Source of the DNA: Hyphomicrobiales bacterium
Lineage (GTDB): Bacteria > Pseudomonadota > Alphaproteobacteria > Rhizobiales > Beijerinckiaceae
Length of the DNA: 64,000 nucleotides
Assembly: GCA_027484655.1 (NCBI GenBank)
Contig: JAIXSM010000027.1
Coordinates: 1 to 64,000 of the forward strand
Direction of reading: 5' to 3'
In this document: positions 1-64,000 of the stretch, piece by piece
Position numbering within the stretch: position 1 is the stretch's first letter
How the letters are laid out: each line of letters begins with the position of its first letter
Program-made: the position numbers and the translations under genes
Notes under the pieces: generated by a model
Seen by the model: the letters and a program-made list of their open reading frames with translations, nothing else
Told to the model about the DNA's origin: nothing
Database searches by the model: none

Positions 1-369
1 AAGGCCGACGTGTGGCCGCTGAACCCCGAGGGCGAGATCTTCTGCATGCTCATGATCGAGGATCTGGAAGGCATCCATAACCTCGAGGAAATGCTCTCCA
101 AGGTGAAGGGCATCGGCGCCATCCTCATCGGCGAAGGCGACCTCTCCCAGGAGCTGGGCTACCCGCGCCAGTACGAGCACCCGGTGGTGCTGAAGCACAT
201 GGCCGAGATCGTGAAGATCGCCAAGGCGAACAACGTGGTCGTCGGCCATCCGCACGTCGACCAGAAGAACGTGCAGCGCGTGCTCGACGAAGGCTACCGC
301 TTCCTGATGCCAGCGCCCGAGCGCACGTTCAAGGCGCTCGAAGCGGGTCTTGCGGCCGCCGGCCGCTAA
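1..369 (+). CDS. HpcH/HpaI aldolase/citrate lyase family protein, 3' part
   Basis: Only the last 122 residues are inside the window; the frame is open to the left edge. The segment IEDLEGIHNLEEML followed by GAILIGEGDLSQELGYP matches the C-terminal half of class II HpcH/HpaI aldolases (metal-dependent cleavage of 2-keto-hydroxy acids to pyruvate plus an aldehyde), where a G-x-x-DLS-x-x-LG motif contributes to substrate and metal binding. The next gene starts 13 bp after the stop and is a dihydroxyphthalate-decarboxylase-like protein, so the two are probably one catabolic operon. The exact substrate cannot be read from this fragment. Confidence 0.8.
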   Translation, partial: KADVWPLNPEGEIFCMLMIEDLEGIHNLEEMLSKVKGIGAILIGEGDLSQELGYPRQYEHPVVLKHMAEIVKIAKANNVVVGHPHVDQKNVQRVLDEGYRFLMPAPERTFKALEAGLAAAGR

Positions 370-382
370 GCGGAGAGCGTTC

Positions 383-1297
383 ATGCCCACATTCCCTGCG
401 ACCGGCCCGGTGACGCTGCGCACCAACCTCGCCGACTCGCAACTGGCGAATGGGTTGAAGACAGGCGAGGTCTCCACAGACCTCGTCAACTTCGACTTCT
501 GCGGCCCCAAGACTGCGAACCAGGGCTTCAAGCCCATGGTGCGCGAGGGCAAGTTCGACGCGGGCGAACTCGCGATCGTCACGTTCATGCAGGCGCTGGA
601 CTATGGCAAGCCGCTGGTGCTGCTGCCGGCCACCATGGTGGGGCGGTTCCAGCATCAGTTCTTCGTGTGCCGCAAGGAGCGCGCGCCGATGGACCCGAAG
701 ACGCTGGAGGGCAAGCGCGTCGCGGTGCGTTCCTACACGCAGACGACCGGCGTATGGGTGCGCGGCATCCTGCAGGACGAGTACGGCGTCGACCTCAACA
801 AGCTCAAGTGGCTATGCTGGGACGACCCGCATCTGGCCGAATACACCGATCCGCCGGAGCTGGTGGAGCGCGCGCCCAAGGATGGGCCTGCGCTCAACGA
901 CATTGCGCTTGCGGGCGAGGCGGACGCGGTGATTCCGGCCGCCGACCTGCTGGCGCACCCGGACATGCGCACCGTCGTGGAGAACCCCGACGAGGCGGGC
1001 CGGCGCTGGGGCGAGAAATACGGCTGCGGTCACATCAACCATATGTTCGCGGTGCATCGCGATCTGCCGAAGGAACGCCCAGATGTGGTGCGCGAGATCT
1101 ATCGCGTGCTGCACGAGAGCAAGACCGCCGGCGGCCTGCCGAAGGCGGGCGAGATCGACCAGCTGCCGTTCGGGTTCGAGCACTGCCGCAAGTCGCTCGA
1201 ACTGATCGCCCGCTACGCCTACGAGCAGAAGGTCGTGAAAAAGCTCTATCGGCCAGAAGAGCTGTTTGATGAGATGACGATCAAGCTGGGATCGTAA
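383..1297 (+). CDS. 4,5-dihydroxyphthalate decarboxylase-like / NMT1-THI5-like protein
   Basis: This 304-residue protein has no signal peptide. It resembles the 4,5-dihydroxyphthalate decarboxylase family, which has a periplasmic-binding-protein-like fold (related to NMT1/THI5), with features such as FDAGELAIVTFMQALDYGKPLVLLP and a central GKRVAVRSYTQTTGVWVRG. Members convert 4,5-dihydroxyphthalate to protocatechuate, but many homologues are annotated by similarity only. ATG at 383 is preceded by GGAGAG with good spacing, so an upstream in-frame extension into the preceding gene is not needed. It follows the aldolase gene by 13 bp and is closed by a strong hairpin. Substrate assignment is uncertain. 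Confidence 0.7.
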   Translation: MPTFPATGPVTLRTNLADSQLANGLKTGEVSTDLVNFDFCGPKTANQGFKPMVREGKFDAGELAIVTFMQALDYGKPLVLLPATMVGRFQHQFFVCRKERAPMDPKTLEGKRVAVRSYTQTTGVWVRGILQDEYGVDLNKLKWLCWDDPHLAEYTDPPELVERAPKDGPALNDIALAGEADAVIPAADLLAHPDMRTVVENPDEAGRRWGEKYGCGHINHMFAVHRDLPKERPDVVREIYRVLHESKTAGGLPKAGEIDQLPFGFEHCRKSLELIARYAYEQKVVKKLYRPEELFDEMTIKLGS

Positions 1298-1302
1298 TCA
1301 GC

Positions 1303-1328
1303 AAAGGGCGGCTCCCGGGCCGCCCTTT
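1303..1328. terminator. Bidirectional rho-independent-type hairpin
   Basis: A 9-bp perfect stem (AAAGGGCGG / CCGCCCTTT) with an 8-nt loop lies between the stop of the decarboxylase-like gene and the stop of fmt, which run toward each other. The A/T ends give a U-tract in both directions. Confidence 0.8.
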
Positions 1329-1333
1329 CGCTT

Positions 1334-2257
1334 TCAGAGCACGCTGGCCGGCAACGCCTGCACGCCGCGCAAAAACTCATCCGCCGAGACCGGCTTGCCG
1401 CCGGCGCGCTGCACCTGCGTCAATCGCACAGCCCCATTCCCGCAGGCGACGACGAGCCCGCCGGGCAGAACCGCACCAGGCGCGCCTGAGCCGGCCGCGC
1501 GCGTCGAGCGCAGAACCTTCACCCGCTCCAAGCCTTTGCCAAAGTCCGCCTCGAACCACGCGCCGGGGAATGGGGAGAGACCCCGGATGCGGTTGTGCAC
1601 AGCGGCAGCGTCCTGCGCCCAATCGATGCGGCACTCCGCCTTCTCGATCTTGTGAGCGTAAAGCACGCCCTCTTCGGGCTGCGGGGTGAACGACAGCCGC
1701 CCCTGCCCCAGCGCGGCCAGCGCCTCGACCGCGAGGCCAGCGCCCGCACCCATGAGCGCGTCATGCAGATCGCCCGCCGTGGCGTCGGGCTCAATGGGCA
1801 GCCGCGCGGTGAGCGCCACAGGACCCGTGTCGAGACCCTCCTCCATGCGCATCACCATCACGCCGGTTTGCGCGTCGCCAGCCATGATCGCCCGCTGGAT
1901 GGGAGCCGCTCCGCGCCAGCGCGGCAACAGGGACGCGTGGAGGTTAAGGCAGCCGTGGCGCGGCGCGTCGAGGATCGGCCTGGGCAGGATCAGCCCGTAG
2001 GCGACCACCACGGCCACATCGGCGTTGTGGGAGCAAAACAGCTCGGTCTGCTCGGAATCGCGCAGCGAGCGCGGCGTGAACACCGGGATGCCGCGCGTGT
2101 CGGCAAGTTCGTGCACCGGCGATTTGGTGAGCGTGAGACCGCGCCTGCCGGCGGGTTTCGGCGCACGGGTGTAGCAGGCGACGATATCATGCGCGTCCGC
2201 AATCGCGGCGAGCGTCGCGACCGAAAAGGCGGGCGTGCCCATGAAGACGACGCGCAA
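1334..2257 (-). CDS. fmt: Methionyl-tRNA formyltransferase
   Basis: Formylates the initiator Met-tRNA with 10-formyl-THF. The 307-residue protein starts with the family N-terminus [10 protein letters not shown], carries the catalytic segment [18 protein letters not shown] (Asn and His of the formyltransferase active site) and GLDTGPV with the catalytic Asp, then the C-terminal OB-like domain ([27 protein letters not shown]). The start codon is TTG at 2257, preceded by AAAGGGA at proper distance, and gives the expected N-terminus. It lies 23 bp downstream of def on the same strand, the classic def-fmt pair, so the two are probably cotranscribed. Confidence 0.95.
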
Positions 2258-2280
2258 GCGGATCCCTTTCGTGGGCGGCG

Positions 2281-2811
2281 TCAGGCGCCGCGCAGGCGCG
2301 CGTCCTTGACGAAGCGCTTGATGACCCGGTCGCGCTTGAGGCGCGACAGGTGATCGATGAACAGCACGCCGTCCAGATGGTCGATCTCATGCTGGATGCA
2401 CGTGGCGAGCAGGCCGTCGGCGTCCATCTCCTGCATGGCGCCGGCGCGATCCAGATAGCGCATGCGCACCCGGGCGGGCCGCTCCACTTCCGCGTAGTAG
2501 TCCGGGATCGAGAGGCAGCCCTCCTCGTAAACGGAGCGCTCGTCCGAGGCCTTCACGATCTCAGGATTGATGAGAAAGATCGGGTTCTTGACCTCCTCTT
2601 TCTCCTCACCCTCGCGCTTGGCCACATCAACAACCACAACGCGCTTGGCCACACCCACCTGTATGGCCGCCAGACCGATGCCCGGCGCGTCGTACATGGT
2701 CTCCAGCATGTCATCGAGAAGCGTCCGCACGTCGCCATCGACCCCGCTCACCGGGGCGGACGCAAGCCGAAGCCTGTTGTCGGGAAGCGTGAGGATCGGC
2801 ATCAGGGACAT
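2281..2811 (-). CDS. def: Peptide deformylase
   Basis: Removes the formyl group from nascent N-termini. All three family motifs are present: GIGLAAIQ (motif 1), EGCLS (motif 2, metal Cys) and QHEIDHLDG (motif 3, HExxH metal site). The frame stays open to a TTG at 2844, but a hairpin that looks like the terminator of the preceding gene covers that codon, so the ATG at 2811 ([11 protein letters not shown]) is preferred; a third candidate is ATG at 2802. From 2811 the protein has 176 residues, a normal size. It lies upstream of fmt in the same direction. Confidence 0.95.
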
Positions 2812-2843
2812 GGCGTGGAGCGTCCGTCGTCTCAAAAGAAGCA

Positions 2844-2870
2844 AGCCCGCCTGACATAATCAGGCGGGCT
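2844..2870 (-). terminator. Terminator hairpin of the 2900-3310 gene
   Basis: Perfect 11-bp stem (AGCCCGCCTGA / TCAGGCGGGCT) with a 5-nt loop. Read on the minus strand it is followed by TGCTTCTTTTG, a moderately U-rich tail. It separates the small hypothetical gene from def. Confidence 0.75.
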
Positions 2871-2899
2871 GCGGGAATCAATCGGGCGCCAATGCGGCC

Positions 2900-3310
2900 T
2901 CAGCTGACGCCGACCGGCCGGCGCGTGAGGTCAAAAGTGCGGACGCGCGGCGTCAACTGAATGCGCGGGCGGGTACGCTCCACCACGACCGCCGGACGCG
3001 CGCGATCGATCACGACGGGCGTGCGCGTGCGCGCGCGCTCCACAATCACAGCGCGCTCCGCCCCGCGACGGTCGGCGACCACGCGCTTCTCAATGCCCTT
3101 TGCCTCTTGAGCGGCCTGCAGCACGAGCGGACGAACCTCATCAACGCTCACGCCCATGAAGCCTGCGGCGATCTCCACCTGCGCGTCGAGCTCATCGGCG
3201 AGACCCTGCGCCGCCGCAATAGCCTCCTCGATGGTGGGTGGGCACTTCTTGATCCTGATCGGGGGCAGGGTCTTCGGGTCCACCGTGCGCTTTGTCCCGG
3301 CGCGCTTCAT
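2900..3310 (-). CDS. Small basic hypothetical protein with a VVxERxR repeat tail
   Basis: I do not recognise this 136-residue protein beyond a vague resemblance to short conserved hypotheticals of Hyphomicrobiales. Residues 1-25 are Lys/Arg-rich; residues 25-72 (PTIEEAIAAAQGLADELDAQ onward) look helical and acidic and include FMGVSVDEVRPLVLQAA; residues 87-114 hold three tandem units AVIVERAR, PVVIDRAR and AVVVERTR; the tail is Arg-rich. There is no signal peptide or membrane segment. ATG at 3310 has GGAAGGA upstream, and its own terminator follows, so it is probably a single-gene transcript. The Arg-rich tail suggests nucleic-acid or acidic-partner binding, but that is inference. Confidence 0.6.
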   Translation of the reverse strand: MKRAGTKRTVDPKTLPPIRIKKCPPTIEEAIAAAQGLADELDAQVEIAAGFMGVSVDEVRPLVLQAAQEAKGIEKRVVADRRGAERAVIVERARTRTPVVIDRARPAVVVERTRPRIQLTPRVRTFDLTRRPVGVS

Positions 3311-3570
3311 GACAACAATTCCTTCCAGCGTTTATTCAACATGCCCGATTTCTTGCACCGCAACAAGCAATTTGTGCGCTGCACCATGGAGGGGACCGCG
3401 AGCGGTACGCGAACCCCGATAACCCGAACCTTGGCAGGCCGACGCGAAACCGGCGCACATCAACCCACTCACCTCGGATCAACTGCCATGATCCAGGTCA
3501 TTTTTGGCCAAACAACGGCGCCCGGAGCGCCGTGCGTTGCGACACAATGACAGGCGGCTGCTTTTCCCTG
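3311..3570. other. Intergenic stretch between recR and the hypothetical gene
   Basis: This 260-bp stretch holds the putative promoter of the 2900-3310 gene in its left part (AT-richer, TTGAATAAACG-like on the minus strand). On its right side a GC hairpin CGGCGC-ccgga-GCGCCG (3518-3534) may end the recR transcript. No gene is supported. Confidence 0.45.
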
Positions 3571-4176
3571 TCAGAACGGGGTCCGCTGCCTCATAGCGGC
3601 GGCGAGAGTCCCCTCGTCCAGGTAATCCAGTTCGCCCCCAACGGGCACGCCATGCGCCAGACGCGTGATTCGCGCCCCGGTATGGGCGAGCACGTCGGTG
3701 ATGTAATGGGCCGTCGTCTGCCCGTCTACGGTTGCGTTGACGGCGAGGATCACTTCGGAGATCGCCCCTTCGACGACGCGACCGACGAGGGAGGCGATAT
3801 TGATGTCGTCAGGCCCGACGCCATCCAACGGCGACAAAACGCCGCCGAGCACGTGATAGCGGGCGTTTATGGCCCCAGCGCGTTCCAGCGCCCAGAGATC
3901 AGCGACTGTCTCGACCACAACAATGGCGGATGTGTCGCGCCGCGCATCGCTGCAAACGGTGCATGGATCGCTGGTGTCGATGTTGCCGCACGACGAGCAC
4001 ACGACGATGCGCTCCCTGGCGACCTGCATCGCGTCAGCGAGAGGTCCAAGCAGCTCGTTGCGCTTGCGAATGAGGTGCAAAGCCGCCCGCCGCGCCGATC
4101 GGGGACCAAGCCCCGGCAGGCGCGCAAGCAACTGGATCAGGCGCTCAATCTCGGGGCCTGCAATACGCTCGGGCAT
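3571..4176 (-). CDS. recR: Recombination protein RecR
   Basis: Acts with RecF and RecO in loading RecA at single-strand gaps. The 201-residue protein has the N-terminal helix-hairpin-helix region ([19 protein letters not shown]), a four-cysteine zinc finger ([14 protein letters not shown]) and a Toprim domain with [14 protein letters not shown], then [18 protein letters not shown]. The C-terminal Walker-B-like part is also normal. It lies 10 bp downstream of ybaB and in line with dnaX; dnaX-ybaB-recR is a widely conserved replication/repair operon. Confidence 0.97.
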
Positions 4177-4186
4177 CGCGGAGCCG

Positions 4187-4510
4187 TCAGAATGGGAGCT
4201 TCATGCCCGGAGGCAGGGGAAGGCCGGCCGTCACCGCCTTCATCTTCTCCTCAAGCAGCCGCTCAGCCTTCTTGCGGGCATCCTCGTGAGCGGCGATGAC
4301 CAGATCCTCAAGGATTTCGCCCTCGTCGGGCTTCATCAGCGAAGCGTCGATGGCGACGCCGCGCATGGCGCCTTTCGCAGTCAGGGTCACGCGAACCAGC
4401 CCGCCACCGGACTGACCCTCAACCTCTGTCTGCTCCATCTCGGCCTGAACTTCCTGCATCCGCGCCTGCATGGCCTGCGCTTGCTTCATCAGTCCCATGA
4501 TATCTTTCAT
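4187..4510 (-). CDS. YbaB/EbfC family nucleoid-associated protein
   Basis: A 107-residue DNA-binding dimer of the YbaB/EbfC family. The helical N-terminus ([21 protein letters not shown]) is followed by the beta-sheet [24 protein letters not shown] and a C-terminal helix rich in Glu/Lys, the usual alpha-beta-alpha layout. Length and position between dnaX and recR are typical. It starts at ATG 4510, 7 bp after the dnaX stop, so it is translated from the dnaX transcript. Confidence 0.95.
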
Positions 4511-4517
4511 GATTCCC

Positions 4518-6362
4518 TCAGAACTCTTCGTCTTCCGATTGGTCCGCGTAGGTCACCTCATCCGGGGCGTCGATGCCCACGGCCGGCTCGGCGGACTCAG
4601 GCCCAAGCGAACGGACGGCAACGATCTCAGCGCCCGGAAAGCGCTCCAGAACGCTGCGCACCAGCGGGTCAGCGCGCACGCCGGTCGCCCGGACGCGATC
4701 GCGTTCATCCTGTTGTTCCCGCAGGGTGGGCGCGCCCTGGGCCGAGGAAATCGCCACGAGCCAACGCTCGCCGGTCCACTCCTGCAAGCGCCGCATGAGG
4801 TTTGCAGCAAGTTGCGGCGAACCGCCCTCGGCGAGCGCAAACTCGATGGCGCCTCTTTCAAAACGCACCAGTCGCACATCCCGTTCGAGAGCGATGCGCA
4901 ACTGGATGTCGCGATTCGTCTGGGCGAGCGCCACCAGATCTTCAAACCGGGCGATCTGCACGCGGGGCGCGGCGGACGCCTCGGTGCGTGGTTGGGGCGC
5001 GATTTGCTGCTGCGGCGAAGCCTGCACGCGCAACGCCGCGGAGGCGCCGCCTCCCGCGGAGGGAGCGCTTGCGGAGACCCGCTGGCCGCCCCCATCCGAG
5101 CCGGCTGACGAGAGTCGCCGCAACACATCGTCCAGTGGCGGCAGGTCGGCCGCGTGCGCGATGCGCACCAGCACCATGTCGGCGGCGGCGAGAGGGCGCG
5201 GCGACTCACGCACCTCGGACAGGCCTGTCATGATGATTTGCCATGCCCGCGAAAGCGCCTGGATACCGAGCGAGCCGGCGAAAGCGCGGCCCTTCTCAGC
5301 CTCTTCCTGGCTAACGGACGCCTCCACCCGCAGACCCGGCACAAGCTTCAGGCGGGTTACGAAATGCACGAATTCAGCAAGTTCGATCAGCAGCAACGTA
5401 GGCTCAGCGCCTTGATCGAACTGCTCTTTCAGGATCGAGAGCGCCGTCGCGACATCGCCCTTCATCAGGGCCTCGAAGATGTCGATCACGCGCGTGCGGT
5501 CGGCGACGCCGAGCATATCGCGCACGGTCTCCTCGGAGATCGCATCCCCGGCGACGCCCGGGCCGTGCGCAATCGCCTGATCCAGCAACGACAAGGCGTC
5601 GCGAACGGAACCCTCCGCCGCCCGGGCGATGAGCGCCAGCGCCTTGTCGCTGATGCGCACGCCCTCGCGATCACAGATGGAAGCAAGGTGCGACATCATG
5701 AGGCCGGCATCAATGCGACGCAGGTCAAACCGCTGGCACCGCGAGCGAACCGTGATCGGAACCTTGTCGATCTCCGTGGTCGCGAACAGGAACTTCACAT
5801 GCGGCGGCGGCTCTTCGAGCGTTTTCAACAGGCCGTTGAAGGCGGCCTTCGACAGCATGTGAACTTCGTCGATGATGAACACCTTGTAGCGGGCCATCAC
5901 CGGCTTGTAGCGGGCGCTCTCGATGATCTCGCGAACATCGTCGATGCCGGTGTTGGACGCCGCGTCCATCTCGATCACGTCGACGTGGCGCGACTCGATG
6001 ATCGCCGGGCAGTGGACGCCCAGTGCATGCATGTCGATGGTCGGCCGCGTGATCGCGGGGGCGCCATTATGCGCGGGGAGCTCGTAGTTGAAGGCGCGGG
6101 CAAGAATGCGCGCGGTCGTGGTCTTGCCCACGCCGCGCACGCCCGTGAGAATGTAGGCTTGGTGGATCCGGTCGATCTCGAACGCGTTGCGCAGCGTCCG
6201 GACCATCGCATCCTGGCCGATGAGATCGTCAAAGGTGGAGGGACGATACTTGCGCGCGAGCACCCGGTAGGGACTGGAACCCTGCCCAGAGGGCGCCTCG
6301 ACGTCGAAGCGACCCTGCGCAACCATGTCCGGCTGGTGCTCCAGAGGGCGACCTTCTTCCAT
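4518..6362 (-). CDS. dnaX: DNA polymerase III subunits gamma/tau
   Basis: Clamp-loader ATPase. The Walker A motif is [13 protein letters not shown], the Walker B region [11 protein letters not shown], the sensor region [21 protein letters not shown]. The C-terminal 200 residues are Ala/Ser/Gln-rich then an alpha-beta domain for polymerase contact. ATG at 6362 ([13 protein letters not shown]) is chosen; a GTG at 6398 is also in frame. The zinc-module insertion between Walker A and the [16 protein letters not shown] motif has only one cysteine (GVHCPAI) instead of the usual four. The SRP RNA gene lies 54 bp upstream, so dnaX may be read from that promoter region. Confidence 0.96.
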
Positions 6363-6416
6363 GGATATCGTCCGAAGGCTTGTGGAGGCCAAGGACACCT
6401 GCGCCCGAGCCGTTCA

Positions 6417-6513
6417 GGTGGGAGGCTGGACGATGACCCGTCCGTTCTCGTTAGGGCTGCTTCCTTCCGGACCTGACCCGGTTGGCGAGTGGTGCGTCCA
6501 ACGCCAACCTCCC
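6417..6513 (-). ncRNA. ffs: Signal recognition particle RNA (4.5S-type)
   Basis: The minus strand has the invariant SRP core GTCAGGTCCGGAAGGAAGC (about 6456-6476), which forms the asymmetric loop and GGAA tetraloop bound by Ffh. The flanks pair: GGGAGGTTGG near 6513 with CCTCCC near 6420-6425. The length of about 97 nt fits the short bacterial SRP RNA. Position directly upstream of dnaX is common in alphaproteobacteria. The ends are estimates from pairing and the upstream promoter. Confidence 0.93.
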
Positions 6514-6518
6514 GCCCC

Positions 6519-6547
6519 TATTTGGCAGTCGCCGTCCAGTTTCGCAA
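6519..6547 (-). promoter_or_regulatory. Sigma-70-type promoter of the SRP RNA
   Basis: On the minus strand a -35 TTGCGA (6542-6547) and -10 CAAATA (6519-6524) are separated by 17 bp. Transcription would start at about 6512-6513, at the GGGAGG that opens the terminal SRP stem. Confidence 0.6.
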
Positions 6548-6624
6548 GCGCCGACCGAAGAATTCCGCCTGCGCCGGGCCCCATGGCGTAGCAGGAGCGA
6601 CGGTCTCGCACTAAAGTCGCCAAT

Positions 6625-7620
6625 ATGAACAACCGCTTCCCAGAACCTTCCGCCCTCACCGGCTACGCCTTCAACCCTCTCGACCGGTGCGCCGCCCGGC
6701 GCGACGACCCTGCATTCATCGCCGACCTGTTGGCGGCGCCGCAGACGCGACTTTTCGTCATCGGGCGCGACCGGCCGGCCCTCAAGATCACGGCGGCGGG
6801 CGTCGATCCGCTCTTCACGCTGGAGGAGGCGCGAGCCCTCGGCGTCTTGCGCGAGATTGTGCTGCTGGGCCGCGACGGAGAGCGGGCGCTGTTTGGGGCG
6901 CAACTGGACGATGGCGCCATCATTTCCCGCGAAGCGGCGGACGAGGGCGCATTCATCGAGACCTGGCGGCTGATCGTCACGGCGCGTCCCGAAGTCCTGC
7001 TCAAGGACCTGCGCGCGATCACCATGGAAGGCCTGCTGCCCGTCGAGCAGATTGGCGCTCTGGGGCAGGCCAAGAGCCTCCTGAACTGGCACGCGCGGCA
7101 CCGGTACTGCAGCATGTGCGGCGGGCGCACGGAGCTGGCGTCCGCCGGGTACCGGCGCGAGTGCCGTTCCTGCGGCGCCCAGCATTTTCCGCGCACGGAC
7201 CCGGTCGTCATCATGCTGGCGGTGCGCGGGGACCGCTGCCTGATGGGCCGCCAGCCGCGCTTCAACAAGGGCATGTACTCAGCCCTGGCCGGCTTTCTGG
7301 AGCCGGGCGAAACCATTGAGGACGCAGTGCGCCGCGAAATCAGCGAGGAGTCCGGCGTGCGTGTTGGCCGCGTCGCCTATCACGCCTCGCAACCGTGGCC
7401 GTTCCCGTCCTCGATCATGATCGGCTGCATCGCGGAGGCGCTTTCGGACGCCATCGAAATTGACCGCGCCGAACTGGAGGACTGCCGCTGGTTTTCGCGC
7501 GCCGACGTGGAGGCGATGCTCGCCGGCGCCCATCCGCAAGGATTCCTGGCGCCGAACCCGGTGGCTATCGCGCACCATCTGGTGCGCGCGTGGGTTGCGG
7601 GCGAGACGCCGGAGTTTTAG
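6625..7620 (+). CDS. nudC: NAD(+)/NADH pyrophosphatase, NudC family
   Basis: Hydrolyses NADH to NMNH and AMP and removes NAD caps from RNA. The 331-residue protein has the NudC-type order: N-terminal domain, a four-cysteine zinc ribbon (CSMCGG ... CRSCGAQHFPRTDP), the Nudix box (GFLEPGETIEDAVRREISEE with the conserved Glu residues) and the NADH-specific SQPWPFPSS motif right after it. ATG at 6625 starts the family N-terminus. It is convergent with the prephenate dehydratase gene, with a 4-bp overlap at the stops. Confidence 0.94.
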   Translation: MNNRFPEPSALTGYAFNPLDRCAARRDDPAFIADLLAAPQTRLFVIGRDRPALKITAAGVDPLFTLEEARALGVLREIVLLGRDGERALFGAQLDDGAIISREAADEGAFIETWRLIVTARPEVLLKDLRAITMEGLLPVEQIGALGQAKSLLNWHARHRYCSMCGGRTELASAGYRRECRSCGAQHFPRTDPVVIMLAVRGDRCLMGRQPRFNKGMYSALAGFLEPGETIEDAVRREISEESGVRVGRVAYHASQPWPFPSSIMIGCIAEALSDAIEIDRAELEDCRWFSRADVEAMLAGAHPQGFLAPNPVAIAHHLVRAWVAGETPEF

Positions 7621-8498
7621 GGCGTCTCCAGCGCCTCGCTGGCCATCGAGGCGCGGAAGGCGTGCGCCGGATAGACGCCCAGAATGCGGAATTCGCGGGA
7701 GAAAAACGCGAGTTCCTCAAGCGCCCGGGCGAGCGGGGGATCGTTGGGATGCCCCTCCACATCGGCGAGGAACATGGTGGCTGAGAACTCGCCCTCCACC
7801 ATGTAGCTCTCGATCTTGGTCATGTTGACGCCGTTGGTGGCGAAGCCGCCCAGCGCCTTGTAGAGCGCGGCCGGCACGTTGCGCACGCGGAATACGAAGG
7901 TCGTCACCATCGGCCTGTTGTCCGACTCCGCCCACTGGGGCTCGCGCGACAGCACGATGAACCGCGTGGTGTTGTGCTTTTCGTCCTCCACATCACGCAT
8001 GAGCGTCACAAGATCGTAGATCTCAGCCGCCAGCGCGGGCGCGAACGCCGCCTTTTCAGGATCGCCCCACTGGGCGATCTGCCGGGCCGCGCCGGCGGTG
8101 TCGCCAGCGATGACCGGGGTGAGACCCAGCTGGCGTGTAATCTTGCGGCATTGCCCCAGCGCGTGGATGTGGCTGTAGACCGACTTGATCGTCGCCAGCG
8201 ACGCCCCCTTCACAGCCATGAGCTGGAAGTGAATGGGCAGAAAGTACTCGCCAATGATGTGCAGGCCCGAGCCGGGCAGGAAATGGTGGATGTCCGCCAC
8301 CCGCCCGGCGATCGAGTTCTCGATCGGGATCATGCCAAGGCCCGCCGCGCCGTCCGTGATCGCCGCGAAGGCATCCTCGAACGTGGCGCACGGAAGCGGC
8401 TCCCAGTCAGGATACACATCGCGGCAGGCGATGTGGGAGTTTGCGCCCGGCTCACCCTGATAGGCGATGACCCTCGGCGCGGTTCTGGATTTCATCAT
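7617..8498 (-). CDS. pheA: Prephenate dehydratase
   Basis: Converts prephenate to phenylpyruvate in phenylalanine synthesis; here a stand-alone dehydratase without chorismate mutase. The 293-residue protein starts [13 protein letters not shown], has [11 protein letters not shown], and the catalytic NTTRF motif (Thr-Arg-Phe). The C-terminal ACT domain carries [14 protein letters not shown], corresponding to the GALV and ESRP motifs that bind Phe for feedback inhibition. Its ATG overlaps the kdsB stop by 4 bp (ATGATGA), so translation is coupled to kdsB. Confidence 0.95.
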
Positions 8499-9262
8499 GA
8501 TTTCTCCGCGGCTCCCTGGAGCCTCAAGGACAACGGCTTCGAGAGCGCGGCGCGGGCGCGTTCGAGATCCTCTGGCGTATCCACGCCCAGGGGCACAGCG
8601 CCGACAACCATCGCGTCAATGCGCATGCCGGCTTCAATCGCGCGGAGTTGCTCCAGCCGCTCCCTCTGCTCCAGTTGCGAGGGCGGCAGGGCGACAAAGG
8701 CGGCGAGCGCCGAGCGTCGGTAACCGTACAGGCCGATGTGATGATAGAGCGGCCCGTCGCCCCAAGGCGCCGTCGCTCGGGTGAAATAGAGCGCGCGCAA
8801 GCGGTCCGGAGCGATATGGGAGCCGACCACCTTCACCACGTTGGGATTGGTTTTTTCCTCCTCCGCGCTGATCAGAGCGACGAGGGTCGAGATATGAACG
8901 TCCGCATCCCTGAGCGGCGTGAGGGAGGCACGCACAGACGCAGGATCGATGGTGGGCAGGTCGCCCTGAAGATTTACCACCACGTCGAAACGACCGTCGG
9001 GGTCTACGGCCGCAAGGGCCTCCTGGATGCGGTCTGAGCCGGAGGGATGATCTGGGCGCGTGAGGACGGCGCGTCCGCCAGCGGCGCGCACCGCATCTGC
9101 TATTTCCGAGGAATCGGCCGCAACCACCACAGGGCCCACATCGGCCTCCATGGCGCGACGCCATACGTGGACGACCATCGGCTCGCCGCAAATGTCGGCG
9201 AGGGGCTTGCGCGGCAGGCGGGTGGCCGCAAGGCGCGCGGGGACCAAAACGAGTGGATTCAC
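8495..9262 (-). CDS. kdsB: 3-deoxy-manno-octulosonate cytidylyltransferase
   Basis: Activates KDO as CMP-KDO for lipopolysaccharide. The N-terminal nucleotide-binding motif is [19 protein letters not shown] (family RxxSxRxPxKxL); VVNLQGDLP and [11 protein letters not shown]-like [10 protein letters not shown] plus EQLRAIEAG and [12 protein letters not shown] are family hallmarks. The open frame reaches 9346, but the first 28 residues lack similarity to the family; GTG at 9262 yields a normal 255-residue protein and is preferred, although the Shine-Dalgarno there is weak. Coupled to pheA by overlap. Confidence 0.93.
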
Positions 9263-9453
9263 GGACAGATCCGTCTGGGCGCCGCCCGAGGCGGCAAAAG
9301 GTAGCAATCTGCGAACGGTTATTACGTGTTGCCAAGCGGGGCGCAATCCCTGTATCCAACGCGGCGACTTGCCGCCCCCGCGGTCACTGAATCATGTCAT
9401 AGACAATCGCGGGCCTGCGGAGCGGAGACCAGGGCGGAGCCTTGAGAGACATG

Positions 9454-10005
9454 ATGGACTCCTACGAATTCAACAAGATCGCCGGCTCGGTGCTTGGCAC
9501 GCTCGTTTTCCTGATGTTCCTGGGCATCTTTTCCAGCACAATCTACTACGCGCCCAAGCCCAAGACGGCGGGATACGCGCTGCCAGAGGCAGCGGCGCCA
9601 GTTCAGGCTGCAGCCCCCGCAGCGGCTCAGGTCACGCCAGTGGCCCAGCTGCTCGCCGCTGCGGACGCCGGGCGTGGCGCAGGCGTGGCCAAGCAGGCCT
9701 GCGGCACCTGCCACGCCTTCGAGGAAGGCGCGGCGTCCAGGCTCGGCCCGACGTTGGGCGGCCTACTCGGTCGCCAGATCGCCGGGGTCGCCGGCTTCTC
9801 GTATTCCTCTTCCTTGGTCGAGCGCGCCAAGACGGACAAGGTCTGGGGCTACGAGAACCTGAACGCCTTCATCCTTAATCCCAAAGGCTACGCCAGCAAC
9901 ACGAAGATGGCGTATGCCGGCGAAAAGAGCGACACGCGCCGGGGTGATCTCATCGCCTACCTGCGGTCGATCTCCAAGGACGCCCCGCCCGTTCCGGCGC
10001 CCTGA
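9454..10005 (+). CDS. Membrane-anchored cytochrome c, CycM type
   Basis: A 183-residue class I cytochrome c. Residues 10-28 form one uncleaved membrane anchor, followed by an Ala/Pro-rich linker and the heme domain with CGTCH, a LGPTLGGLLGR stretch and the sixth-ligand Met in NTKMAYAG. This layout matches CycM (c552), which carries electrons from the bc1 complex to aa3 oxidase in rhizobia. ATG at 9454 fits GAGAG with 5-bp spacing and the family N-terminus MDSYEFNKIAGSVLG; upstream ATG 9451 and TTG 9442 are also in frame. Ends with a strong terminator. Confidence 0.9.
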   Translation: MDSYEFNKIAGSVLGTLVFLMFLGIFSSTIYYAPKPKTAGYALPEAAAPVQAAAPAAAQVTPVAQLLAAADAGRGAGVAKQACGTCHAFEEGAASRLGPTLGGLLGRQIAGVAGFSYSSSLVERAKTDKVWGYENLNAFILNPKGYASNTKMAYAGEKSDTRRGDLIAYLRSISKDAPPVPAP

Positions 10006-10028
10006 TCGGGTCATAAATCAGCGTCATC

Positions 10029-10055
10029 AAGGCCGGCCCCAGCGCCGGCCTTTTT
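10029..10055 (+). terminator. Rho-independent terminator of the cytochrome c gene
   Basis: GGCCGGC / GCCGGCC perfect 7-bp stem, 6-nt loop, then TTTTTC. It lies 24 bp after the cytochrome stop. Confidence 0.9.
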
Positions 10056-10176
10056 CATTCGGGACTCGAGGTGGCGAGGGCGGCGAAAAGCGACATAATC
10101 TGACGAATCGCGCCGGACCAGGGCCACAGCGCCCGGCAAGCACCGACCAGAGACCCATCGCCCGGAGATGCGCCGC

Positions 10177-12036
10177 ATGATGTTTTCCCGCCGGACAGCC
10201 CTGAAGATCGCCGCCGCCTCCACCGGCGGCTTGTTGCTTCCGGCAGCATCGGCGGCCCGCGAAGAGGTGGAAAGCCACGGGCTCTCCACCTTCGGCGAAC
10301 TGGCTTTGCCCCCAGATTTCAAACACTTTCGCTACGTGAACCCGGATGCGCCCAAAGGCGGAACCCTGCGGCTCCAGATCAAAAGCACGTCAGGCAACCA
10401 GAACTTCGAGACCTTCGACACGCTGCACATCTACGCCTTCAGGGGCGACGGCGCGGCGGGCATGGACGCCACGTTCGACACGCTGATGGCGGGGACCGCC
10501 GACGAGCCCAACTCCATGTACGGGCTGGTCGCACAGTCGGTGCGGGTCTCAAGCGACAAGCTCACCTATCGATTCCTGCTGCGGCCCGAGGCGCGGTTTC
10601 ACGACGGCTCGCCGGTTCGCGCCCAGGACTGCGCCTTCTCCTTCAACATTATGAAGGAGAAGGGGCATCCGCTGTACCGCACGCTGCTGCGCGATCTCGC
10701 TGGCGCCGAGGCGGCCGGCGACAACGAGCTCATCGTCCGCTTCGCGCCCGGACGGGGGCGCGACATCCACCTTTTTGTGGCCAGCCTGCCGATCTTCTCG
10801 CAAGCGTGGTGGAAGGGGCGCGACTTCGAAGGCGCGATGCTGGAGGCGCCTTTGGGGTCCGGCCCATACCGCGTCTCCCGGTTCGAACAGGGCCGGTTTA
10901 TCGAGTTCGAACGCGTGGCGAACTACTGGGGCGCAGCGCTGCCCGTGAACGTGGGTCAAAACAACTTCGACCGCATCCGGTACGACTACTTCCGCGAGCG
11001 CCAGATCGCGTTCGAGGCGTTCAAGTCCGGGCAAATGAATTTCCATGAGGAGTACACCGCACGGTTCTGGGCGACCGGCTACGATTTCCCGGCGGTGCGC
11101 AACGGGCGGGTGCAAAGGATAGAACTGCCCAGCGGCGGAGCCGTGGGCACGCAGGGTTGGGTCTTCAACACCCGTCGCTCGAAGTTCGCCGACCCACGGA
11201 TCCGGGAAGCGTTCAGCCACGCCTTCGATTTCGAGTGGACCAACCGCAACATCATGTACTCGACGTACCGTCGGCTGACCTCCTACTTCGAGAACTCGGA
11301 CATGAAGGCGGACGGCAAACCGGGGCCGGAAGAACTCGCCCTTCTGGAGCCATTTCGCGGCAAGATTCCAGACGAGGCGTTCGCAGATCCCTGGGTTCCG
11401 CCCGCCTCTGACGGCTCCGGCTCCGACCGCGCCATGCTGCGACGCGCCAACGAGTTGCTGATGGCCGCCGGCTGCAAGCGGGACGGCGCCCGGCTGCGGT
11501 TGCCCGATGGCGCGCCTTTCGAGGTCGAATTCCTTGATTCGTCGGGAGCCTTGCGTCCCCACACCGAGCCATTCCAGGCGAACCTGCGGCGCCTGGGGAT
11601 CGAGTCCACGTTCCGGCAGGTGGACGCGGCGCAATACAAGCGACGCCTCGACGCATTCGATTTCGACATCGTGACCACGGCCATGGGCGGATCGCTCACG
11701 CCGGGCGAGGGATTGCGCAACATCTATTCGTCGCAGGCCGCCAAAACGCCGGGCTCACGCAACCTGGTCGGCGTCGCGAGCGAGGCGATTGACGCTATCG
11801 TCGACCGGATCGCCCGTGCGCAGACCCGCGAAGAGCTGACCATCGCCGCACGCGTCCTGGACCGGCTTCTGCGGGCGGGCCGCTATTGGGTGCCCATGTG
11901 GTACAAGGACCGGGCGCTGATTGCGCACTGGGATGTTTTCGGACGCCCGGAAACGACGCCGAAGTACGGTAATGGCGCTCCCGGCATCTGGTGGTGGGAC
12001 GCCGACAAGGCCCGCAAGATCGGCTATCCCGGCTGA
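10177..12036 (+). CDS. yejA: Peptide ABC transporter substrate-binding protein, YejA type
   Basis: A 619-residue extracytoplasmic solute-binding protein family 5 member. The N-terminus MMFSRRTALKIAAAS is a twin-arginine signal (S-R-R-x-x-L-K) followed by a hydrophobic segment and ASAA cleavage site, so export is probably via Tat. HGLSTFGELALPPDFKHF and YVNPDAPKGGTLR are typical of YejA. ATG at 10177 has GGAG 9 bp upstream; ATGs at 10168 and 10180 are alternatives. First gene of yejA-yejB-yejE-yejF, which imports oligopeptides and, in enterics, the peptide-nucleotide antibiotic microcin C. Confidence 0.93.
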   Translation: MMFSRRTALKIAAASTGGLLLPAASAAREEVESHGLSTFGELALPPDFKHFRYVNPDAPKGGTLRLQIKSTSGNQNFETFDTLHIYAFRGDGAAGMDATFDTLMAGTADEPNSMYGLVAQSVRVSSDKLTYRFLLRPEARFHDGSPVRAQDCAFSFNIMKEKGHPLYRTLLRDLAGAEAAGDNELIVRFAPGRGRDIHLFVASLPIFSQAWWKGRDFEGAMLEAPLGSGPYRVSRFEQGRFIEFERVANYWGAALPVNVGQNNFDRIRYDYFRERQIAFEAFKSGQMNFHEEYTARFWATGYDFPAVRNGRVQRIELPSGGAVGTQGWVFNTRRSKFADPRIREAFSHAFDFEWTNRNIMYSTYRRLTSYFENSDMKADGKPGPEELALLEPFRGKIPDEAFADPWVPPASDGSGSDRAMLRRANELLMAAGCKRDGARLRLPDGAPFEVEFLDSSGALRPHTEPFQANLRRLGIESTFRQVDAAQYKRRLDAFDFDIVTTAMGGSLTPGEGLRNIYSSQAAKTPGSRNLVGVASEAIDAIVDRIARAQTREELTIAARVLDRLLRAGRYWVPMWYKDRALIAHWDVFGRPETTPKYGNGAPGIWWWDADKARKIGYPG

Positions 12037-12060
12037 GACCTCGAAGGAAAGACGGAGCCG

Positions 12061-13152
12061 ATGCTCGCTTACATCTCGCGTCGCATCCTGCTGATGATTC
12101 CGACGCTGCTCGGCATCCTGCTGATCTCCTTCGCCATCGTGCAGTTCGCGCCCGGAGGGCCGGTCGAGCGCATCATGGCGCAGTTGCAGGGCATGGACGC
12201 GGGCGCGACCTCCCGCTTCAGCGGCGGCGCCGGCGACATCGGCTCAGCCCAGATGCAGGCGGCGGACACCGGTTATCGGGGCGCGCAGGGTCTGGACCAG
12301 AAACTCATCGAAGAGCTCAACCGGCAGTTTGGGTTCGACCGGCCCGCGCACGAGCGCTTCATCAAGATGGTGGGAGATTACATCACCCTTGATTTTGGCA
12401 AGAGCTTCTACCGTGACGCGCCGGTCCTGCAACTTATCAAGGAGAAGCTTCCCGTCTCCATTTCGCTCGGCTTATGGATGACGCTGCTCTCCTATGCGAT
12501 CTCGATCCCGCTGGGCATCCGCAAGGCCGTGCGCGACGGCACGCCCTTCGACACGTGGACGTCGGCTGTGGTGATCGTGGGCTATGCGATCCCGAGCTTT
12601 CTGTTCGCTGTGCTTCTCGTGGTGCTGTTTGCGGGCGGTTCATTCTGGCAGATCTTTCCGCTCCGCGGGCTCACATCCGACAACTGGAGCGAACTCAGCG
12701 CGCTGGAAAAGGTCGCGGACTATTTTTGGCACATCGCGCTGCCGATCACAGCGATGACCATCGGCGCCTTCGCCACGTCCACATTCCTCACCAAGAACTC
12801 CTTCCTCGACGAGATCCGCAAGCAGTATGTGCAGACCGCGCGCATGAAAGGGCTTACCGAGCGGCAGGTGCTCTACGGGCATGTGTTCCGTAACGCGATG
12901 CTCATCGTCATCGCCGGCTTCCCAGGCGCGTTCATCCATGCGTTCTTCACGGGCTCATTGCTGATCGAGAACATCTTCAGTCTGGACGGACTGGGGCTCT
13001 TGTCGTTCGAGTCCATCGTCAATCGCGATTACCCCGTCGTGTTCGCCAATCTCTACATCTTCGCGTTGCTGGGTCTCGTGGTGAACCTGCTCTCCGACCT
13101 CATGTACACCTGGATCGATCCGCGGATCGATTTCGAGACGCGGGAGGTCTGA
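12061..13152 (+). CDS. yejB: Peptide ABC transporter permease, YejB type
   Basis: Inner-membrane permease of the DppB/OppB family, 363 residues. The first membrane helix (SRRILLMIPTLLGILLISFAIVQF) is followed by the long periplasmic loop typical of YejB, then the core of five helices with the EAA-like segment QTARMKGLTERQVLYGHVFRNA that contacts the ATPase. It begins 24 bp after yejA with GGAG upstream of ATG. yejE starts one base after its stop. Confidence 0.95.
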   Translation: MLAYISRRILLMIPTLLGILLISFAIVQFAPGGPVERIMAQLQGMDAGATSRFSGGAGDIGSAQMQAADTGYRGAQGLDQKLIEELNRQFGFDRPAHERFIKMVGDYITLDFGKSFYRDAPVLQLIKEKLPVSISLGLWMTLLSYAISIPLGIRKAVRDGTPFDTWTSAVVIVGYAIPSFLFAVLLVVLFAGGSFWQIFPLRGLTSDNWSELSALEKVADYFWHIALPITAMTIGAFATSTFLTKNSFLDEIRKQYVQTARMKGLTERQVLYGHVFRNAMLIVIAGFPGAFIHAFFTGSLLIENIFSLDGLGLLSFESIVNRDYPVVFANLYIFALLGLVVNLLSDLMYTWIDPRIDFETREV

Positions 13153-13153
13153 T

Positions 13154-14323
13154 ATGGCCATCGCTGCGAACGATCCCGTCGCCCGCGCCGCAGCGGACAA
13201 GACGCTGGCTTCAACACGCGGGCGCTTCAGCCTGTCGCCCATGAATCGACGCAGGTTGCATAACTTCCGCGCCAACCGCCGCGGCTACGTATCATTCTGG
13301 ATTTTCGCGGTGCTCTTCGTCCTCTCGCTTGGAGCGGAATTCATCGCCAACGATCGTCCGATTCTGGTGTCTTACAAGGGCGAGCTCCTGTCGCCGGTTT
13401 TCAAAAACTATCCGGAAGAGAAGTTCGGCGGGTTTCTCGCAGAGACAGACTACAGGGATCGCGTGATCGCCCGGGAGATCGAAGCCCATGGCTGGATGCT
13501 CTGGCCGCCGGTGCGCTTTTCCCATCGCACGCACAACTACGATTTGCCGACGCCGGCTCCATCACCGCCCACATGGATGCTCTCGGACGGGCAATGCGCT
13601 CCGGTGGCGGCAAAACTCGGCGTCGAGAACGGCGGCTGCCGCCACATTGAATGGAACTGGCTTGGGACTGACGATCAGGGAAGGGATGTGCTTGCCCGGC
13701 TCATCTACGGCTTCCGCATATCCGTGCTGTTCGGGCTCATTCTCGCGGTTCTGTCCTCGATCATCGGCGTGTTCGCCGGAGCGATCCAGGGCTACTTCGG
13801 CGGCTGGACGGATCTGATCTTCCAGCGCTTCATCGAGATCTGGTCGTCGCTGCCGCACCTCTACCTGCTGATTATCGTCTCTTCGATCATAATGCCAAGC
13901 TTCTTCATCCTGCTTGGCATCCTGCTGCTGTTCTCCTGGGTGACCCTCGTTCATGTGGTGCGCGCGGAATTCCTGCGCGCGCGCAACTTCGAGTACGTGA
14001 ACGCCGCCCGCGCCCTTGGCCTCTCGAACGCAAAGATCATGTTCCGGCATCTCCTGCCGAACGCCATGGTGGCGACGCTGACGTTCCTGCCATTTGTCCT
14101 GAACGCGTCGATCACCACGCTCACCTCCCTCGATTTCCTTGGGTTCGGACTGCCGCCGGGCTCGCCTTCGCTGGGCGAACTGCTGCTCCAGGGCAAATCG
14201 CACCTTCAGGCGCCATGGCTGGGGCTGACGGGCTTTTTCGTGATCGCCGGTATGCTGTCGCTGCTGGTGTTTGTCGGCGAGGCGGTGCGCGACGCCTTCG
14301 ATCCGCGCAAGACGTTCGCGTGA
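13154..14323 (+). CDS. yejE: Peptide ABC transporter permease, YejE type
   Basis: Second inner-membrane permease, DppC/OppC family, 389 residues. The N-terminal RRRLHNFRANRRGYVSFWIF is the usual OppC_N segment; a large periplasmic part with WNWLGTDDQGRDVLARLIYGFR precedes the permease core, and the ATPase-contacting loop is YVNAARALGLSNAKIMFRHLLPNA. Only one base separates it from yejB, and yejF starts 10 bp after its stop. Confidence 0.95.
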   Translation: MAIAANDPVARAAADKTLASTRGRFSLSPMNRRRLHNFRANRRGYVSFWIFAVLFVLSLGAEFIANDRPILVSYKGELLSPVFKNYPEEKFGGFLAETDYRDRVIAREIEAHGWMLWPPVRFSHRTHNYDLPTPAPSPPTWMLSDGQCAPVAAKLGVENGGCRHIEWNWLGTDDQGRDVLARLIYGFRISVLFGLILAVLSSIIGVFAGAIQGYFGGWTDLIFQRFIEIWSSLPHLYLLIIVSSIIMPSFFILLGILLLFSWVTLVHVVRAEFLRARNFEYVNAARALGLSNAKIMFRHLLPNAMVATLTFLPFVLNASITTLTSLDFLGFGLPPGSPSLGELLLQGKSHLQAPWLGLTGFFVIAGMLSLLVFVGEAVRDAFDPRKTFA

Positions 14324-14333
14324 GGGCGCAGCG

Positions 14334-15983
14334 ATGACCGATGACAACACCAGCGCATCGACCGCCCTCCTCGACGTGCGCGATCTCTCGGTAGCATTTC
14401 ACCAGGGTGGCCAAACCTCTGTCGCTGTCGAGGGCGTGTCCTTCACGCTGCAGCGGGGCCGCACGCTGGCGCTTGTCGGCGAGTCGGGCTCTGGCAAGTC
14501 GGTGACAGCGCTGTCGATCGTCAAGCTGCTTGGCGCGACGTCCGCCACATATCCCTCGGGCGAGATTCTCTTTGAGGGCCGCAACCTGCTGGAGGCCTCG
14601 GAAGACCAGCTGCGCGCGGTGCGCGGAAACAAAATCACCATGGTCTTTCAGGAGCCCATGACGTCGCTCAATCCGCTCCACCCCATCTCGCGGCAGATCG
14701 GCGAGATACTGGAATTGCATGGATTGCGCGGCGCCGAAAAGGTCAAGGCGCGCATCATCGAGTTGCTCACCGACGTCGGCATTCCGGACCCTGAAACACG
14801 CCTCGACGCCTACCCCCACCAGTTGTCGGGCGGACAGCGCCAGCGTGTGATGATCGCCATGGCGCTGGCCAACCGACCAGACCTGTTCATCGCGGATGAG
14901 CCGACCACGGCGCTCGACGTCACGGTGCAGGCGCAGATCCTGAAGCTCCTGAAGGATCTGCAGACGCGTCTGGGCATGGCGATGCTCTTCATCACCCATG
15001 ATCTGGGCATCGTGCGCAAGATCGCCGACGACGTCTGCGTGATGCAGAAGGGCCGCATCGTCGAGGCGGGCCCAGTCGAGCGCGTTTTCAGCGCCCCGCA
15101 GCACGCCTACACCCGCGCGCTACTGGCCGCAGAACCCAAAGGCGTCGCACCGCAGTACGATGACACCGCGCCAGTCGTCGCGGAGGTCGAGAACCTGAAG
15201 GTCTGGTTCCCCATCAAGCGCGGGTTTTTGCGCAAGACCGTGGGGCACATAAAGGCGGTGGACGGTGTGTCCCTGCGCGTGCGTGAAGGCCAGACCGTCG
15301 GCGTGGTGGGCGAATCCGGCTCTGGCAAGACGACGCTTGGCCTCGCCATTCTGCGCCTCATTCGCTCCGAGGGCCCGGTGCTGTTTCTGGGCGAGCGCAT
15401 CGACGCGCACTCGTCTTCACAGATGCGTCCACTGCGCAAGCACATGCAGATCGTTTTCCAGGATCCGTACGGTTCGCTTTCGCCACGCATGTCCGTCGCT
15501 GACATCGTCGCGGAAGGTCTCGAGGTCCAGAATCCCGGGCTGACGTATGATGCGCGGCGCGAGATCGTGGCGCGCGCGCTGGCGGACACCGGGCTCGATC
15601 CCGCGACCATGGACCGGTACCCGCACGAGTTCTCCGGCGGTCAGCGCCAGCGCATCGCCATCGCGCGCGCCATGGCGCTGGAGCCCCGGTTTGTGGTGCT
15701 GGATGAGCCGACATCAGCGCTGGACATGTCCGTTCAGGCGCAGATCGTCGATCTTCTGCGCGACCTTCAGGCGCGTCGAAAGCTTGCGTTCATGTTCATC
15801 AGCCATGATCTCAAGGTTGTGCGCGCGCTGGCCTCGGAGGTGATGGTGATGCGGCATGGAAAGGTCGTGGAGCAGGGAATCGCCTCGGAGGTGTTCGCCG
15901 CGCCGCAGGAGGCCTACACGCGCGCGCTGTTCGCCGCTGCGTTCAACATGGAAGCAGACCCGACCGGAGTCGTCAGCCAGTAG
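14334..15983 (+). CDS. yejF: Peptide ABC transporter ATP-binding protein, YejF type (two ABC domains)
   Basis: 549 residues with two complete nucleotide-binding domains. First: Walker [10 protein letters not shown], signature LSGGQRQRV, Walker [12 protein letters not shown]. Second: [32 protein letters not shown]. Each is followed by the oligopeptide-ABC C-terminal segment ([12 protein letters not shown] and [12 protein letters not shown]). The start is ATG 14334, 10 bp after yejE. The stop codon TAG directly abuts the ATG of deoB, which suggests one transcript. Confidence 0.96.
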
Positions 15984-17203
15984 ATGGCGCGCGCGTTCAT
16001 TATCGTCATCGACTCCCTTGGCTGCGGCGGGGCGTCTGACGCGGACAAGTACGACGACGCGGGCGCCGACACGCTCGGCCACATCGCGCAGGCCTGCGCG
16101 CGCGGGCTGGCCGACGCGGCAGGACGGAGCGGCCCGTTGCGCGTTCCAATGCTGGCGTCGCTGGGTCTGGCTATCGCTGCGGAGCATTCCACTGGCAGAA
16201 GCCTGCCCGGCGTGGCGCGGGCGCTTGCGGCGGACGCCTCCGCCGGTTGCGCGTACGAGGCGTCTCACGGCAAGGACACATTGATGGGGCACTGGGAGAT
16301 AGCAGGCGCCCCATTGGAAGGGCCCCTTGGCTATCTGCCTCGCTCGGGCCCTGCGTTTCCGGAAGATCTCGTGGATGAGATAACGAGGCGCGCCGCTGTG
16401 CCCGGGCTCATCGGCCTGCGCCATGGCGATGGGCTCGCGATGATCGAGGATCTGGGCGAGGAGCACGTCGCCACAGGCAAGCCGATCATTTACACATCAG
16501 CCGATTCAGTAATCCAGATCGCCGCTCACGAAGAGATGTTCGGGCGCGATCGCCTCTATCGCGTATGCGAGCTGACGCGCGAACTCACGAACCCGATGTG
16601 CATCGGCCGGATCATCGCCCGCCCCTTCACAGGACCGCACGCGGGCGCGTTTCGACGCACGTCTCACCGGCGGGATTATCCGTTGCCCCCGCCCAAAGGC
16701 AATGTGCTCGATCGCGCCGACGCCGCAGGACGCCAGATTATCTCTGTCGGCAAGATCGGGGACATCTTTGCGCACCGCGCCACGGGGCGTCTGCTCAAGG
16801 GCCGCGACGACATGGACCTGTTCGACCAGATGCTGGCGGCCATGGACGGCCTCGCAGACGGCGGCCTCCTGTTCGCCAATTTCGTCGATCTGGACACCAA
16901 CTTTGGCCACCGACGCGATGTGGCGGGCTATGCCGCTGGCCTCGAGCGACTGGACGCGCGCCTGCCCGTGTTTCTTGAACGCCTGCGCCCCGGCGACCTG
17001 TGCGTAGTCACCGCCGACCATGGCAACGACCCTACGTGGACAGGCTCCGATCACACGCGCGAAAATGTGCCGGTGCTGCAGTTTCACCGCGGTGGCGGGC
17101 GAAACACGATCGGCCGACGCGCCACATTCGCCGACATCGGCGCCACCGTAGCAACGCACTTGCGCTTGGGCCCGACAGCTGCCGGCGTCTCTTGGCTTGA
17201 CCC

Positions 17204-17210
<7 letters not shown>
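15984..17210 (+). CDS. deoB: Phosphopentomutase
   Basis: Interconverts (deoxy)ribose 1-phosphate and 5-phosphate in nucleoside salvage. The 408-residue protein opens with IIVIDSLGCGGASDADKYDDAGADTLGHI (metal-binding Asp and the catalytic Thr region of the alkaline phosphatase superfamily), has DTLMGHWEIAG, and the C-terminal metal sites VDLDTNFGHRRD and VTADHGNDPTW..DHTRE. It starts at the base after the yejF stop (TAG|ATG), so it seems to be the last gene of the yej operon. The gene is convergent with ggt and overlaps its end by 7 bp. Confidence 0.95.
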
Positions 17211-18958
<1,748 letters not shown>

Positions 18959-18961
18959 GCG

Positions 18962-19798
18962 TCAGTTGCCCCAGCGGTCGCGCCAGAGGGACTCGCCGAC
19001 CATGCAGTCCACGCGGGGCGCGCGCGCCTGGACCCGAATGAAGTCACCTACGGGAACTTCGATCCGCACGGGCGAGCGCCACGCGACCTCCTGCACGAGC
19101 TTGTTGCGAGTCGCTTCCAGAAACTGGTCGCGGTTGCGGATTGGAATCGAGAAGGCGCCCGGACCACCGATCACGCAGTCCTCATAGTACTCGTCCAGAT
19201 TTGCGATATCGCTGAAACCCCACGACGAGGGGCGCAGGAGCAGGGGAAGTCCGTTGATGATGACCCCTGCGCGGACAGCGTCGTCCCGGGCGAGGGTCAC
19301 CGGCCTGCCGGCGTTGTTGGTGCCATCGCCGGAAACATCGATCACGCGACGCAGGCCGTGAAAACCGTTGTTCTGGAACATGCGCATCGCTTCATCGATC
19401 GCCCCGGAAATGGAGGTGCGGCGCGCGCGCCGGTACGGCGCCTCCGAAAGACGGTCGGCCACCGCCCGCGCGCTCTCGGCGCCGTCGATGACCGTCCAGG
19501 GCAAAAGCACATCCTGATCCGTGTCGGACGCCCATTGCATGTAGGCGACTGCGATCTTCCCGTAAGGGCCAGACGCGACCGCTTTCAGAAACTGGGGTGA
19601 GAGAAGCGCCTGCACATACCCTTCGCGCTGCAGGCGCTGTTCTTCCGGATCCATGGAGTAGGACACGTCCACCGCAAGAACAAGCTCAAGGTCAACTTCG
19701 ACCTCGCCGTCTTTCGCATGCGCGGGACCAATTGCAGGCCATGCGGCGAAAAAGGCCAAGGTCAGGCACAGCCACGCGCAACGAAGAAGCTTCAGCAT
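18962..19798 (-). CDS. DUF1194 family VWA-like secreted protein
   Basis: A 278-residue protein from ATG 19798 (SD GAGGGG, 7-bp spacing). Residues 1-28 form a signal peptide ending in AHA. The remainder is a von Willebrand factor A-like fold: LVLAVDVSYSMD contains the DxSxS metal site (MIDAS), TSISGAIDEAM carries the conserved Thr/Ser, and IDVSGDGTNN gives the third metal-site Asp. This corresponds to DUF1194, common and uncharacterised in alphaproteobacteria. It is cotranscribed with ggt, and its promoter region is shared with the divergent hsp20. Confidence 0.88.
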   Translation of the reverse strand: MLKLLRCAWLCLTLAFFAAWPAIGPAHAKDGEVEVDLELVLAVDVSYSMDPEEQRLQREGYVQALLSPQFLKAVASGPYGKIAVAYMQWASDTDQDVLLPWTVIDGAESARAVADRLSEAPYRRARRTSISGAIDEAMRMFQNNGFHGLRRVIDVSGDGTNNAGRPVTLARDDAVRAGVIINGLPLLLRPSSWGFSDIANLDEYYEDCVIGGPGAFSIPIRNRDQFLEATRNKLVQEVAWRSPVRIEVPVGDFIRVQARAPRVDCMVGESLWRDRWGN

Positions 19799-19876
19799 CG
19801 GAGAACCCCTCACGCGCCCAGAATGCCATGAACGACGCCCCGCGCAAGGCGCGACGCCGGCCTCCCGGCGCAGCCT

Positions 19877-19904
19877 CTTGAACGCCTTCGCGCCGTCGCC
19901 ATAT
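19877..19904 (+). promoter_or_regulatory. RpoH-type heat-shock promoter of hsp20
   Basis: CTTGAA (19877-19882) and CCATAT (19899-19904) with 16 bp between, close to the alphaproteobacterial RpoH pattern (CTTGAA-like -35 and CCnnATAT-like -10). The expected start site is near 19911, leaving a leader of about 66 nt. Confidence 0.7.
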
Positions 19905-19976
19905 CTGGAAGCGCAGTCGTTGCCTTCAGGTCGCCGTCAGGGTCCTGAAGCGAGGCGCCTCACGAGGGCTTCGCCA

Positions 19977-20405
19977 ATGTCACGGGTTCCGAGTTTGAAT
20001 TCACCTTTCCTCCTGGGGTTTGACGACATCGAGCGAGCGCTCGACCGGGTCACGCGCAGCGGATCGGATGGCTATCCACCCTACAACATCGAGCGCCTTC
20101 CCAAGAGCGATTCCGCGCCTGAACGCCTCCGGATCACCCTCGCTGTGGCGGGGTTCACCCAGGATCAGCTCGACATCACACTGGAGGAGCGGCAACTCAT
20201 GATCCGCGGTCGCCAGCAGGAGGACAAGGAACGGGTGTTCCTGCACCGCGGCATCGCCGCGCGGCAGTTTCAGCGCACATTTCTGCTCGCGGAAGGCATG
20301 CAGGTGCAGGGCGCGGAACTGACGAACGGGCTCCTTTCGGTGGATCTCGCCCGGCCCGAGCCGGAGAGGATCGTGCAACGGATCAACATCACCTCGCGCG
20401 GCTGA
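19977..20405 (+). CDS. Small heat-shock protein, Hsp20 / alpha-crystallin family
   Basis: A 142-residue holdase chaperone. The N-terminus FLLGFDDIERALDRV is the class A type of rhizobial Hsp20. The alpha-crystallin domain runs from about residue 35 to 130 (YNIERLPKSDSAPERLRITLAVAGF, then RQLMIRGRQ, FQRTFLLAEGMQVQGAEL), with the conserved beta-strand motif GLLSVDL. ATG at 19977 fits SD GAGGG with 8-bp spacing; the longer open frame upstream contains the promoter and is not coding. Followed by a DUF1150 gene, the usual partner. Confidence 0.94.
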   Translation: MSRVPSLNSPFLLGFDDIERALDRVTRSGSDGYPPYNIERLPKSDSAPERLRITLAVAGFTQDQLDITLEERQLMIRGRQQEDKERVFLHRGIAARQFQRTFLLAEGMQVQGAELTNGLLSVDLARPEPERIVQRINITSRG

Positions 20406-20463
20406 ACGGCGCGCCTATCGCGGGCCCATCAGGGACGCAAAAGAGAGGACGACCATTAACAAG

Positions 20464-20715
20464 ATGACCACGCCACACGCACCGCTCACCCCGGAGCAGT
20501 TCGCCCACCTGGGTGGGGGCGCCATCGCCTACGTCAAGCCGCTGCGTTCCGAAGATGCAGCCCGCCTGTTCCCTCAGATCGAGGGCTTGCAGCCCGGCAT
20601 GAAGCTGTTTGCGCTCCTCGGCGCCGACGGCAGCCCGATCATGCTGACCGACTCGCGCGACGCGGCCATCGCCAACGCATGGCAACATGAGTTGCAGACG
20701 GTCAGCCTGCACTGA
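20464..20715 (+). CDS. DUF1150 family protein
   Basis: An 83-residue protein (EQFAHLGGGAIAYVKPLRSEDAARLFP) of the DUF1150 family, which in Hyphomicrobiales nearly always follows an hsp20 gene and is heat-induced with it. It has no signal peptide or membrane segment, and its role is unknown. The first ATG is at 20464, but the best Shine-Dalgarno (GAGAGG, 20443-20448) is placed for an in-frame ATT at 20455, so an ATT start adding three residues is possible. It is convergent with the PBP gene, 10 bp apart. Confidence 0.85.
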   Translation: MTTPHAPLTPEQFAHLGGGAIAYVKPLRSEDAARLFPQIEGLQPGMKLFALLGADGSPIMLTDSRDAAIANAWQHELQTVSLH

Positions 20716-20725
20716 AGCCGCGCCT

Positions 20726-22879
20726 CTATCCTCCCAGCAGCCTCTCCAGCAGGCCCCGCTCTCTTGCAGGTGGTGCGGACCGGGCGGATCCGACTTCGGC
20801 GGGGGGAAGCAGATCGGTCGCCGGCGCCCGTGATGCGGTGGCCGGCGCAGAAGCCCCCGGCAACGCAGGCCGGGCGACATGCGCCGGCTCCTGACGCGCT
20901 CGCGCGGCCTCTGGCTGGCGCGGTTCCCCCGGCAAGGGCGATGAGGGCGTTCCACGCAGGGCCTCACGCATGAATCTGGCCCAGATCTCAGCTGGCAGGG
21001 TTCCACCCGACAGCCGCCGGGTCGCCGAGGCGTCGTCGTTGCCCAGCCACACGCCGGCGACCACCTGGCTCGTGTAGCCGACAAACCAGCCATCCTTGTA
21101 ATCCTGGCTCGTGCCCGTTTTGCCTGCCGCCTGCCAGCCACGCAGCTCCGCCCGTCGGCCAGTGCCCGTGACCAGCGTCTCCTGCAGCATGGCGTTCATC
21201 ATGCCGACGTGAACGGGATCGACCACCTGCCCAAAGCTGCGTCCCCGCCGGACGTAGAGCGGTTTCCCTTTCGCCGTCTCGATCCGCAAGATGACATGCG
21301 GCTGAACGCGGATCCCCCCGTTCGCAAAGGGCGCATATGCGGTGACGAGCTCAAGCGGCGTCACCTCCGATGTGCCCAGCGCGATGGAGGCGTTCGCCTG
21401 GATTTCCGACTGCACGCCGAGGCGATGGGCAGTCGCGGCGACTGTTTTTGGGCCGGCCTCAAGCGTCAGCCGAACAGCCACCGTGTTGAGGGACTGGGCC
21501 AGCGCCTGGGTCAGCGTCACAGGGCCCTGAAACTCGCGCGACGAGTTCTCGGGCCGCCAGCCACGCACGTTCACGGGCCCGTCTTCGCGGATGTCCTGAG
21601 GCGTCAGGCCTCTTTCGAGCGCAGCAAGATAGACGAACGGCTTGAACGCCGAGCCCGGTTGCCGACGGGCAGACGAGGCGCGGTTGAACTGACTTTCTGA
21701 GTAGTTCCGCCCGCCTACGAGGGCGAGGATTTCTCCCGAGGGGGCCAGGGCGACGAACGCGCCCTGCGAAACGCCAAGCTTTGCGCCCTGTTTGTCCAAT
21801 TCCTCTGCCAGCGCACGCTCAGCCAGCGCCTGAAACCGTGGATTGATCGTGGTGCGCACCACGATGTCCTCGTCGATGGCGCCGATCGTTTCGTCGAGGG
21901 CGTCCATGACGAAATCAGCCACGTAGTTCACGGATCCCGCGCCGCCAGCCCGCGCCGATTCGGCGGGATTCGAAAGCGCAATCTTCGCCATCGCCTCGGT
22001 GATGAAGCCCTCGCGGGCCATGGCGGCGATGACAAGCGCCGCGCGCTCGGCCGCGCCCCGTGGATTGCGATTTGGCGCCAGCCGCGAGGGGGCCACCATG
22101 AGCCCTGCGAGGACAGCGCTTTCGGCAAGACTAACCTGTCGGGCGCTGCGCCCGAAATAGCGCTGCGCGGCCGCCTCGACGCCATATGCTCCGGCCCCGA
22201 AATAGACGCGGTTCATGTACAGTTCGAGGATCTGATCCTTCGAGTAGCGCTGCTCAAGCCAGATCGCGAGGATCAGCTCCTGGACCTTTCGCGAGAGGGT
22301 GCGCTCCTGGGTGAGGAACAGGTTTTTCGCCAGTTGCTGCGTGATCGTGGAGCCGCCCTGCATGGAGGCGCCGCTCCCGGTCACGTTGCGCACGAAGGCG
22401 CGGCCGACGCCGAGCACGTCTACGCCCCAGTGCTGATAAAATCGCCGATCCTCAATGGCGACGAAGGCCTTGGGGAGATATGGCGGAAAATCGTGGATGC
22501 TAAGCGCTGGACCGCCTGTGTCTCCGCGGTTAGCCAGCAGCGCGCCATCATCGCCCAAAATCGCGATGTTTGGGGGCCTCTTGGGAACAGACAACTGATC
22601 GATCGGGGGGAGTTGGGCGGCGTGCCAGGCAAGGACGCCAACAACGCCGATCACGGCCCAAAGGGCGGCCACACATGTCCAGTAAACGAGGAATCCGGCG
22701 ACGGAGCGCCGGCGTCGCGGCTCGGGCTCGTCATCTCGCGGCCGCCGGCTTCTGAAGATCCGTCCCAACAGGGATTGCGGCGCGCGCTTGGTGCGGCCCC
22801 CGCGCTTGCCGTTGGATCCTCTCCCGCCGATCCGATCGCCGGGATCGGCCCGCAGCTCTTGAGAAGACCGCCGCGCCAT
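20726..22879 (-). CDS. Class A penicillin-binding protein (transglycosylase/transpeptidase)
   Basis: Bifunctional peptidoglycan synthase, 717 residues. After a basic cytoplasmic N-terminus and one membrane helix comes the GT51 transglycosylase domain (EDRRFYQHWGVD with catalytic Glu, GGSTITQQLAKNL, RKVQELILAIWLEQRYSKDQ cut at motif ends) and the transpeptidase domain with SAFK (catalytic Ser), SLN and KTGTS motifs. The last 70 residues are Pro/Ala/Arg-rich and look disordered. ATG at 22879 has TTTGGAG upstream and is preferred to GTG 22924. Closest to PBP1A-like proteins of alphaproteobacteria. Confidence 0.95.
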   Translation of the reverse strand: MARRSSQELRADPGDRIGGRGSNGKRGGRTKRAPQSLLGRIFRSRRPRDDEPEPRRRRSVAGFLVYWTCVAALWAVIGVVGVLAWHAAQLPPIDQLSVPKRPPNIAILGDDGALLANRGDTGGPALSIHDFPPYLPKAFVAIEDRRFYQHWGVDVLGVGRAFVRNVTGSGASMQGGSTITQQLAKNLFLTQERTLSRKVQELILAIWLEQRYSKDQILELYMNRVYFGAGAYGVEAAAQRYFGRSARQVSLAESAVLAGLMVAPSRLAPNRNPRGAAERAALVIAAMAREGFITEAMAKIALSNPAESARAGGAGSVNYVADFVMDALDETIGAIDEDIVVRTTINPRFQALAERALAEELDKQGAKLGVSQGAFVALAPSGEILALVGGRNYSESQFNRASSARRQPGSAFKPFVYLAALERGLTPQDIREDGPVNVRGWRPENSSREFQGPVTLTQALAQSLNTVAVRLTLEAGPKTVAATAHRLGVQSEIQANASIALGTSEVTPLELVTAYAPFANGGIRVQPHVILRIETAKGKPLYVRRGRSFGQVVDPVHVGMMNAMLQETLVTGTGRRAELRGWQAAGKTGTSQDYKDGWFVGYTSQVVAGVWLGNDDASATRRLSGGTLPAEIWARFMREALRGTPSSPLPGEPRQPEAARARQEPAHVARPALPGASAPATASRAPATDLLPPAEVGSARSAPPARERGLLERLLGG

Positions 22880-23102
22880 TGGTTCTCCAAATGGCCTTGT
22901 CCACGGAAACACAGGCCGCCTCACTTTGTACAGGTTCGGAATTAATGGTCGGTTAGCACTTGCCGCAGCCGGTCAAGCAGGGGAAAATCTGGGGATTGTT
23001 TTCCCCCCACGGGTTGCGCGGGCGCTTCATGCAAGCGACTGTTCGCCTCTTTTTCCGCCGCGATCCGACCCGCGGACGGGTTGAAGGAATTGGATCGAAT
23101 CG

Positions 23103-24221
23103 ATGAAAGTCACTCTCGAACGGGCTTCGCTCCTGAAGTCGCTGGGCCACGTCCACAGGGTCGTCGAGCGGCGGAATACGATTCCGATTCTGTCGAACGT
23201 CCTGTTGCAGGCGAACGGCGGCGCCCTCGTGCTCAAGGCTACGGATCTTGACCTTGAGATCACGGAGAGCGTTGCGGCCGACGTTGGGCAGGCCGGCGCG
23301 ACCACTCTTCCCGCGCATACCCTCTACGACATCGTACGCAAGCTTCCCGACGGCGCGCAGGTCTCGCTGGAAGGGGCGGCGGACGCAGGTCAGCTGCTTC
23401 TGCGCTCCGGCCGCTCACGATTCACGCTGCAATCGCTCCCGGAAACCGACTTCCCCGACATGGCGACGGGCGACCTGTCCCATCAGTTCACGCTGGCCGC
23501 CGGGGATCTCAAGAAGCTGATCGACAAGACGCAATTCGCCATCTCGACGGAGGAGACCCGCTACTACCTCAACGGCATCTTCATGCACACCGTTGACGTG
23601 GACGGGCAAACGATGTTGCGCGCCGTAGCCACGGACGGACATCGTCTCGCCCGGGTCGAAATCCCGGCTCCCGCCGGTGCGGGCGGCATGCCGGGCGTCA
23701 TCATCCCACGCAAGGCGGTGGCCGAAATCCAGAAGCTGATTGAGGATCTGACGGCGGACGTGGTGATCGAGATGTCGACCACGAAGGCGCGGTTCACGTT
23801 CGGCGCTGTGGTGCTGACATCCAAGCTGATCGACGGCACCTTCCCCGACTACAGTCGCGTTATCCCCAGCGGCAACGACAAGCGTCTTGTGGTGGAGCGC
23901 GAGGTTTTCGCCAAGGCGGTGGACCGCGTCTCGACAATCTCTTCGGAACGCGGTCGCGCCGTGAAGCTGGCGCTCGGTGACGGCAAGCTCACGCTCTCCG
24001 TGACCAATCCGGATTCGGGCTCGGCGCTCGAGGAGCTGGAGGTCGACTACGACTCGACCGCTCTCGATATCGGCTTCAACGCCAAGTACCTGCTGGACAT
24101 CACGGCCCAGCTCGACAGTGATACGGCGCTCTTCAGGCTGGCGGACCCCGGCTCGCCCACCCTGATTCAGGATCGGGAAGGATCGGCGGCGCTCTACGTG
24201 CTCATGCCCATGCGTGTGTGA
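23103..24221 (+). CDS. dnaN: DNA polymerase III sliding clamp (beta subunit)
   Basis: Ring-shaped processivity clamp, 372 residues, the family length. It starts MKVTLERASLLKSLGHVHRVVERRNTIPI, has the three repeated clamp domains, and ends with the conserved SAALYVLMPMRV. It is separated from the divergent PBP gene by 223 bp. dnaA is not next to it but 26 kb downstream. Confidence 0.97.
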   Translation: MKVTLERASLLKSLGHVHRVVERRNTIPILSNVLLQANGGALVLKATDLDLEITESVAADVGQAGATTLPAHTLYDIVRKLPDGAQVSLEGAADAGQLLLRSGRSRFTLQSLPETDFPDMATGDLSHQFTLAAGDLKKLIDKTQFAISTEETRYYLNGIFMHTVDVDGQTMLRAVATDGHRLARVEIPAPAGAGGMPGVIIPRKAVAEIQKLIEDLTADVVIEMSTTKARFTFGAVVLTSKLIDGTFPDYSRVIPSGNDKRLVVEREVFAKAVDRVSTISSERGRAVKLALGDGKLTLSVTNPDSGSALEELEVDYDSTALDIGFNAKYLLDITAQLDSDTALFRLADPGSPTLIQDREGSAALYVLMPMRV

Positions 24222-24266
24222 TGCAGCGGTCCAGCCGACGCATGGAGCTTGAGCGATCAATCCATG

Positions 24267-25193
24267 TCATTGCGGATCGAAGCCGCCATCCCGGGTGAGC
24301 CTGATCTCGCCACGCATGGGCGCGAGCGCCCAGCGGGCGGTTTGCTCGATGCCGCCGAAAGCAAAAAGGTGCGGCCGCACGTTGGCGAGGCCCTGCGCGC
24401 TCAGCTCTCGCGCCAGGGTTCTGATGATCGGATCGGGCGCGACCGGCTTGAAAGCCTGCTTGATCAATCCGCTGCGGGAGGCCAAGGCCTCCGCCGACGC
24501 CTTGACTCCGCAGCGGCGCGCATAGTTCAGCCAAGAGAGAAGACTTGTGGGGCCAGCGAGACCGACACGCACAGGCGCGTGAACGCCGCGCGCGCGCAGC
24601 CATTCTAGCCAGCGCAGGATGGGGCCGCTATCGAAACAGAACTGGGTGACGATCTCGCCTTCGACGCCGCGTTGCTGGAGTGCGGCGAGCTTTGTGAGCA
24701 GGTTTGCTTCAAGCTCCTCCTCCCGCATGTGCGGATGCCCGTCAGGAAAGCCGGCGAGACCGACCCGTCGCACCCCATGCTTTTCGAGCAGGCCGCTTTC
24801 GATCAGGCTCAAGACATCGGCCACCTCGCCCTTGGGACGCGCAATGTCGCCGCCCACGAGCATCAATTCGCCTGCGGCTGATCCTGCTGCAAGGACGCGC
24901 AGGTGATTGTCGACCTGATCGAAGCTAATGAAATGCCGCGCAGAGAGGTGGGGGACCGGCGTGAGGCCTCGCGCCCGCGCAAGGGCCGCGGCCCTTTCCA
25001 GTTCGTCCAGCGCCCGCCCCGGCGCCGCGGTGAGATAAAGGCGCGCGCCGGCCGGAAGCAGGCCAGCGAGTTTGTCGATTTCGTCAGCGGTTGGTCGCGT
25101 GGCCTCAAGCGAGACGTCACGCATCCACTGCATGATCGCCGCTTTCTCAGCCTGACCTGCGTCCGGACTGGATGGTCCCGGGGTTGTCGCCAT
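24267..25193 (-). CDS. Methylenetetrahydrofolate reductase (MetF)-like protein
   Basis: A 308-residue TIM-barrel protein of the MTHFR superfamily, which reduces methylene-THF to methyl-THF with FAD. Evidence is the barrel pattern with PHLSARH (family PHLT), LMLVGGDIARPKGEV (family RGD region, here GGD) and IVTQFCFDSGPILRWLEWLR (family ITQxFFD). The N-terminus is divergent from E. coli MetF, and the catalytic N-terminal Glu could be SLEAT. This is the short MetF-like type, so the substrate may not be standard. It lies 6 bp downstream of the HTH-methyltransferase gene in one operon and is convergent with dnaN. Confidence 0.8.
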   Translation of the reverse strand: MATTPGPSSPDAGQAEKAAIMQWMRDVSLEATRPTADEIDKLAGLLPAGARLYLTAAPGRALDELERAAALARARGLTPVPHLSARHFISFDQVDNHLRVLAAGSAAGELMLVGGDIARPKGEVADVLSLIESGLLEKHGVRRVGLAGFPDGHPHMREEELEANLLTKLAALQQRGVEGEIVTQFCFDSGPILRWLEWLRARGVHAPVRVGLAGPTSLLSWLNYARRCGVKASAEALASRSGLIKQAFKPVAPDPIIRTLARELSAQGLANVRPHLFAFGGIEQTARWALAPMRGEIRLTRDGGFDPQ

Positions 25194-25199
25194 GGGCCG

Positions 25200-26594
25200 T
25201 CAATCCCGTCGCCGGGAGATCACAAAGGATTCGTCCAGGAACCACAAACCGCCGTTCGCTTGCAGCACCTCCTGCGTGGCCTCCAGATACCGGTCGTTGC
25301 TGACGACAGGGCCCAGTCGGTCGTCCTCGACCTGTGCGACATAGATCGCTGCGTTCCAGGCAGCGAACAACGTCGAAGTGCCGATGGAGCTGGCGACTTC
25401 ACTGGGCAACGTATGCATGTTGTACCGAAACAGGGATTTCGCATCGGAGTTCGCATTGAAGTTGAAGTCGCGCGCCGCCGAGCCCAGTTCATGCTTCACT
25501 TGCTTGAGAAGGTCGTGGCGATTGTTCGTCACGAAGGGATTGTCGTCCGGCCACAACTTACGAATGACCTCCATGCCGGGATCGTGGCCGTAGGAATGTA
25601 TGCCGATCATCCGGCCGCCGGGCCCAAGCGACCGAGCCAGCGGCGCAAGAATGCGGTTCGCCTTGAACTCGACGCTCGCGCGGGCGCGGTAGGGCTGAGA
25701 GGCGATGACAAGATCGTAGTTGGCCGGCGTCTGCCCCTGCCGCGGAATGATTGGATCGAGCAGGAACTTGTGATCCTCACGATAAAGGACCAGAACCGCC
25801 GGGCGTTCATAAACCGAATGGCCGGAGGAGCTGACCCGGGCGTTCCAGTTCTGGGACAGGAACGGCTCAAGAGCGCTGATCTGCCGTTCGAATGAATGTC
25901 CGGTATTTCCCTGCAACCGCACCTCGTGCCACATCATGCTCGAGGCGGCGCTGATCGATTTGACCGTGAGCCACGGCGCGCTCGCGTATTGCAGATTGGT
26001 GAGGACGAGACACGTCGCAGGGTGCTCCACGAAACGATCGACCATCTTCTGGAGGGCGAGACGCACATCCTCCAGGCTGATCTCTTTGCCGACGACGTAG
26101 AAAGGCATTGTGGGATGTCTATCGTGCATCGCGCGCATAACCCGCGCGAGCACGCTGCCGTCGCCAACGCCGGCGTCAAACAGGCGAAAGGCCGGTGGGC
26201 GCGGATGGGTGTTGCCAACCTCCATCGCAACCCGGTTCGCGACCTCCCACTTTTCGCTGCAGGTGTTCACAAACAGCAGATACTTCTGACGGTTGTCGTA
26301 GAATCGAAAGGCCGCCTCGGCGCCTAGCGAAGGTGATGAATGCGGCGGGGGAACGAACGGAGGGGACGGCTTCGACGCAACCGCCGGGCCCGGAAACCGG
26401 CCCTTCGCCTGCTGGGGATAATCGGCCATGAAGGAGCGGATGCGCTCAAGGGTGTCTGTGGTTATGCGCCCACCGTTCCGCAAACGGGAGACGAGTTTCC
26501 CGTCGTTGATAGCGGCCCTGCCGAACGTGGATTCCGCCAGACCCGCATCACGGCAGAATGCGCTGATCTCGCTCAGTAACTGCTCCGCGCTCAT
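25200..26594 (-). CDS. HTH-domain plus SAM-dependent methyltransferase-like protein
   Basis: A 464-residue protein from ATG 26594 (GGAG 4 bp upstream). Residues 1-60 (FCRDAGLAESTFGRAAINDG onward) resemble a helix-turn-helix seen in small alphaproteobacterial DNA-binding proteins. A Pro/Ser linker (about 62-90) leads to a class I methyltransferase-like fold: FRLFDAGVGDGSVLARVMRA matches SAM motif I (D-x-G-x-G-x-G), and further Rossmann strands include CLVLTNLQYA and YDLVIASQPYR. The C-terminal part is unassigned. It is the upstream gene of the MetF-like operon. I know of no defined function for this family; the substrate could be a small molecule, RNA or protein. Confidence 0.7.
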   Translation of the reverse strand: MSAEQLLSEISAFCRDAGLAESTFGRAAINDGKLVSRLRNGGRITTDTLERIRSFMADYPQQAKGRFPGPAVASKPSPPFVPPPHSSPSLGAEAAFRFYDNRQKYLLFVNTCSEKWEVANRVAMEVGNTHPRPPAFRLFDAGVGDGSVLARVMRAMHDRHPTMPFYVVGKEISLEDVRLALQKMVDRFVEHPATCLVLTNLQYASAPWLTVKSISAASSMMWHEVRLQGNTGHSFERQISALEPFLSQNWNARVSSSGHSVYERPAVLVLYREDHKFLLDPIIPRQGQTPANYDLVIASQPYRARASVEFKANRILAPLARSLGPGGRMIGIHSYGHDPGMEVIRKLWPDDNPFVTNNRHDLLKQVKHELGSAARDFNFNANSDAKSLFRYNMHTLPSEVASSIGTSTLFAAWNAAIYVAQVEDDRLGPVVSNDRYLEATQEVLQANGGLWFLDESFVISRRRD

Positions 26595-26669
26595 AGCGCT
26601 CCACTCCCCGGTGCGCGCTGCGGCGCATCGCTGTTTTTGTACGCCCGCATCGGCAATTCGCTCAACCAC

Positions 26670-26731
26670 AAAAGTCGCCCACTCAGGGAGTGGGATGAAT
26701 ATGGGATTCATCCCACTCGGATGGGACTTTT
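26670..26731. repeat. Nested inverted repeats between the methyltransferase gene and recF
   Basis: A perfect 13-bp inverted repeat GAGTGGGATGAAT / ATTCATCCCACTC (26688-26700 and 26706-26718) with a 5-bp spacer. A second CCCACTC copy at 26678-26684 can pair with the left arm instead (CCCACTC-agg-GAGTGGG). An outer pair AAAAGTC / GACTTTT frames it at 26670-26676 and 26725-26731. It lies 30 bp before the recF start and upstream of the divergent operon. Confidence 0.85.
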
Positions 26732-26761
26732 CCGGCGCGCTCTGGCGTGCAAAGGAGGGCC

Positions 26762-27916
26762 ATGACGCTGGCGCACGCGCACATCACCAGGCCGCTCTAC
26801 GCCGTCCGCCGGTTGATGCTTTCGGACTTCCGGTCCTATCCGCGACTGGACCTTGCCCTTGACGGGGCGGCATTGGTCGCGCTCGTCGGCGACAACGGGG
26901 CCGGCAAGACCAACATTCTGGAGGCGCTGTCTCTCCTCACGCCCGGTCGCGGACTGCGGCGAGCCGATCTGGCGGATATCGCCCGTGAGGGGGGTGCGGG
27001 CGGCTTCGCAATCTCGGCGGAAGTCCACGGCGCCCATGGAGGCGTGCAGCTGGGGACTGGACTCGAGCCGGGCGACAACGCTCGCAAGTACCGCATGAAC
27101 CGGGCGCCAACAGCCTCGGTCAGGACGTTTGCCGAGCACGTTCGTGTGACTTGGCTTACGCCCGCGATGGATGGGCTGTTCACAGGCGCCCCCGGTGATC
27201 GCAGGCGCTTTGTCGATCGCCTCGTCCTCGCCCTCGATCCCGAGCACGGCGGCCGGGTGAACGCGCTGGATCGCGCGCTACGAAGCCGCAATCGCCTGCT
27301 GGAGGATCGCAGAAGCGATGAAGCGTGGCTCACCGCCACCGAACGCGAGGTCGCCGAGCTGGGGGTGGCGGTCACGCTCGCGCGCCGGGAAACAATCGAG
27401 CGCCTGCAGGCCAGTATCCTGGCGACACGGGACGTCTCCTCCGCCTTTCCGTGGGCTCAGTTCTCCATGAGCGGCGAACTGGACGCCCTTACGCTCGGCC
27501 GTCCTTCCCTTGAGGCCGAGGAGCTCTATCGTGAGGCCCTGCGGCGCAACAGGCGGCAGGACGCTGCCGCCGGCCGCACGCTTATGGGCGCACAGGCGAG
27601 CGACCTTGTGGTGCATCATGGCCCCAAGCAAGCGCCGGCCGCGCAGTGCTCAACCGGCGAACAGAAAGCGCTGCTCCTTGGGCTGGCGCTGGCGCACGCC
27701 CGTCTCATTCACGACATGAGCGCAATCGCTCCGATCGTGTTGCTGGACGAGGTCGCGGCCCACCTCGACCCGAGGCGCAGGGGCGCTCTTTTCCACGAAC
27801 TGGAGGCCTTGGGCGGACAGGTGTGGATGACCGGGGCCGATCCGGCGGCCTTCGCCGGGCTTGAAGGGCGCGCAGAGATTCTCAGCGTCGCTCCCGGATC
27901 AATCACAAAGCTCTGA
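26762..27916 (+). CDS. recF: DNA replication and repair protein RecF
   Basis: SMC-like ATPase that directs RecA loading at gaps. The 384-residue protein has Walker A GDNGAGKTNILEAL, the RecF-specific RLMLSDFRSYPRLDL N-terminus, signature STGEQKALLLGLALAHA and Walker B PIVLLDEVAAHLD. ATG at 26762 has a strong SD AAAGGAGG. A palindromic block lies just upstream. gyrB follows after 187 bp. Confidence 0.96.
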   Translation: MTLAHAHITRPLYAVRRLMLSDFRSYPRLDLALDGAALVALVGDNGAGKTNILEALSLLTPGRGLRRADLADIAREGGAGGFAISAEVHGAHGGVQLGTGLEPGDNARKYRMNRAPTASVRTFAEHVRVTWLTPAMDGLFTGAPGDRRRFVDRLVLALDPEHGGRVNALDRALRSRNRLLEDRRSDEAWLTATEREVAELGVAVTLARRETIERLQASILATRDVSSAFPWAQFSMSGELDALTLGRPSLEAEELYREALRRNRRQDAAAGRTLMGAQASDLVVHHGPKQAPAAQCSTGEQKALLLGLALAHARLIHDMSAIAPIVLLDEVAAHLDPRRRGALFHELEALGGQVWMTGADPAAFAGLEGRAEILSVAPGSITKL

Positions 27917-28088
27917 AAAGACTTTGGCGAGGCTTTTTTCACCTCGCTGCGGACACATATCTGCTGTATGCGAACAGGAGCGACGGAGATGCGCTTCGAT
28001 CGCTCCGATTTAGCTGCGTCGATCGCGTGTTCGCGTTAGATTCCGGATTGTGATTCGGAACTGTCCGAAGCTGCCGTCAACTCGATGA

Positions 28089-30560
<2,472 letters not shown>

Positions 30561-30563
30561 CGT

Positions 30564-31679
30564 TCAGACCCGTTCAAGAAGCAGGGCGCTGCCGAGCCCG
30601 CCCATGGCAGCAATCGCCGCGAGACCGGCCGCGCCCGACGCCTCGCGCGCCAGTTCGTGGAACAGGCGCACGGCCAGGATCGCGCCCGACGCGCCGATCG
30701 GGTGGCCGCGCGACAGTGCGCCGCCGCCACGGTTCACGATGTCTGCGTCGAGGGAGAGATCAGCAATCGCCCCCATGGCCTGACAGGCGAAGGCTTCCAT
30801 GATCTCCGCAACAGCCAGCGTCCTGCCCGTGAGAGGAAGCGCTGCGGCCGCCGCCTGGGCGCCGATCATCGGCATCTCGGGCGCACAGCCCATGCGCGAC
30901 GCGCCGGCGATACGACAGGCGTGCACAGGGGCAAGTTTCGCTGCCGCCCGTTCCGACGCCACCAGCACGAAAGCGGCTGCATCCGCCTCCACAGCCGCGG
31001 TAGCCATAGTGACAGCGTGGTCCTTCGCCCCGGCGAGCGCGGGCAAGCGGGCACAGGCCGCAGGCGTGAGCACGCGCATGAACGAGTCGCAATTGATGCC
31101 CGCAAGCGGCGCGAGCTCGCCGCCCTGATCCGCGCATCGTGCCTTCCTGTGGCTCTCGCATGCGAACGCCTCCTGCGCCGCGCGCGCATAGCGGCGCGCA
31201 TCAGCGAAAGCGGCGGCCGCAGCGAAGGGATCGGGATCACGCTCCGCCCACGGCGCGAAAGGCGGACGCTGGTATTCGATTGGTTGCCCGCGCAGTTCGA
31301 GCGGGCGGCGAAACCGAAGCGGCGACCGGCTGAAACTCTCCGCCCCGCCGGCGATCACGAGTTCGGCGCGCCCCGTCTCCACCAGGGTCGCGGCGAGCAG
31401 GATCGCGTCAAGCCCGGCGCAGCATTGGGTGTCGATGGTGAGCGCGGGCCGGCTCTCGGGAAGGCCGGCGGCGAGCGCGATGACGCGCGCGGGATTGCCG
31501 CCTCCGTAAAGCGCGTTGCCAACAATCGCCTCGTCAATTTCGCTGGGCGGACAACCAGCTGCCTGAAGGAGCGCGGTTATGGCGACTGCCCCCAGTTCGC
31601 TCATCTCCAGCGCGCGGAATGCCCCGTTGCGTGGGCATACGGGGGTTCTTTTCGCCGCGACAATGAAGGCGTGGCTCAT
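30564..31679 (-). CDS. Thiolase-family protein (YhfS-like), atypical active site
   Basis: A 371-residue thiolase-superfamily protein. The nucleophilic Cys is present in DTQCCAGLDAI, and the active-site His in GGGALSRGHPIGASGA. Two residues of biosynthetic/degradative thiolases are changed: the NEAF motif reads EIMEAFACQ (Asn to Met), and the C-terminal CxGGG motif reads AIAAMGG (Cys to Ala). Claisen condensation of acyl-CoA is therefore doubtful. ATG 31679 overlaps the ligase stop by 4 bp (ATGA), so translation is coupled; it is the last gene of the bioMNY operon. The order BioY-ligase-thiolase equals B. subtilis yhfU-yhfT-yhfS. Confidence 0.82.
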   Translation of the reverse strand: MSHAFIVAAKRTPVCPRNGAFRALEMSELGAVAITALLQAAGCPPSEIDEAIVGNALYGGGNPARVIALAAGLPESRPALTIDTQCCAGLDAILLAATLVETGRAELVIAGGAESFSRSPLRFRRPLELRGQPIEYQRPPFAPWAERDPDPFAAAAAFADARRYARAAQEAFACESHRKARCADQGGELAPLAGINCDSFMRVLTPAACARLPALAGAKDHAVTMATAAVEADAAAFVLVASERAAAKLAPVHACRIAGASRMGCAPEMPMIGAQAAAAALPLTGRTLAVAEIMEAFACQAMGAIADLSLDADIVNRGGGALSRGHPIGASGAILAVRLFHELAREASGAAGLAAIAAMGGLGSALLLERV

Positions 31680-33097
31680 TCGAGACGCTCCGTGGCTCCG
31701 CTCTCCCAGAGCGCGCAAACGGCTCCATGGTCGGTCTTGCCCGACGCTGTCCATCGCCACTCGGTCATGCGGACGATGATGCGCGGCACGAAGGCGAGCG
31801 GCAGCCGTGCGCGCAGGTGCGCGGAGAGGTCGCGACGCGACGTGCGCGCGCCATCCTCCAGCAAGATAACCGCAACGATGCGCTCGCCGCGGCGCGCATC
31901 GGGCGCGCCAAACACGGAAGCAGCCCGCACGCCCGAAAAGCCCTGCAGGACAGCCTCTATTTCTTCCGGGTAAACATTCTTGCCCGACGTGACGATCATG
32001 CGGTTCTGGCGGCCCACCAGATGCAGAAACCCGCCGTCATCGATGAAGCCGACATCGCCCACTGTCATGGCGCCATCGATCTCCTCGGGCGCGGGTCCGC
32101 CAAGAACATAGCCTGAGAACAAGTATTCGCTCTTCACGAAAATGCGGCCTGGTTCGCAAGCCGCGCAAAGGGACCCGTCGGGGCGACGGATCGCCAATGC
32201 GACGCCGTCAAAAGCTCGCCCCACGGCGGCCTCGGGGCACCCCTCGCCCGGCTTGCGCACGGCGATGAAACTCAGTTCCGATGCGCCATAAAACTCAACG
32301 AAGCCCGCGTTCGGCGCAAGCTGCGCCAACGCCGCGCCGGCAGAAGCGAACCACTTCGCGCCCGAAGAGAACGCCCAGCGCACATCGGGCAGCGCGGGGC
32401 CGCCCTGTTCCGTCAGCATTTTCCATTGCGTCGGCGCGCCGTAGGCGGCGGTGGCGCGCCATGCCGAGCCAAGTTGCAGCGCGCGGTCGGGGCGGAACGT
32501 GCGGCTGATGATGACGGTCGCGCCAATGTGCAGCGCGTGAACGGCCGCATAGAGAAACAGCGAGTGCGACATGGATCCCGGCGCCAGCACGATGTCGTTC
32601 TCGCCGAGGCCGAACTCGCGCGCGTCGCCCTCGAAACTCGCGACCCATGAACGATGGTTGCGCCGATATCCCTTTGGCCGTCCGGTCGAGCCGGACGTGA
32701 AGCCCACGTAGAACGGGGTCTCGGGCGTTGGGGAAACTGGTTGCGCTGCGCACGCGCGCAGAGCCGCTGCGCCGGCGGCGAATGTGGGGTCGCAAATGAG
32801 ATCGGGGGCAAGTCCCGCCAGAACATCCGCGATCATCGCCTGCGGCCATGTGGGATCGACCACAGCCCCGGTGCGTCCAGACCGGGCGCAGGCGAGAAAA
32901 TACGCCAAGAATTGCGGTGTGTTCCCAAGCAGCAGGGCGACCATCCGCCCACCGGGCGCATGGGCCTCCAGCGCGTTGACGGCGTGGCGGATGGCAGCCT
33001 CGAACGCGCCCCATGTGACGACCTGATCGTCGCACACAATCGCAGGCGCGTCGGGCTTGCGCTGCGCATGATCCGGGATGCGGCCGCCGACGATCAT
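31676..33097 (-). CDS. AMP-dependent acyl-CoA ligase (YhfT-like)
   Basis: 473 residues of the ANL superfamily, which forms acyl-AMP and then acyl-CoA. Motif A3 is FTSGSTGRPKG, A5 is FYGASELS, A7 MTVGDVGFIDDGGFLHLVGR, A8 RQNRMIVTSGKNVYPEEIE and A10 contains the catalytic Lys in TASGKTDH. It is short at the N-terminus, similar to B. subtilis YhfT. ATG at 33097 overlaps the bioY stop by 4 bp. In this operon the substrate could be a carboxylate linked to biotin metabolism (pimelate, biotin or fatty acid), but that is inference. Confidence 0.85.
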   Translation of the reverse strand: MIVGGRIPDHAQRKPDAPAIVCDDQVVTWGAFEAAIRHAVNALEAHAPGGRMVALLLGNTPQFLAYFLACARSGRTGAVVDPTWPQAMIADVLAGLAPDLICDPTFAAGAAALRACAAQPVSPTPETPFYVGFTSGSTGRPKGYRRNHRSWVASFEGDAREFGLGENDIVLAPGSMSHSLFLYAAVHALHIGATVIISRTFRPDRALQLGSAWRATAAYGAPTQWKMLTEQGGPALPDVRWAFSSGAKWFASAGAALAQLAPNAGFVEFYGASELSFIAVRKPGEGCPEAAVGRAFDGVALAIRRPDGSLCAACEPGRIFVKSEYLFSGYVLGGPAPEEIDGAMTVGDVGFIDDGGFLHLVGRQNRMIVTSGKNVYPEEIEAVLQGFSGVRAASVFGAPDARRGERIVAVILLEDGARTSRRDLSAHLRARLPLAFVPRIIVRMTEWRWTASGKTDHGAVCALWESGATERLE

Positions 33098-33639
33098 GGG
33101 CGTTGTGAATATCCTTTCTCCGGCAGGGAGCGGATGAGCAGCGCAGCGGCGACCGCCTTGAGCACGTCGCCGGGCAGGAACACCGACCCGGCGACGAGCG
33201 CCTTCCACAGATCAAGCCGCGCAGCGAACGCGAGATACGGAATGCCAAATGCGTAGATCACGAGCACACCGCCAACCAGCGAGGCGATGAGCGCGCGCGC
33301 GAGACGGCTTTGCAGCGGCAGCGCGCCCATGAGCCAACCCGTCGCGAACGCGCCGAACACCCAGCCGACCAGATACCCTGCCGTCGGCCCGAAGAACACG
33401 CCAACGCCGCCACGTCCGCCTGAAAGGAACGGCGCGCCCAGCGCCACGACGAAGAGAAACAGGCCAACAGCAAGCGCGCCGTTGCGCGCCCCGAGCAACA
33501 AGCCCGCCAGCATCACGCCGAGCGTCTGCGCGGTAATCGGCACGCCGGCTGCTATCGGGAGATCGAGACGGGGCAAAAGCCCAAGCGCGGCGATGAATGC
33601 GGCCAGCAGCGCGATACGAACAAGATTGCGGGTTTCCAA
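33094..33639 (-). CDS. bioY: Biotin ECF transporter substrate-binding component BioY
   Basis: The 181-residue membrane S-component binds biotin. It has six hydrophobic segments and the family motifs GVPITAQTLGVMLAGLLLGAR and FLSGGRGGVGVFFGPTAGYL. Start is TTG 33639 (METRNLVRIALLAAF), with CGGAG 8 bp upstream, 14 bp after bioN. Its stop overlaps the ligase start. With bioM and bioN it makes a complete ECF importer. Confidence 0.95.
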   Translation of the reverse strand: METRNLVRIALLAAFIAALGLLPRLDLPIAAGVPITAQTLGVMLAGLLLGARNGALAVGLFLFVVALGAPFLSGGRGGVGVFFGPTAGYLVGWVFGAFATGWLMGALPLQSRLARALIASLVGGVLVIYAFGIPYLAFAARLDLWKALVAGSVFLPGDVLKAVAAALLIRSLPEKGYSQRP

Positions 33640-33653
33640 CGTGAACTCCGGTG

Positions 33654-34256
33654 CTACTTGCGACTGCTGAACCCGCGCGCGTCAAGCGCGTCGCCGACGT
33701 GGTCCGCGAGACGGATCAAGTCATGCACCCAGGGCACGAGCAGGCGAATGGAGGGGCGACGTCCCGTGCGCGCGCGCCACGCCTCCTCGCGCCGACGCCA
33801 ATCCTCGAACAGCGTAGGCACGAAACGCACGACGAGAGCAACTGCAAGCCCAAGCCGTCGGGCGTCGAGGCCAAGGCGAGCCAGCGGGCGAAGCAGCGGC
33901 GCAATCGCGTCCATCATGGCCAGCATCGGCGTCGTCATAGACACGAGATCGGCGGCCAGAACGAGCAGCAGCAGACGCAGGACCACAGAAGCGGCAGTTG
34001 CGGCATCGGCCGCCAGATACTGCAAGAGGGCGATGCCGACCAGCAACGGAGCCAGGGGCGCGAGCAAAGCAAGGCGCTTCACGGCAGCGCGACCAAGGCT
34101 TGCATAGAGGGCAAGCACACCGGCGAGGCCGGCGGCGAGCCCCCACCATGCGGTGACCTGGAAGAAGAAGACGCTGCAGAGCGCTAGCGCCAGCAGCTTC
34201 CAGCCCGCTGGAACCCTGTGCAGCCATGTGCGTGAGCCTAGGGTCGCCGCGAGCAT
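33654..34256 (-). CDS. bioN: Biotin ECF transporter transmembrane (T) component BioN
   Basis: A 200-residue EcfT-type membrane coupling protein: several hydrophobic helices, LHRVPAGWKLLALAL near the N-terminus, and the coupling-helix motifs near the C-terminus around ALVVRFVPTLFEDWRRREEAWRARTGRR, containing the Ala-Arg-Gly-like signature (ARTGRR and DALDARGF). ATG 34256 shares one base with the bioM stop (TGATG). Confidence 0.9.
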   Translation of the reverse strand: MLAATLGSRTWLHRVPAGWKLLALALCSVFFFQVTAWWGLAAGLAGVLALYASLGRAAVKRLALLAPLAPLLVGIALLQYLAADAATAASVVLRLLLLVLAADLVSMTTPMLAMMDAIAPLLRPLARLGLDARRLGLAVALVVRFVPTLFEDWRRREEAWRARTGRRPSIRLLVPWVHDLIRLADHVGDALDARGFSSRK

Positions 34257-34975
34257 CAGCAAGTTCCCATGTTGTTGCGGCGCGCCATGGCGTGACCCCG
34301 GTAGGCGGCGATCACCTCGCCGGGCGCACCGTCCCTCTCGACGCCGCCGCCGCCAAGCCATAGGCAGCGCTCCATGTGCGTCAGCACATCGAGATCGTGG
34401 CTGGCGAGGACGAGGGTCTGCGGCAATGTGAGCAGCATATCCATGAGATCAAGCCGCGTCGGAAGGTCGAGGCTCGAGAACGGCTCATCGAGCACAAGAA
34501 CATCCGGGTTGGTTGCGACGACTGCGAGGATGCACAGGCGTTGCTTCTGCCCTTCGGAAAGTTCGTGCACGGCCGCATCGATCCACGTCGCGCATCCATT
34601 CGCGCCGAGGATGTCGCGAGCGCGACCGTCCGCCTCGCGCGGGGCGACGCCCTGCTCGCGCAAACCGAAAGACACTTCCTCCAGGACAGTGGGAAAGATG
34701 ATCTGGTGATCGGGATTCTGGAACACGAAGCCGACGCGACGGGGCAGATCGCGACGATTCTCCCGCACGTCGAGGCCATGAATGCGCACGCGCCCGGATT
34801 CAGGCAGAAGCAGCCCGTTGAACAGGCGCAGAAACGAGCTTTTTCCTGCGCCATTGTCGCCCAGCACGCCGATGCGCCGCTCGCTCAGGACCAGATCCAG
34901 CTCGCGAAAGACGATCGTCTCGCCACGCCGCAACGCGACGCGTTCGAATTCGATCGTCCGGTTGGCGTTGTTCAT
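34256..34975 (-). CDS. bioM: Biotin ECF transporter ATP-binding component BioM
   Basis: A 239-residue ABC ATPase: Walker A GDNGAGKSS, Q-loop GFVFQNPDHQI, signature LSEGQKQRLCILA, Walker B VLVLDEPFSSLD and the switch His in VLASHDLDVL. FQNPDHQ is typical of ECF ATPases. MNNANRTIEF at ATG 34975 is chosen; the frame upstream runs into the divergent oxidoreductase region. First gene of the operon bioM-bioN-bioY-ligase-thiolase. I see no BioR-type TTAT-ATAA palindrome in front of it. Confidence 0.92.
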   Translation of the reverse strand: MNNANRTIEFERVALRRGETIVFRELDLVLSERRIGVLGDNGAGKSSFLRLFNGLLLPESGRVRIHGLDVRENRRDLPRRVGFVFQNPDHQIIFPTVLEEVSFGLREQGVAPREADGRARDILGANGCATWIDAAVHELSEGQKQRLCILAVVATNPDVLVLDEPFSSLDLPTRLDLMDMLLTLPQTLVLASHDLDVLTHMERCLWLGGGGVERDGAPGEVIAAYRGHAMARRNNMGTC

Positions 34976-35093
34976 GGTGATCGCACCCATACCGACCGCT
35001 GGCCCGGACGGGCGCGCTTCCCTTCCATGGCAGCGGCGTGCTTTATCAGGCGCGGCGGAGATGTCCAACGACCTCCGAACTATGGAGGGGGCG

Positions 35094-36071
35094 ATGCTTG
35101 CAGGGTGGTATGAGCGGGGCGGACTGGCGCACGAGGTGATCCAGATCGGCGACATGCCGACGCCGGAAGCTGGGCCGGGGGAAATTCTCGTGCGCGTGCA
35201 TGCCTCCGGCATCAACCCGTCCGATTACAAGCGCCGCGGCAATGCGAAGGCGCCAACCGAATTTCCCCGCGTGGTGCCCCATTCCGACGGCGCCGGAGTC
35301 ATCGCTGCTATTGGGGTCGGCGTTGAGGGTTTTGCAGTGGGCGACCGCGTGTGGGTCTACCACGCCCAGTGGGGGCGCGCCTGCGGGACAGCAGCCGAGT
35401 ATGTGGCGCTTCCGGCCGCCCTCGTGCGGCCCCTCCCGGACGGCCTCACCTTCGAACAGGGAGCCTGCCTCGGCATTCCGGCCATGACCGCCCATCGGTG
35501 CGTGTTCGGCGGCGGCCCGGTGGAGGGCAAGACGGTTTACGTGCCGGCGGCAGCCGGGCGCGTCGGCGCATACGCCATACAGTTCGCCAAGCGGGGCGGC
35601 GCACGGGTCATCGCCAGCGCCGGCGACAAGGCGAAACGTGATGTGGCGGCCGCGCTCGGCGCCGATCTGGTGCTGGATCGCGCCGATCCCGACCTTGCCC
35701 GGCGTCTCATGGACGAGACCAACGGACGCGGGGTCGACCGCATCGTTGAGATCGACCTGCCCGGCAACATCAAGTTCGACGAAAGCGTCGTCGCGGACGG
35801 CGGCGGAATTGCGGTCTATGGCGCGAGCCCGCAGCCTGCCGCCGTGCTGACGCTCTCGCCCCGGCGCGCGCGCAACCTCGATGTGCAGGTGGTGTTCGTC
35901 TACACGCTCGCCCCGGCCATCGTCGAAGCAACCTGCAGGGGCGTTGGGGAAGCGGCAGCGGCGCTGACGCATCGCATCGCAGGCGTGTTTCCGCTACGGG
36001 ACATGGCGGCGGCGCACGAGGCGGCGGAGACGTCGAGCGGATCGGGCCACATCGTGGTCGCGATCCCCTGA
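35094..36071 (+). CDS. Zinc-less alcohol dehydrogenase/quinone oxidoreductase-like MDR protein
   Basis: A 325-residue medium-chain reductase superfamily member: GroES-like N-terminal part (LVRVHASGINPSDYKRRG, PHSDGAGVIAAIG) and an NAD(P)-binding part with VYVPAAAGRVGAYAIQFAKRGGARVIA. Cysteine/histidine zinc ligands are missing, so it is the quinone-oxidoreductase (QOR) type, reducing quinones or enals with NADPH. ATG 35094 has SD GGAGGGG. Physiological substrate unknown. Confidence 0.85.
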   Translation: MLAGWYERGGLAHEVIQIGDMPTPEAGPGEILVRVHASGINPSDYKRRGNAKAPTEFPRVVPHSDGAGVIAAIGVGVEGFAVGDRVWVYHAQWGRACGTAAEYVALPAALVRPLPDGLTFEQGACLGIPAMTAHRCVFGGGPVEGKTVYVPAAAGRVGAYAIQFAKRGGARVIASAGDKAKRDVAAALGADLVLDRADPDLARRLMDETNGRGVDRIVEIDLPGNIKFDESVVADGGGIAVYGASPQPAAVLTLSPRRARNLDVQVVFVYTLAPAIVEATCRGVGEAAAALTHRIAGVFPLRDMAAAHEAAETSSGSGHIVVAIP

Positions 36072-36088
36072 GCCGAGAGTCTCTGAAC

Positions 36089-36529
36089 ATGGCGTCAGCT
36101 GGCGTCTACACCACTCTCTTCCTCGCCGCGTTCCTCGCGGCGACGGTTGTGCCGTTCTCATCGGAAATCACGTTGACGGCGGCGCTCACGGCGAGCGCGC
36201 AGCCGTGGGCGCTGCTCATTGCGGTGGCGACGCTCGGCAATGTTCTGGGCTCAATCGTGAACTGGTGGCTGGGCCGCGCCCTTTCCCATGAACGATCGAC
36301 GCGCTTCCTGCGCGTCGATCCGACGAAGCTCGCGAGGGCGGAGGGCTGGTATCGGCGTTACGGCCGCTGGTCCCTGCTGATGAGCTGGGCGCCGATCATC
36401 GGCGACCCGCTGACCATCGTCGCAGGCTTCCTGCGCGAGCCGTTGCGCTTTTTCATTCCGGTGGTGACTGCGGCGAAGGCGGCCCGCTACATCGCAGTGG
36501 CCGCTATCGCCGCAGGGTTCATTGGCTGA
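36089..36529 (+). CDS. YqaA family (DedA/SNARE-associated) membrane protein
   Basis: A 146-residue inner-membrane protein with about four hydrophobic segments. SSEITLTAALTASAQPWALLIAVATLGNVLGSIVNWWLGRAL and, later, WSLLMSWAPIIGDPLTIVAG are diagnostic for YqaA (motif P-x-x-G-D-P-x-T). Members have DedA-like folds; function is poorly defined. Begins 17 bp after the oxidoreductase and probably shares its transcript; convergent with the aldolase gene. Confidence 0.88.
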   Translation: MASAGVYTTLFLAAFLAATVVPFSSEITLTAALTASAQPWALLIAVATLGNVLGSIVNWWLGRALSHERSTRFLRVDPTKLARAEGWYRRYGRWSLLMSWAPIIGDPLTIVAGFLREPLRFFIPVVTAAKAARYIAVAAIAAGFIG

Positions 36530-36531
36530 GA

Positions 36532-37242
36532 TCAGACGGGCAGACCCCGCAGACGCCTGGCCTTGCGCACCAGATAATCGAAGTTGATCTTGTGCTGCTC
36601 GGGCCGCTCGATCTTGTCGTGAAGCTTCATGACGTCGGAGAGCGGGAACTCGGTGGCGCCGCCGCCGGCCGCATCGACAAGCAGCTGAATCTGGCAGGCG
36701 TTCTCGAGCATGATCGTCAGGATCACGCACTCCTCGACGGAGCGCCCGACCACTGCGACGCCATGGTTGCGCAGATAGGCCGCCTTGTGCGGCCCCAGAG
36801 CCTTCGCGACGCCTGCGCCCATCTCCTTGCTGCGGATCAGGTCGATGGTGTCGGTGTAGTTGCCGATGCCGTCGGCGAACACGGCGCTGGGCTGGCTGTA
36901 GTAGCGCAGCGGCCGGCCCGTGGCGGACATCGCCACCGCATGGGTTGGATGGGCGTGAATGACCGCGTTCACATCCGGGCGGACCTTGAAGATCTCCGAG
37001 TGGATGTAGACTTCGCTATGGCGCGGGCCGCCGCCGGCGACCTTCTCGCCCTCAAGATTGCAGGTCACCATGTTCTCCATGGTGATCTCGTCGAGGCCGT
37101 AGCTGTGCGGCTTCATGAAGAAGTGGCTGGGGTCGCCCGGCACACGAACAGACACATGCCCGCGCGTAAAATCGCCCATTCCCGCCTCGTCCAGCACGAG
37201 ACCTGCGTCAATCAGCAGCTGCTGAGCCTCTTCCCTGGTCAT
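36532..37242 (-). CDS. Class II aldolase/adducin family protein
   Basis: A 236-residue protein with the metal-binding histidines of the class II aldolase fold: HAHPTH (residues around 95-100) and YLRNHGVAV. MxGxFTRGHVSVRVPG-like N-terminal motif FTRGHVSVRVPGDPSH is present. Members include fuculose-phosphate aldolase, ribulose-phosphate epimerase and decarboxylases; this subfamily is unassigned. ATG 37242 has GGGAG at 8-bp spacing. It is transcribed divergently from ridA. Confidence 0.85.
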   Translation of the reverse strand: MTREEAQQLLIDAGLVLDEAGMGDFTRGHVSVRVPGDPSHFFMKPHSYGLDEITMENMVTCNLEGEKVAGGGPRHSEVYIHSEIFKVRPDVNAVIHAHPTHAVAMSATGRPLRYYSQPSAVFADGIGNYTDTIDLIRSKEMGAGVAKALGPHKAAYLRNHGVAVVGRSVEECVILTIMLENACQIQLLVDAAGGGATEFPLSDVMKLHDKIERPEQHKINFDYLVRKARRLRGLPV

Positions 37243-37416
37243 CCATTTTCTCCCGACAGGATTGTTGTGCCTTGGTCGTCGCGCATTTGCCGGCCACTGG
37301 CAAGAGGCCCCCGGCGCGTTCGCGTGCGGCGGCCTGTTTGCGCGGCGGCCCGACTATGACATTTTGCGCCGCCGGCCCGCGGGGGGCCGCTTCACGTCGA
37401 CCCACAGAGGGGAACA

Positions 37417-37767
37417 ATGACCATTCAGCGTATCGGGGCGGGGCCTCGCATGAGCAAGGCCGTGGTGCACGGCGACACGGTGTATCTGGCGGGTCAGGTC
37501 GCCGACAAGACCAAGGGCGCCAGCGTCGCGGACCAGACGGCCGAGATCCTGGCCATCATCGATGATCTGCTCGCCCAGGCTGGCAGCGACAAGACGAAGA
37601 TCCTGTCCGCCACCATCTGGCTGACCGACATGAGCACGTTCCCGGAGATGAACTCCAAGTGGGACACGTGGGTGGTTCAGGGGGCCACGCCCGCCCGCGC
37701 CACGGTGCAGGCGAACCTCGCCGCGCCGGAGTACAAGGTCGAAATCGCCGTTATCGCGGCGCGTTGA
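37417..37767 (+). CDS. RidA (YjgF/YER057c/UK114) family reactive-intermediate deaminase
   Basis: A 116-residue member of the RidA family, which hydrolyses reactive enamines/imines formed by PLP enzymes. The family core GDTVYLAGQVAD, IWLTDMSTFPEMNSKWDTWV and the substrate Arg in PARATVQANLAAP are clear, with a Glu in [10 protein letters not shown] is AGAGGGGAACA. It overlaps the convergent MoeB-like gene by 17 bp. Confidence 0.92.
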   Translation: MTIQRIGAGPRMSKAVVHGDTVYLAGQVADKTKGASVADQTAEILAIIDDLLAQAGSDKTKILSATIWLTDMSTFPEMNSKWDTWVVQGATPARATVQANLAAPEYKVEIAVIAAR

Positions 37768-38533
37768 CGCCATTCAGCGGGTTCGACGGATCCCAGTCGT
37801 ACTGCAGCGTCTCCATCCGCATGCCCATGGCGTCGATGAGCAGCAGACGGCCGACAAGGGGTTCGCCGAACCCGCAGATGGCGCGGATCACCTCCAGCGC
37901 CATCAGCGAACCCAGAACGCCGGCCAGCGCGCCGAGAACGCCAGCCTCCGCGCACGCGGGCACCATGCCTGCGGGCGGGCGCTCGGGAAAAAGACAGCGA
38001 TAGGTGGGGTTGGGCGTTCCCGTCGGGCTCGCCTCGAACGGGCGGAGCGTCGTGAGCGACGCGTCGAACGCGCCCAGCGCTCCCGTCACCAGCGGCTTGC
38101 CCTCGAAAAAGCACGCATCGGACGCCGCATAACGCGTATCGAAGTTATCCGACCCGTCGGCGACGACATCGCACGCGCGCACCAGATCGCGGGCGTTCGC
38201 CTCGGTGAGACGCTGGGACAGAGGCGTTACCTTCACATGCGGGTTAAGGCGCGCTATGGCGTCCACGGCGCTGTCCACCTTGGGCCGGCCCACGTCCGGC
38301 GTACCGTGGATCACCTGCCGCTGGAGGTTGGACAGCGAAACGAGGTCGTCATCGGCGATGACAAGTTCGCCGACGCCCGCGGCCGCCAGATACTGCAGAA
38401 CGGGCGCGCCCAGCCCGCCGGCGCCGATCACAAGAACGCGCGCCGCCTTCAGCTTCGCCTGGCCCGGCCCGCCGACCTCGCGCAGGACGATATGGCGGGC
38501 GTAGCGTTCGATTTCCTCGGGGCTCAGCGCCAT
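37751..38533 (-). CDS. MoeB/ThiF/HesA family adenylyltransferase-like protein
   Basis: Activates the C-terminus of a ubiquitin-like sulfur carrier (MoaD, ThiS). The 260-residue protein has the nucleotide-binding [17 protein letters not shown], the Arg-finger-like [18 protein letters not shown] and [15 protein letters not shown]. One Cys is in NPTYRCLF (family CYRC has two), and there is another in VPACAEAG; the C-terminal CxxC zinc pair is missing, as the protein ends ...[13 protein letters not shown] 38533 suits GGGAG at 9 bp; ATG 38539 is alternative. A single homologue here does not tell whether molybdopterin or thiamine is served. Confidence 0.85.
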
Positions 38534-38647
38534 TTTCATGTACTCCCGCCACGCGCTGCGATCCGCAGACGGCGCACACGCGGCTGCATGGAAGATGGGG
38601 CGGCGTGAGTCAATTCGACGCCGCAAACCCGTCCGCGCCAGAGCGCC

Positions 38648-38675
38648 TTGCGCCGGCGCGTTCGGGAACTATAGT
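38648..38675 (+). promoter_or_regulatory. Sigma-70-type promoter of argG
   Basis: TTGCGC (38648-38653) and TATAGT (38670-38675) with 16-bp spacer, 51 bp before the argG start. Confidence 0.6.
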
Positions 38676-38726
38676 GCGCCCCGCTTCGCGGGCGGTGCGC
38701 CCAGCCATTTTGCAGCGAGTTTTTGC

Positions 38727-39965
38727 ATGTCCACCCAAGGTGTAAAAAAAGTCGTGCTGGCCTATTCCGGCGGCCTCGACACCTCCATCATCCTCAAGTG
38801 GCTGCAGACGACCTACGACTGCGAGGTCGTGACGTTCACCGCTGACCTTGGTCAGGGTGAAGAGCTTGAGCCCGCACGCCAGAAGGCGCTGATGCTCGGC
38901 ATCAAGCCGGAAAACGTGTTCATCGAGGATCTGCGCGAGGAATTCGTGCGCGACTACGTGTTCCCGATGTTCCGCGCCAACGCGCAGTACGAAGGGCTGT
39001 ACCTGCTCGGCACCTCCATCGCCCGGCCGCTGATCGCCAAGAAGCAGATCGACATCGCTCGTCAGGTCGGCGCCGACGCGGTCGCCCACGGCGCCACCGG
39101 CAAGGGCAACGATCAGGTGCGTTTCGAGCTGTCGGCCTACGCGCTGGAGCCCGAAATCAAGGTCATCGCCCCCTGGCGCGAGTGGGATTTCCGCAGCCGC
39201 GAGCAGCTGATCGAATTCGCCGAGCAGCACCAGATCCCAATCGCCAAGGACAAGCGCGGCGAGGCGCCGTTCTCGGTGGACGCGAACCTCCTGCACTCCT
39301 CCTCCGAGGGCAAGGTGCTGGAAGATCCGTGGGTCGAGCCGCCGGAATATGTGCACATGCGCACGGTGTCTCCCGAAGAGGCGCCGGATCAGGTCACTGA
39401 AATCACCATTGATTTCGAGCGCGGTGACGCGGTGGCGGTGGATGGACAGAAGATGTCGCCTGCCACACTTCTCACCCACCTGAACGAGCTGGGGCGCGTC
39501 AACGGCATCGGCCGGCTCGATCTCGTCGAAAACCGTTTCGTGGGGATGAAGTCGCGCGGCGTGTACGAAACGCCGGGCGGCACGATCCTGCTCGCCGCCC
39601 ACCGCGGCATCGAGTCCATCACGCTGGACCGCGGCGCCGGGCATCTGAAGGACGAGCTGATGCCCCGCTATGCGGAGCTGATCTACAACGGCTTCTGGTT
39701 CTCGCCCGAGCGCGAGATGCTGCAGGCCCTCATCGACAAGAGCCAGGAGAACGTCAGCGGACGCGTCCGTCTCAAGCTCTACAAGGGCACGGCGCGCGTT
39801 GTTGGTCGTGAGAGCCCCTTCTCCCTGTACGATCAGGATCTTGTGACCTTCGAGGAAGGCGCGGTCGCCTATGACCACCGCGACGCGGCCGGCTTCATCA
39901 AGCTGAACGCCCTGCGACTGCGCACGCTCGCCAAGCGGGATCGCAAGCTCGGGCGCAAGGCCTGA
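38727..39965 (+). CDS. argG: Argininosuccinate synthase
   Basis: Joins citrulline and aspartate with ATP in arginine synthesis. The 412-residue protein starts [21 protein letters not shown], carrying the ATP pyrophosphatase P-loop SGGLDTS, and includes [27 protein letters not shown] and [15 protein letters not shown]. An in-frame opening upstream contains the promoter and is not coding. Spaced by a divergent promoter region from the MoeB-like gene. Confidence 0.98.
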
Positions 39966-40110
39966 GTTTTCGGTTCCCTTAGCGGGCGCGATGGTGTAGG
40001 CGGAAGCCAATCCGGCCGTAGCGCCCGAACGTCACATCCAGAGCTAGTCTCCACGACAAGCCGCCTTGGCCCAGCGCCGGGGCGGTTTGCCGTGCATGGA
40101 ACGGACTCCC

Positions 40111-41937
40111 ATGAAGATCAGAAATATCGCCATCATCGCGCACGTCGACCATGGCAAGACCACGCTTGTCGACCGGCTTCTGCAGCAATCCGGCGCCTTC
40201 CGCGAGAACCAGCGCGTCGCCGAACGCGTGATGGACTCGAACGACCTCGAGAAAGAGCGCGGCATCACGATTCTCGCCAAGGCGACATCCGTCGAGTGGA
40301 AGGATGTGCGCATTAACATCGTGGACACGCCCGGCCACGCCGACTTCGGCGGCGAGGTGGAGCGCATCCTGTCCATGGTGGACAGCGCCATTGTGCTCGT
40401 GGACGCGGCCGAAGGCCCCATGCCGCAGACCAAGTTCGTCGTCGGCAAGGCGCTGAAGATCGGCCTCAAGCCCATCGTCTGCATCAACAAGGTGGACAAG
40501 CCCGACGCCCGCGTCACCGAGGTGGTGAACGAGGTGTTCGATCTGTTCGCGGCGCTCGACGCCACCGACGAACAACTCGATTTTCCCATCATCTACGGGT
40601 CCGCCAAGCAGGGCTGGATGGCCGATGCGCCGGAAGGCCCGATGGATCAGGGCATGGGGCCCCTGTTCGATCTCGTGCTCAAGCACGTGCATGAGCCGAA
40701 GGTGGAAGAAGGCTCGTTCCGCCTGTTGGGCACGTTGCTGGAAGCCAATCCCTATCTTGGCCGCATCGTCACCGGCCGCGTGTTCGCCGGCAGCGTGAAG
40801 CCGAACCAGCCCGTGAAGGTGCTGGACCGGAACGGAAACGTGGTCGAGCAGGGCCGCGTCTCAAAAATCCTCGCGTTCCGCGGCATCGAGCGCCAGCCGA
40901 TCGAAGAAGCCGAAGCAGGCGACATCGTCGCCATCGCGGGTCTTGCGAAGTTCAACGTCGCGGACACGATCTGCGCCATGGAGGTGACCGAGCCGCTGCA
41001 GGCGCAGCCCATCGATCCCCCCACCTTGTCGATGACCTTCATGGTCAACGATTCGCCGCTCGCCGGCACCGAAGGCGACAAGGTGACGAGCCGCATGATC
41101 CGCGCCCGCCTCTACAAGGAGGCGGAAGGCAACGTGGCGCTGCGCGTCGAGGATTCGCCAGTCGGCGACTCGTTCATCGTGTCCGGGCGCGGCGAACTGC
41201 AACTCGGCATCCTCATCGAGACCATGCGCCGAGAGGGTTTCGAGCTCAGCATCTCGCGCCCGCGCGTGGTGTTCCAGAGGGATGATGCCGGCCAGCTCCT
41301 CGAGCCCATCGAGGAAGTGGTCATCGACGTGGACGAGGAGCACTCCGGCGTCGTCGTGCAGAAGATGGCTGAGCGCAAGGCCGACATGCTCGAGATGCGC
41401 CCCTCGGGCGGCGACCGCCTGCGTCTCGTCTTCCACGCTCCGACGCGCGGTTTGATCGGCTATCAGGGCGAGTTGCTCACCGACACTCGCGGCACGGCAA
41501 TCATGAACCGGCTGTTCCATGAGTACGCGCCCTACAAGGGCGAGATTCAGGGCCGCCGCAACGGCGTGCTGATCTCCAACGAGGCCGGCGAGGCAGTCGC
41601 CTACGCCATGTGGAAGCTGGAAGACCGCGGCCCGATGATGATCGAACCCGGCTGGAAGGTGTATCGTGGCATGATCGTGGGCGAACACACCCGCGACAAC
41701 GACCTTGAGATCAACGTGCTCAAGGGCAAGCAGCTCACCAACATCCGCACCCAGAGCAAGGATGAAGCGGTGCGCCTGACGCCGCCGATCCGCATGACGC
41801 TGGAAAAGGCGCTGGCCTACATCGAGGACGACGAGCGCGTGGAAGTGACGCCGAAGTCGATCCGCCTGCGCAAGGCGATCCTTGACCCCAACGACCGCAA
41901 GCGCGCCGAGCGCGCCAAGGAAGCAGAAGTCGGCTGA
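40111..41937 (+). CDS. typA: Ribosome-associated GTPase TypA/BipA
   Basis: A 608-residue translational GTPase of the EF-G family that binds ribosomes under stress or cold. G1 is AHVDHGKTT, G2 region ERGITILAK, G3 DTPGHADFGGEVER, G4 NKVDKPDAR. After domains II and III, the TypA-specific C-terminal domain contains PTRGLIGYQGELLTDTRGTA and KGKQLTNIRTQSKDEAVRL-like ending. Start ATG 40111 (MKIRNIAIIAHV) is the family N-terminus; ATG 40096 is in frame upstream. Confidence 0.97.
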   Translation: MKIRNIAIIAHVDHGKTTLVDRLLQQSGAFRENQRVAERVMDSNDLEKERGITILAKATSVEWKDVRINIVDTPGHADFGGEVERILSMVDSAIVLVDAAEGPMPQTKFVVGKALKIGLKPIVCINKVDKPDARVTEVVNEVFDLFAALDATDEQLDFPIIYGSAKQGWMADAPEGPMDQGMGPLFDLVLKHVHEPKVEEGSFRLLGTLLEANPYLGRIVTGRVFAGSVKPNQPVKVLDRNGNVVEQGRVSKILAFRGIERQPIEEAEAGDIVAIAGLAKFNVADTICAMEVTEPLQAQPIDPPTLSMTFMVNDSPLAGTEGDKVTSRMIRARLYKEAEGNVALRVEDSPVGDSFIVSGRGELQLGILIETMRREGFELSISRPRVVFQRDDAGQLLEPIEEVVIDVDEEHSGVVVQKMAERKADMLEMRPSGGDRLRLVFHAPTRGLIGYQGELLTDTRGTAIMNRLFHEYAPYKGEIQGRRNGVLISNEAGEAVAYAMWKLEDRGPMMIEPGWKVYRGMIVGEHTRDNDLEINVLKGKQLTNIRTQSKDEAVRLTPPIRMTLEKALAYIEDDERVEVTPKSIRLRKAILDPNDRKRAERAKEAEVG

Positions 41938-41943
41938 TTTGAC

Positions 41944-41959
41944 GGCGGATTTCTCCGCC
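41944..41959. terminator. Short hairpin between convergent typA and mutM
   Basis: GGCGGA-tttc-TCCGCC stem located in the 24 bp between the two stops. There is no clear U-tract, so strength as a terminator is uncertain. Confidence 0.4.
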
Positions 41960-41961
41960 TG

Positions 41962-42840
41962 TCACCTCTGACAGGCGGGACAATAAAACGTCGAGCGGCC
42001 GGACTGAACGATCCGCTCGACCACCCCTTTGCAGCCGGACGCGGGGCATGGCTCCCCCTCCCGATCGTAGACGCGGAACGCGTGCTGGAAATAGCCCAGC
42101 GCCCCGTCCGCCTGGCGATAATCGCGCAGCGTCGATCCGCCCGCCGCGACTGCCTCCTCCAGAACCTCCCGGATCGATGACGCCAGCCTGTCGGCCTGCG
42201 GAGCGGGCTTGCCGCTCTTGCGCACAAGGGCGCCGGCCTTTTTGAGCGGCGACAGCCCTGCCCGGTGGAGGGATTCGCACACATAGATGTTGCCGAGCCC
42301 GGCCACGAGGCGCTGATCGAGCAAGGCAGCCTTCAGCGGCGTTTTCTTGCCCGCGAACAACCCCGCCAGCACCGCTCCGTCGAGCTGGTTGCCAAGCGGC
42401 TCCAGACCCATGTCGCGAAAATACGGATGCTCGGCCAGTTCGGCGCGGCCGATCAGATCCATGAAGCCGAAACGCCGGGGATCGTTGTAGGTGATCCGCG
42501 CGCCCCCCGAGAGGTCGAACACCACGTGGTCATGGGCGGGCGCCTTTGAGCGCTCATGGTGGAACGCGCCCGGCGCGCTGGTTTCGTCCGTTTCGATGCG
42601 GAACGACCCGCTCATGCCCAGATGCATGACGAGCACGCACCCATCGTCGAGGTCAGCGAGCAGATACTTGGCGCGCCGCCCCAACCCCAGCACCGTACGG
42701 CCCGTCAGGCGTTGCGCGAAGCCCGCCGGAAAGGGGAACCGCAGGTCCGGTCGACGGCAGTCGACGGCGAGAATGCGGCGTCCGGTCATATGCGGCTCCA
42801 GTCCGCGTCGGACCGTTTCGACTTCAGGCAACTCCGGCAT
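41962..42840 (-). CDS. mutM: Formamidopyrimidine-DNA glycosylase
   Basis: Removes 8-oxoguanine and formamidopyrimidines, with AP-lyase activity. The 292-residue enzyme has the catalytic N-terminal [17 protein letters not shown] (Pro2, Glu3), a central helix-two-turn-helix with [21 protein letters not shown], and a C-terminal zinc finger with four Cys (CPASGC and CPACQR). It is slightly longer than usual by an insert with the [17 protein letters not shown] segment. It is divergent from ubiE with 82 bp between starts. Confidence 0.97.
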
Positions 42841-42922
42841 GGGACTGTTTCTCGCTGGCAGAGGACGTTACATAGCCATTGGCTGCGCCAGGAGCTATGG
42901 TCGGCGGCCCCGGAGAAAAGCC

Positions 42923-43699
42923 ATGTCACAGCCTGCGTCCCCCTCGCCTGCCGAGCCCGACATCGATTTCGGGTTCACGCGCGTGCGCATGGGCGAGAAA
43001 CAGGGGCTGGTGGACGACGTCTTTCACAAGGTTGCGAGCCGCTATGACCTCATGAACGATTTCATGTCGGCCGGCCTGCATCGCATCTGGAAAGACATTC
43101 TCGTGGGTATGGTCGCGCCGCCGCGCAATGCCCCCTTCCGCCATCTCGACGTGGCCGGCGGCACAGGAGACGTTGCCTTCCGCATCGCGGAGGTCGGCGG
43201 ACCCGATGTGCGCGTCACGGTGGCCGACATCAACACGGCAATGCTCGATGTGGGCCGCGAGCGGGCGCAAAAGCGCCGGCTGGACGACCGCGTCGCCTTC
43301 ATGGAAGTGAATGCGGAAGAGCTTCCCTTCCCCGACAAGAGCTTTGACGCCTACACCATCGCGTTTGGCCTTCGGAACGTGCCGCGCCGCCGTAAGGCGC
43401 TGGAGGAGGCCTATCGCGTGCTCAAGCGCGGCGGGCGCTTCCTGTGCCTTGAATTCTCCCACGTGGACGTGCCGCTCTTGCAGGCGTTTTACCGCTCGTA
43501 CTCCTTCACCGCCATTCCCGCGATCGGGAAGGTCGTGACCGGCGACGGCGCGCCCTACCGTTATCTGGTGGAATCCATCGCCGAATTCGCCACGGCGGAC
43601 GCCTTGCAGGCGGAAGTGAGGGACGCAGGCTTCCACCGCTCGACCTACACGAAGCTCACCGGGGGCGTGGTCGCGATCCATTCCGGCTGGAAACTTTGA
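42923..43699 (+). CDS. ubiE: Ubiquinone/menaquinone methyltransferase UbiE
   Basis: SAM-dependent C-methylation in quinone synthesis. The 258-residue protein has [17 protein letters not shown] (SAM motif I), the UbiE family segments [33 protein letters not shown] and [15 protein letters not shown], and ends with [14 protein letters not shown] is GGAG, 7 bp before ATG. It opens an operon with ubiB (4-bp gap). Confidence 0.97.
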
Positions 43700-43703
43700 C
43701 ATC

Positions 43704-45263
43704 ATGATCGGCGCCATCGGCCACGTCATTCGCCTGATGCACTCAGGCTGGGTTCTTGCGCGCGAGGGCGTGTTCACGGATGTGGACCCGATGCTCGTTC
43801 CGCCCGCGGCGCGTTTGCCGCTCATGGCAGCCAAGCTGCTGGCCAGGCGGGGGTCCGGTCGCGCCGGCGGTCTGTCAAAAGCCATGGCGCGCCTGGGACC
43901 CTCCTACATCAAGCTGGGGCAATTCCTCGCCACGCGCCCGGACGTTGTCGGCGTGAACGCTGCCAAAGAACTGGAAGAACTGCAGGATCGGGTCGCCCCG
44001 TTTCCGCGCGAACAGGCTATCCGCACGGTTGAACGATCGCTGGGCGCTCCGATCGACACGTTGTTTGCATCGTTCAGCGAGCCCATCGCCGCCGCCTCCG
44101 TCGCTCAGGTGCATCGCGCCGTGATGAAGGGCGACGGCGAAGGCCGGTCCGTGGCGGTGAAAGTCCTGCGCCCCGGTGTCGAGCGCATGTTCCGGCGCGA
44201 TCTCGCCGACATGTTCTTCGCCGCCCGCATGGCGGAGCGCTATTCGGCGGAGGCCCGTCGCCTGCGCATCATCGACGTGGTTGAGACCCTCGCCCGTTCC
44301 GTGAAAATGGAGATGGATTTTCGGCTCGAGGCGGCGGCCGCTTCCGAGTACGCCGAAAACACCCGCGAGGACCCTGACTTCCGCGTGCCCTCGGTGCTCT
44401 GGGACTTCACCTCGCGGGAGGTTCTTGCGCTGGAATGGGTGGAAGGCCTGCACCTGTCGGACCCCGCGGCCCTGACCCGGGCCGGTCACGATCTGCCGCG
44501 CGTCGGCCGCATCGTGATCCAGTCGTTCCTTGAGCATGCGGTGCGCGACGGCTTCTTCCATGCCGACATGCACCAGGGGAACCTGTTCGTTGATCCGGAA
44601 GGCAAGCTCGTCGCTGTCGATTTTGGCATCATGGGCCGACTCGGACCCAAGGAGCGGCGTTTCCTCGCGGAGATTCTCTACGGCTTCATCACCCGCAACT
44701 ACACGCGGGTGGCTGAGGTGCATTTCGAGGCCGGCTACGTGCCTGACACGTATCGGGTGGATGATTTCGCGCAGGCGATCCGCGCCATCGGCGAGCCGAT
44801 CCACTCGCGCACAGCCGACCAGATCTCCATGGCGAAGCTGCTCTCGCTCCTCTTCGAGATCACCGCCCTGTTCGAGATGCGCACGCGGACCGAACTCGTG
44901 ATGCTGCAGAAAACCATGGTTGTGGTGGAAGGGGTGGCCCGTTCGCTGGATCCGCGGATGAACATCTGGTCCGCCGCAGAGCCCGTGATTTCCGCATGGA
45001 TCCGCGACCGGCTTGGTCCTGCAGGCGTTGCTTCCGAAGCCGCCAAAAGCGTGTTCTCGCTCGGCCGACTGCTCAGCCATGCGCCGGAGTTGCTGCAGCT
45101 TGGCGAACGCACCGCCCGCGATCTCAGCGCCGTCGCCCACGAAGGCGTCCGAATCGCACCCCAGAGCGTGCGGGAGATCACGCAATCCCGTGAGAACCGG
45201 GGCTCGCGCATAGCGCTGTGGGCCATCGCCCTGCTACTCCTGCTCAACCTTGTGCTGAACTGA
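43704..45263 (+). CDS. ubiB: UbiB family ATPase/atypical kinase for ubiquinone synthesis
   Basis: 519 residues. The diagnostic KxGQ motif (YIKLGQFLATRPD), the Ala-rich loop replacing the kinase P-loop (AAASVAQVHRA), invariant Lys in VAVKVLRPG, HADMHQGNLF and DFGIMGRLG match the ADCK/UbiB family. One hydrophobic segment at the C-terminal end (LWAIALLLLLNLVL) anchors it in the inner membrane. Second gene of ubiE-ubiB-coaBC-dut, with short gaps. Confidence 0.96.
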   Translation: MIGAIGHVIRLMHSGWVLAREGVFTDVDPMLVPPAARLPLMAAKLLARRGSGRAGGLSKAMARLGPSYIKLGQFLATRPDVVGVNAAKELEELQDRVAPFPREQAIRTVERSLGAPIDTLFASFSEPIAAASVAQVHRAVMKGDGEGRSVAVKVLRPGVERMFRRDLADMFFAARMAERYSAEARRLRIIDVVETLARSVKMEMDFRLEAAAASEYAENTREDPDFRVPSVLWDFTSREVLALEWVEGLHLSDPAALTRAGHDLPRVGRIVIQSFLEHAVRDGFFHADMHQGNLFVDPEGKLVAVDFGIMGRLGPKERRFLAEILYGFITRNYTRVAEVHFEAGYVPDTYRVDDFAQAIRAIGEPIHSRTADQISMAKLLSLLFEITALFEMRTRTELVMLQKTMVVVEGVARSLDPRMNIWSAAEPVISAWIRDRLGPAGVASEAAKSVFSLGRLLSHAPELLQLGERTARDLSAVAHEGVRIAPQSVREITQSRENRGSRIALWAIALLLLLNLVLN

Positions 45264-45275
45264 AGGCTTTCGGCC

Positions 45276-46496
45276 ATGCTGGACGGCAAGCGCATTCTAC
45301 TGATCATCGGCGGCGGCGTCGCCGCCTACAAGGCGCTGGACCTGATCCGTCGCCTGCGGGACGCAGGCGCCAACGTGATCGTCTGCATGACGCCGGCCGC
45401 TCAGCAATTTGTGACGCCGCTCAGCGCCGCGAGCCTCTCGGGCAATGACGTTCACGTGGACCTGTTCTCGCTCACAGACGAAGCGAAGATGGGCCACATC
45501 CAGCTCTCGCGCGTCGCCGACGCGGTGCTGGTGGCGCCCGCAACGGCGGACCTGCTCGCCAAGATGGCCCATGGGCTGGCCAACAATCTCGCATCGACCC
45601 TGCTGCTGGCAACCAACAAACCGGTGTTCGTCGCCCCGGCGATGAACGTGCAGATGTGGCTCAACCCGGCTACGCGCCGCAACGTGGCGACCCTTCGCGA
45701 GGATGGCGTGACGTTCATCGGTCCGCTCGACGGCCCCATGGCCTGCGGCGAGTTCGGACCGGGCCGCATGGCGGAACCTTCCGACATCGTCACTGCTGTG
45801 GCGAAGGGACTCGCCTCGTCAGGCGTGGCGCAACCGCTCGCCGGCAAGCATGTGCTCGTCACATCCGGACCCACGCGGGAGCCCATTGATCCCGTTCGTT
45901 ATCTCTCCAACCATTCGTCGGGCAAGCAGGGCCACGCCATCGCGGCGGCCGCCCGTTCGGCCGGCGCGGACGTGACGCTGGTCAGCGGGCCGGTCGCCAT
46001 CCCGGATCCCGAGGGCGTACGCGTCGTCCACGTGGAGACCGCCCAGCAGATGCTGAAGGAGGTGCAGGCCGCCCTGCCGGCGGATGTGTTCATCTCCACT
46101 GCGGCGGTGGCCGACTGGGCAGTGGCCGCCCCGGCCTCAAGCAAGACGAAAAAGACCCGGGGTGCGCCCCCGCCCGTCCTCAAGCTCGTCGAAAACCCGG
46201 ACATTCTGGCGACGATCTCGAAACTCAGCTTCAACCGTCCAACGCTGGTTGTCGGGTTTGCGGCGGAGACCGACGATGTGATCGACCACGGGCGCGAAAA
46301 ACTCGCCCGGAAGGGTTGCGACCTCATCGTCGCCAATGACGTCTCCCCGGCTGCCGGGGTCATGGGCGGGGACGCCAATCAAGTGCACATTGTGAGCGCG
46401 GACGGGGTTGAATCCTGGCCCCTGCAATCGAAGGCCGCCGTGGCCCGCCAACTGGTTCAGACCTGCGCCAAACTGCTGGAGGGCCAGCGTCCATGA
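45276..46496 (+). CDS. coaBC: Bifunctional phosphopantothenoylcysteine decarboxylase/phosphopantothenate-cysteine ligase
   Basis: Two steps of coenzyme A synthesis in one polypeptide of 406 residues. The N-terminal CoaC flavodoxin-like domain has [16 protein letters not shown], the conserved His in [15 protein letters not shown] (PxMNxxMW) and the Cys of [13 protein letters not shown]. The C-terminal CoaB domain starts [27 protein letters not shown] and contains KLVENPDIL and VGFAAETD. The stop overlaps dut by 4 bp (ATGA). Confidence 0.97.
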
Positions 46497-46945
46497 CCGT
46501 GACTGTCCTTGCAAAAATTTTACCGCATGGCGAGGGACTTGCCCTGCCAGCATACGAAAGCGCAGGCGCCGCTGGGCTCGATCTCCAGGCCGCCATTCCG
46601 GAAGCTGAAAAGCTGACGCTTGAACCCGGCCAGCGCGCGCTCATTCCCACCGGCCTGAGCATCGAGCTGCCCGAGGGCTGTGAAGCGCAGGTGCGCCCGC
46701 GATCCGGCCTTGCGCTGAAAAACGGAGTCACTGTGCTTAACGCACCCGGCACGATCGATGCGGATTATCGCGGCGAAATCGGGGTCATTCTGATAAACCA
46801 CGGATCTGATCCGTACGAGATCGTCAGGGGCGCGCGCATCGCCCAGCTGGTCGTCGCTCCTGTGACGCGGGCTGTCCTTACGCCCGCGAAGAGCATCGGC
46901 GACAGCAGGCGGGGCGCTGGAGGCTTCGGCTCGACTGGAGTGTGA
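46493..46945 (+). CDS. dut: Deoxyuridine 5'-triphosphate nucleotidohydrolase
   Basis: A trimeric dUTPase of 150 residues. Motif [12 protein letters not shown], motif [12 protein letters not shown], motif [14 protein letters not shown], motif [12 protein letters not shown] and motif [12 protein letters not shown] are all present. Overlapping ATGA with coaBC gives translational coupling; the coaBC-dut pair is common in alphaproteobacteria. Confidence 0.97.
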
Positions 46946-46957
46946 GGAGGTTCAACA

Positions 46958-47407
46958 ATGATCTTGCTGTCGCGGCGCGCGCTGCTGGCTGTCGCAGCCG
47001 TCACCGACATCGCGATGCACGCCCGGCCTGAGCCCGTGTCCTCAAAGGCGCTGGCTGCGCGGCACGCATTGCCGCCGCGGCACCTTGAGACGCTTCTTCA
47101 GGCCATGGTTCGGGCGAACATCCTGAAGGGTGTCCGGGGCCCCCGGGGTGGATATGAACTGGCGCGCGAACGCCGGCGGATCACCATGGGCGAGATTGTC
47201 AGGGTGGCGATCAATTCCGACGTCATGGACGCCGATACCGCAGGGTCTTCCAAGCTTTTGAACGAGGTGGTGGCTCCGGTCGTCGCAGGAGCAAGCCACA
47301 GCCTGCTGGCGGCCCTCGACGCTGTAACCGTGGCCGACCTCTGCACGCGGGCGGATCAGGCGCGCGTTTTCGAGGAGGCTGGCGGCGCGGTCGATTTTAC
47401 GATTTAA
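46958..47407 (+). CDS. Rrf2 family transcriptional regulator
   Basis: A 149-residue winged-helix regulator: SRRALLAVAAVTDIAMHA at the N-terminus, the recognition part HALPPRHLETLLQAMVRANILKGVRGPRGGYELARE is the Rrf2 signature with the GxxGGYxLA wing. The usual three-cysteine Fe-S site between helix 5 and 6 is missing (only one Cys, in LCTRA), so it is probably not an Fe-S sensor and resembles CymR-like cysteine regulators. Start ATG 46958 has SD GAGGAGG. It directly precedes cysK, which it probably controls. Confidence 0.9.
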   Translation: MILLSRRALLAVAAVTDIAMHARPEPVSSKALAARHALPPRHLETLLQAMVRANILKGVRGPRGGYELARERRRITMGEIVRVAINSDVMDADTAGSSKLLNEVVAPVVAGASHSLLAALDAVTVADLCTRADQARVFEEAGGAVDFTI

Positions 47408-47461
47408 GTTTGATATAAGTGATATTGTACACAGATTAGCCGTTATCGCCGGGAGATCCCC
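47408..47461 (+). promoter_or_regulatory. AT-rich cysK upstream region with TGATAT direct repeat
   Basis: In the 54 bp between the Rrf2 gene and cysK an AT-rich block carries TGATAT twice (47411-47416 and 47420-47425), embedded in a possible -35 TTGATA. It is a candidate operator of the Rrf2 protein; SD GGGAG follows before ATG 47462. Confidence 0.4.
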
Positions 47462-48421
47462 ATGAGCGCATCGAAGCCAGGACGTGGCCGAATCTACAAT
47501 TCGATCACGGAAACCATCGGCGACACTCCGATCGTGATGCTGCCGAGGTTCGCAAAGCACTTGGGGATCAAAGCTAACATACTGGCTAAATTAGAGTTTT
47601 TTAATCCGATCGGGAGCGTGAAAGACCGCATCGGCGTCAACATGGTCGCGACGCTGGAGGCTTCCGGGCGCATCGAGCCCGGGAAAACAACGCTCATTGA
47701 GCCGACTTCGGGGAACACGGGCATCGCGCTGGCGTTCGTCGCCGCCGCCCGGGGTTATCGGCTGATCCTTGTGATGCCGGAATCCATGTCGCTGGAACGG
47801 CGAAAGATGCTTGCGCTGCTGGGAGCCGAACTCGTTCTCACGCCGGCCGCACTAGGCATGAAGGGCGCCATCGCCAAAGCTCACGAGTTGGTGGCTTCCA
47901 TCCCTGACGCCATCATCCCCCAGCAGTTCGAAAATCCGGCGAACCCGGACATCCACCGCCGCACGACGGCCGAGGAAATCTGGAATGATCTGAACGGGTC
48001 GGTCGACGTGTTCGTGTCCGGTGTTGGAACGGGCGGCACCATCACCGGCGTTGGCTTGACGCTGAAGGCCCGCAAGCCGGATATGCGCGTCGTCGCCGTG
48101 GAGCCGGAGGACTCGCCGGTTTTGTCGGGCGGCTCACCGGGTCCTCACAAAATCCAGGGCATTGGCGCCGGCTTCGTTCCCCCGGTCCTCGACAGGTCCG
48201 TTATCGACGAGGTGGTGACGGTGGGGAACCAGACTTCGTTTGACACGGCCCGTCTGGTTGCGCGCCTCGAAGGCATTCCGGTCGGCATATCGTCCGGCGC
48301 CGCTCTCGCGGCAGCCGCGGAGATCGGCGGGCGAGACAGCATGGAGGGCAAAAACATCGTAGTGATCGTTCCCTCCTTCGCCGAGCGCTACCTCTCGACG
48401 GCCCTGTTCGAGGGTCTTTAA
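47462..48421 (+). CDS. cysK: Cysteine synthase (O-acetylserine sulfhydrylase A)
   Basis: PLP enzyme making cysteine from O-acetylserine and sulfide. The 319-residue protein has the PLP Lys in [11 protein letters not shown], the substrate loop PTSGNTG, the phosphate-binding [12 protein letters not shown] and a C-terminal SSGAALAAA. It belongs to the CysK rather than CBS group by length and lack of a regulatory domain. Upstream Rrf2 regulator 54 bp away. Confidence 0.96.
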
Positions 48422-48443
48422 GTTCAGGATCGAAGAATCGCCG

Positions 48444-48472
48444 TTGACGAACAGAGCGCCCTGACCTTATAG
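48444..48472 (+). promoter_or_regulatory. Sigma-70 promoter of rpsT
   Basis: TTGACG (48444-48449), 17-bp spacer, TTATAG (48467-48472). Near-consensus and 84 bp before the start codon; a GAATC methylation site (48435-48439) lies 4 bp upstream of the -35 box. Confidence 0.75.
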
Positions 48473-48555
48473 GAACGCTCTATAGCTCGCTGGAAGGCGG
48501 GCGTATCTCTTTTTGGTCTCGCCAGTCGAGACTTCTCTCACAAGGCTTGCTCAAG

Positions 48556-48822
48556 ATGGCAAACACAGCTTCGGCCAAGAAGGCCGTCAGAAAGATTGCG
48601 CGCCGGACGGCCGTGAACCGTTCGCGTCGCAGCAAGATGCGGACCTTCATCCGCAAGGTCGAGGAGGCTATCGAGAGCGGCGACGCTGATATCGCCCGTG
48701 CAGCGCTGGCCCAGGCTGAACCGATCATGATGCGCGCCGCCCAGAAGGGCGTGGTGCACCGCAACACTGCTTCCCGGCGCATTTCGAGACTCACCCAGCG
48801 TGTGAAGTCTCTTTCCGCCTGA
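48556..48822 (+). CDS. rpsT: 30S ribosomal protein S20
   Basis: An 88-residue basic helical protein. [36 protein letters not shown] and the C-terminal [24 protein letters not shown] are S20 hallmarks. ATG 48556; a TTG 9 bp earlier is in frame but not needed. Strong own promoter and terminator, and dnaA follows, the usual rpsT-dnaA neighbourhood of alphaproteobacteria. Confidence 0.98.
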
Positions 48823-48842
48823 AACAATGCGCATACGGTTTT

Positions 48843-48878
48843 TGAGCCCGGGCGCCCTGCGTCCGGGTTTTTTGTTTT
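48843..48878 (+). terminator. Rho-independent terminator of rpsT
   Basis: CCCGGGCGC / GCGTCCGGG stem (9 bp, one G-U, loop of 3) at 48847-48867, followed by TTTTTTGTTTT. Confidence 0.92.
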
Positions 48879-49584
48879 AAGCCTATTTTCATTGCCCTAA
48901 CTGCTGGTTTCAACGGAAGTGAAAACCGAGCCGGCAATATGAAAATGATTCAGCAGGTTGCGGGCCAAGGCGCGGCGCCGGGGCCATAACAAGGCTCCAA
49001 AGGCCCAGGATTAAGAAATCTTCCCGGCGCCAGCGGGCGTCCTTGCTGAACCGATCATGCCACAGTCCGACGCTCCATTCGGGACTGAATCAAGCGCTTA
49101 TGGGCGTCAACAATTAAGTGGAGATTCACCGAAGCCGAAGAGCCCGCTCCGCTACTCCCAACGTGTTGCGCGCCCCATGCCCCTGTGCGATGTTTTCGAC
49201 GTCAGGAGGGACTGGCTGGGACCGCTAACGACAAGCCTTCGCACCGCATCGTTAGAGTGCGGATTTGGGGCTTTCTTTCGTGCGGTAATCGGGCCTGTTC
49301 CCTTTGGGGGCCTTACACGAGCATCGTGTAGTCTAAGTGTGTTGCGTCGCAGGGCTTCGTTCTGCGAGTACGGAGTTATGGATATGATGATGGCGGCGGA
49401 GATCAACATATCGTCCCTTGGTCCATGCAATCCCGATGATCACTGTGGCAAGGCTACCGTATGGTCTAATACTCATTTCTGCCCGCCATCATAATTGTTG
49501 CGCTGGAGTACGCTCGCTCCGGCATTTTTGCTCACATCACCATTGCCTAGACCCCGCCATTTAATGGCAAGGGGCCTCTGAATC
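48879..49584. other. Gene-free 0.7-kb region upstream of dnaA (leader and promoter region)
   Basis: Lower in GC than the surrounding genes. I find no convincing DnaA-box cluster (no near TTATCCACA). It contains GANTC sites at 49087-49091, 49123-49127 and 49580-49584, the last directly before the dnaA ATG. A 13-bp dyad lies at 49556-49568. A 145-codon open frame at 49057-49494 has no recognisable features and is not called. Confidence 0.6.
49556..49568. promoter_or_regulatory. Dyad GCCATTTAATGGC before dnaA
   Basis: Perfect 6-bp arms around one base, just upstream of the dnaA Shine-Dalgarno (AAGGGG). Candidate operator or mRNA structure. Confidence 0.5.
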
Positions 49585-51069
49585 ATGCGGATGAAAAAAA
49601 TGAAGCCTGCCGAATTATCGTCTACCCAGGAGACCGCCTCGTCGCCCAAGGAGTCACGCCTTGCCGCAGACGGCTGGACACGGGTCTGCCAGAGACTGCG
49701 CGCTGAGTTCGGCGAGGATGTTTACACATCGTGGTTTGCGCGCCTCGAACTTGATCGGGTGGTTGGCGGGGTGGCTTTCTGCTCGGTTCCGACCAAGTTT
49801 CTCAAGAGCTGGATTCAATCACACTACAGCGAGCGCCTGCTTCCCCTTGTGGCATCGGAAGTTTCGGGTGTTCGGAGCGTCGTGATCGACGTGCGCTCCG
49901 GCATTCGCAGAAGCTCACCGGAAATCGTCGTTTCGGCTTCGACCGTTCGTCAAAGTCCAACTTCACCGTCAGGTGAGCAGGCTCCGGCGACATCGGCCCA
50001 CTGGAACAACGACGACACCGCGCTCATCGGGGCCCCGCTTGACCGGCGCTTCACCTTCGACACTTTTCTGATCGGGGACGCCAATAGACTCGCCCATGCA
50101 GCGGCGCTGCGTGTCGCCGCCGCCACGGCGAGCGAGCCTGCGCAATACAATCCGTTGTACATCCACGCCGCTGTCGGGCTTGGAAAGACCCACCTTGTAC
50201 AAGCAGTGGCTCACGCAGCGAACGCCTCGGGCCAGCGCACAATCTATCTCACGGCCGAAAAGTTCATGTACGGCTTCGTATCTGCTTTGCGCGCCCATGC
50301 CGCGATCGCCTACAAGGAACGCCTGCGTTCAATCGACAAGCTCATTATCGACGACGTCCAGTTCCTCAGGGGGAAGTCGATTCCGCAGGAATTCTGCCAT
50401 ACGTTGAACGCGCTCATCGATGCTGGAAAGCAGGTGGTGATTGCTGCCGACCGGCCGCCTTCAGAACTAGACAGCCTTGATGATCGCATGCGTTCACGTC
50501 TGTCCGGCGGGTTATGTGTCGAGATGAAGTGCTTTGATGAGCCTCTACGCATCAAGGTTGTCGAAGCCAGAGTGGCTGCGGCCCGGGCTCTGCAGCCCTC
50601 ATTCGAGGCGCCAAGCGCCGTTGTGCGCTACATCGCAAGCGTGATCCAAACAAATGGTCGCGATTTGGATGGGGCTGTGAATCGGCTTGTCGCCCATGCC
50701 ACATTGAGTGGCGCTCCACTCACAGTCGAGACTGCGGAAATGGCGATACGCGACCTGGTGAGGGTTCGCGAGCCGAGGCGGGTCAAGATTGAGGACATTC
50801 AGAAACTGGTCGCAAATCACTACAACATCTCGCGGCCAGACATTCTGTCATCCAGAAGAACGGCCACGGTGGTTCGCCCACGGCAAATCGCGATGTACCT
50901 GTCGAAAGTCCTCACGTTGCGGTCATTGCCCGAGATCGGGCGCCGCTTTGGCGGGCGCGATCACACAACGGTGCTCCACGCCGTTCGCAAGATTGAGAAC
51001 CTGGCAAAAGCGGATACTTCGCTGTCCGAGGAACTCGAGTTGCTCAAGCGCATGCTGACCGAGCAATAA
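49585..51069 (+). CDS. dnaA: Chromosomal replication initiator protein DnaA
   Basis: The 494-residue initiator binds DnaA boxes and opens oriC. N-terminal domain I, a variable linker around residues 110-140, then AAA+ domain III with Walker A GLGKTHL, Walker B DKLIIDDVQFL and sensor motifs, and domain IV with the DNA-binding LPEIGRRFGGRDHTTVLHAVRKIE. First ATG 49585; further in-frame ATGs at 49591 and 49600 code for part of a Lys/Met-rich start. It has a terminator after the stop. Confidence 0.98.
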   Translation: MRMKKMKPAELSSTQETASSPKESRLAADGWTRVCQRLRAEFGEDVYTSWFARLELDRVVGGVAFCSVPTKFLKSWIQSHYSERLLPLVASEVSGVRSVVIDVRSGIRRSSPEIVVSASTVRQSPTSPSGEQAPATSAHWNNDDTALIGAPLDRRFTFDTFLIGDANRLAHAAALRVAAATASEPAQYNPLYIHAAVGLGKTHLVQAVAHAANASGQRTIYLTAEKFMYGFVSALRAHAAIAYKERLRSIDKLIIDDVQFLRGKSIPQEFCHTLNALIDAGKQVVIAADRPPSELDSLDDRMRSRLSGGLCVEMKCFDEPLRIKVVEARVAAARALQPSFEAPSAVVRYIASVIQTNGRDLDGAVNRLVAHATLSGAPLTVETAEMAIRDLVRVREPRRVKIEDIQKLVANHYNISRPDILSSRRTATVVRPRQIAMYLSKVLTLRSLPEIGRRFGGRDHTTVLHAVRKIENLAKADTSLSEELELLKRMLTEQ

Positions 51070-51089
51070 GCCCCGGTTTCCGGGGCTTT
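51068..51089. terminator. Bidirectional hairpin after dnaA
   Basis: AAGCCCCGG-ttt-CCGGGGCTT stem, T-rich on both sides, between the convergent dnaA and polyamine-binding protein genes. Confidence 0.85.
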
Positions 51090-51091
51090 CG

Positions 51092-52177
51092 TCACCTTCC
51101 TGACTTGATCCGCGTCCACTCCCGGGTGATGATTCGTTGGGTTTGCCGGTCAGCAGGACGGACGGCGAACAGTCGCTTCATAGTTGCATCATCGGGATAG
51201 ATGAGCGGATTGGTCTGGACTTCCGCTGGAAGCATCCCCTTTGAGGCCTCAACACCGTTCGCAAAGTTCGTCACGGTCGTGTTTCGAGCTGCGTTTTCTG
51301 GCCGGAGGATGAAATCAATAAAGGCGTAGGCCTCCACGACGTTGGCCGCGTCCTTGGGTATGGCGATGTTGTCGAGGGACATCAGGGTTCCCTCCTTTGG
51401 GATCACGTACTCGATCTCCACCCCGTTGCGCGCCTCCCTTGCCCTTGAGCGCGCCTGGAGCGTGTCTCCAGACCAACCGATAGCGAGGCATATATCTCCG
51501 TTAGCCAGCGCGTTGATGTATTCGGATGAGTGAAACTTACGAATGCTGCCGCGCACCTTTTGCAGCAACGCAGACGCCTTCGCGATATCGGTCTGGCTCT
51601 TCGAATCCGGATTAAGCCCAAGATACGCCAAGGCGATGGCGAAGATATCCTCCGGGCTGTCGAGCACATAAACTCCGCAATCAGCGAACTTCCGCAAGTT
51701 TTCCGGCTTGAAGATGATGTCCCACGAGGTGATTTGCTGACCACCAAGACGCGCCTTGGCCTTCGCGACGTCGTAGGCGATCCCGGTTGTGAACCAGGCG
51801 TAGTTGATCGCATAGCGATTGCCCGGATCATATGTGGCTAGGCGCCTGTCGATTTGCGCCCAGATCGCGCCGGAGTTGCGAAGCTTCGAGCGGTCGATTG
51901 GCTGCAGCAACCCGGCTTCGATCTGTCGCTGAAGAAAGGTGCCTGATGGCACGACGAGATCATAGCCGCTTCGACCTGCAAGGAGCTTGGTCTCAAGGAC
52001 TTCATTCGAGTCATAAGTATCGTATGTGACGCGAATACCAGTCTCTTTCGAAAACTCGTCGATGAGGCGAGCGTCGATGTAATCTGACCAATTGAAGATA
52101 TTAAGCAGGCGCTGTTGGGCGAACGCGGGATTGGCCGCGAGAAAAAGCGCAAGAACGGCAGCTACTATCTTGATCAT
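51092..52177 (-). CDS. Extracellular spermidine/putrescine-binding protein (PotD/PotF-like)
   Basis: A 361-residue periplasmic protein with a cleavable signal peptide (residues 1-20, ending FAQQ). NIFNWSDYIDARLIDEFSKETG and YDLVVPSGTFLQRQIEAGLLQP are typical of PotD/PotF, with tripartite binding of polyamines. No permease or ATPase genes are adjacent, so partners are elsewhere or the protein is a sensor. The stretch is poorer in GC than its neighbours. It starts 7 bp after the aminotransferase stop and is its operon partner. Confidence 0.88.
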   Translation of the reverse strand: MIKIVAAVLALFLAANPAFAQQRLLNIFNWSDYIDARLIDEFSKETGIRVTYDTYDSNEVLETKLLAGRSGYDLVVPSGTFLQRQIEAGLLQPIDRSKLRNSGAIWAQIDRRLATYDPGNRYAINYAWFTTGIAYDVAKAKARLGGQQITSWDIIFKPENLRKFADCGVYVLDSPEDIFAIALAYLGLNPDSKSQTDIAKASALLQKVRGSIRKFHSSEYINALANGDICLAIGWSGDTLQARSRAREARNGVEIEYVIPKEGTLMSLDNIAIPKDAANVVEAYAFIDFILRPENAARNTTVTNFANGVEASKGMLPAEVQTNPLIYPDDATMKRLFAVRPADRQTQRIITREWTRIKSGR

Positions 52178-52184
52178 TTCGGGT

Positions 52185-53348
52185 TCACCCTTTGAGACCC
52201 AATTCACGTGCAGCGCGTCTCAACCGCGCAAGCCCCTCGTCGAGGGTGCGCTGGTTTTTCGCAAAACAAAATCGGAGCACATTCGTTGACGGCTTCTGCG
52301 CGTAGAACGCTGACAGCGGAATCGAGGCAACGCCGAAGTCGCTCACAAGGCGCTTGGCGAAGGCCGCATCGTCATCGATCCCCAATGCCCCTACGTCGAC
52401 CGTTGCAAAGTAAGTGCCCTCACTTTGCCTGATGGGGTAGCCCATGTTCTCCATTGCGCCGACAAAGTAGTCCCGCTTGGTTTGCAGCGCCTTTCTGAGC
52501 GACGCAAAGTAAGATGCGTCCTTGCGCAAACCGTAACCGACAGCGATCTGAAGATTGGGCGGAGTGGTGAACGTGAGAAACTGATGCGCCTTCGCCACAA
52601 GAGTCAGGAGGTGCGGAGCAGCAGCGACGAGCCCGACCTTCCAGCCAGTGAGCGAAAACATCTTTCCGGCCGAACCAATTTTGACTGTGCGATCACGCAT
52701 GCCCGGAACGCCCATCATGGACACGAAGGGACGACCGTCAAACACCACATGTTCCCAGACCTCGTCGCAGATCGCGACAACATCAAACTCGATGCACAGC
52801 TTTGCGAGGAGTTTCAATTGGTCGGCGGAATAGACCACAGCGCCTGGGTTCAGGGGATTGTTGAAAACGATGGCGCGCGTGTTGGGAGAAAACACTTCTC
52901 GAAGATCGTCTTCGGTGAACGACCAATCGGGCGCCCGCAGCGTGACGTGCCGGGGCGTTCCGCCCGCTCTGCGCACGAGCGGCGCATACGCGTCGTACAT
53001 CGGTTGAAAAAGAACAACCTCGTCGCCGTCTCCAACAAGGGCGAGGATCGCACTGGCGAGAGCTTCAGTTCCGCCCGATGTGACCATCGTTTCACGGGAC
53101 GGATCCAGGTCCAGAGCCTGAAATGCGCGATAATGCTCGGCAATTGCGACGCGCGTGTCCGCGAGACCGAGCATCGGGGGGTACTGGTTTGGTCCGCGGA
53201 TCAAGGCGTCCGCGGCCACCTGCCGGATGTCTTCCGGACCATCATCATCCGGGAACCCCTGACCCAGGTTGATCGCTTCATGGTCCCGCGCGAGCGTCGA
53301 CATCACGTCAAAGATCGTCACAGGCAGATCTGCAAAGGCTGACTTCAT
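52185..53348 (-). CDS. Class I/II aminotransferase (glutamine/methionine/kynurenine transaminase-like)
   Basis: A 387-residue PLP enzyme, fold type I. INLGQGFPDDDGPEDI at the N-terminus, VTSGGTEALASAILALVGDGDEV, NNPLNPGAV and the Schiff-base Lys in GSAGKMFSLTGWKVG match the KAT/YbdL/DapC-like group. Two starts are possible; ATG 53348 is preferred since the upstream part is rich in unrelated residues. Substrate not certain; it is cotranscribed with the polyamine-binding-like protein. Confidence 0.88.
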   Translation of the reverse strand: MKSAFADLPVTIFDVMSTLARDHEAINLGQGFPDDDGPEDIRQVAADALIRGPNQYPPMLGLADTRVAIAEHYRAFQALDLDPSRETMVTSGGTEALASAILALVGDGDEVVLFQPMYDAYAPLVRRAGGTPRHVTLRAPDWSFTEDDLREVFSPNTRAIVFNNPLNPGAVVYSADQLKLLAKLCIEFDVVAICDEVWEHVVFDGRPFVSMMGVPGMRDRTVKIGSAGKMFSLTGWKVGLVAAAPHLLTLVAKAHQFLTFTTPPNLQIAVGYGLRKDASYFASLRKALQTKRDYFVGAMENMGYPIRQSEGTYFATVDVGALGIDDDAAFAKRLVSDFGVASIPLSAFYAQKPSTNVLRFCFAKNQRTLDEGLARLRRAARELGLKG

Positions 53349-53379
53349 GCGCGGTCCATTTTTCTGGCGGCCGTTGTGT

Positions 53380-54411
53380 TTATACCCCTCGCCTGCGCTG
53401 CAGGCCACCGACGGCGAGCTTCGCGAGAAGGCCCTCGCGCACGTGATCAAGCAAGTCCGGGGTGGCCGGTCCCGGACAAAGCGCCAGGCTTTGAGGCACG
53501 AGGAGGCGCGTGGCAGGCGGAAAGGCCCGGGTTAAGGCCCGGTGTTCGAAAAGCGCCTCCGCAAGGTCGGCGGGCTGGCCGGTTGGCTGTGGAGCAACGA
53601 GAATGTCCGGCCTGGCGGCAAGTATCGCCTCGGCGCTGGAGAAGCTGCCGGCGGCTCCTGCGCCTGGCAACATGGCCATCTGCAAACCGGCTTGCTCAAG
53701 GGCGTCGGTGAGCACCCCCTTTGCTTCCACGAAGCCTCTCTTGTGCAGAATCAGAAAAGTCGCCCCGGCCGTGCGCGTCCTGAGCTGCCTCAGTTCGTCC
53801 AGCGCACGGCTGATCTCGCCGGAGAGACGCTCACCGGCAGCGGGACGCCCGAGGACCGCGGAGACCTCGCGAACGCCGCTGATCGTGTCCTCGACGGTCC
53901 GCCAATGGTCGACCACCGCGAGCTGCACGCCGCGCTGCTTAAGGGCGGCGGCGAGGTAGGGCCTGTCATGCCGGCCCAGCAACAGGAGGTCCGGTGGATC
54001 GCGCATGAGAGCCTCCGCAGAGTTGGCGAGCCGCGGAAACGCGCGAGCAGGATCTGCGAAAAAGGAGAGCGCTGGGTCAGTTGCGAGGGGCCCTACAGCC
54101 ACAATCCGGGCCGGCTCGGCCAGAGCGATCAAGAGTTGGTCGGAGCAAAGATTGACCGAAGCGATACGCGCTGGGGCCCCGCTCGCGGTCAGGCTGGCGC
54201 CTGCGGGGTCAGCGTTTGCAGGAAACGCCCAAAGCGTTAGCAGGATAACCGCAAGCCCAGACGCAAGGAGCCCCCGACATAAACGCCTCGTCTTTCTGAT
54301 CGATCCCTGACCATGGGTCTGCGATATGGTATGTGGACAAGTCGAAGTTAGGGTGCTCCGGTGACCGGGACGAAGCCGGTCATCCGGGCCGTCGGATCCG
54401 GTGAACTCCAT
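53380..54411 (-). CDS. BtuF/FepB-like periplasmic substrate-binding protein
   Basis: A type III solute-binding protein: ASVNLCSDQLLIALAEPARIVAVGPLA, then DLLLLGRHDRP and ILHKRGFVEAKG, and the usual two-lobed fold. This family carries vitamin B12, heme or siderophores; the alphaproteobacterial SVNLC(T/S)D group is often assigned to cobalamin. The signal peptide is at about residues 48-68 of this frame, so the start is doubtful: ATG 54411 leaves about 48 pre-signal residues. ATG 54447 is even longer. It is divergent to the permease and ATPase. Confidence 0.75.
   Translation of the reverse strand: MEFTGSDGPDDRLRPGHRSTLTSTCPHTISQTHGQGSIRKTRRLCRGLLASGLAVILLTLWAFPANADPAGASLTASGAPARIASVNLCSDQLLIALAEPARIVAVGPLATDPALSFFADPARAFPRLANSAEALMRDPPDLLLLGRHDRPYLAAALKQRGVQLAVVDHWRTVEDTISGVREVSAVLGRPAAGERLSGEISRALDELRQLRTRTAGATFLILHKRGFVEAKGVLTDALEQAGLQMAMLPGAGAAGSFSSAEAILAARPDILVAPQPTGQPADLAEALFEHRALTRAFPPATRLLVPQSLALCPGPATPDLLDHVREGLLAKLAVGGLQRRRGV
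54358..54387. repeat. Hairpin in the divergent importer promoter region
   Basis: CCGGTGACCGG (54358-54368) and CCGGTCATCCGG (54376-54387) pair with one bulged base over 11 bp and a 7-nt loop. It lies 58 bp before the permease ATG 54446. Confidence 0.7.
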
Positions 54412-54445
54412 GGCAGGCGCACGAGGGTCGCATACCTCTGAACTC

Positions 54446-55468
54446 ATGGCCGGCTACTCACGCGCGGCCCGCGGTCGAGGCTGGCTGACGTGCGCTCTCG
54501 CGGTGGTCGTCCTTCTGCTGGCAGCCGCTTCGCTTCTCTCTGGACCCGTACCCATCCCTGCAGACGAAGTGATCGCCGCCCTGGTTCAGGGAGACGGGGA
54601 CTACGCGGTGATAGTGCGCGAGCTACGCGCGCCTCGAACGCTGCTTGCAGTGACGATCGGTGGGGCGCTGGGGCTCTGCGGTGCGGCGGCACAGGCGTTG
54701 ACACGCAACCCGCTGGCGGAGCCAGCAGTGTTCGGGACGCCTCAGGCGGCAGCGCTGGGCGCCGTCGTGGCGATTCATGTGCTCGGAACACATGCGTTCT
54801 CATTTGTCCTGCCGCTTGCAGCATTCCTGGGAGCCTGGGCGTCAATCCTGACCCTCATGTTCATTCTTGCACGCAGCCCATCCATCGTCACGGCGCTCCT
54901 TGCGGGTGTCGCCTTGGGGGCGAGTTGCGGCGCCGCGATTTCCCTGGTTCTCACCCTGTCACCAAACCCGTTCGCCACCTCAGAAATCGTTTTCTGGCTC
55001 ATGGGCTCCTTTACGGACCGCTCATTCACCCACGTCGCCATTGCGCTTCCGCCGATTGCGCTCGGTTGCCTGATGATCTGCATGAGCGCCCGGAGCTATC
55101 GTTTGCTGTCGATGGGCGAAGAATCCGCGGCGGCCGCGGGCGTAAACCTCCGGCGCACGATGCTGCTGACGACGGCAGGTATTGGCCTTGCGACCGCAGG
55201 CGGCACGGCTGTCACGGGCGCGATCGGTTTTGTTGGCCTGCTCGCCGCGCACATGGTGCGCTCAGCCTACGACGCAGACCCGCGCGCAATCCTGTTCCCG
55301 TCGTTTCTGGCGGGGGCGGCGCTGACGACGCTCGCTGACATTGTGGCAAGGTCGCTGCCTTCGGCTCAGGAACCGCCCGTCGGAGCGCTGACGGCCATCA
55401 TTGGCGCCGTCGCGTTTCTCATACTTGTCTTGTCACGGCGCTGGTCTTTTCGGGATTTCCCTCGATGA
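54446..55468 (+). CDS. FecCD-type ABC transporter permease (BtuC-like)
   Basis: A 340-residue membrane permease with about ten hydrophobic segments. RELRAPRTLLAVTIGGALGLCGAAAQALTRNPLAEPAVFG is the FecCD signature (RxPR, GaxLaxsGaxxQ, NPLA-P..lG), and later GFVGLLAAHMVR is the ATPase-contacting part. ATG 54446 sits right before the first helix; ATG 54410 and GTG 54401 are in frame upstream. The stop overlaps the ATPase start by 4 bp (ATGA). Confidence 0.9.
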   Translation: MAGYSRAARGRGWLTCALAVVVLLLAAASLLSGPVPIPADEVIAALVQGDGDYAVIVRELRAPRTLLAVTIGGALGLCGAAAQALTRNPLAEPAVFGTPQAAALGAVVAIHVLGTHAFSFVLPLAAFLGAWASILTLMFILARSPSIVTALLAGVALGASCGAAISLVLTLSPNPFATSEIVFWLMGSFTDRSFTHVAIALPPIALGCLMICMSARSYRLLSMGEESAAAAGVNLRRTMLLTTAGIGLATAGGTAVTGAIGFVGLLAAHMVRSAYDADPRAILFPSFLAGAALTTLADIVARSLPSAQEPPVGALTAIIGAVAFLILVLSRRWSFRDFPR

Positions 55469-56304
55469 TCCCCCACGATCCGGGCGTTGCGCCCTTCTCA
55501 GTCCGATGGACCGGGGTCAGCGTGACCCTCAACGAACGGCGGGTTCTGCGGGACGTCAGCTTTGAGGTTCTTCCGACGGATTTTGTGGCGGTCATCGGCC
55601 CAAACGGAGCCGGAAAAAGCACGATGCTCAAGGCGATCGCGGGGATCGTACCGCTGAAAGGGGCTGCAAAGGCCGGCTTCAGGCCCCTGCCCGGCCTGAC
55701 GGCCCTCGAGCGCGCGCGCTACTTTTCGTACCTATCGCAAGATCGCGATATCGCGTGGCCTATGCCCGTCCGGGACGTCGTGCTCATGGGCCTTGAGAAC
55801 GCCTCTGGCGCCAGAAGTCGGCTTGATCCGCACGACTTCCAGACGCTTGCCGAAGTGCTTTGGGATTGCGGCCTCGAACACATGGCGGAAAGACCTGTAA
55901 ACACTCTATCTGGCGGAGAACGTTCGCGCGTCCTGCTGGCCCGCGCACTCCTCAGTCCGGCCCATTGCCTGCTCGCCGACGAACCCTTGTCGGCGCTCGA
56001 TCCGGCGCATCAACTCAAGGTCATGGAGTTGCTCGCTACCCGGGCTGATGGGGGGCGCCCCGTCATCGCCGTGCTTCACGATATTGCGATGGCTGCTCGC
56101 TTCGCGACCAAAATCATTCTTCTGCAGCGGGGGCGCAAACTGCAGGAGGGACCAGCCGAAGAAGTGTTGCTCAGTCCGGACATGGAAAATGCGTTTGGCG
56201 TGGGTTTCAGTATCTACGCGACCGAAGAGGGACCAGCCGTGACAATATCGCGGCCACGGTTCCAAACGTCCGAGAGTCTTGATGACGACCAGCCGAACGT
56301 CTGA
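55465..56304 (+). CDS. FecE/BtuD-type ABC transporter ATP-binding protein
   Basis: 279 residues. Walker A is GPNGAGKST, Q-loop YLSQDRDIAW, signature LSGGERSRVLLA, Walker B CLLADEPLSALD, and a switch His in AVLHDIAMA. This is a typical importer ATPase for vitamin B12 or iron chelates. Coupled to the permease; the mmcB start codon is 23 bp inside its 3' end. Confidence 0.92.
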   Translation: MIPHDPGVAPFSVRWTGVSVTLNERRVLRDVSFEVLPTDFVAVIGPNGAGKSTMLKAIAGIVPLKGAAKAGFRPLPGLTALERARYFSYLSQDRDIAWPMPVRDVVLMGLENASGARSRLDPHDFQTLAEVLWDCGLEHMAERPVNTLSGGERSRVLLARALLSPAHCLLADEPLSALDPAHQLKVMELLATRADGGRPVIAVLHDIAMAARFATKIILLQRGRKLQEGPAEEVLLSPDMENAFGVGFSIYATEEGPAVTISRPRFQTSESLDDDQPNV

Positions 56305-56737
56305 AGCAGGGCGACCCCTTGCGACGCAATCGACCACCCGGGGGGCGTGCAGGTTGCTGCGCGCCCACGACTGGTCGTTCGCTACCGAGATGAAACTCCC
56401 AAACGGGCGCAGAGCGGACATTGTTGCGATGTCCGCCAGGGGACGCCTTCTGATCGTTGAAGTAAAGTCATGCGCCGCCGACCTCACGGCCGATCTGAAA
56501 TGGGCCGAGTACCGGGAGTTTTGTGATCAACTTTACTTCGCAATTCCGCCAGACGGCCCCATCCACCTGATCGACGAAGCGGTTGGGCTGATTATCGCCG
56601 ACACCTATGGAGCGGAATTCATCCGACATCCCCAGGAAGCATCCCTGTCGCCGCCGCGTCGGCGAACCATGATCATCGCCTTCGCCCGGCATGCTGCTGA
56701 TCGCCTGCACGCCACTCTGGATCCCGATCTGCGCTAG
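56282..56737 (+). CDS. mmcB: MmcB-family putative DNA repair endonuclease
   Basis: A 151-residue protein with a PD-(D/E)xK nuclease-like core: FATEMKLPNGRRADIVAMS, RLLIVEVKSCAADLTADLKW and YREFCDQLYFAIP, with Asp, Glu and Lys positioned as in the family. MmcB is an SOS-regulated protein of alphaproteobacteria (mitomycin C response). ATG 56282 overlaps the ABC ATPase by 23 bp, so expression is coupled to the importer; I see no obvious LexA box inside. It overlaps the actR stop by 4 bp. Confidence 0.85.
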   Translation: MTTSRTSEAGRPLATQSTTRGACRLLRAHDWSFATEMKLPNGRRADIVAMSARGRLLIVEVKSCAADLTADLKWAEYREFCDQLYFAIPPDGPIHLIDEAVGLIIADTYGAEFIRHPQEASLSPPRRRTMIIAFARHAADRLHATLDPDLR

Positions 56738-57291
56738 CGCGGCGCGCGTTTGGCGAGAATACGCTGCAACGTGCGCCGGTGCATGTTCAAGCGCCGGGCG
56801 GTCTCGGAAACATTACGTCCGCAGAGTTCATAGATGCGCTGGATGTGCTCCCAGCGAACCCGGTCAGCCGACATGGGATTTTCCGGAAGTTCGGCCTTGT
56901 CATGACGAGCAGCGATGAGCGCGTTGTAGATCTCGTCCGCATCGGCTGGCTTGGCCAGATAATCAAAGGCGCCGAGCTTAACCGCTGTGACGGCCGTCGC
57001 GATGTTGCCGTATCCGGTCAGGATGATCCCCCGCGCTTCGGGACGTCGCTCCTTGAGCTGCGACATGACGTCCAGCCCGCTTCCATCCTGGAGGCGCAGG
57101 TCAATCACCGCGTAGGAAGGCGGCGACCTCGTGATTTCAGTGATGCCCTCTGCGACGCTGTCGGCGGTGCGAACGAGAAACCCGCGCTGCTCCATCGCGC
57201 GTGCGAGGCGCGTCTGGAAGGGCTTGTCATCATCAACAATCAGAAGCGTCTTGTCGCTGGCATCGGACGGGGGAGCTGGGTTGTCCATCAT
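56734..57291 (-). CDS. actR: Redox response regulator ActR (RegA/PrrA)
   Basis: 185 residues. The receiver domain has LLIVDDDKPFQTRL, the phospho-acceptor Asp in VIDLRLQDGSG and the Lys in YLAKPAD. The Fis-like HTH at the C-terminus (NVSETARRLNMHRRTLQRILAKR) is the nearly invariant DNA-binding motif of the RegA family. This regulator controls redox-linked genes such as respiration, carbon and nitrogen fixation. It starts 32 bp after actS, with which it forms a two-component operon. Confidence 0.96.
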   Translation of the reverse strand: MMDNPAPPSDASDKTLLIVDDDKPFQTRLARAMEQRGFLVRTADSVAEGITEITRSPPSYAVIDLRLQDGSGLDVMSQLKERRPEARGIILTGYGNIATAVTAVKLGAFDYLAKPADADEIYNALIAARHDKAELPENPMSADRVRWEHIQRIYELCGRNVSETARRLNMHRRTLQRILAKRAPR

Positions 57292-57323
57292 TGTTCAGCC
57301 TCATGATCATAGCTTGATCTAGA

Positions 57324-58667
57324 TCACGCGCGCGTTTTTTCCAGCGCGTCCGGCTCATGGGGGGGCGGAGAGCTTTCGAAAGCGAGCCGGGGCCAAACGA
57401 CAGCAATCGTGGCGCCCGCCAGCGGCGGTTCAGTATTTCCCATCGAGACGACCGCGCCAGAGCGCTCAAGGAGCGTCTTGGCGATAAACAGCCCAAGCCC
57501 CAGACCGCCTTCCTCCACCTTGGCGCGCCTGTCAGCGCTGTGCGTGCTGATGTAGGGCTCACCGATCTTCGCGAGAATCTCTGAACTGAAGCCGGGGCCA
57601 TCATCAGATATCTGAATCCGCACGCGGGCCTCTGTCCAACGAGCCTCTATCTGTACCCTGGAAGTCGCAAAGTCGACGGCGTTTTCAATGAGATTGCCGA
57701 GTCCATACATAATTCCTGGATTTCGGACGCATCGCGGCTCGGGCCCCTCCCCTGCAGCGTCAATCTCGATCTCGACGCCAAAGTTGCGCGACGGCTCGGC
57801 GACATCCTCAAGCAGGTGACGCAAGCTCATGGCCTGCCAGTCGGAGGCTCCATCTGCGCCCAATGAGGCAAGGCGGCCAAGAATAGCGCGGCAGCGTTGC
57901 ACCTCCTGTTCCAGCAGCACGACATCCTCATAGATGCCCTGTGTAGCTGCAACTTCCTTCTTCAGCTCTTTCGCAATCAGGGTGATCGTGGCCAGTGGCG
58001 TGCCAAGCTCATGGGCGGCGGCCGCCGCGAGTCCATCAAGCTGCGTCAGATGTTTCTCCCGGACCAATACCAGCTCAGTGGCGCTCAGCGCATCGGAAAG
58101 GGTGCGAGCCTCCTCGGCGACGCGGAAGGCGTAGCCGGCGATGAAAACCGCGCCAGACGCGAGCGCCAGCCAGATGCCAACCAGATACGGCAGCGGCAGA
58201 CTCAGAGACCCCGGCGGGCGCCACGGCAGCGGAAAGTGATAGAATACAAGTATTGTCGCCGCGGCGATCATGAGCGCCACGAGCGCCATGGTTCGCTCAA
58301 GTGAGAGCGAAACCGCCGAGATCATGATCGGGGCGAGAAAGAGGACCGCGAACGGATTTTGCAGGCCACCAGTCAGAAAAAGAAGCGCTGACAGCTGAAG
58401 AATGTCGTAGCCGAGCAGAAATGTCGCGGGGCCGTCTTCCAGCCTGTGACTGGTTTCAAAACGCAGCCGAAGACCGATGTTGAGCCAGACCGAGGCGGCT
58501 ATCGCCACAAACGATAGCGCGAGCGGGACCGGGAACTGAAGCCCGAAATGCACCACAAGGATAGTCGCAGACTGGCCAACAACCGCGAGCCAACGCAGGC
58601 GCACCAGAGTATCGACCCGCAGCCGGCGCGCCTTCCTGCCAAAGTCTATATGTGAAATAGGAGACAT
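57324..58667 (-). CDS. actS: Redox sensor histidine kinase ActS (RegB/PrrB)
   Basis: 447 residues with about six N-terminal membrane helices. GGLQNPFAVLFLAPI is the conserved quinone-binding motif. The H-box AAAAHELGTPLATITLIAKEL contains the phospho His, and the redox-active Cys is in QRCRAILGRLASLG, as in RegB. N-box GLGNLIENAVDFA and G-boxes ISDDGPGF, GGLGLGLFIAKTLL follow. ATG 58667 (MSPISHIDFGRKARRLRVD) is chosen; TTG 58703 is in frame. Confidence 0.95.
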   Translation of the reverse strand: MSPISHIDFGRKARRLRVDTLVRLRWLAVVGQSATILVVHFGLQFPVPLALSFVAIAASVWLNIGLRLRFETSHRLEDGPATFLLGYDILQLSALLFLTGGLQNPFAVLFLAPIMISAVSLSLERTMALVALMIAAATILVFYHFPLPWRPPGSLSLPLPYLVGIWLALASGAVFIAGYAFRVAEEARTLSDALSATELVLVREKHLTQLDGLAAAAAHELGTPLATITLIAKELKKEVAATQGIYEDVVLLEQEVQRCRAILGRLASLGADGASDWQAMSLRHLLEDVAEPSRNFGVEIEIDAAGEGPEPRCVRNPGIMYGLGNLIENAVDFATSRVQIEARWTEARVRIQISDDGPGFSSEILAKIGEPYISTHSADRRAKVEEGGLGLGLFIAKTLLERSGAVVSMGNTEPPLAGATIAVVWPRLAFESSPPPHEPDALEKTRA

Positions 58668-58723
58668 CGCGCGAGAATAACTCGACGGGTCAGCCTGTTC
58701 CAAGCGATATTGCCTCGCTGCCG

Positions 58724-58751
58724 TTGCTCTCCGCCGGCAACAGCGTTAAAT
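58724..58751 (+). promoter_or_regulatory. Candidate phaZ promoter
   Basis: TTGCTC (58724-58729), 16-bp spacer, TTAAAT (58746-58751). The -10 box and the start site at about 58758 fall into a 17-bp palindrome. Confidence 0.45.
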
Positions 58752-58766
58752 GTTGCAATGCAACAT
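58750..58766. promoter_or_regulatory. Perfect palindrome over the phaZ promoter
   Basis: ATGTTGCA-a-TGCAACAT, 8-bp arms around one base. Its core TGC-N3-GCA resembles PhaR sites (CTGC-N3/4-GCAG) reported for alphaproteobacteria. It lies 26 bp upstream of the phaZ ATG. Confidence 0.6.
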
Positions 58767-58791
58767 TGCCTCGGCTGACGGGTTGGTCCGG

Positions 58792-60045
58792 ATGAACCGC
58801 TTTTCCTACCATATCTACGAGATGGCTCACTTGGCACTGGCTCCTGCTCGCGCGTGGTCAGATGTCACGAGAGCTGTGTTTAGGAACCCGGTCAATCCGT
58901 GGACCCACACGCACGCCGGGCGCAACCTCGCGGCATCGGCGGAGCTTTTCGAACGGCTGACGCGCCGGTACGGCAAACCCGCCTTCGGCCTCGACCAGAC
59001 ATCTGTGGACGGCGTTGTTCACGATGTCTCGGAACAGATCGTGTGGCAGAAGCCCTACTGCCGTGTGATTCACTTCGCCAAGGCCGGCTTGCAGAACGCG
59101 CAACAGCCACGGTTGCTGATTGTAGCGCCCATGTCAGGCCATTACGCCACGCTCCTGCGCGGCACTGTGGAAGCCCTGCTGCCGCACTGCGACGTCTACA
59201 TTACGGACTGGACCGACGCCCGTATGACGCCTTTGTCCGCCGGACCTTTCGGGTTCGACGACTACGTTCAGTACCTGATGGAAATGTTCGCGGCCCTCAA
59301 CAGTGATGGCCAGCGCCGGGTCCACTCAATGGGGGTCTGCCAACCATCGGTGCCGTTGCTTACGGCTGTCGCGCTGATGGAGGAGAACGGCGATCCGAAC
59401 AGTCCGGAATCCATGATCCTGATCGGCGGACCAATCGACACGCGCCGCAGTCCCACCGCAGTGAACACGCTTGCGCAGGAGCGTGGAACCGCGTGGTTCA
59501 AACGAAACTGCATCGTTTCGGTTCCATTCCCTTACCCGGGCATGGGCCGCGAGGTTTACCCTGGCTTCCTTCAGCTCTCAGGCTTTATGGCCATGAACCT
59601 TGACCGGCACATGAATGCGCATTTCGAGATGTTCAATCATCTCGTGGAAGGCGACGGCGACTCGGCCGAGAAGCACCGCGAGTTCTACGATGAGTATCTT
59701 GCGGTGATGGACCTCGACGCGGCCTATTACCTGGAAACTATCGACCGCGTATTCGTGAGGCACCTGCTCCCGAAGGGTGAGCTGACCTATCGTGGTCAGC
59801 GCGTGGACCCGTCCGCCATCCAGCGCACGGCGCTGATGACGATTGAAGGCGAGAAGGATGACATCTCCGGCGTGGGGCAAACGGCTGCGGCCCACGACCT
59901 CTGCTGCAATGTGCCTGACAGCCGCAAGGTCCACTATCTGCAGATGGGCGTAGGGCACTATGGCGTCTTCAACGGCTCGCGCTTCCGCAAGGAGATCGCG
60001 CCGCGTATGGTCGCTTTCATGAAGGCCAGCTCAGAACAGGATTGA
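58792..60045 (+). CDS. phaZ: Intracellular polyhydroxyalkanoate depolymerase
   Basis: A 417-residue cytoplasmic PHB depolymerase. The N-terminus MNRFSYHIYEMAHLALAPARAW is the family start; the nucleophile is Cys in GVCQPSVP, replacing the Ser of lipase boxes, as in R. eutropha PhaZ1. The Asp lies in the EGEKDDISGVGQT segment and the His in VGHYGVFNGSRF. It degrades stored PHB granules to 3-hydroxybutyrate. The downstream YgjP-like gene begins one base inside the stop. Confidence 0.93.
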   Translation: MNRFSYHIYEMAHLALAPARAWSDVTRAVFRNPVNPWTHTHAGRNLAASAELFERLTRRYGKPAFGLDQTSVDGVVHDVSEQIVWQKPYCRVIHFAKAGLQNAQQPRLLIVAPMSGHYATLLRGTVEALLPHCDVYITDWTDARMTPLSAGPFGFDDYVQYLMEMFAALNSDGQRRVHSMGVCQPSVPLLTAVALMEENGDPNSPESMILIGGPIDTRRSPTAVNTLAQERGTAWFKRNCIVSVPFPYPGMGREVYPGFLQLSGFMAMNLDRHMNAHFEMFNHLVEGDGDSAEKHREFYDEYLAVMDLDAAYYLETIDRVFVRHLLPKGELTYRGQRVDPSAIQRTALMTIEGEKDDISGVGQTAAAHDLCCNVPDSRKVHYLQMGVGHYGVFNGSRFRKEIAPRMVAFMKASSEQD

Positions 60046-60851
60046 TGAAGCAAGTTCAGCGGACCTCGCACGGCCAACCCAGGGTCACCGGGCGGATACC
60101 CGAGCGGCCGCCTGAGAGGCAGTGCATACAGGTTACCTGCCCTCAGACGGCCCGGGCTTTCGATATCCGCGTCAAACGCCAGTCGGGCGCGCGGCGCCTA
60201 ACGCTTCGCGTCAACCCACGTGGCGACGTTGTGCTCGTCATACCGCCCCGAGGGGGTTTGCTGGACGCGATCAGGTTCGCTCAGTCCCATGTGGACTGGA
60301 TCTCCCAAAAGTCCTCCGCGTTGCCCGCCGCAACACCATTCGCCGCAGGCGCCCTCGTTCCGATCCGTGGGGTCGAACATCTGCTGGAGCATCGACCGGG
60401 CCGCGGCACCGTTTGGGTGGAGACTGGAACCGGTCTGGGAGGCTCCTGCGAACGCTTGCTGTGCGTGGCAGGCGACGCCGGGCACATGAGCCGCCGCGTC
60501 ACAGACGCGCTGAAACGCTGGGCGCTTCAGGATCTTTCCGAAGCGACGGCAAAACACTGCCGCATACTGGGCCGCAAGACGCCCGCCATTCAGCTGCGAG
60601 ATCCCGTCAGCCGGTGGGGCTCGTGTTCATCCACAGGCGTCATCAGCTTTTCATGGCGACTGATTCTTGCCCCTCCATACGTGCTCGATTACCTGGCCGC
60701 CCATGAAGCCGCCCACCTGATCCACATGAACCACTCGCCCGAGTTCTGGGGTCTGCTCGCAACCATGAGTCGAGACGTCGATCGCGCGGAGTCATGGTTG
60801 AAGAGCAACGGCCCCGGGCTGCATCGTTATGGACGCGAGGCGCGCGCCTGA
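60045..60851 (+). CDS. YgjP-like / M48-type metal-dependent hydrolase
   Basis: A 268-residue protein with YgjP (DUF45) features: IRVKRQSGARRLTLRVNPRGDVVLVIPP at the start, RDPVSRWGSCSSTG, and a zinc-metallopeptidase-like HEAAHLIHMNHSPEFW (HExxH plus the HSxxFW motif). Substrate unknown. ATG 60045 overlaps the phaZ stop by one base (TGATG), so the two are coupled. Confidence 0.9.
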   Translation: MKQVQRTSHGQPRVTGRIPERPPERQCIQVTCPQTARAFDIRVKRQSGARRLTLRVNPRGDVVLVIPPRGGLLDAIRFAQSHVDWISQKSSALPAATPFAAGALVPIRGVEHLLEHRPGRGTVWVETGTGLGGSCERLLCVAGDAGHMSRRVTDALKRWALQDLSEATAKHCRILGRKTPAIQLRDPVSRWGSCSSTGVISFSWRLILAPPYVLDYLAAHEAAHLIHMNHSPEFWGLLATMSRDVDRAESWLKSNGPGLHRYGREARA

Positions 60852-60856
60852 CGAAG

Positions 60857-61534
60857 CTACGAACGCCGGATAAACGTGAGGTAGGATGTGGCTCGACCCG
60901 CCGCTCGCGCCTTGATCTCATAGCGTGTGCTGGCCCAGTCGGGCCAAGGGTGAGACCAGTCGTCCGGCGATGCGCCACGCCAGTCAAACAATTCTGATTT
61001 GATCATCAAGGATAACGCCCAGCCGGCATAGTCATCGATGTCGGTTGCAAAACGAAGCTCGCCGCCTGGGCGAAGAACGCGGGCGAGTTTCTCGATGTTT
61101 TCGGGGGAAATGAATCGCCGCTTCCGCTGCCGGAACTTTGGCCAGGGGTCGGGATAGAGGATGCAGATCCTGTCGATGCAGGCGCCGGGAAGGTCGGCCA
61201 GAAGGCGGGCGGCGTCCTCATCAAAGAGGCGGATGTTCGTGAGCTGCCTGCTTTCAACGGCGGCAAGCAGCTTCGCTACACCGTTGAGAAACACCTCGCA
61301 GCCGATAAATCGGTCTTTTGGATGCAGTTCCGCCATTCTGGCGAGGTGCTCTCCTCCGCCAAAGCCGATCTCCAGCCAACGCTCACCAGTCAAGTCAGGG
61401 GCGAACGCGGCCCCCGCGGCCACGTCTGCTCCACTGACTCGCAGCGTCGGCAGCAGGTCACGAACAAGCTCGTCCTGATGGGCCCTGAGGGGTTTCCCCT
61501 TGCGCCGGCCGAAGAATGAGGAGCTATCTTTCAA
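60857..61534 (-). CDS. trmB: tRNA (guanine-N7-)-methyltransferase
   Basis: Makes m7G46 in tRNA. SAM motif I is LEIGFGGGEHLARMAE, then GCEVFLNGVAKLLAAVE, LYPDPWPKFRQRKRRF (the catalytic PDPWPKxRHxKRR-type motif) and ATDIDDYAGW. The 225-residue length from TTG 61534 is typical. The frame remains open to ATG 61561, but that codon is within the metK terminator hairpin, so TTG is preferred. Confidence 0.92.
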   Translation of the reverse strand: MKDSSSFFGRRKGKPLRAHQDELVRDLLPTLRVSGADVAAGAAFAPDLTGERWLEIGFGGGEHLARMAELHPKDRFIGCEVFLNGVAKLLAAVESRQLTNIRLFDEDAARLLADLPGACIDRICILYPDPWPKFRQRKRRFISPENIEKLARVLRPGGELRFATDIDDYAGWALSLMIKSELFDWRGASPDDWSHPWPDWASTRYEIKARAAGRATSYLTFIRRS

Positions 61535-61540
61535 GATGAC

Positions 61541-61573
61541 CCAAAAAGAAGAGGGGCGCATTTCTGCGCCCCT
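61541..61573 (-). terminator. Terminator of metK
   Basis: AGGGGCGCA / TGCGCCCCT stem with a 4-nt loop at 61552-61573, followed on the minus strand by CTTCTTTTTGG. Ends about 11 bp after the metK stop. Confidence 0.85.
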
Positions 61574-61583
61574 GGTCAGATGA

Positions 61584-62774
61584 TCAAGCCAAGTGGCTCT
61601 TCAGCTTGTCGGCAAGGTCGGTCTTCTCCCAGGAGAAGCCGCCATCGGCATCCGGCTCACGGCCGAAATGGCCATAAGACGAAGTCCGCGCGTAGATCGG
61701 TTTGTTCAGGCTGAGATGCTCGCGAATGCCTCGGGGCGAAAGGTTCATGGCATCCATGAGCGCCGCCTCGAGCTTGCTCTCATCCACACGGCCAGTGCCA
61801 TAGGTGTCCGCATAGATGGACAGTGGCTTGGCGACGCCGATCGCGTAGGCGAGCTGGATGCAGCAACGATCCGCAAGGCCGGCGGCGACAACGTTCTTCG
61901 CGAGGTAGCGGGCGGCGTAGGCGGCCGAACGGTCCACCTTCGTCGGATCCTTGCCCGAGAAGGCGCCGCCGCCGTGGGGCGCTGCGCCGCCGTAAGTGTC
62001 GACAATGATCTTACGACCGGTCAGACCGCAATCCCCATCCGGACCGCCGATGAAGAACTTTCCGGTGGGGTTGATGTGCCAGACCGTGTCCTTGGAGATC
62101 CACCCGTCCGGGAGCGCCTTGCGAACGTAAGGCTCGATCATCTCGCGCACCTGGGCGGAGGTCATGTCCTCAACCGTATGCTGGTGCGAGACCACAATTT
62201 GCGTCACGCCAACCGGCACGCCGTTTTCGTAACGGACCGTGACCTGGCTCTTGGAGTCGGGTCCAAGCCCCTTCTCGGCGCCCGAGTGACGGGCTTCGGA
62301 GAGAAGCCGCAGGATCTTGTGGGAATAGTGAAGCGGCGCAGGCATCAGCTCCGGCGTCTCGAGGCAGGCGTAGCCGAACATGATGCCCTGGTCGCCGGCG
62401 CCCTCGTCCTTATTCCCGGCGGCGTCGACGCCCTGGGCGATGTCGGCAGACTGGGAGTGCAGGAGCACCTCAACCTTGGCGCGCTCCCAATGGAAACCAT
62501 CCTGCTCGTAGCCAATCTCCCGGATGGCCTGGCGAGCAACATGAACGATGGTGTCTTCGGAGAGCTTGGGCCCGCGGACCTCGCCGGCGATCACAACACG
62601 GTTTGTGGTGGCCAGGGTCTCGCACGCGACGCGGATCTGGTAGGGATCGAGGCCAGCTTTCGCGCCCTCACGGAAGAACAGATCCACGACTTCGTCGGAA
62701 ATCCGGTCGCAAACCTTGTCCGGATGTCCTTCTGACACGGACTCGCTGGTGAAAAGATAGTTCTGACGTGCCAC
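61584..62774 (-). CDS. metK: S-adenosylmethionine synthetase
   Basis: Makes S-adenosylmethionine from ATP and methionine. The 396-residue protein starts [27 protein letters not shown] and has [18 protein letters not shown] and [16 protein letters not shown] motifs. Start is GTG 62774 (GGAG, 8-bp spacing); a TTG at 62780 is too near the SD. It is downstream of the xre gene and in line with trmB, the usual lnt-xre-metK-trmB order. Confidence 0.97.
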
Positions 62775-62842
62775 GGACAAAACTCCGGTTGACTGCTTCC
62801 TTGAGCTCCCCGCCTGCGACTGTGCCGCCGCAGTGGGCCACG

Positions 62843-62872
62843 ATAAATGGCGCCGGTCGTTCGTTCGGTCAA
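62843..62872 (-). promoter_or_regulatory. Candidate metK promoter
   Basis: On the minus strand TTGACC (62867-62872) and ATTTAT (62843-62848) are separated by 18 bp. It predicts a leader of about 60 nt before GTG 62774. No SAM riboswitch consensus is seen. Confidence 0.5.
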
Positions 62873-62910
62873 GCCGATTTCAATGCTTCGTTCTGTTTAA
62901 AGAACAGCGC

Positions 62911-63318
62911 TCAGCCGCTTCCGGATGACTCTGATTGCCGCGCCAGAGCGCGGACGAGGTCAAGGACGGAAGATCTCAGGCGATCATCCCTTATCGTCAT
63001 GAAAGCCTTGATAAGCTGGAGGCCTTCTGCCGGAAGCATAACGCTTGTCGCAGACGTATGCGCCGGTTCGCGGACCCCTGTCGAGACAATCTCGGGGGCT
63101 CCTTCGTAGAAGAACGACGGCGGCGCGTCCAACACCCGCGCTATCTCCTGCAGGCGGCCGGCCCCGATGCGGTTAGCGCCCTTTTCATACTTCTGCACCT
63201 GCTGGAACGTGACGCCCAGCGCCTGAGCGAGGCGCTCTTGCGTAACGCCTAGCGCCGTGCGCCGGAGCCGCACACGGGAGCCTACAAATCGGTCGATGGA
63301 GCTCGGCGAACGTCTCAA
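62911..63318 (-). CDS. Xre-type helix-turn-helix transcriptional regulator
   Basis: A 135-residue regulator: VRLRRTALGVTQERLAQALGVTFQQVQKYEKGANRIGAGRLQEIARVLDAPPSFFYEG is the Cro/C1-type HTH shared by alphaproteobacterial proteins of this lnt-metK context (excerpted motif FQQVQKYEKGANRI). The C-terminal half is a predicted helical part. Start is TTG 63318. Its target genes are not shown; metK and its own gene are likely candidates. Confidence 0.88.
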   Translation of the reverse strand: MRRSPSSIDRFVGSRVRLRRTALGVTQERLAQALGVTFQQVQKYEKGANRIGAGRLQEIARVLDAPPSFFYEGAPEIVSTGVREPAHTSATSVMLPAEGLQLIKAFMTIRDDRLRSSVLDLVRALARQSESSGSG

Positions 63319-63389
63319 GAAAGGGATCCACTTTGCGCGGCTTTCTTGACCTTAGCCTTAAGCGTCTGCTCTTGCAACGTCTCCGAAGG

Positions 63390-64000
63390 TCACGCACGCC
63401 CGCGCCGGCCCACCAGAGCCGACAGCAGGAAGATGACGAGCAGAACCATGGGCGGCGAAGCGGGTGCGCGACTGAAAGGGGGCGGCGCTATGGACCCCGG
63501 CAGCCTCCCATCGACGACGCCCGCTAAATCGAGCCCCAGAGATGAAACCACGCGGCCGTAAGGATCAATAATGGCCGACACACCACTGTTGGCCGCGCGC
63601 ACCATGGGCAGCCCTTCCTCAATAGCGCGCAAGCGGGCTTGGGCAAAATGTTGATAGGGCCCAGGCGTGCGGCCAAACCAGCCATCGTTCGTCAGATTGA
63701 CCAGCGCCACGGGACGCTCTGGTCCAGCCAAACGGCTCGACGCCCCCGGGAAAATCGCTTCATAGCAAATGAGCGGCAGGATCAGGCCAAGGCCCGGAGT
63801 CCGTAGCGGCTCGTTGCGAACGCCGGGCTCAAATCCGCCCGGCACCGCGATGAATTGGCGAAGTCCCAAACTCTCCAGCAGCTTCCGGAAGGGCAGATAC
63901 TCACCAAACGGAACCAGATGCGTCTTGTCGTAAGTATCCAGGATCAATCCACCAGACTGTATGACGTGAATTGAGTTAAAGTACGACCACCCACGACCGG
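63390..64000 (-). CDS. lnt: Apolipoprotein N-acyltransferase, C-terminal part
   Basis: Only the last 202 residues are in the window; the frame is open to the right edge, and the segment SYFNSIHVIQSGG links to GLILDTYDKTHLVPFGEYLPF. The catalytic Lys (YDKTHLVPFGEYLP) and the nucleophilic Cys (LPLICYEAIFP) of the nitrilase-like domain are present. The protein ends with a hydrophobic helix and a short Arg tail. Lnt adds the third acyl chain to lipoproteins in the periplasmic face of the inner membrane. Confidence 0.95.
   Translation of the reverse strand, partial: GRGWSYFNSIHVIQSGGLILDTYDKTHLVPFGEYLPFRKLLESLGLRQFIAVPGGFEPGVRNEPLRTPGLGLILPLICYEAIFPGASSRLAGPERPVALVNLTNDGWFGRTPGPYQHFAQARLRAIEEGLPMVRAANSGVSAIIDPYGRVVSSLGLDLAGVVDGRLPGSIAPPPFSRAPASPPMVLLVIFLLSALVGRRGRA

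Follow-up and report, generated by a model that had tools for sequence, protein, structure and literature searches.

A conserved operon couples a predicted BioMNY biotin importer to a YhfT-like ligase and a thiolase-fold protein that has lost its second catalytic cysteine: a possible route for salvage of a biotin catabolite

In the window, the whole 64-kb stretch of DNA that was analysed, the genes of a predicted biotin importer are joined in one tight operon to those of an acyl-CoA ligase and a thiolase-fold protein, and the trio of BioY, ligase and thiolase-like genes recurs as a unit in distant lineages. The thiolase-fold protein lacks the second catalytic cysteine in every sequence examined. 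On the strength of these patterns we consider it quite plausible, though short of probable, that the ligase and a ketosynthase-like enzyme carry out one reductive two-carbon elongation of a biotin-ring acid, giving biotin.

Organization of the biotin importer operon

Gene calls placed bioM, bioN, bioY, the ligase gene and the thiolase-like gene together on the minus strand. The ECF ATPase gene bioM (34256..34975; ABC_tran, 91 bits against a Pfam cut-off of 25) begins with the ATG at 34975, and its stop shares one base with the start of bioN in a TGATG junction; bioN (33654..34256; CbiQ, 49.3 bits, cut-off 25) encodes the ECF transmembrane T component. The gene for the biotin-specific S component, bioY (33094..33639; BioY PF02632, 134.4 bits, cut-off 25), starts with a TTG 14 bp downstream of bioN and is the sole BioY match in its genome. 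The YhfT-like AMP-forming acyl-CoA ligase gene (31676..33097, 473 amino acids; AMP-binding, 164.9 bits, cut-off 29.9) overlaps bioY by ATGA, and the YhfS-like thiolase-fold gene (30564..31679, 371 amino acids; Thiolase_N 114.2 and Thiolase_C 66.7 bits, cut-offs 26.4 and 27) overlaps the ligase gene in the same manner. The preliminary description had claimed this five-gene arrangement, with the shared base and both ATGA overlaps, and every element of it was found in its place. BioY, BioN and BioM, adjacent and all three above their Pfam cut-offs, form a predicted ECF biotin importer; the single BioY and the absence of bioB from the genome bear on biotin transport only indirectly.

A control region of 118 bp (34976..35093) separates the start of bioM from that of a divergent plus-strand gene for an MDR oxidoreductase of 325 amino acids (35094..36071). 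Scanned as a longer open reading frame (34782-36071), this protein scored 130 bits with PIG3 and 93 bits with crotonyl-CoA reductase, both below cut-off; relatives with 59-71% identity lie near bioM in L058, L076 and L079, and 1.3 kb off in L061. It is possible that the MDR protein serves as enoyl reductase of the same system.

Conservation of the BioY, ligase and thiolase-like genes

In a ligase-only scan of genome contigs, which samples the clade of its query alignment A1 (12 of the 14 ligases in it were already known beside BioY), 78 of 80 loci (best 80 of 583 confirmed matches) had BioY in the flanks and 76 had the thiolase-like gene; one further locus, L112, has a partial BioY. Flanks were of unequal length across the loci, and L032, L033 and L037 were partly masked. 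Trio loci among these 80 belong to Alpha- and Betaproteobacteria and to Bacillota. Of 17 acyl-CoA ligases taken as controls from the same order, none had BioY within flanks of 1.5 kb, and chance neighbourhood is ruled out by this comparison together with the co-occurrence in the scan. The preliminary description had thus rightly taken the trio for more than a chance grouping: it is seen in other Hyphomicrobiales and far beyond, and the likeness drawn there to the Bacillus gene order holds for the B. velezensis and B. siamensis loci, which share with the window both the BioY-ligase-thiolase order of the Bacillus/Staphylococcus bioY(yhfU)-yhfT-yhfS genes and the loss of the second cysteine. We regarded the linkage to BioY in the ligase-selected loci as evidence for elongation of a biotin-ring acid.

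The importer context varies. Among the best 80 of 583, bioM is also present in 61 of 64 proteobacterial loci; BioY without adjacent bioMN stands beside the ligase-thiolase pair on a Paracoccus yeei plasmid, in genome G116 and in 16 Bacillota loci. The pair occurs without an adjoining BioY in a Rhizobium etli plasmid copy (L054) and in genome G023, a finding that weighs against elongation. Of 130 plasmid records that carry a related ligase, 111 are from Rhizobium; one of them (L054) was opened.

Active-site and family features of the ligase and the thiolase-fold protein

The curated family closest to the ligase was NF005797/PRK07638 (332.7 bits, best of 101 families, below the cut-off of 518). 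This profile matched 2 of 14 control genomes, those of B. subtilis and Thermus composti, exceeding the cut-off in one of the two, and the ligase and thiolase of the B. velezensis trio exceeded the cut-offs of NF005797 and NF005212 (702.9 and 623.1, respectively); on these grounds the two models were taken as YhfT- and YhfS-type. K142, E274, R363 and the A10-type lysine K454 are kept in 94/94 family members, which, Bacillus included, split exactly from the 17 control ligases with support 1.0 (the controls were kept from 20; three were left out, with a P-loop motif in no frame).

The thiolase-fold protein was matched best by TIGR01930 (222.3 bits, cut-off 240.55) and next by NF005212/PRK06690 (190.2 bits, cut-off 498), each score falling below its cut-off. 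Pfam models matched were Thiolase_N, Thiolase_C and, weakly, ketoacyl-synt; KAS III was not matched, and by sequence the fold is clear. The window protein has Cys86 and His326, carries Ala357 at the position of the second catalytic cysteine, and reads MEAFA for NEAFA. In the active-site columns, the nucleophilic cysteine (C86) and the GHP histidine (H326) were present in all 94 thiolase-like sequences, a set that holds at least one duplicate (L036/L080, that is G077/G189, apparently one genome) and includes L038 and L054, which have no adjoining BioY. The second catalytic cysteine, which we take to be Cys378 in Zoogloea numbering, was present in none of the 94, being replaced by alanine in 64 and by glycine in 30; it was present in 25/25 other thiolases from eight of the same genomes, these being the 25 that came with loci out of 27 non-trio matches. 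In true thiolases this residue abstracts or returns the alpha proton. The window protein thus resembles the biosynthetic and degradative thiolases (PF00108/PF02803) in fold, nucleophilic cysteine and histidine, but differs from them in the lost cysteine and in its place in the thiolase tree, where the 94 sequences, with the Bacillus members, separate from the 25 controls with support 1.0.

Because the second cysteine is gone throughout, "thiolase", the name used in the preliminary description, probably misnames the reaction. The grouping with ordinary fatty-acid degradation families that had been considered there was not borne out for ligase or thiolase. Retention of C86 and H326 alongside loss of the second cysteine speaks for a condensing enzyme that elongates; the same loss also fits a plain acyltransferase or hydrolase, which we set against that reading. 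The ligase and thiolase trees correlate (Mantel test on 76 loci, r 0.84, a value reached in 0 of 999 permutations), a further point in favour of elongation by the two.

Dehydratases and reductases linked to the pair

MaoC or HadAB dehydratases or a FabG-like reductase follow the pair in 23 of 80 loci (best 80 of 583). Of the 16 Bacillota loci, 10 have genes for a HadA-like and a HadB-like protein after the ligase and thiolase genes (Pfam check on three of the HadA/HadB proteins) and 7 have a FabG-like SDR there; one or the other is present in 13 of the 16, and both in 4. The operon of the L129 type comprises six genes, for BioY, ligase, KS-like protein, HadA, HadB and SDR. Four of the SDRs were compared with NCBIfam, where the best models were FabG or general SDR, below cut-off. 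MaoC comes directly after the pair in 12 proteobacterial loci (Pfam check on three), and in one proteobacterial locus MaoC and thiolase make up a single open frame. Crotonase-type genes adjoin the thiolase on the opposite strand in L061, L076 and L079, the one in L076 scoring above the cut-off of an enoyl-CoA hydratase model. Acyl-CoA dehydrogenase, an enzyme that beta-oxidation requires, was near only 2 of 99 loci and adjacent in neither. We took the linked HadAB, MaoC and SDR genes, with the scarcity of the dehydrogenase, as support for an elongating pathway; an ordinary beta-oxidation ligase and thiolase was rejected on the active-site cysteine loss, the support-1.0 splits and that same scarcity.

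With the seeds used, no linked dehydratase or ketoreductase was seen in 57 of the 80 loci (best 80 of 583), among them all Ancylobacter, Roseibium and Azospirillum loci, and neither is linked to the window operon, which has the divergent MDR gene only; both facts tell against elongation.

Regulation and biotin synthesis genes

In S. aureus, BirA represses bioY and yhfS-yhfT in a biotin-dependent way, and the consulted portions of the reports describe yhfT and yhfS as biotin-regulated in Bacillus and Staphylococcus and give no tested function (PMC6391492, PMC7235819). This repression is compatible with a role in biotin shortage. Assumed BirA and BioR consensus sequences were searched for in 99 loci. 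Of the 16 Bacillota loci, 5 have a BirA-like box at bioY or a short way before it, in the case of L127 and L133 where the called frame starts; L077 has one stray box. The S. aureus repression and these five loci were counted in favour of elongation. BioR-like boxes, for which we assume the consensus TTATMKATAA, precede bioM by 37-59 bp in L063 (exact match) and in L072 and L130 (one mismatch); other matches are scattered, many in AT-rich Bacillota. In the window, no BirA-like box was found before the operon, nor any BioR-like box, with up to one mismatch allowed, in the 118-bp control region or the rest of the 20-kb stretch searched, and the lack of a regulatory box was held against the elongation proposal.

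Neither bioB nor bioD was found in the window genome, nor a bioA above the curated cut-off; the bacterium seems, from its gene content, unable to make biotin. The wider comparison covered 49 genomes, from 50 loci chosen among the 80 named, less L071. Of the 49, in assemblies of unstated completeness, 29 have bioB, and 14 of the 16 Bacillota are among these; the pair thus does not mark auxotrophy, which counts against elongation. The bioB-less genomes number 29 with the window genome, or 28 distinct ones (G077 and G189, loci L036 and L080, are apparently one genome); the other 28 (27 if G077 = G189) also lack bioD and a bioA above cut-off. A bioA threshold of E 1e-60 was matched in all 32 genomes and is a poor marker, owing to the breadth of the aminotransferase superfamily; only the curated cut-off was relied on. 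We counted retention of the pair in genomes without these genes in favour of elongation.

Precursor synthesis is unlikely in the window genome, and was rejected for it, given the missing bioB, bioD and above-cut-off bioA. The biotin-linked acyl pathway of the preliminary description, salvage of a catabolite or of a precursor, therefore stands in part: its conserved unit is upheld, and its precursor half is not supported, since the bioB-less genomes examined that carry the pair could make no use of a pimelate-type precursor. We still favour salvage of a biotin catabolite, as a hypothesis.

A possible elongation of biotin-ring acids and its alternatives

In what follows, we infer the substrate, the direction, the condensing step and the use of malonyl donors. 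BioMNY would import biotin and probably also closely related molecules whose biotin ring is intact. The ligase would form the CoA thioester of a biotin-ring carboxylate too short to act as biotin, most simply bisnorbiotin, which is a beta-oxidation product of biotin. The acyl group would be loaded on Cys86 of the thiolase-fold protein, which without its second cysteine would act as a ketosynthase-like condensing enzyme with malonyl-CoA or malonyl-ACP as donor; ketoreductase, dehydratase and enoyl reductase steps would fall to dedicated neighbours (FabG-like SDR, MaoC/HadAB, MDR) or to general fatty acid synthesis, and a thioesterase would end the single cycle with biotin. We suggest, tentatively, that BioY-YhfT-YhfS may be the core of an undescribed salvage reversing beta-oxidation of the biotin side chain, to which lineages add their own dehydratase, reductase and thioesterase. 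The BioY link, the loss of the base cysteine, the FAS-type neighbours in several lineages and the biotin-unable genomes narrow the options and name a substrate class; if the proposal is true, a biotin breakdown product would be reclaimable by bacteria, and the biotin supply of communities would be counted differently.

A serious rival, although an unlikely one, is that the pair adapts lipids in cells whose acetyl-CoA carboxylase is limited by biotin: external fatty acids would be activated by the ligase, the condensing enzyme would remodel or elongate them, and the link to biotin would be regulatory only. Both enzymes are of fatty-acid superfamilies, copies of the pair exist without adjacent BioY, and the consulted literature excerpts name yhfT and yhfS as putative fatty acid ligase and acetyltransferase homologues (PMC6391492, PMC7235819). 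Elongation with malonyl units, however, would not help where carboxylase activity is short, and the lost cysteine makes a thiolase reaction with acetyl-CoA unlikely; the association is with the BioY gene as such (78/80 loci, best 80 of 583), and a BirA-like box is missing from most BioY-linked loci. Improbable in our estimate is beta-oxidation of biotin or an analogue, in which ligase, MaoC hydratase, SDR dehydrogenase and thiolase would trim the side chain; these enzymes could equally run that way, and the crotonase-type genes beside the thiolase in L061, L076 and L079 would suit it, but the second cysteine is missing in 94/94, acyl-CoA dehydrogenase is non-adjacent and confined to 2 of 99 loci, expression in S. 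aureus is biotin-repressed according to the same excerpts (PMC6391492, PMC7235819), and an auxotroph that destroys an imported vitamin makes little sense.

It is quite improbable that the pair is a metabolic trap, with the ligase making biotinyl-CoA to pull uptake through BioY and the Cys-His protein transferring or releasing the biotinyl group. The active site is suited to simple acyl transfer, and BioY stands beside the pair without adjacent bioMN on the P. yeei plasmid, in G116 and in the 16 Bacillota loci; the trap leaves the linked dehydratases and ketoreductases unexplained, and bioM accompanies 61 of 64 proteobacterial loci (best 80 of 583). Very improbable is synthesis of a pimelate-type precursor, in which glutarate or another C5 acid would be activated and then lengthened to pimeloyl-CoA: a single round of elongation would take glutaryl-CoA to pimelate, BioZ works by this logic in Alphaproteobacteria according to the part of the report consulted (PMC7645780), and 29 of 49 pair genomes have bioB, but the window genome and the 28 other bioB-less genomes (27 if G077 = G189) have neither bioD nor an above-cut-off bioA.

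BioZ, a 3-ketoacyl-ACP synthase III-like enzyme of pimeloyl-ACP synthesis in the same partial source (PMC7645780), is like the enzyme proposed here in being a condensing enzyme devoted to biotin and to one elongation cycle; it differs in that the window protein is a Thiolase_N/Thiolase_C protein, not a KAS III, and in that the window genome is unable to use pimelate. Compared with the BirA-regulated bioY(yhfU)-yhfT-yhfS genes, the window operon includes BioMN genes of its own and has an MDR neighbour but no BirA-like box, its genome lacks bioB and bioD, and its ligase and thiolase-fold protein score below the curated cut-offs. No function for yhfT/yhfS or for a BioY-ligase-thiolase set was found in the open-licence literature searched. 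In Sinorhizobium meliloti, the gene for BioY (there called bioB), SMc00965 and SMc00966 are lower in a nolR+ strain; like the window trio they encode BioY, an AMP-binding protein and a thiolase family protein, and the accessible part of the report names them as NolR-dependent transcripts and gives no function (PMC12445080). In a pSymB-labelled record of S. meliloti strain Ak57, a thioesterase gene and an ADH-type gene adjoin the trio.

Organization and family assignment of the biotin importer operon

The preliminary description had joined a biotin ECF importer, a ligase and a thiolase-like protein in one operon, and a single operon was recovered here, all five of its minus-strand parts being open reading frames confirmed with Pfam: bioM (34975-34256), bioN (34256-33654), bioY (33639-33094), the AMP-forming ligase (33097-31676) and the thiolase-like gene (31679-30564). 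The one-base overlap of bioM with bioN and the ATGA overlaps of bioY with the ligase and of the ligase with the thiolase-like gene, also described earlier, are seen in these coordinates. The operon is sited at a recF-gyrB region (28104-30564, genes named by eye), where the thiolase-like gene converges on gyrB; the gyrB reading frame ends at 30560, and the two meet head-on with three bases between. An MDR oxidoreductase gene on the plus strand (35094-36071) diverges from the operon over 118 bp.

NF005797, taken as the YhfT-type model, was the best curated family for the window ligase (332.7 bits, below its cut-off of 518); the thiolase-like protein best matched subfamily TIGR01930 (222.3 bits, below 240.55), followed by the YhfS-type model NF005212 (190.2 bits, below 498). 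The B. velezensis pair exceeded both cut-offs, at 702.9 for NF005797 and 623.1 for NF005212, and among 14 control genomes NF005797 matched B. subtilis and Thermus composti, above cut-off in one of the two. Judged by these matches, the two window proteins belong beside YhfT and YhfS, as relatives that fall below the strict cut-offs. In trees, the 94 family ligases split with support 1.0 from 17 ordinary ligases, and the 94 thiolase-like sequences, likewise at 1.0, from 25 ordinary thiolases. Three Rhodobacterales ligases (L050 5859-7004, L052 5848-6993, L055 5889-6992) are merely ~370-380 aa long; their alignment with the ligase of the window starts near residue 119-134, the N-terminal part being largely short or diverged.

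Conservation of the trio

Genome contigs were scanned with a ligase alignment alone, and the best 80 of 583 confirmed stretches were used (62 alphaproteobacterial, two betaproteobacterial and 16 Bacillota loci, as judged from record titles). With a query mostly drawn from BioY-linked ligases, BioY was present in the flank of 78 of these 80 loci and the thiolase-like gene in that of 76; BioY was partial in L112 and not seen in L109, and the thiolase was partial in L091 and not seen in L081, L087 or L134. No BioY was found within the 1.5 kb flanks of any of the 17 control ligases. bioM was present in 61 of the 64 proteobacterial loci, whereas none of the 16 Bacillota loci carried it. The ligase and thiolase trees correlate (r 0.84, 76 loci, 0/999 permutations as high), and in both of them the Bacillota loci, 16 in number, cluster together, with support of 0.99 for the ligase and just 0.17 for the thiolase.

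Within the host's order, NF005797 matched 42 of 150 genomes at E 1e-60. Ligase and thiolase lie side by side in all ten best-scoring genomes, and BioY adjoins them in eight; in G024 BioY is on another contig, and none is adjacent in G023. BioM and BioN accompany the pair in five of the ten (G000, G126, G077, G108, G024), masking hides their place in G041, G081 and G146, and neither was found beside the pair in G116 or G023. Among plasmid records, the ligase had matches in 130 at 1e-30, of which 111 were Rhizobium, and the thiolase had matches in 28 at 1e-20; eight of nine regions opened held ligase, thiolase and BioY, and BioY was not found in a Rhizobium etli region, one of the nine.

Biotin synthesis and biotin regulation

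The window genome (100% complete) carries one BioY; bioB, bioD and an above-cut-off bioA were not found in it. Once G023 is left out, nine of the ten best-scoring genomes of the order combine ligase and thiolase with a BioY; eight of these nine are without bioB, G146 being the sole carrier. Among 49 genomes of loci from the best 80 of 583, bioB was present in 29 and missing in 20; each of the 29 bioB-less genomes checked (28 of them distinct, window genome and G023 counted) also lacked bioD and an above-cut-off bioA. The pair thus occurs in hosts with and without biotin synthesis, and would be useful to biotin-makers and non-makers alike. In G146, bioB lies beside a second BioY (C1 3015486-3016876), and bioD and above-cut-off bioA were not found in the genome, a gene set that suggests dethiobiotin import.

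The trio is already in print as biotin-regulated genes: bioY, yhfS and yhfT are described as repressed by BirA in B. subtilis and S. aureus (PMC11089781), and the S. aureus yhfS-yhfT promoter as bound by SaBirA and repressed in a biotin-dependent manner (PMC6391492, PMC7235819). In S. meliloti, a BioY gene and SMc00965-SMc00966 are reported to change together with NolR. Of the 16 Bacillota loci, 5 have a BirA-like box at bioY or just upstream of it. BioR-like boxes, one exact and two with one mismatch, were located 37-59 bp before bioM in L063 (4950), L072 (4947) and L130 (4897); no BirA-like or BioR-like box was found in the window.

Active sites and linked enzymes

Thiolase-like sequences from 76 loci and an 18-sequence alignment (94 in all) retain the nucleophilic Cys and the GHP His without exception, and all 94 have lost the second catalytic Cys (Ala in 64, Gly in 30); at the Asn of NEAFA, 58 sequences have Met, 31 keep Asn and 5 have His. 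In 25 of 25 other thiolases, drawn from eight of these genomes, the matching places hold the first Cys, an Asn or His, the GHP His and the second Cys. In thiolases the second catalytic Cys acts as acid/base at the alpha carbon. Losing it speaks against both thiolysis and acetyl-CoA condensation, and fits decarboxylative condensation or simple acyl transfer. Ligase residues K142, E274, R363 and K454 are conserved in 94/94 family members and 17/17 controls; two further residues, R146 and W151, never vary within the family, but do so among the controls. By its active-site residues the ligase looks catalytically competent.

A MaoC dehydratase gene lies 3' of the thiolase in 12 loci, namely 10 of the best 80 (of 583) and two on a Microvirga plasmid (Pfam run on three of the 12), and in L065 MaoC and thiolase form a single open frame. 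HadA-like and HadB-like genes follow in 10 of 16 Bacillota loci (Pfam on three proteins), and 7 of 16 encode a FabG-like SDR downstream in the same orientation; the best models of four scanned SDRs were FabG and general SDR, below cut-off. Ligase, ketosynthase-like protein, HadA, HadB and SDR stand in a row in L106, L116, L126 and L129. By contrast, a linked dehydratase or ketoreductase was not found with the seeds used in 57 of the best 80 of 583 loci. MDR genes lie close to the trio, or to the pair, in the window and in L058, L061 (1.3 kb), L076, L079, L111, L053, L054 and L038, YbgC/4HBT-type thioesterases in L038, L039, L053 and L054, and nitroreductases beside or near the pair in seven loci (L050, L051, L052, L055, L109, L114, L130), examples of the latter two being profile-checked. 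The nitroreductase could serve the pathway of the pair as a flavin enoyl reductase; its loci are from Rhodobacterales, two betaproteobacteria and an Azospirillum.

Proposed role of the operon

We favour a role in which an imported biotin-ring acid would undergo one-cycle reductive elongation. What was seen directly is how the genes are linked, the pattern at the active sites, which enzyme families are present and which pathways are missing; from these we infer substrate, direction and donor. Bisnorbiotin would be the simplest candidate substrate, because it is exactly two carbons shorter than biotin. The strongest competing explanation would give the pair a lipid function when biotin is short, and pimelate synthesis is unlikely in the window genome. 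Beta-oxidation by the pair and its linked enzymes is disfavoured by the lost Cys, by the biotin repression reported for these genes and by the rarity of acyl-CoA dehydrogenase near the loci (2 of 99, both Bradyrhizobium, 1.9-3.5 kb off). For the favoured biotin-ring elongation, as for the lost catalytic Cys and the linked dehydratase and reductase genes, no report was found in the one open-licence library searched.

Other neighbouring genes

The Microvirga sp. VF16 plasmid carries two bioM-bioN-bioY-ligase-thiolase-MaoC sets (L056, 540923-554395; L057, 314139-327185). A panC-like gene lies directly upstream of bioM in L062, L063, L064 and L072 (25 bp in Bradyrhizobium loci) and, as annotated, upstream of the ligase in L051; a panB-like gene precedes it in L051, L062-L064 and L072, making a vitamin gene cluster. 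A GntR/MocR-type regulator (by eye) is encoded upstream of bioM in 11 Roseibium/Labrenzia-type loci (L091, L092, L094, L095, L098, L102, L103, L104, L108, L122, L123). In these Azospirillum loci, an MFS-transporter-like gene stands immediately 3' of the thiolase-like gene (L049, annotated; L115, L118, L120, L121, L131, L135).
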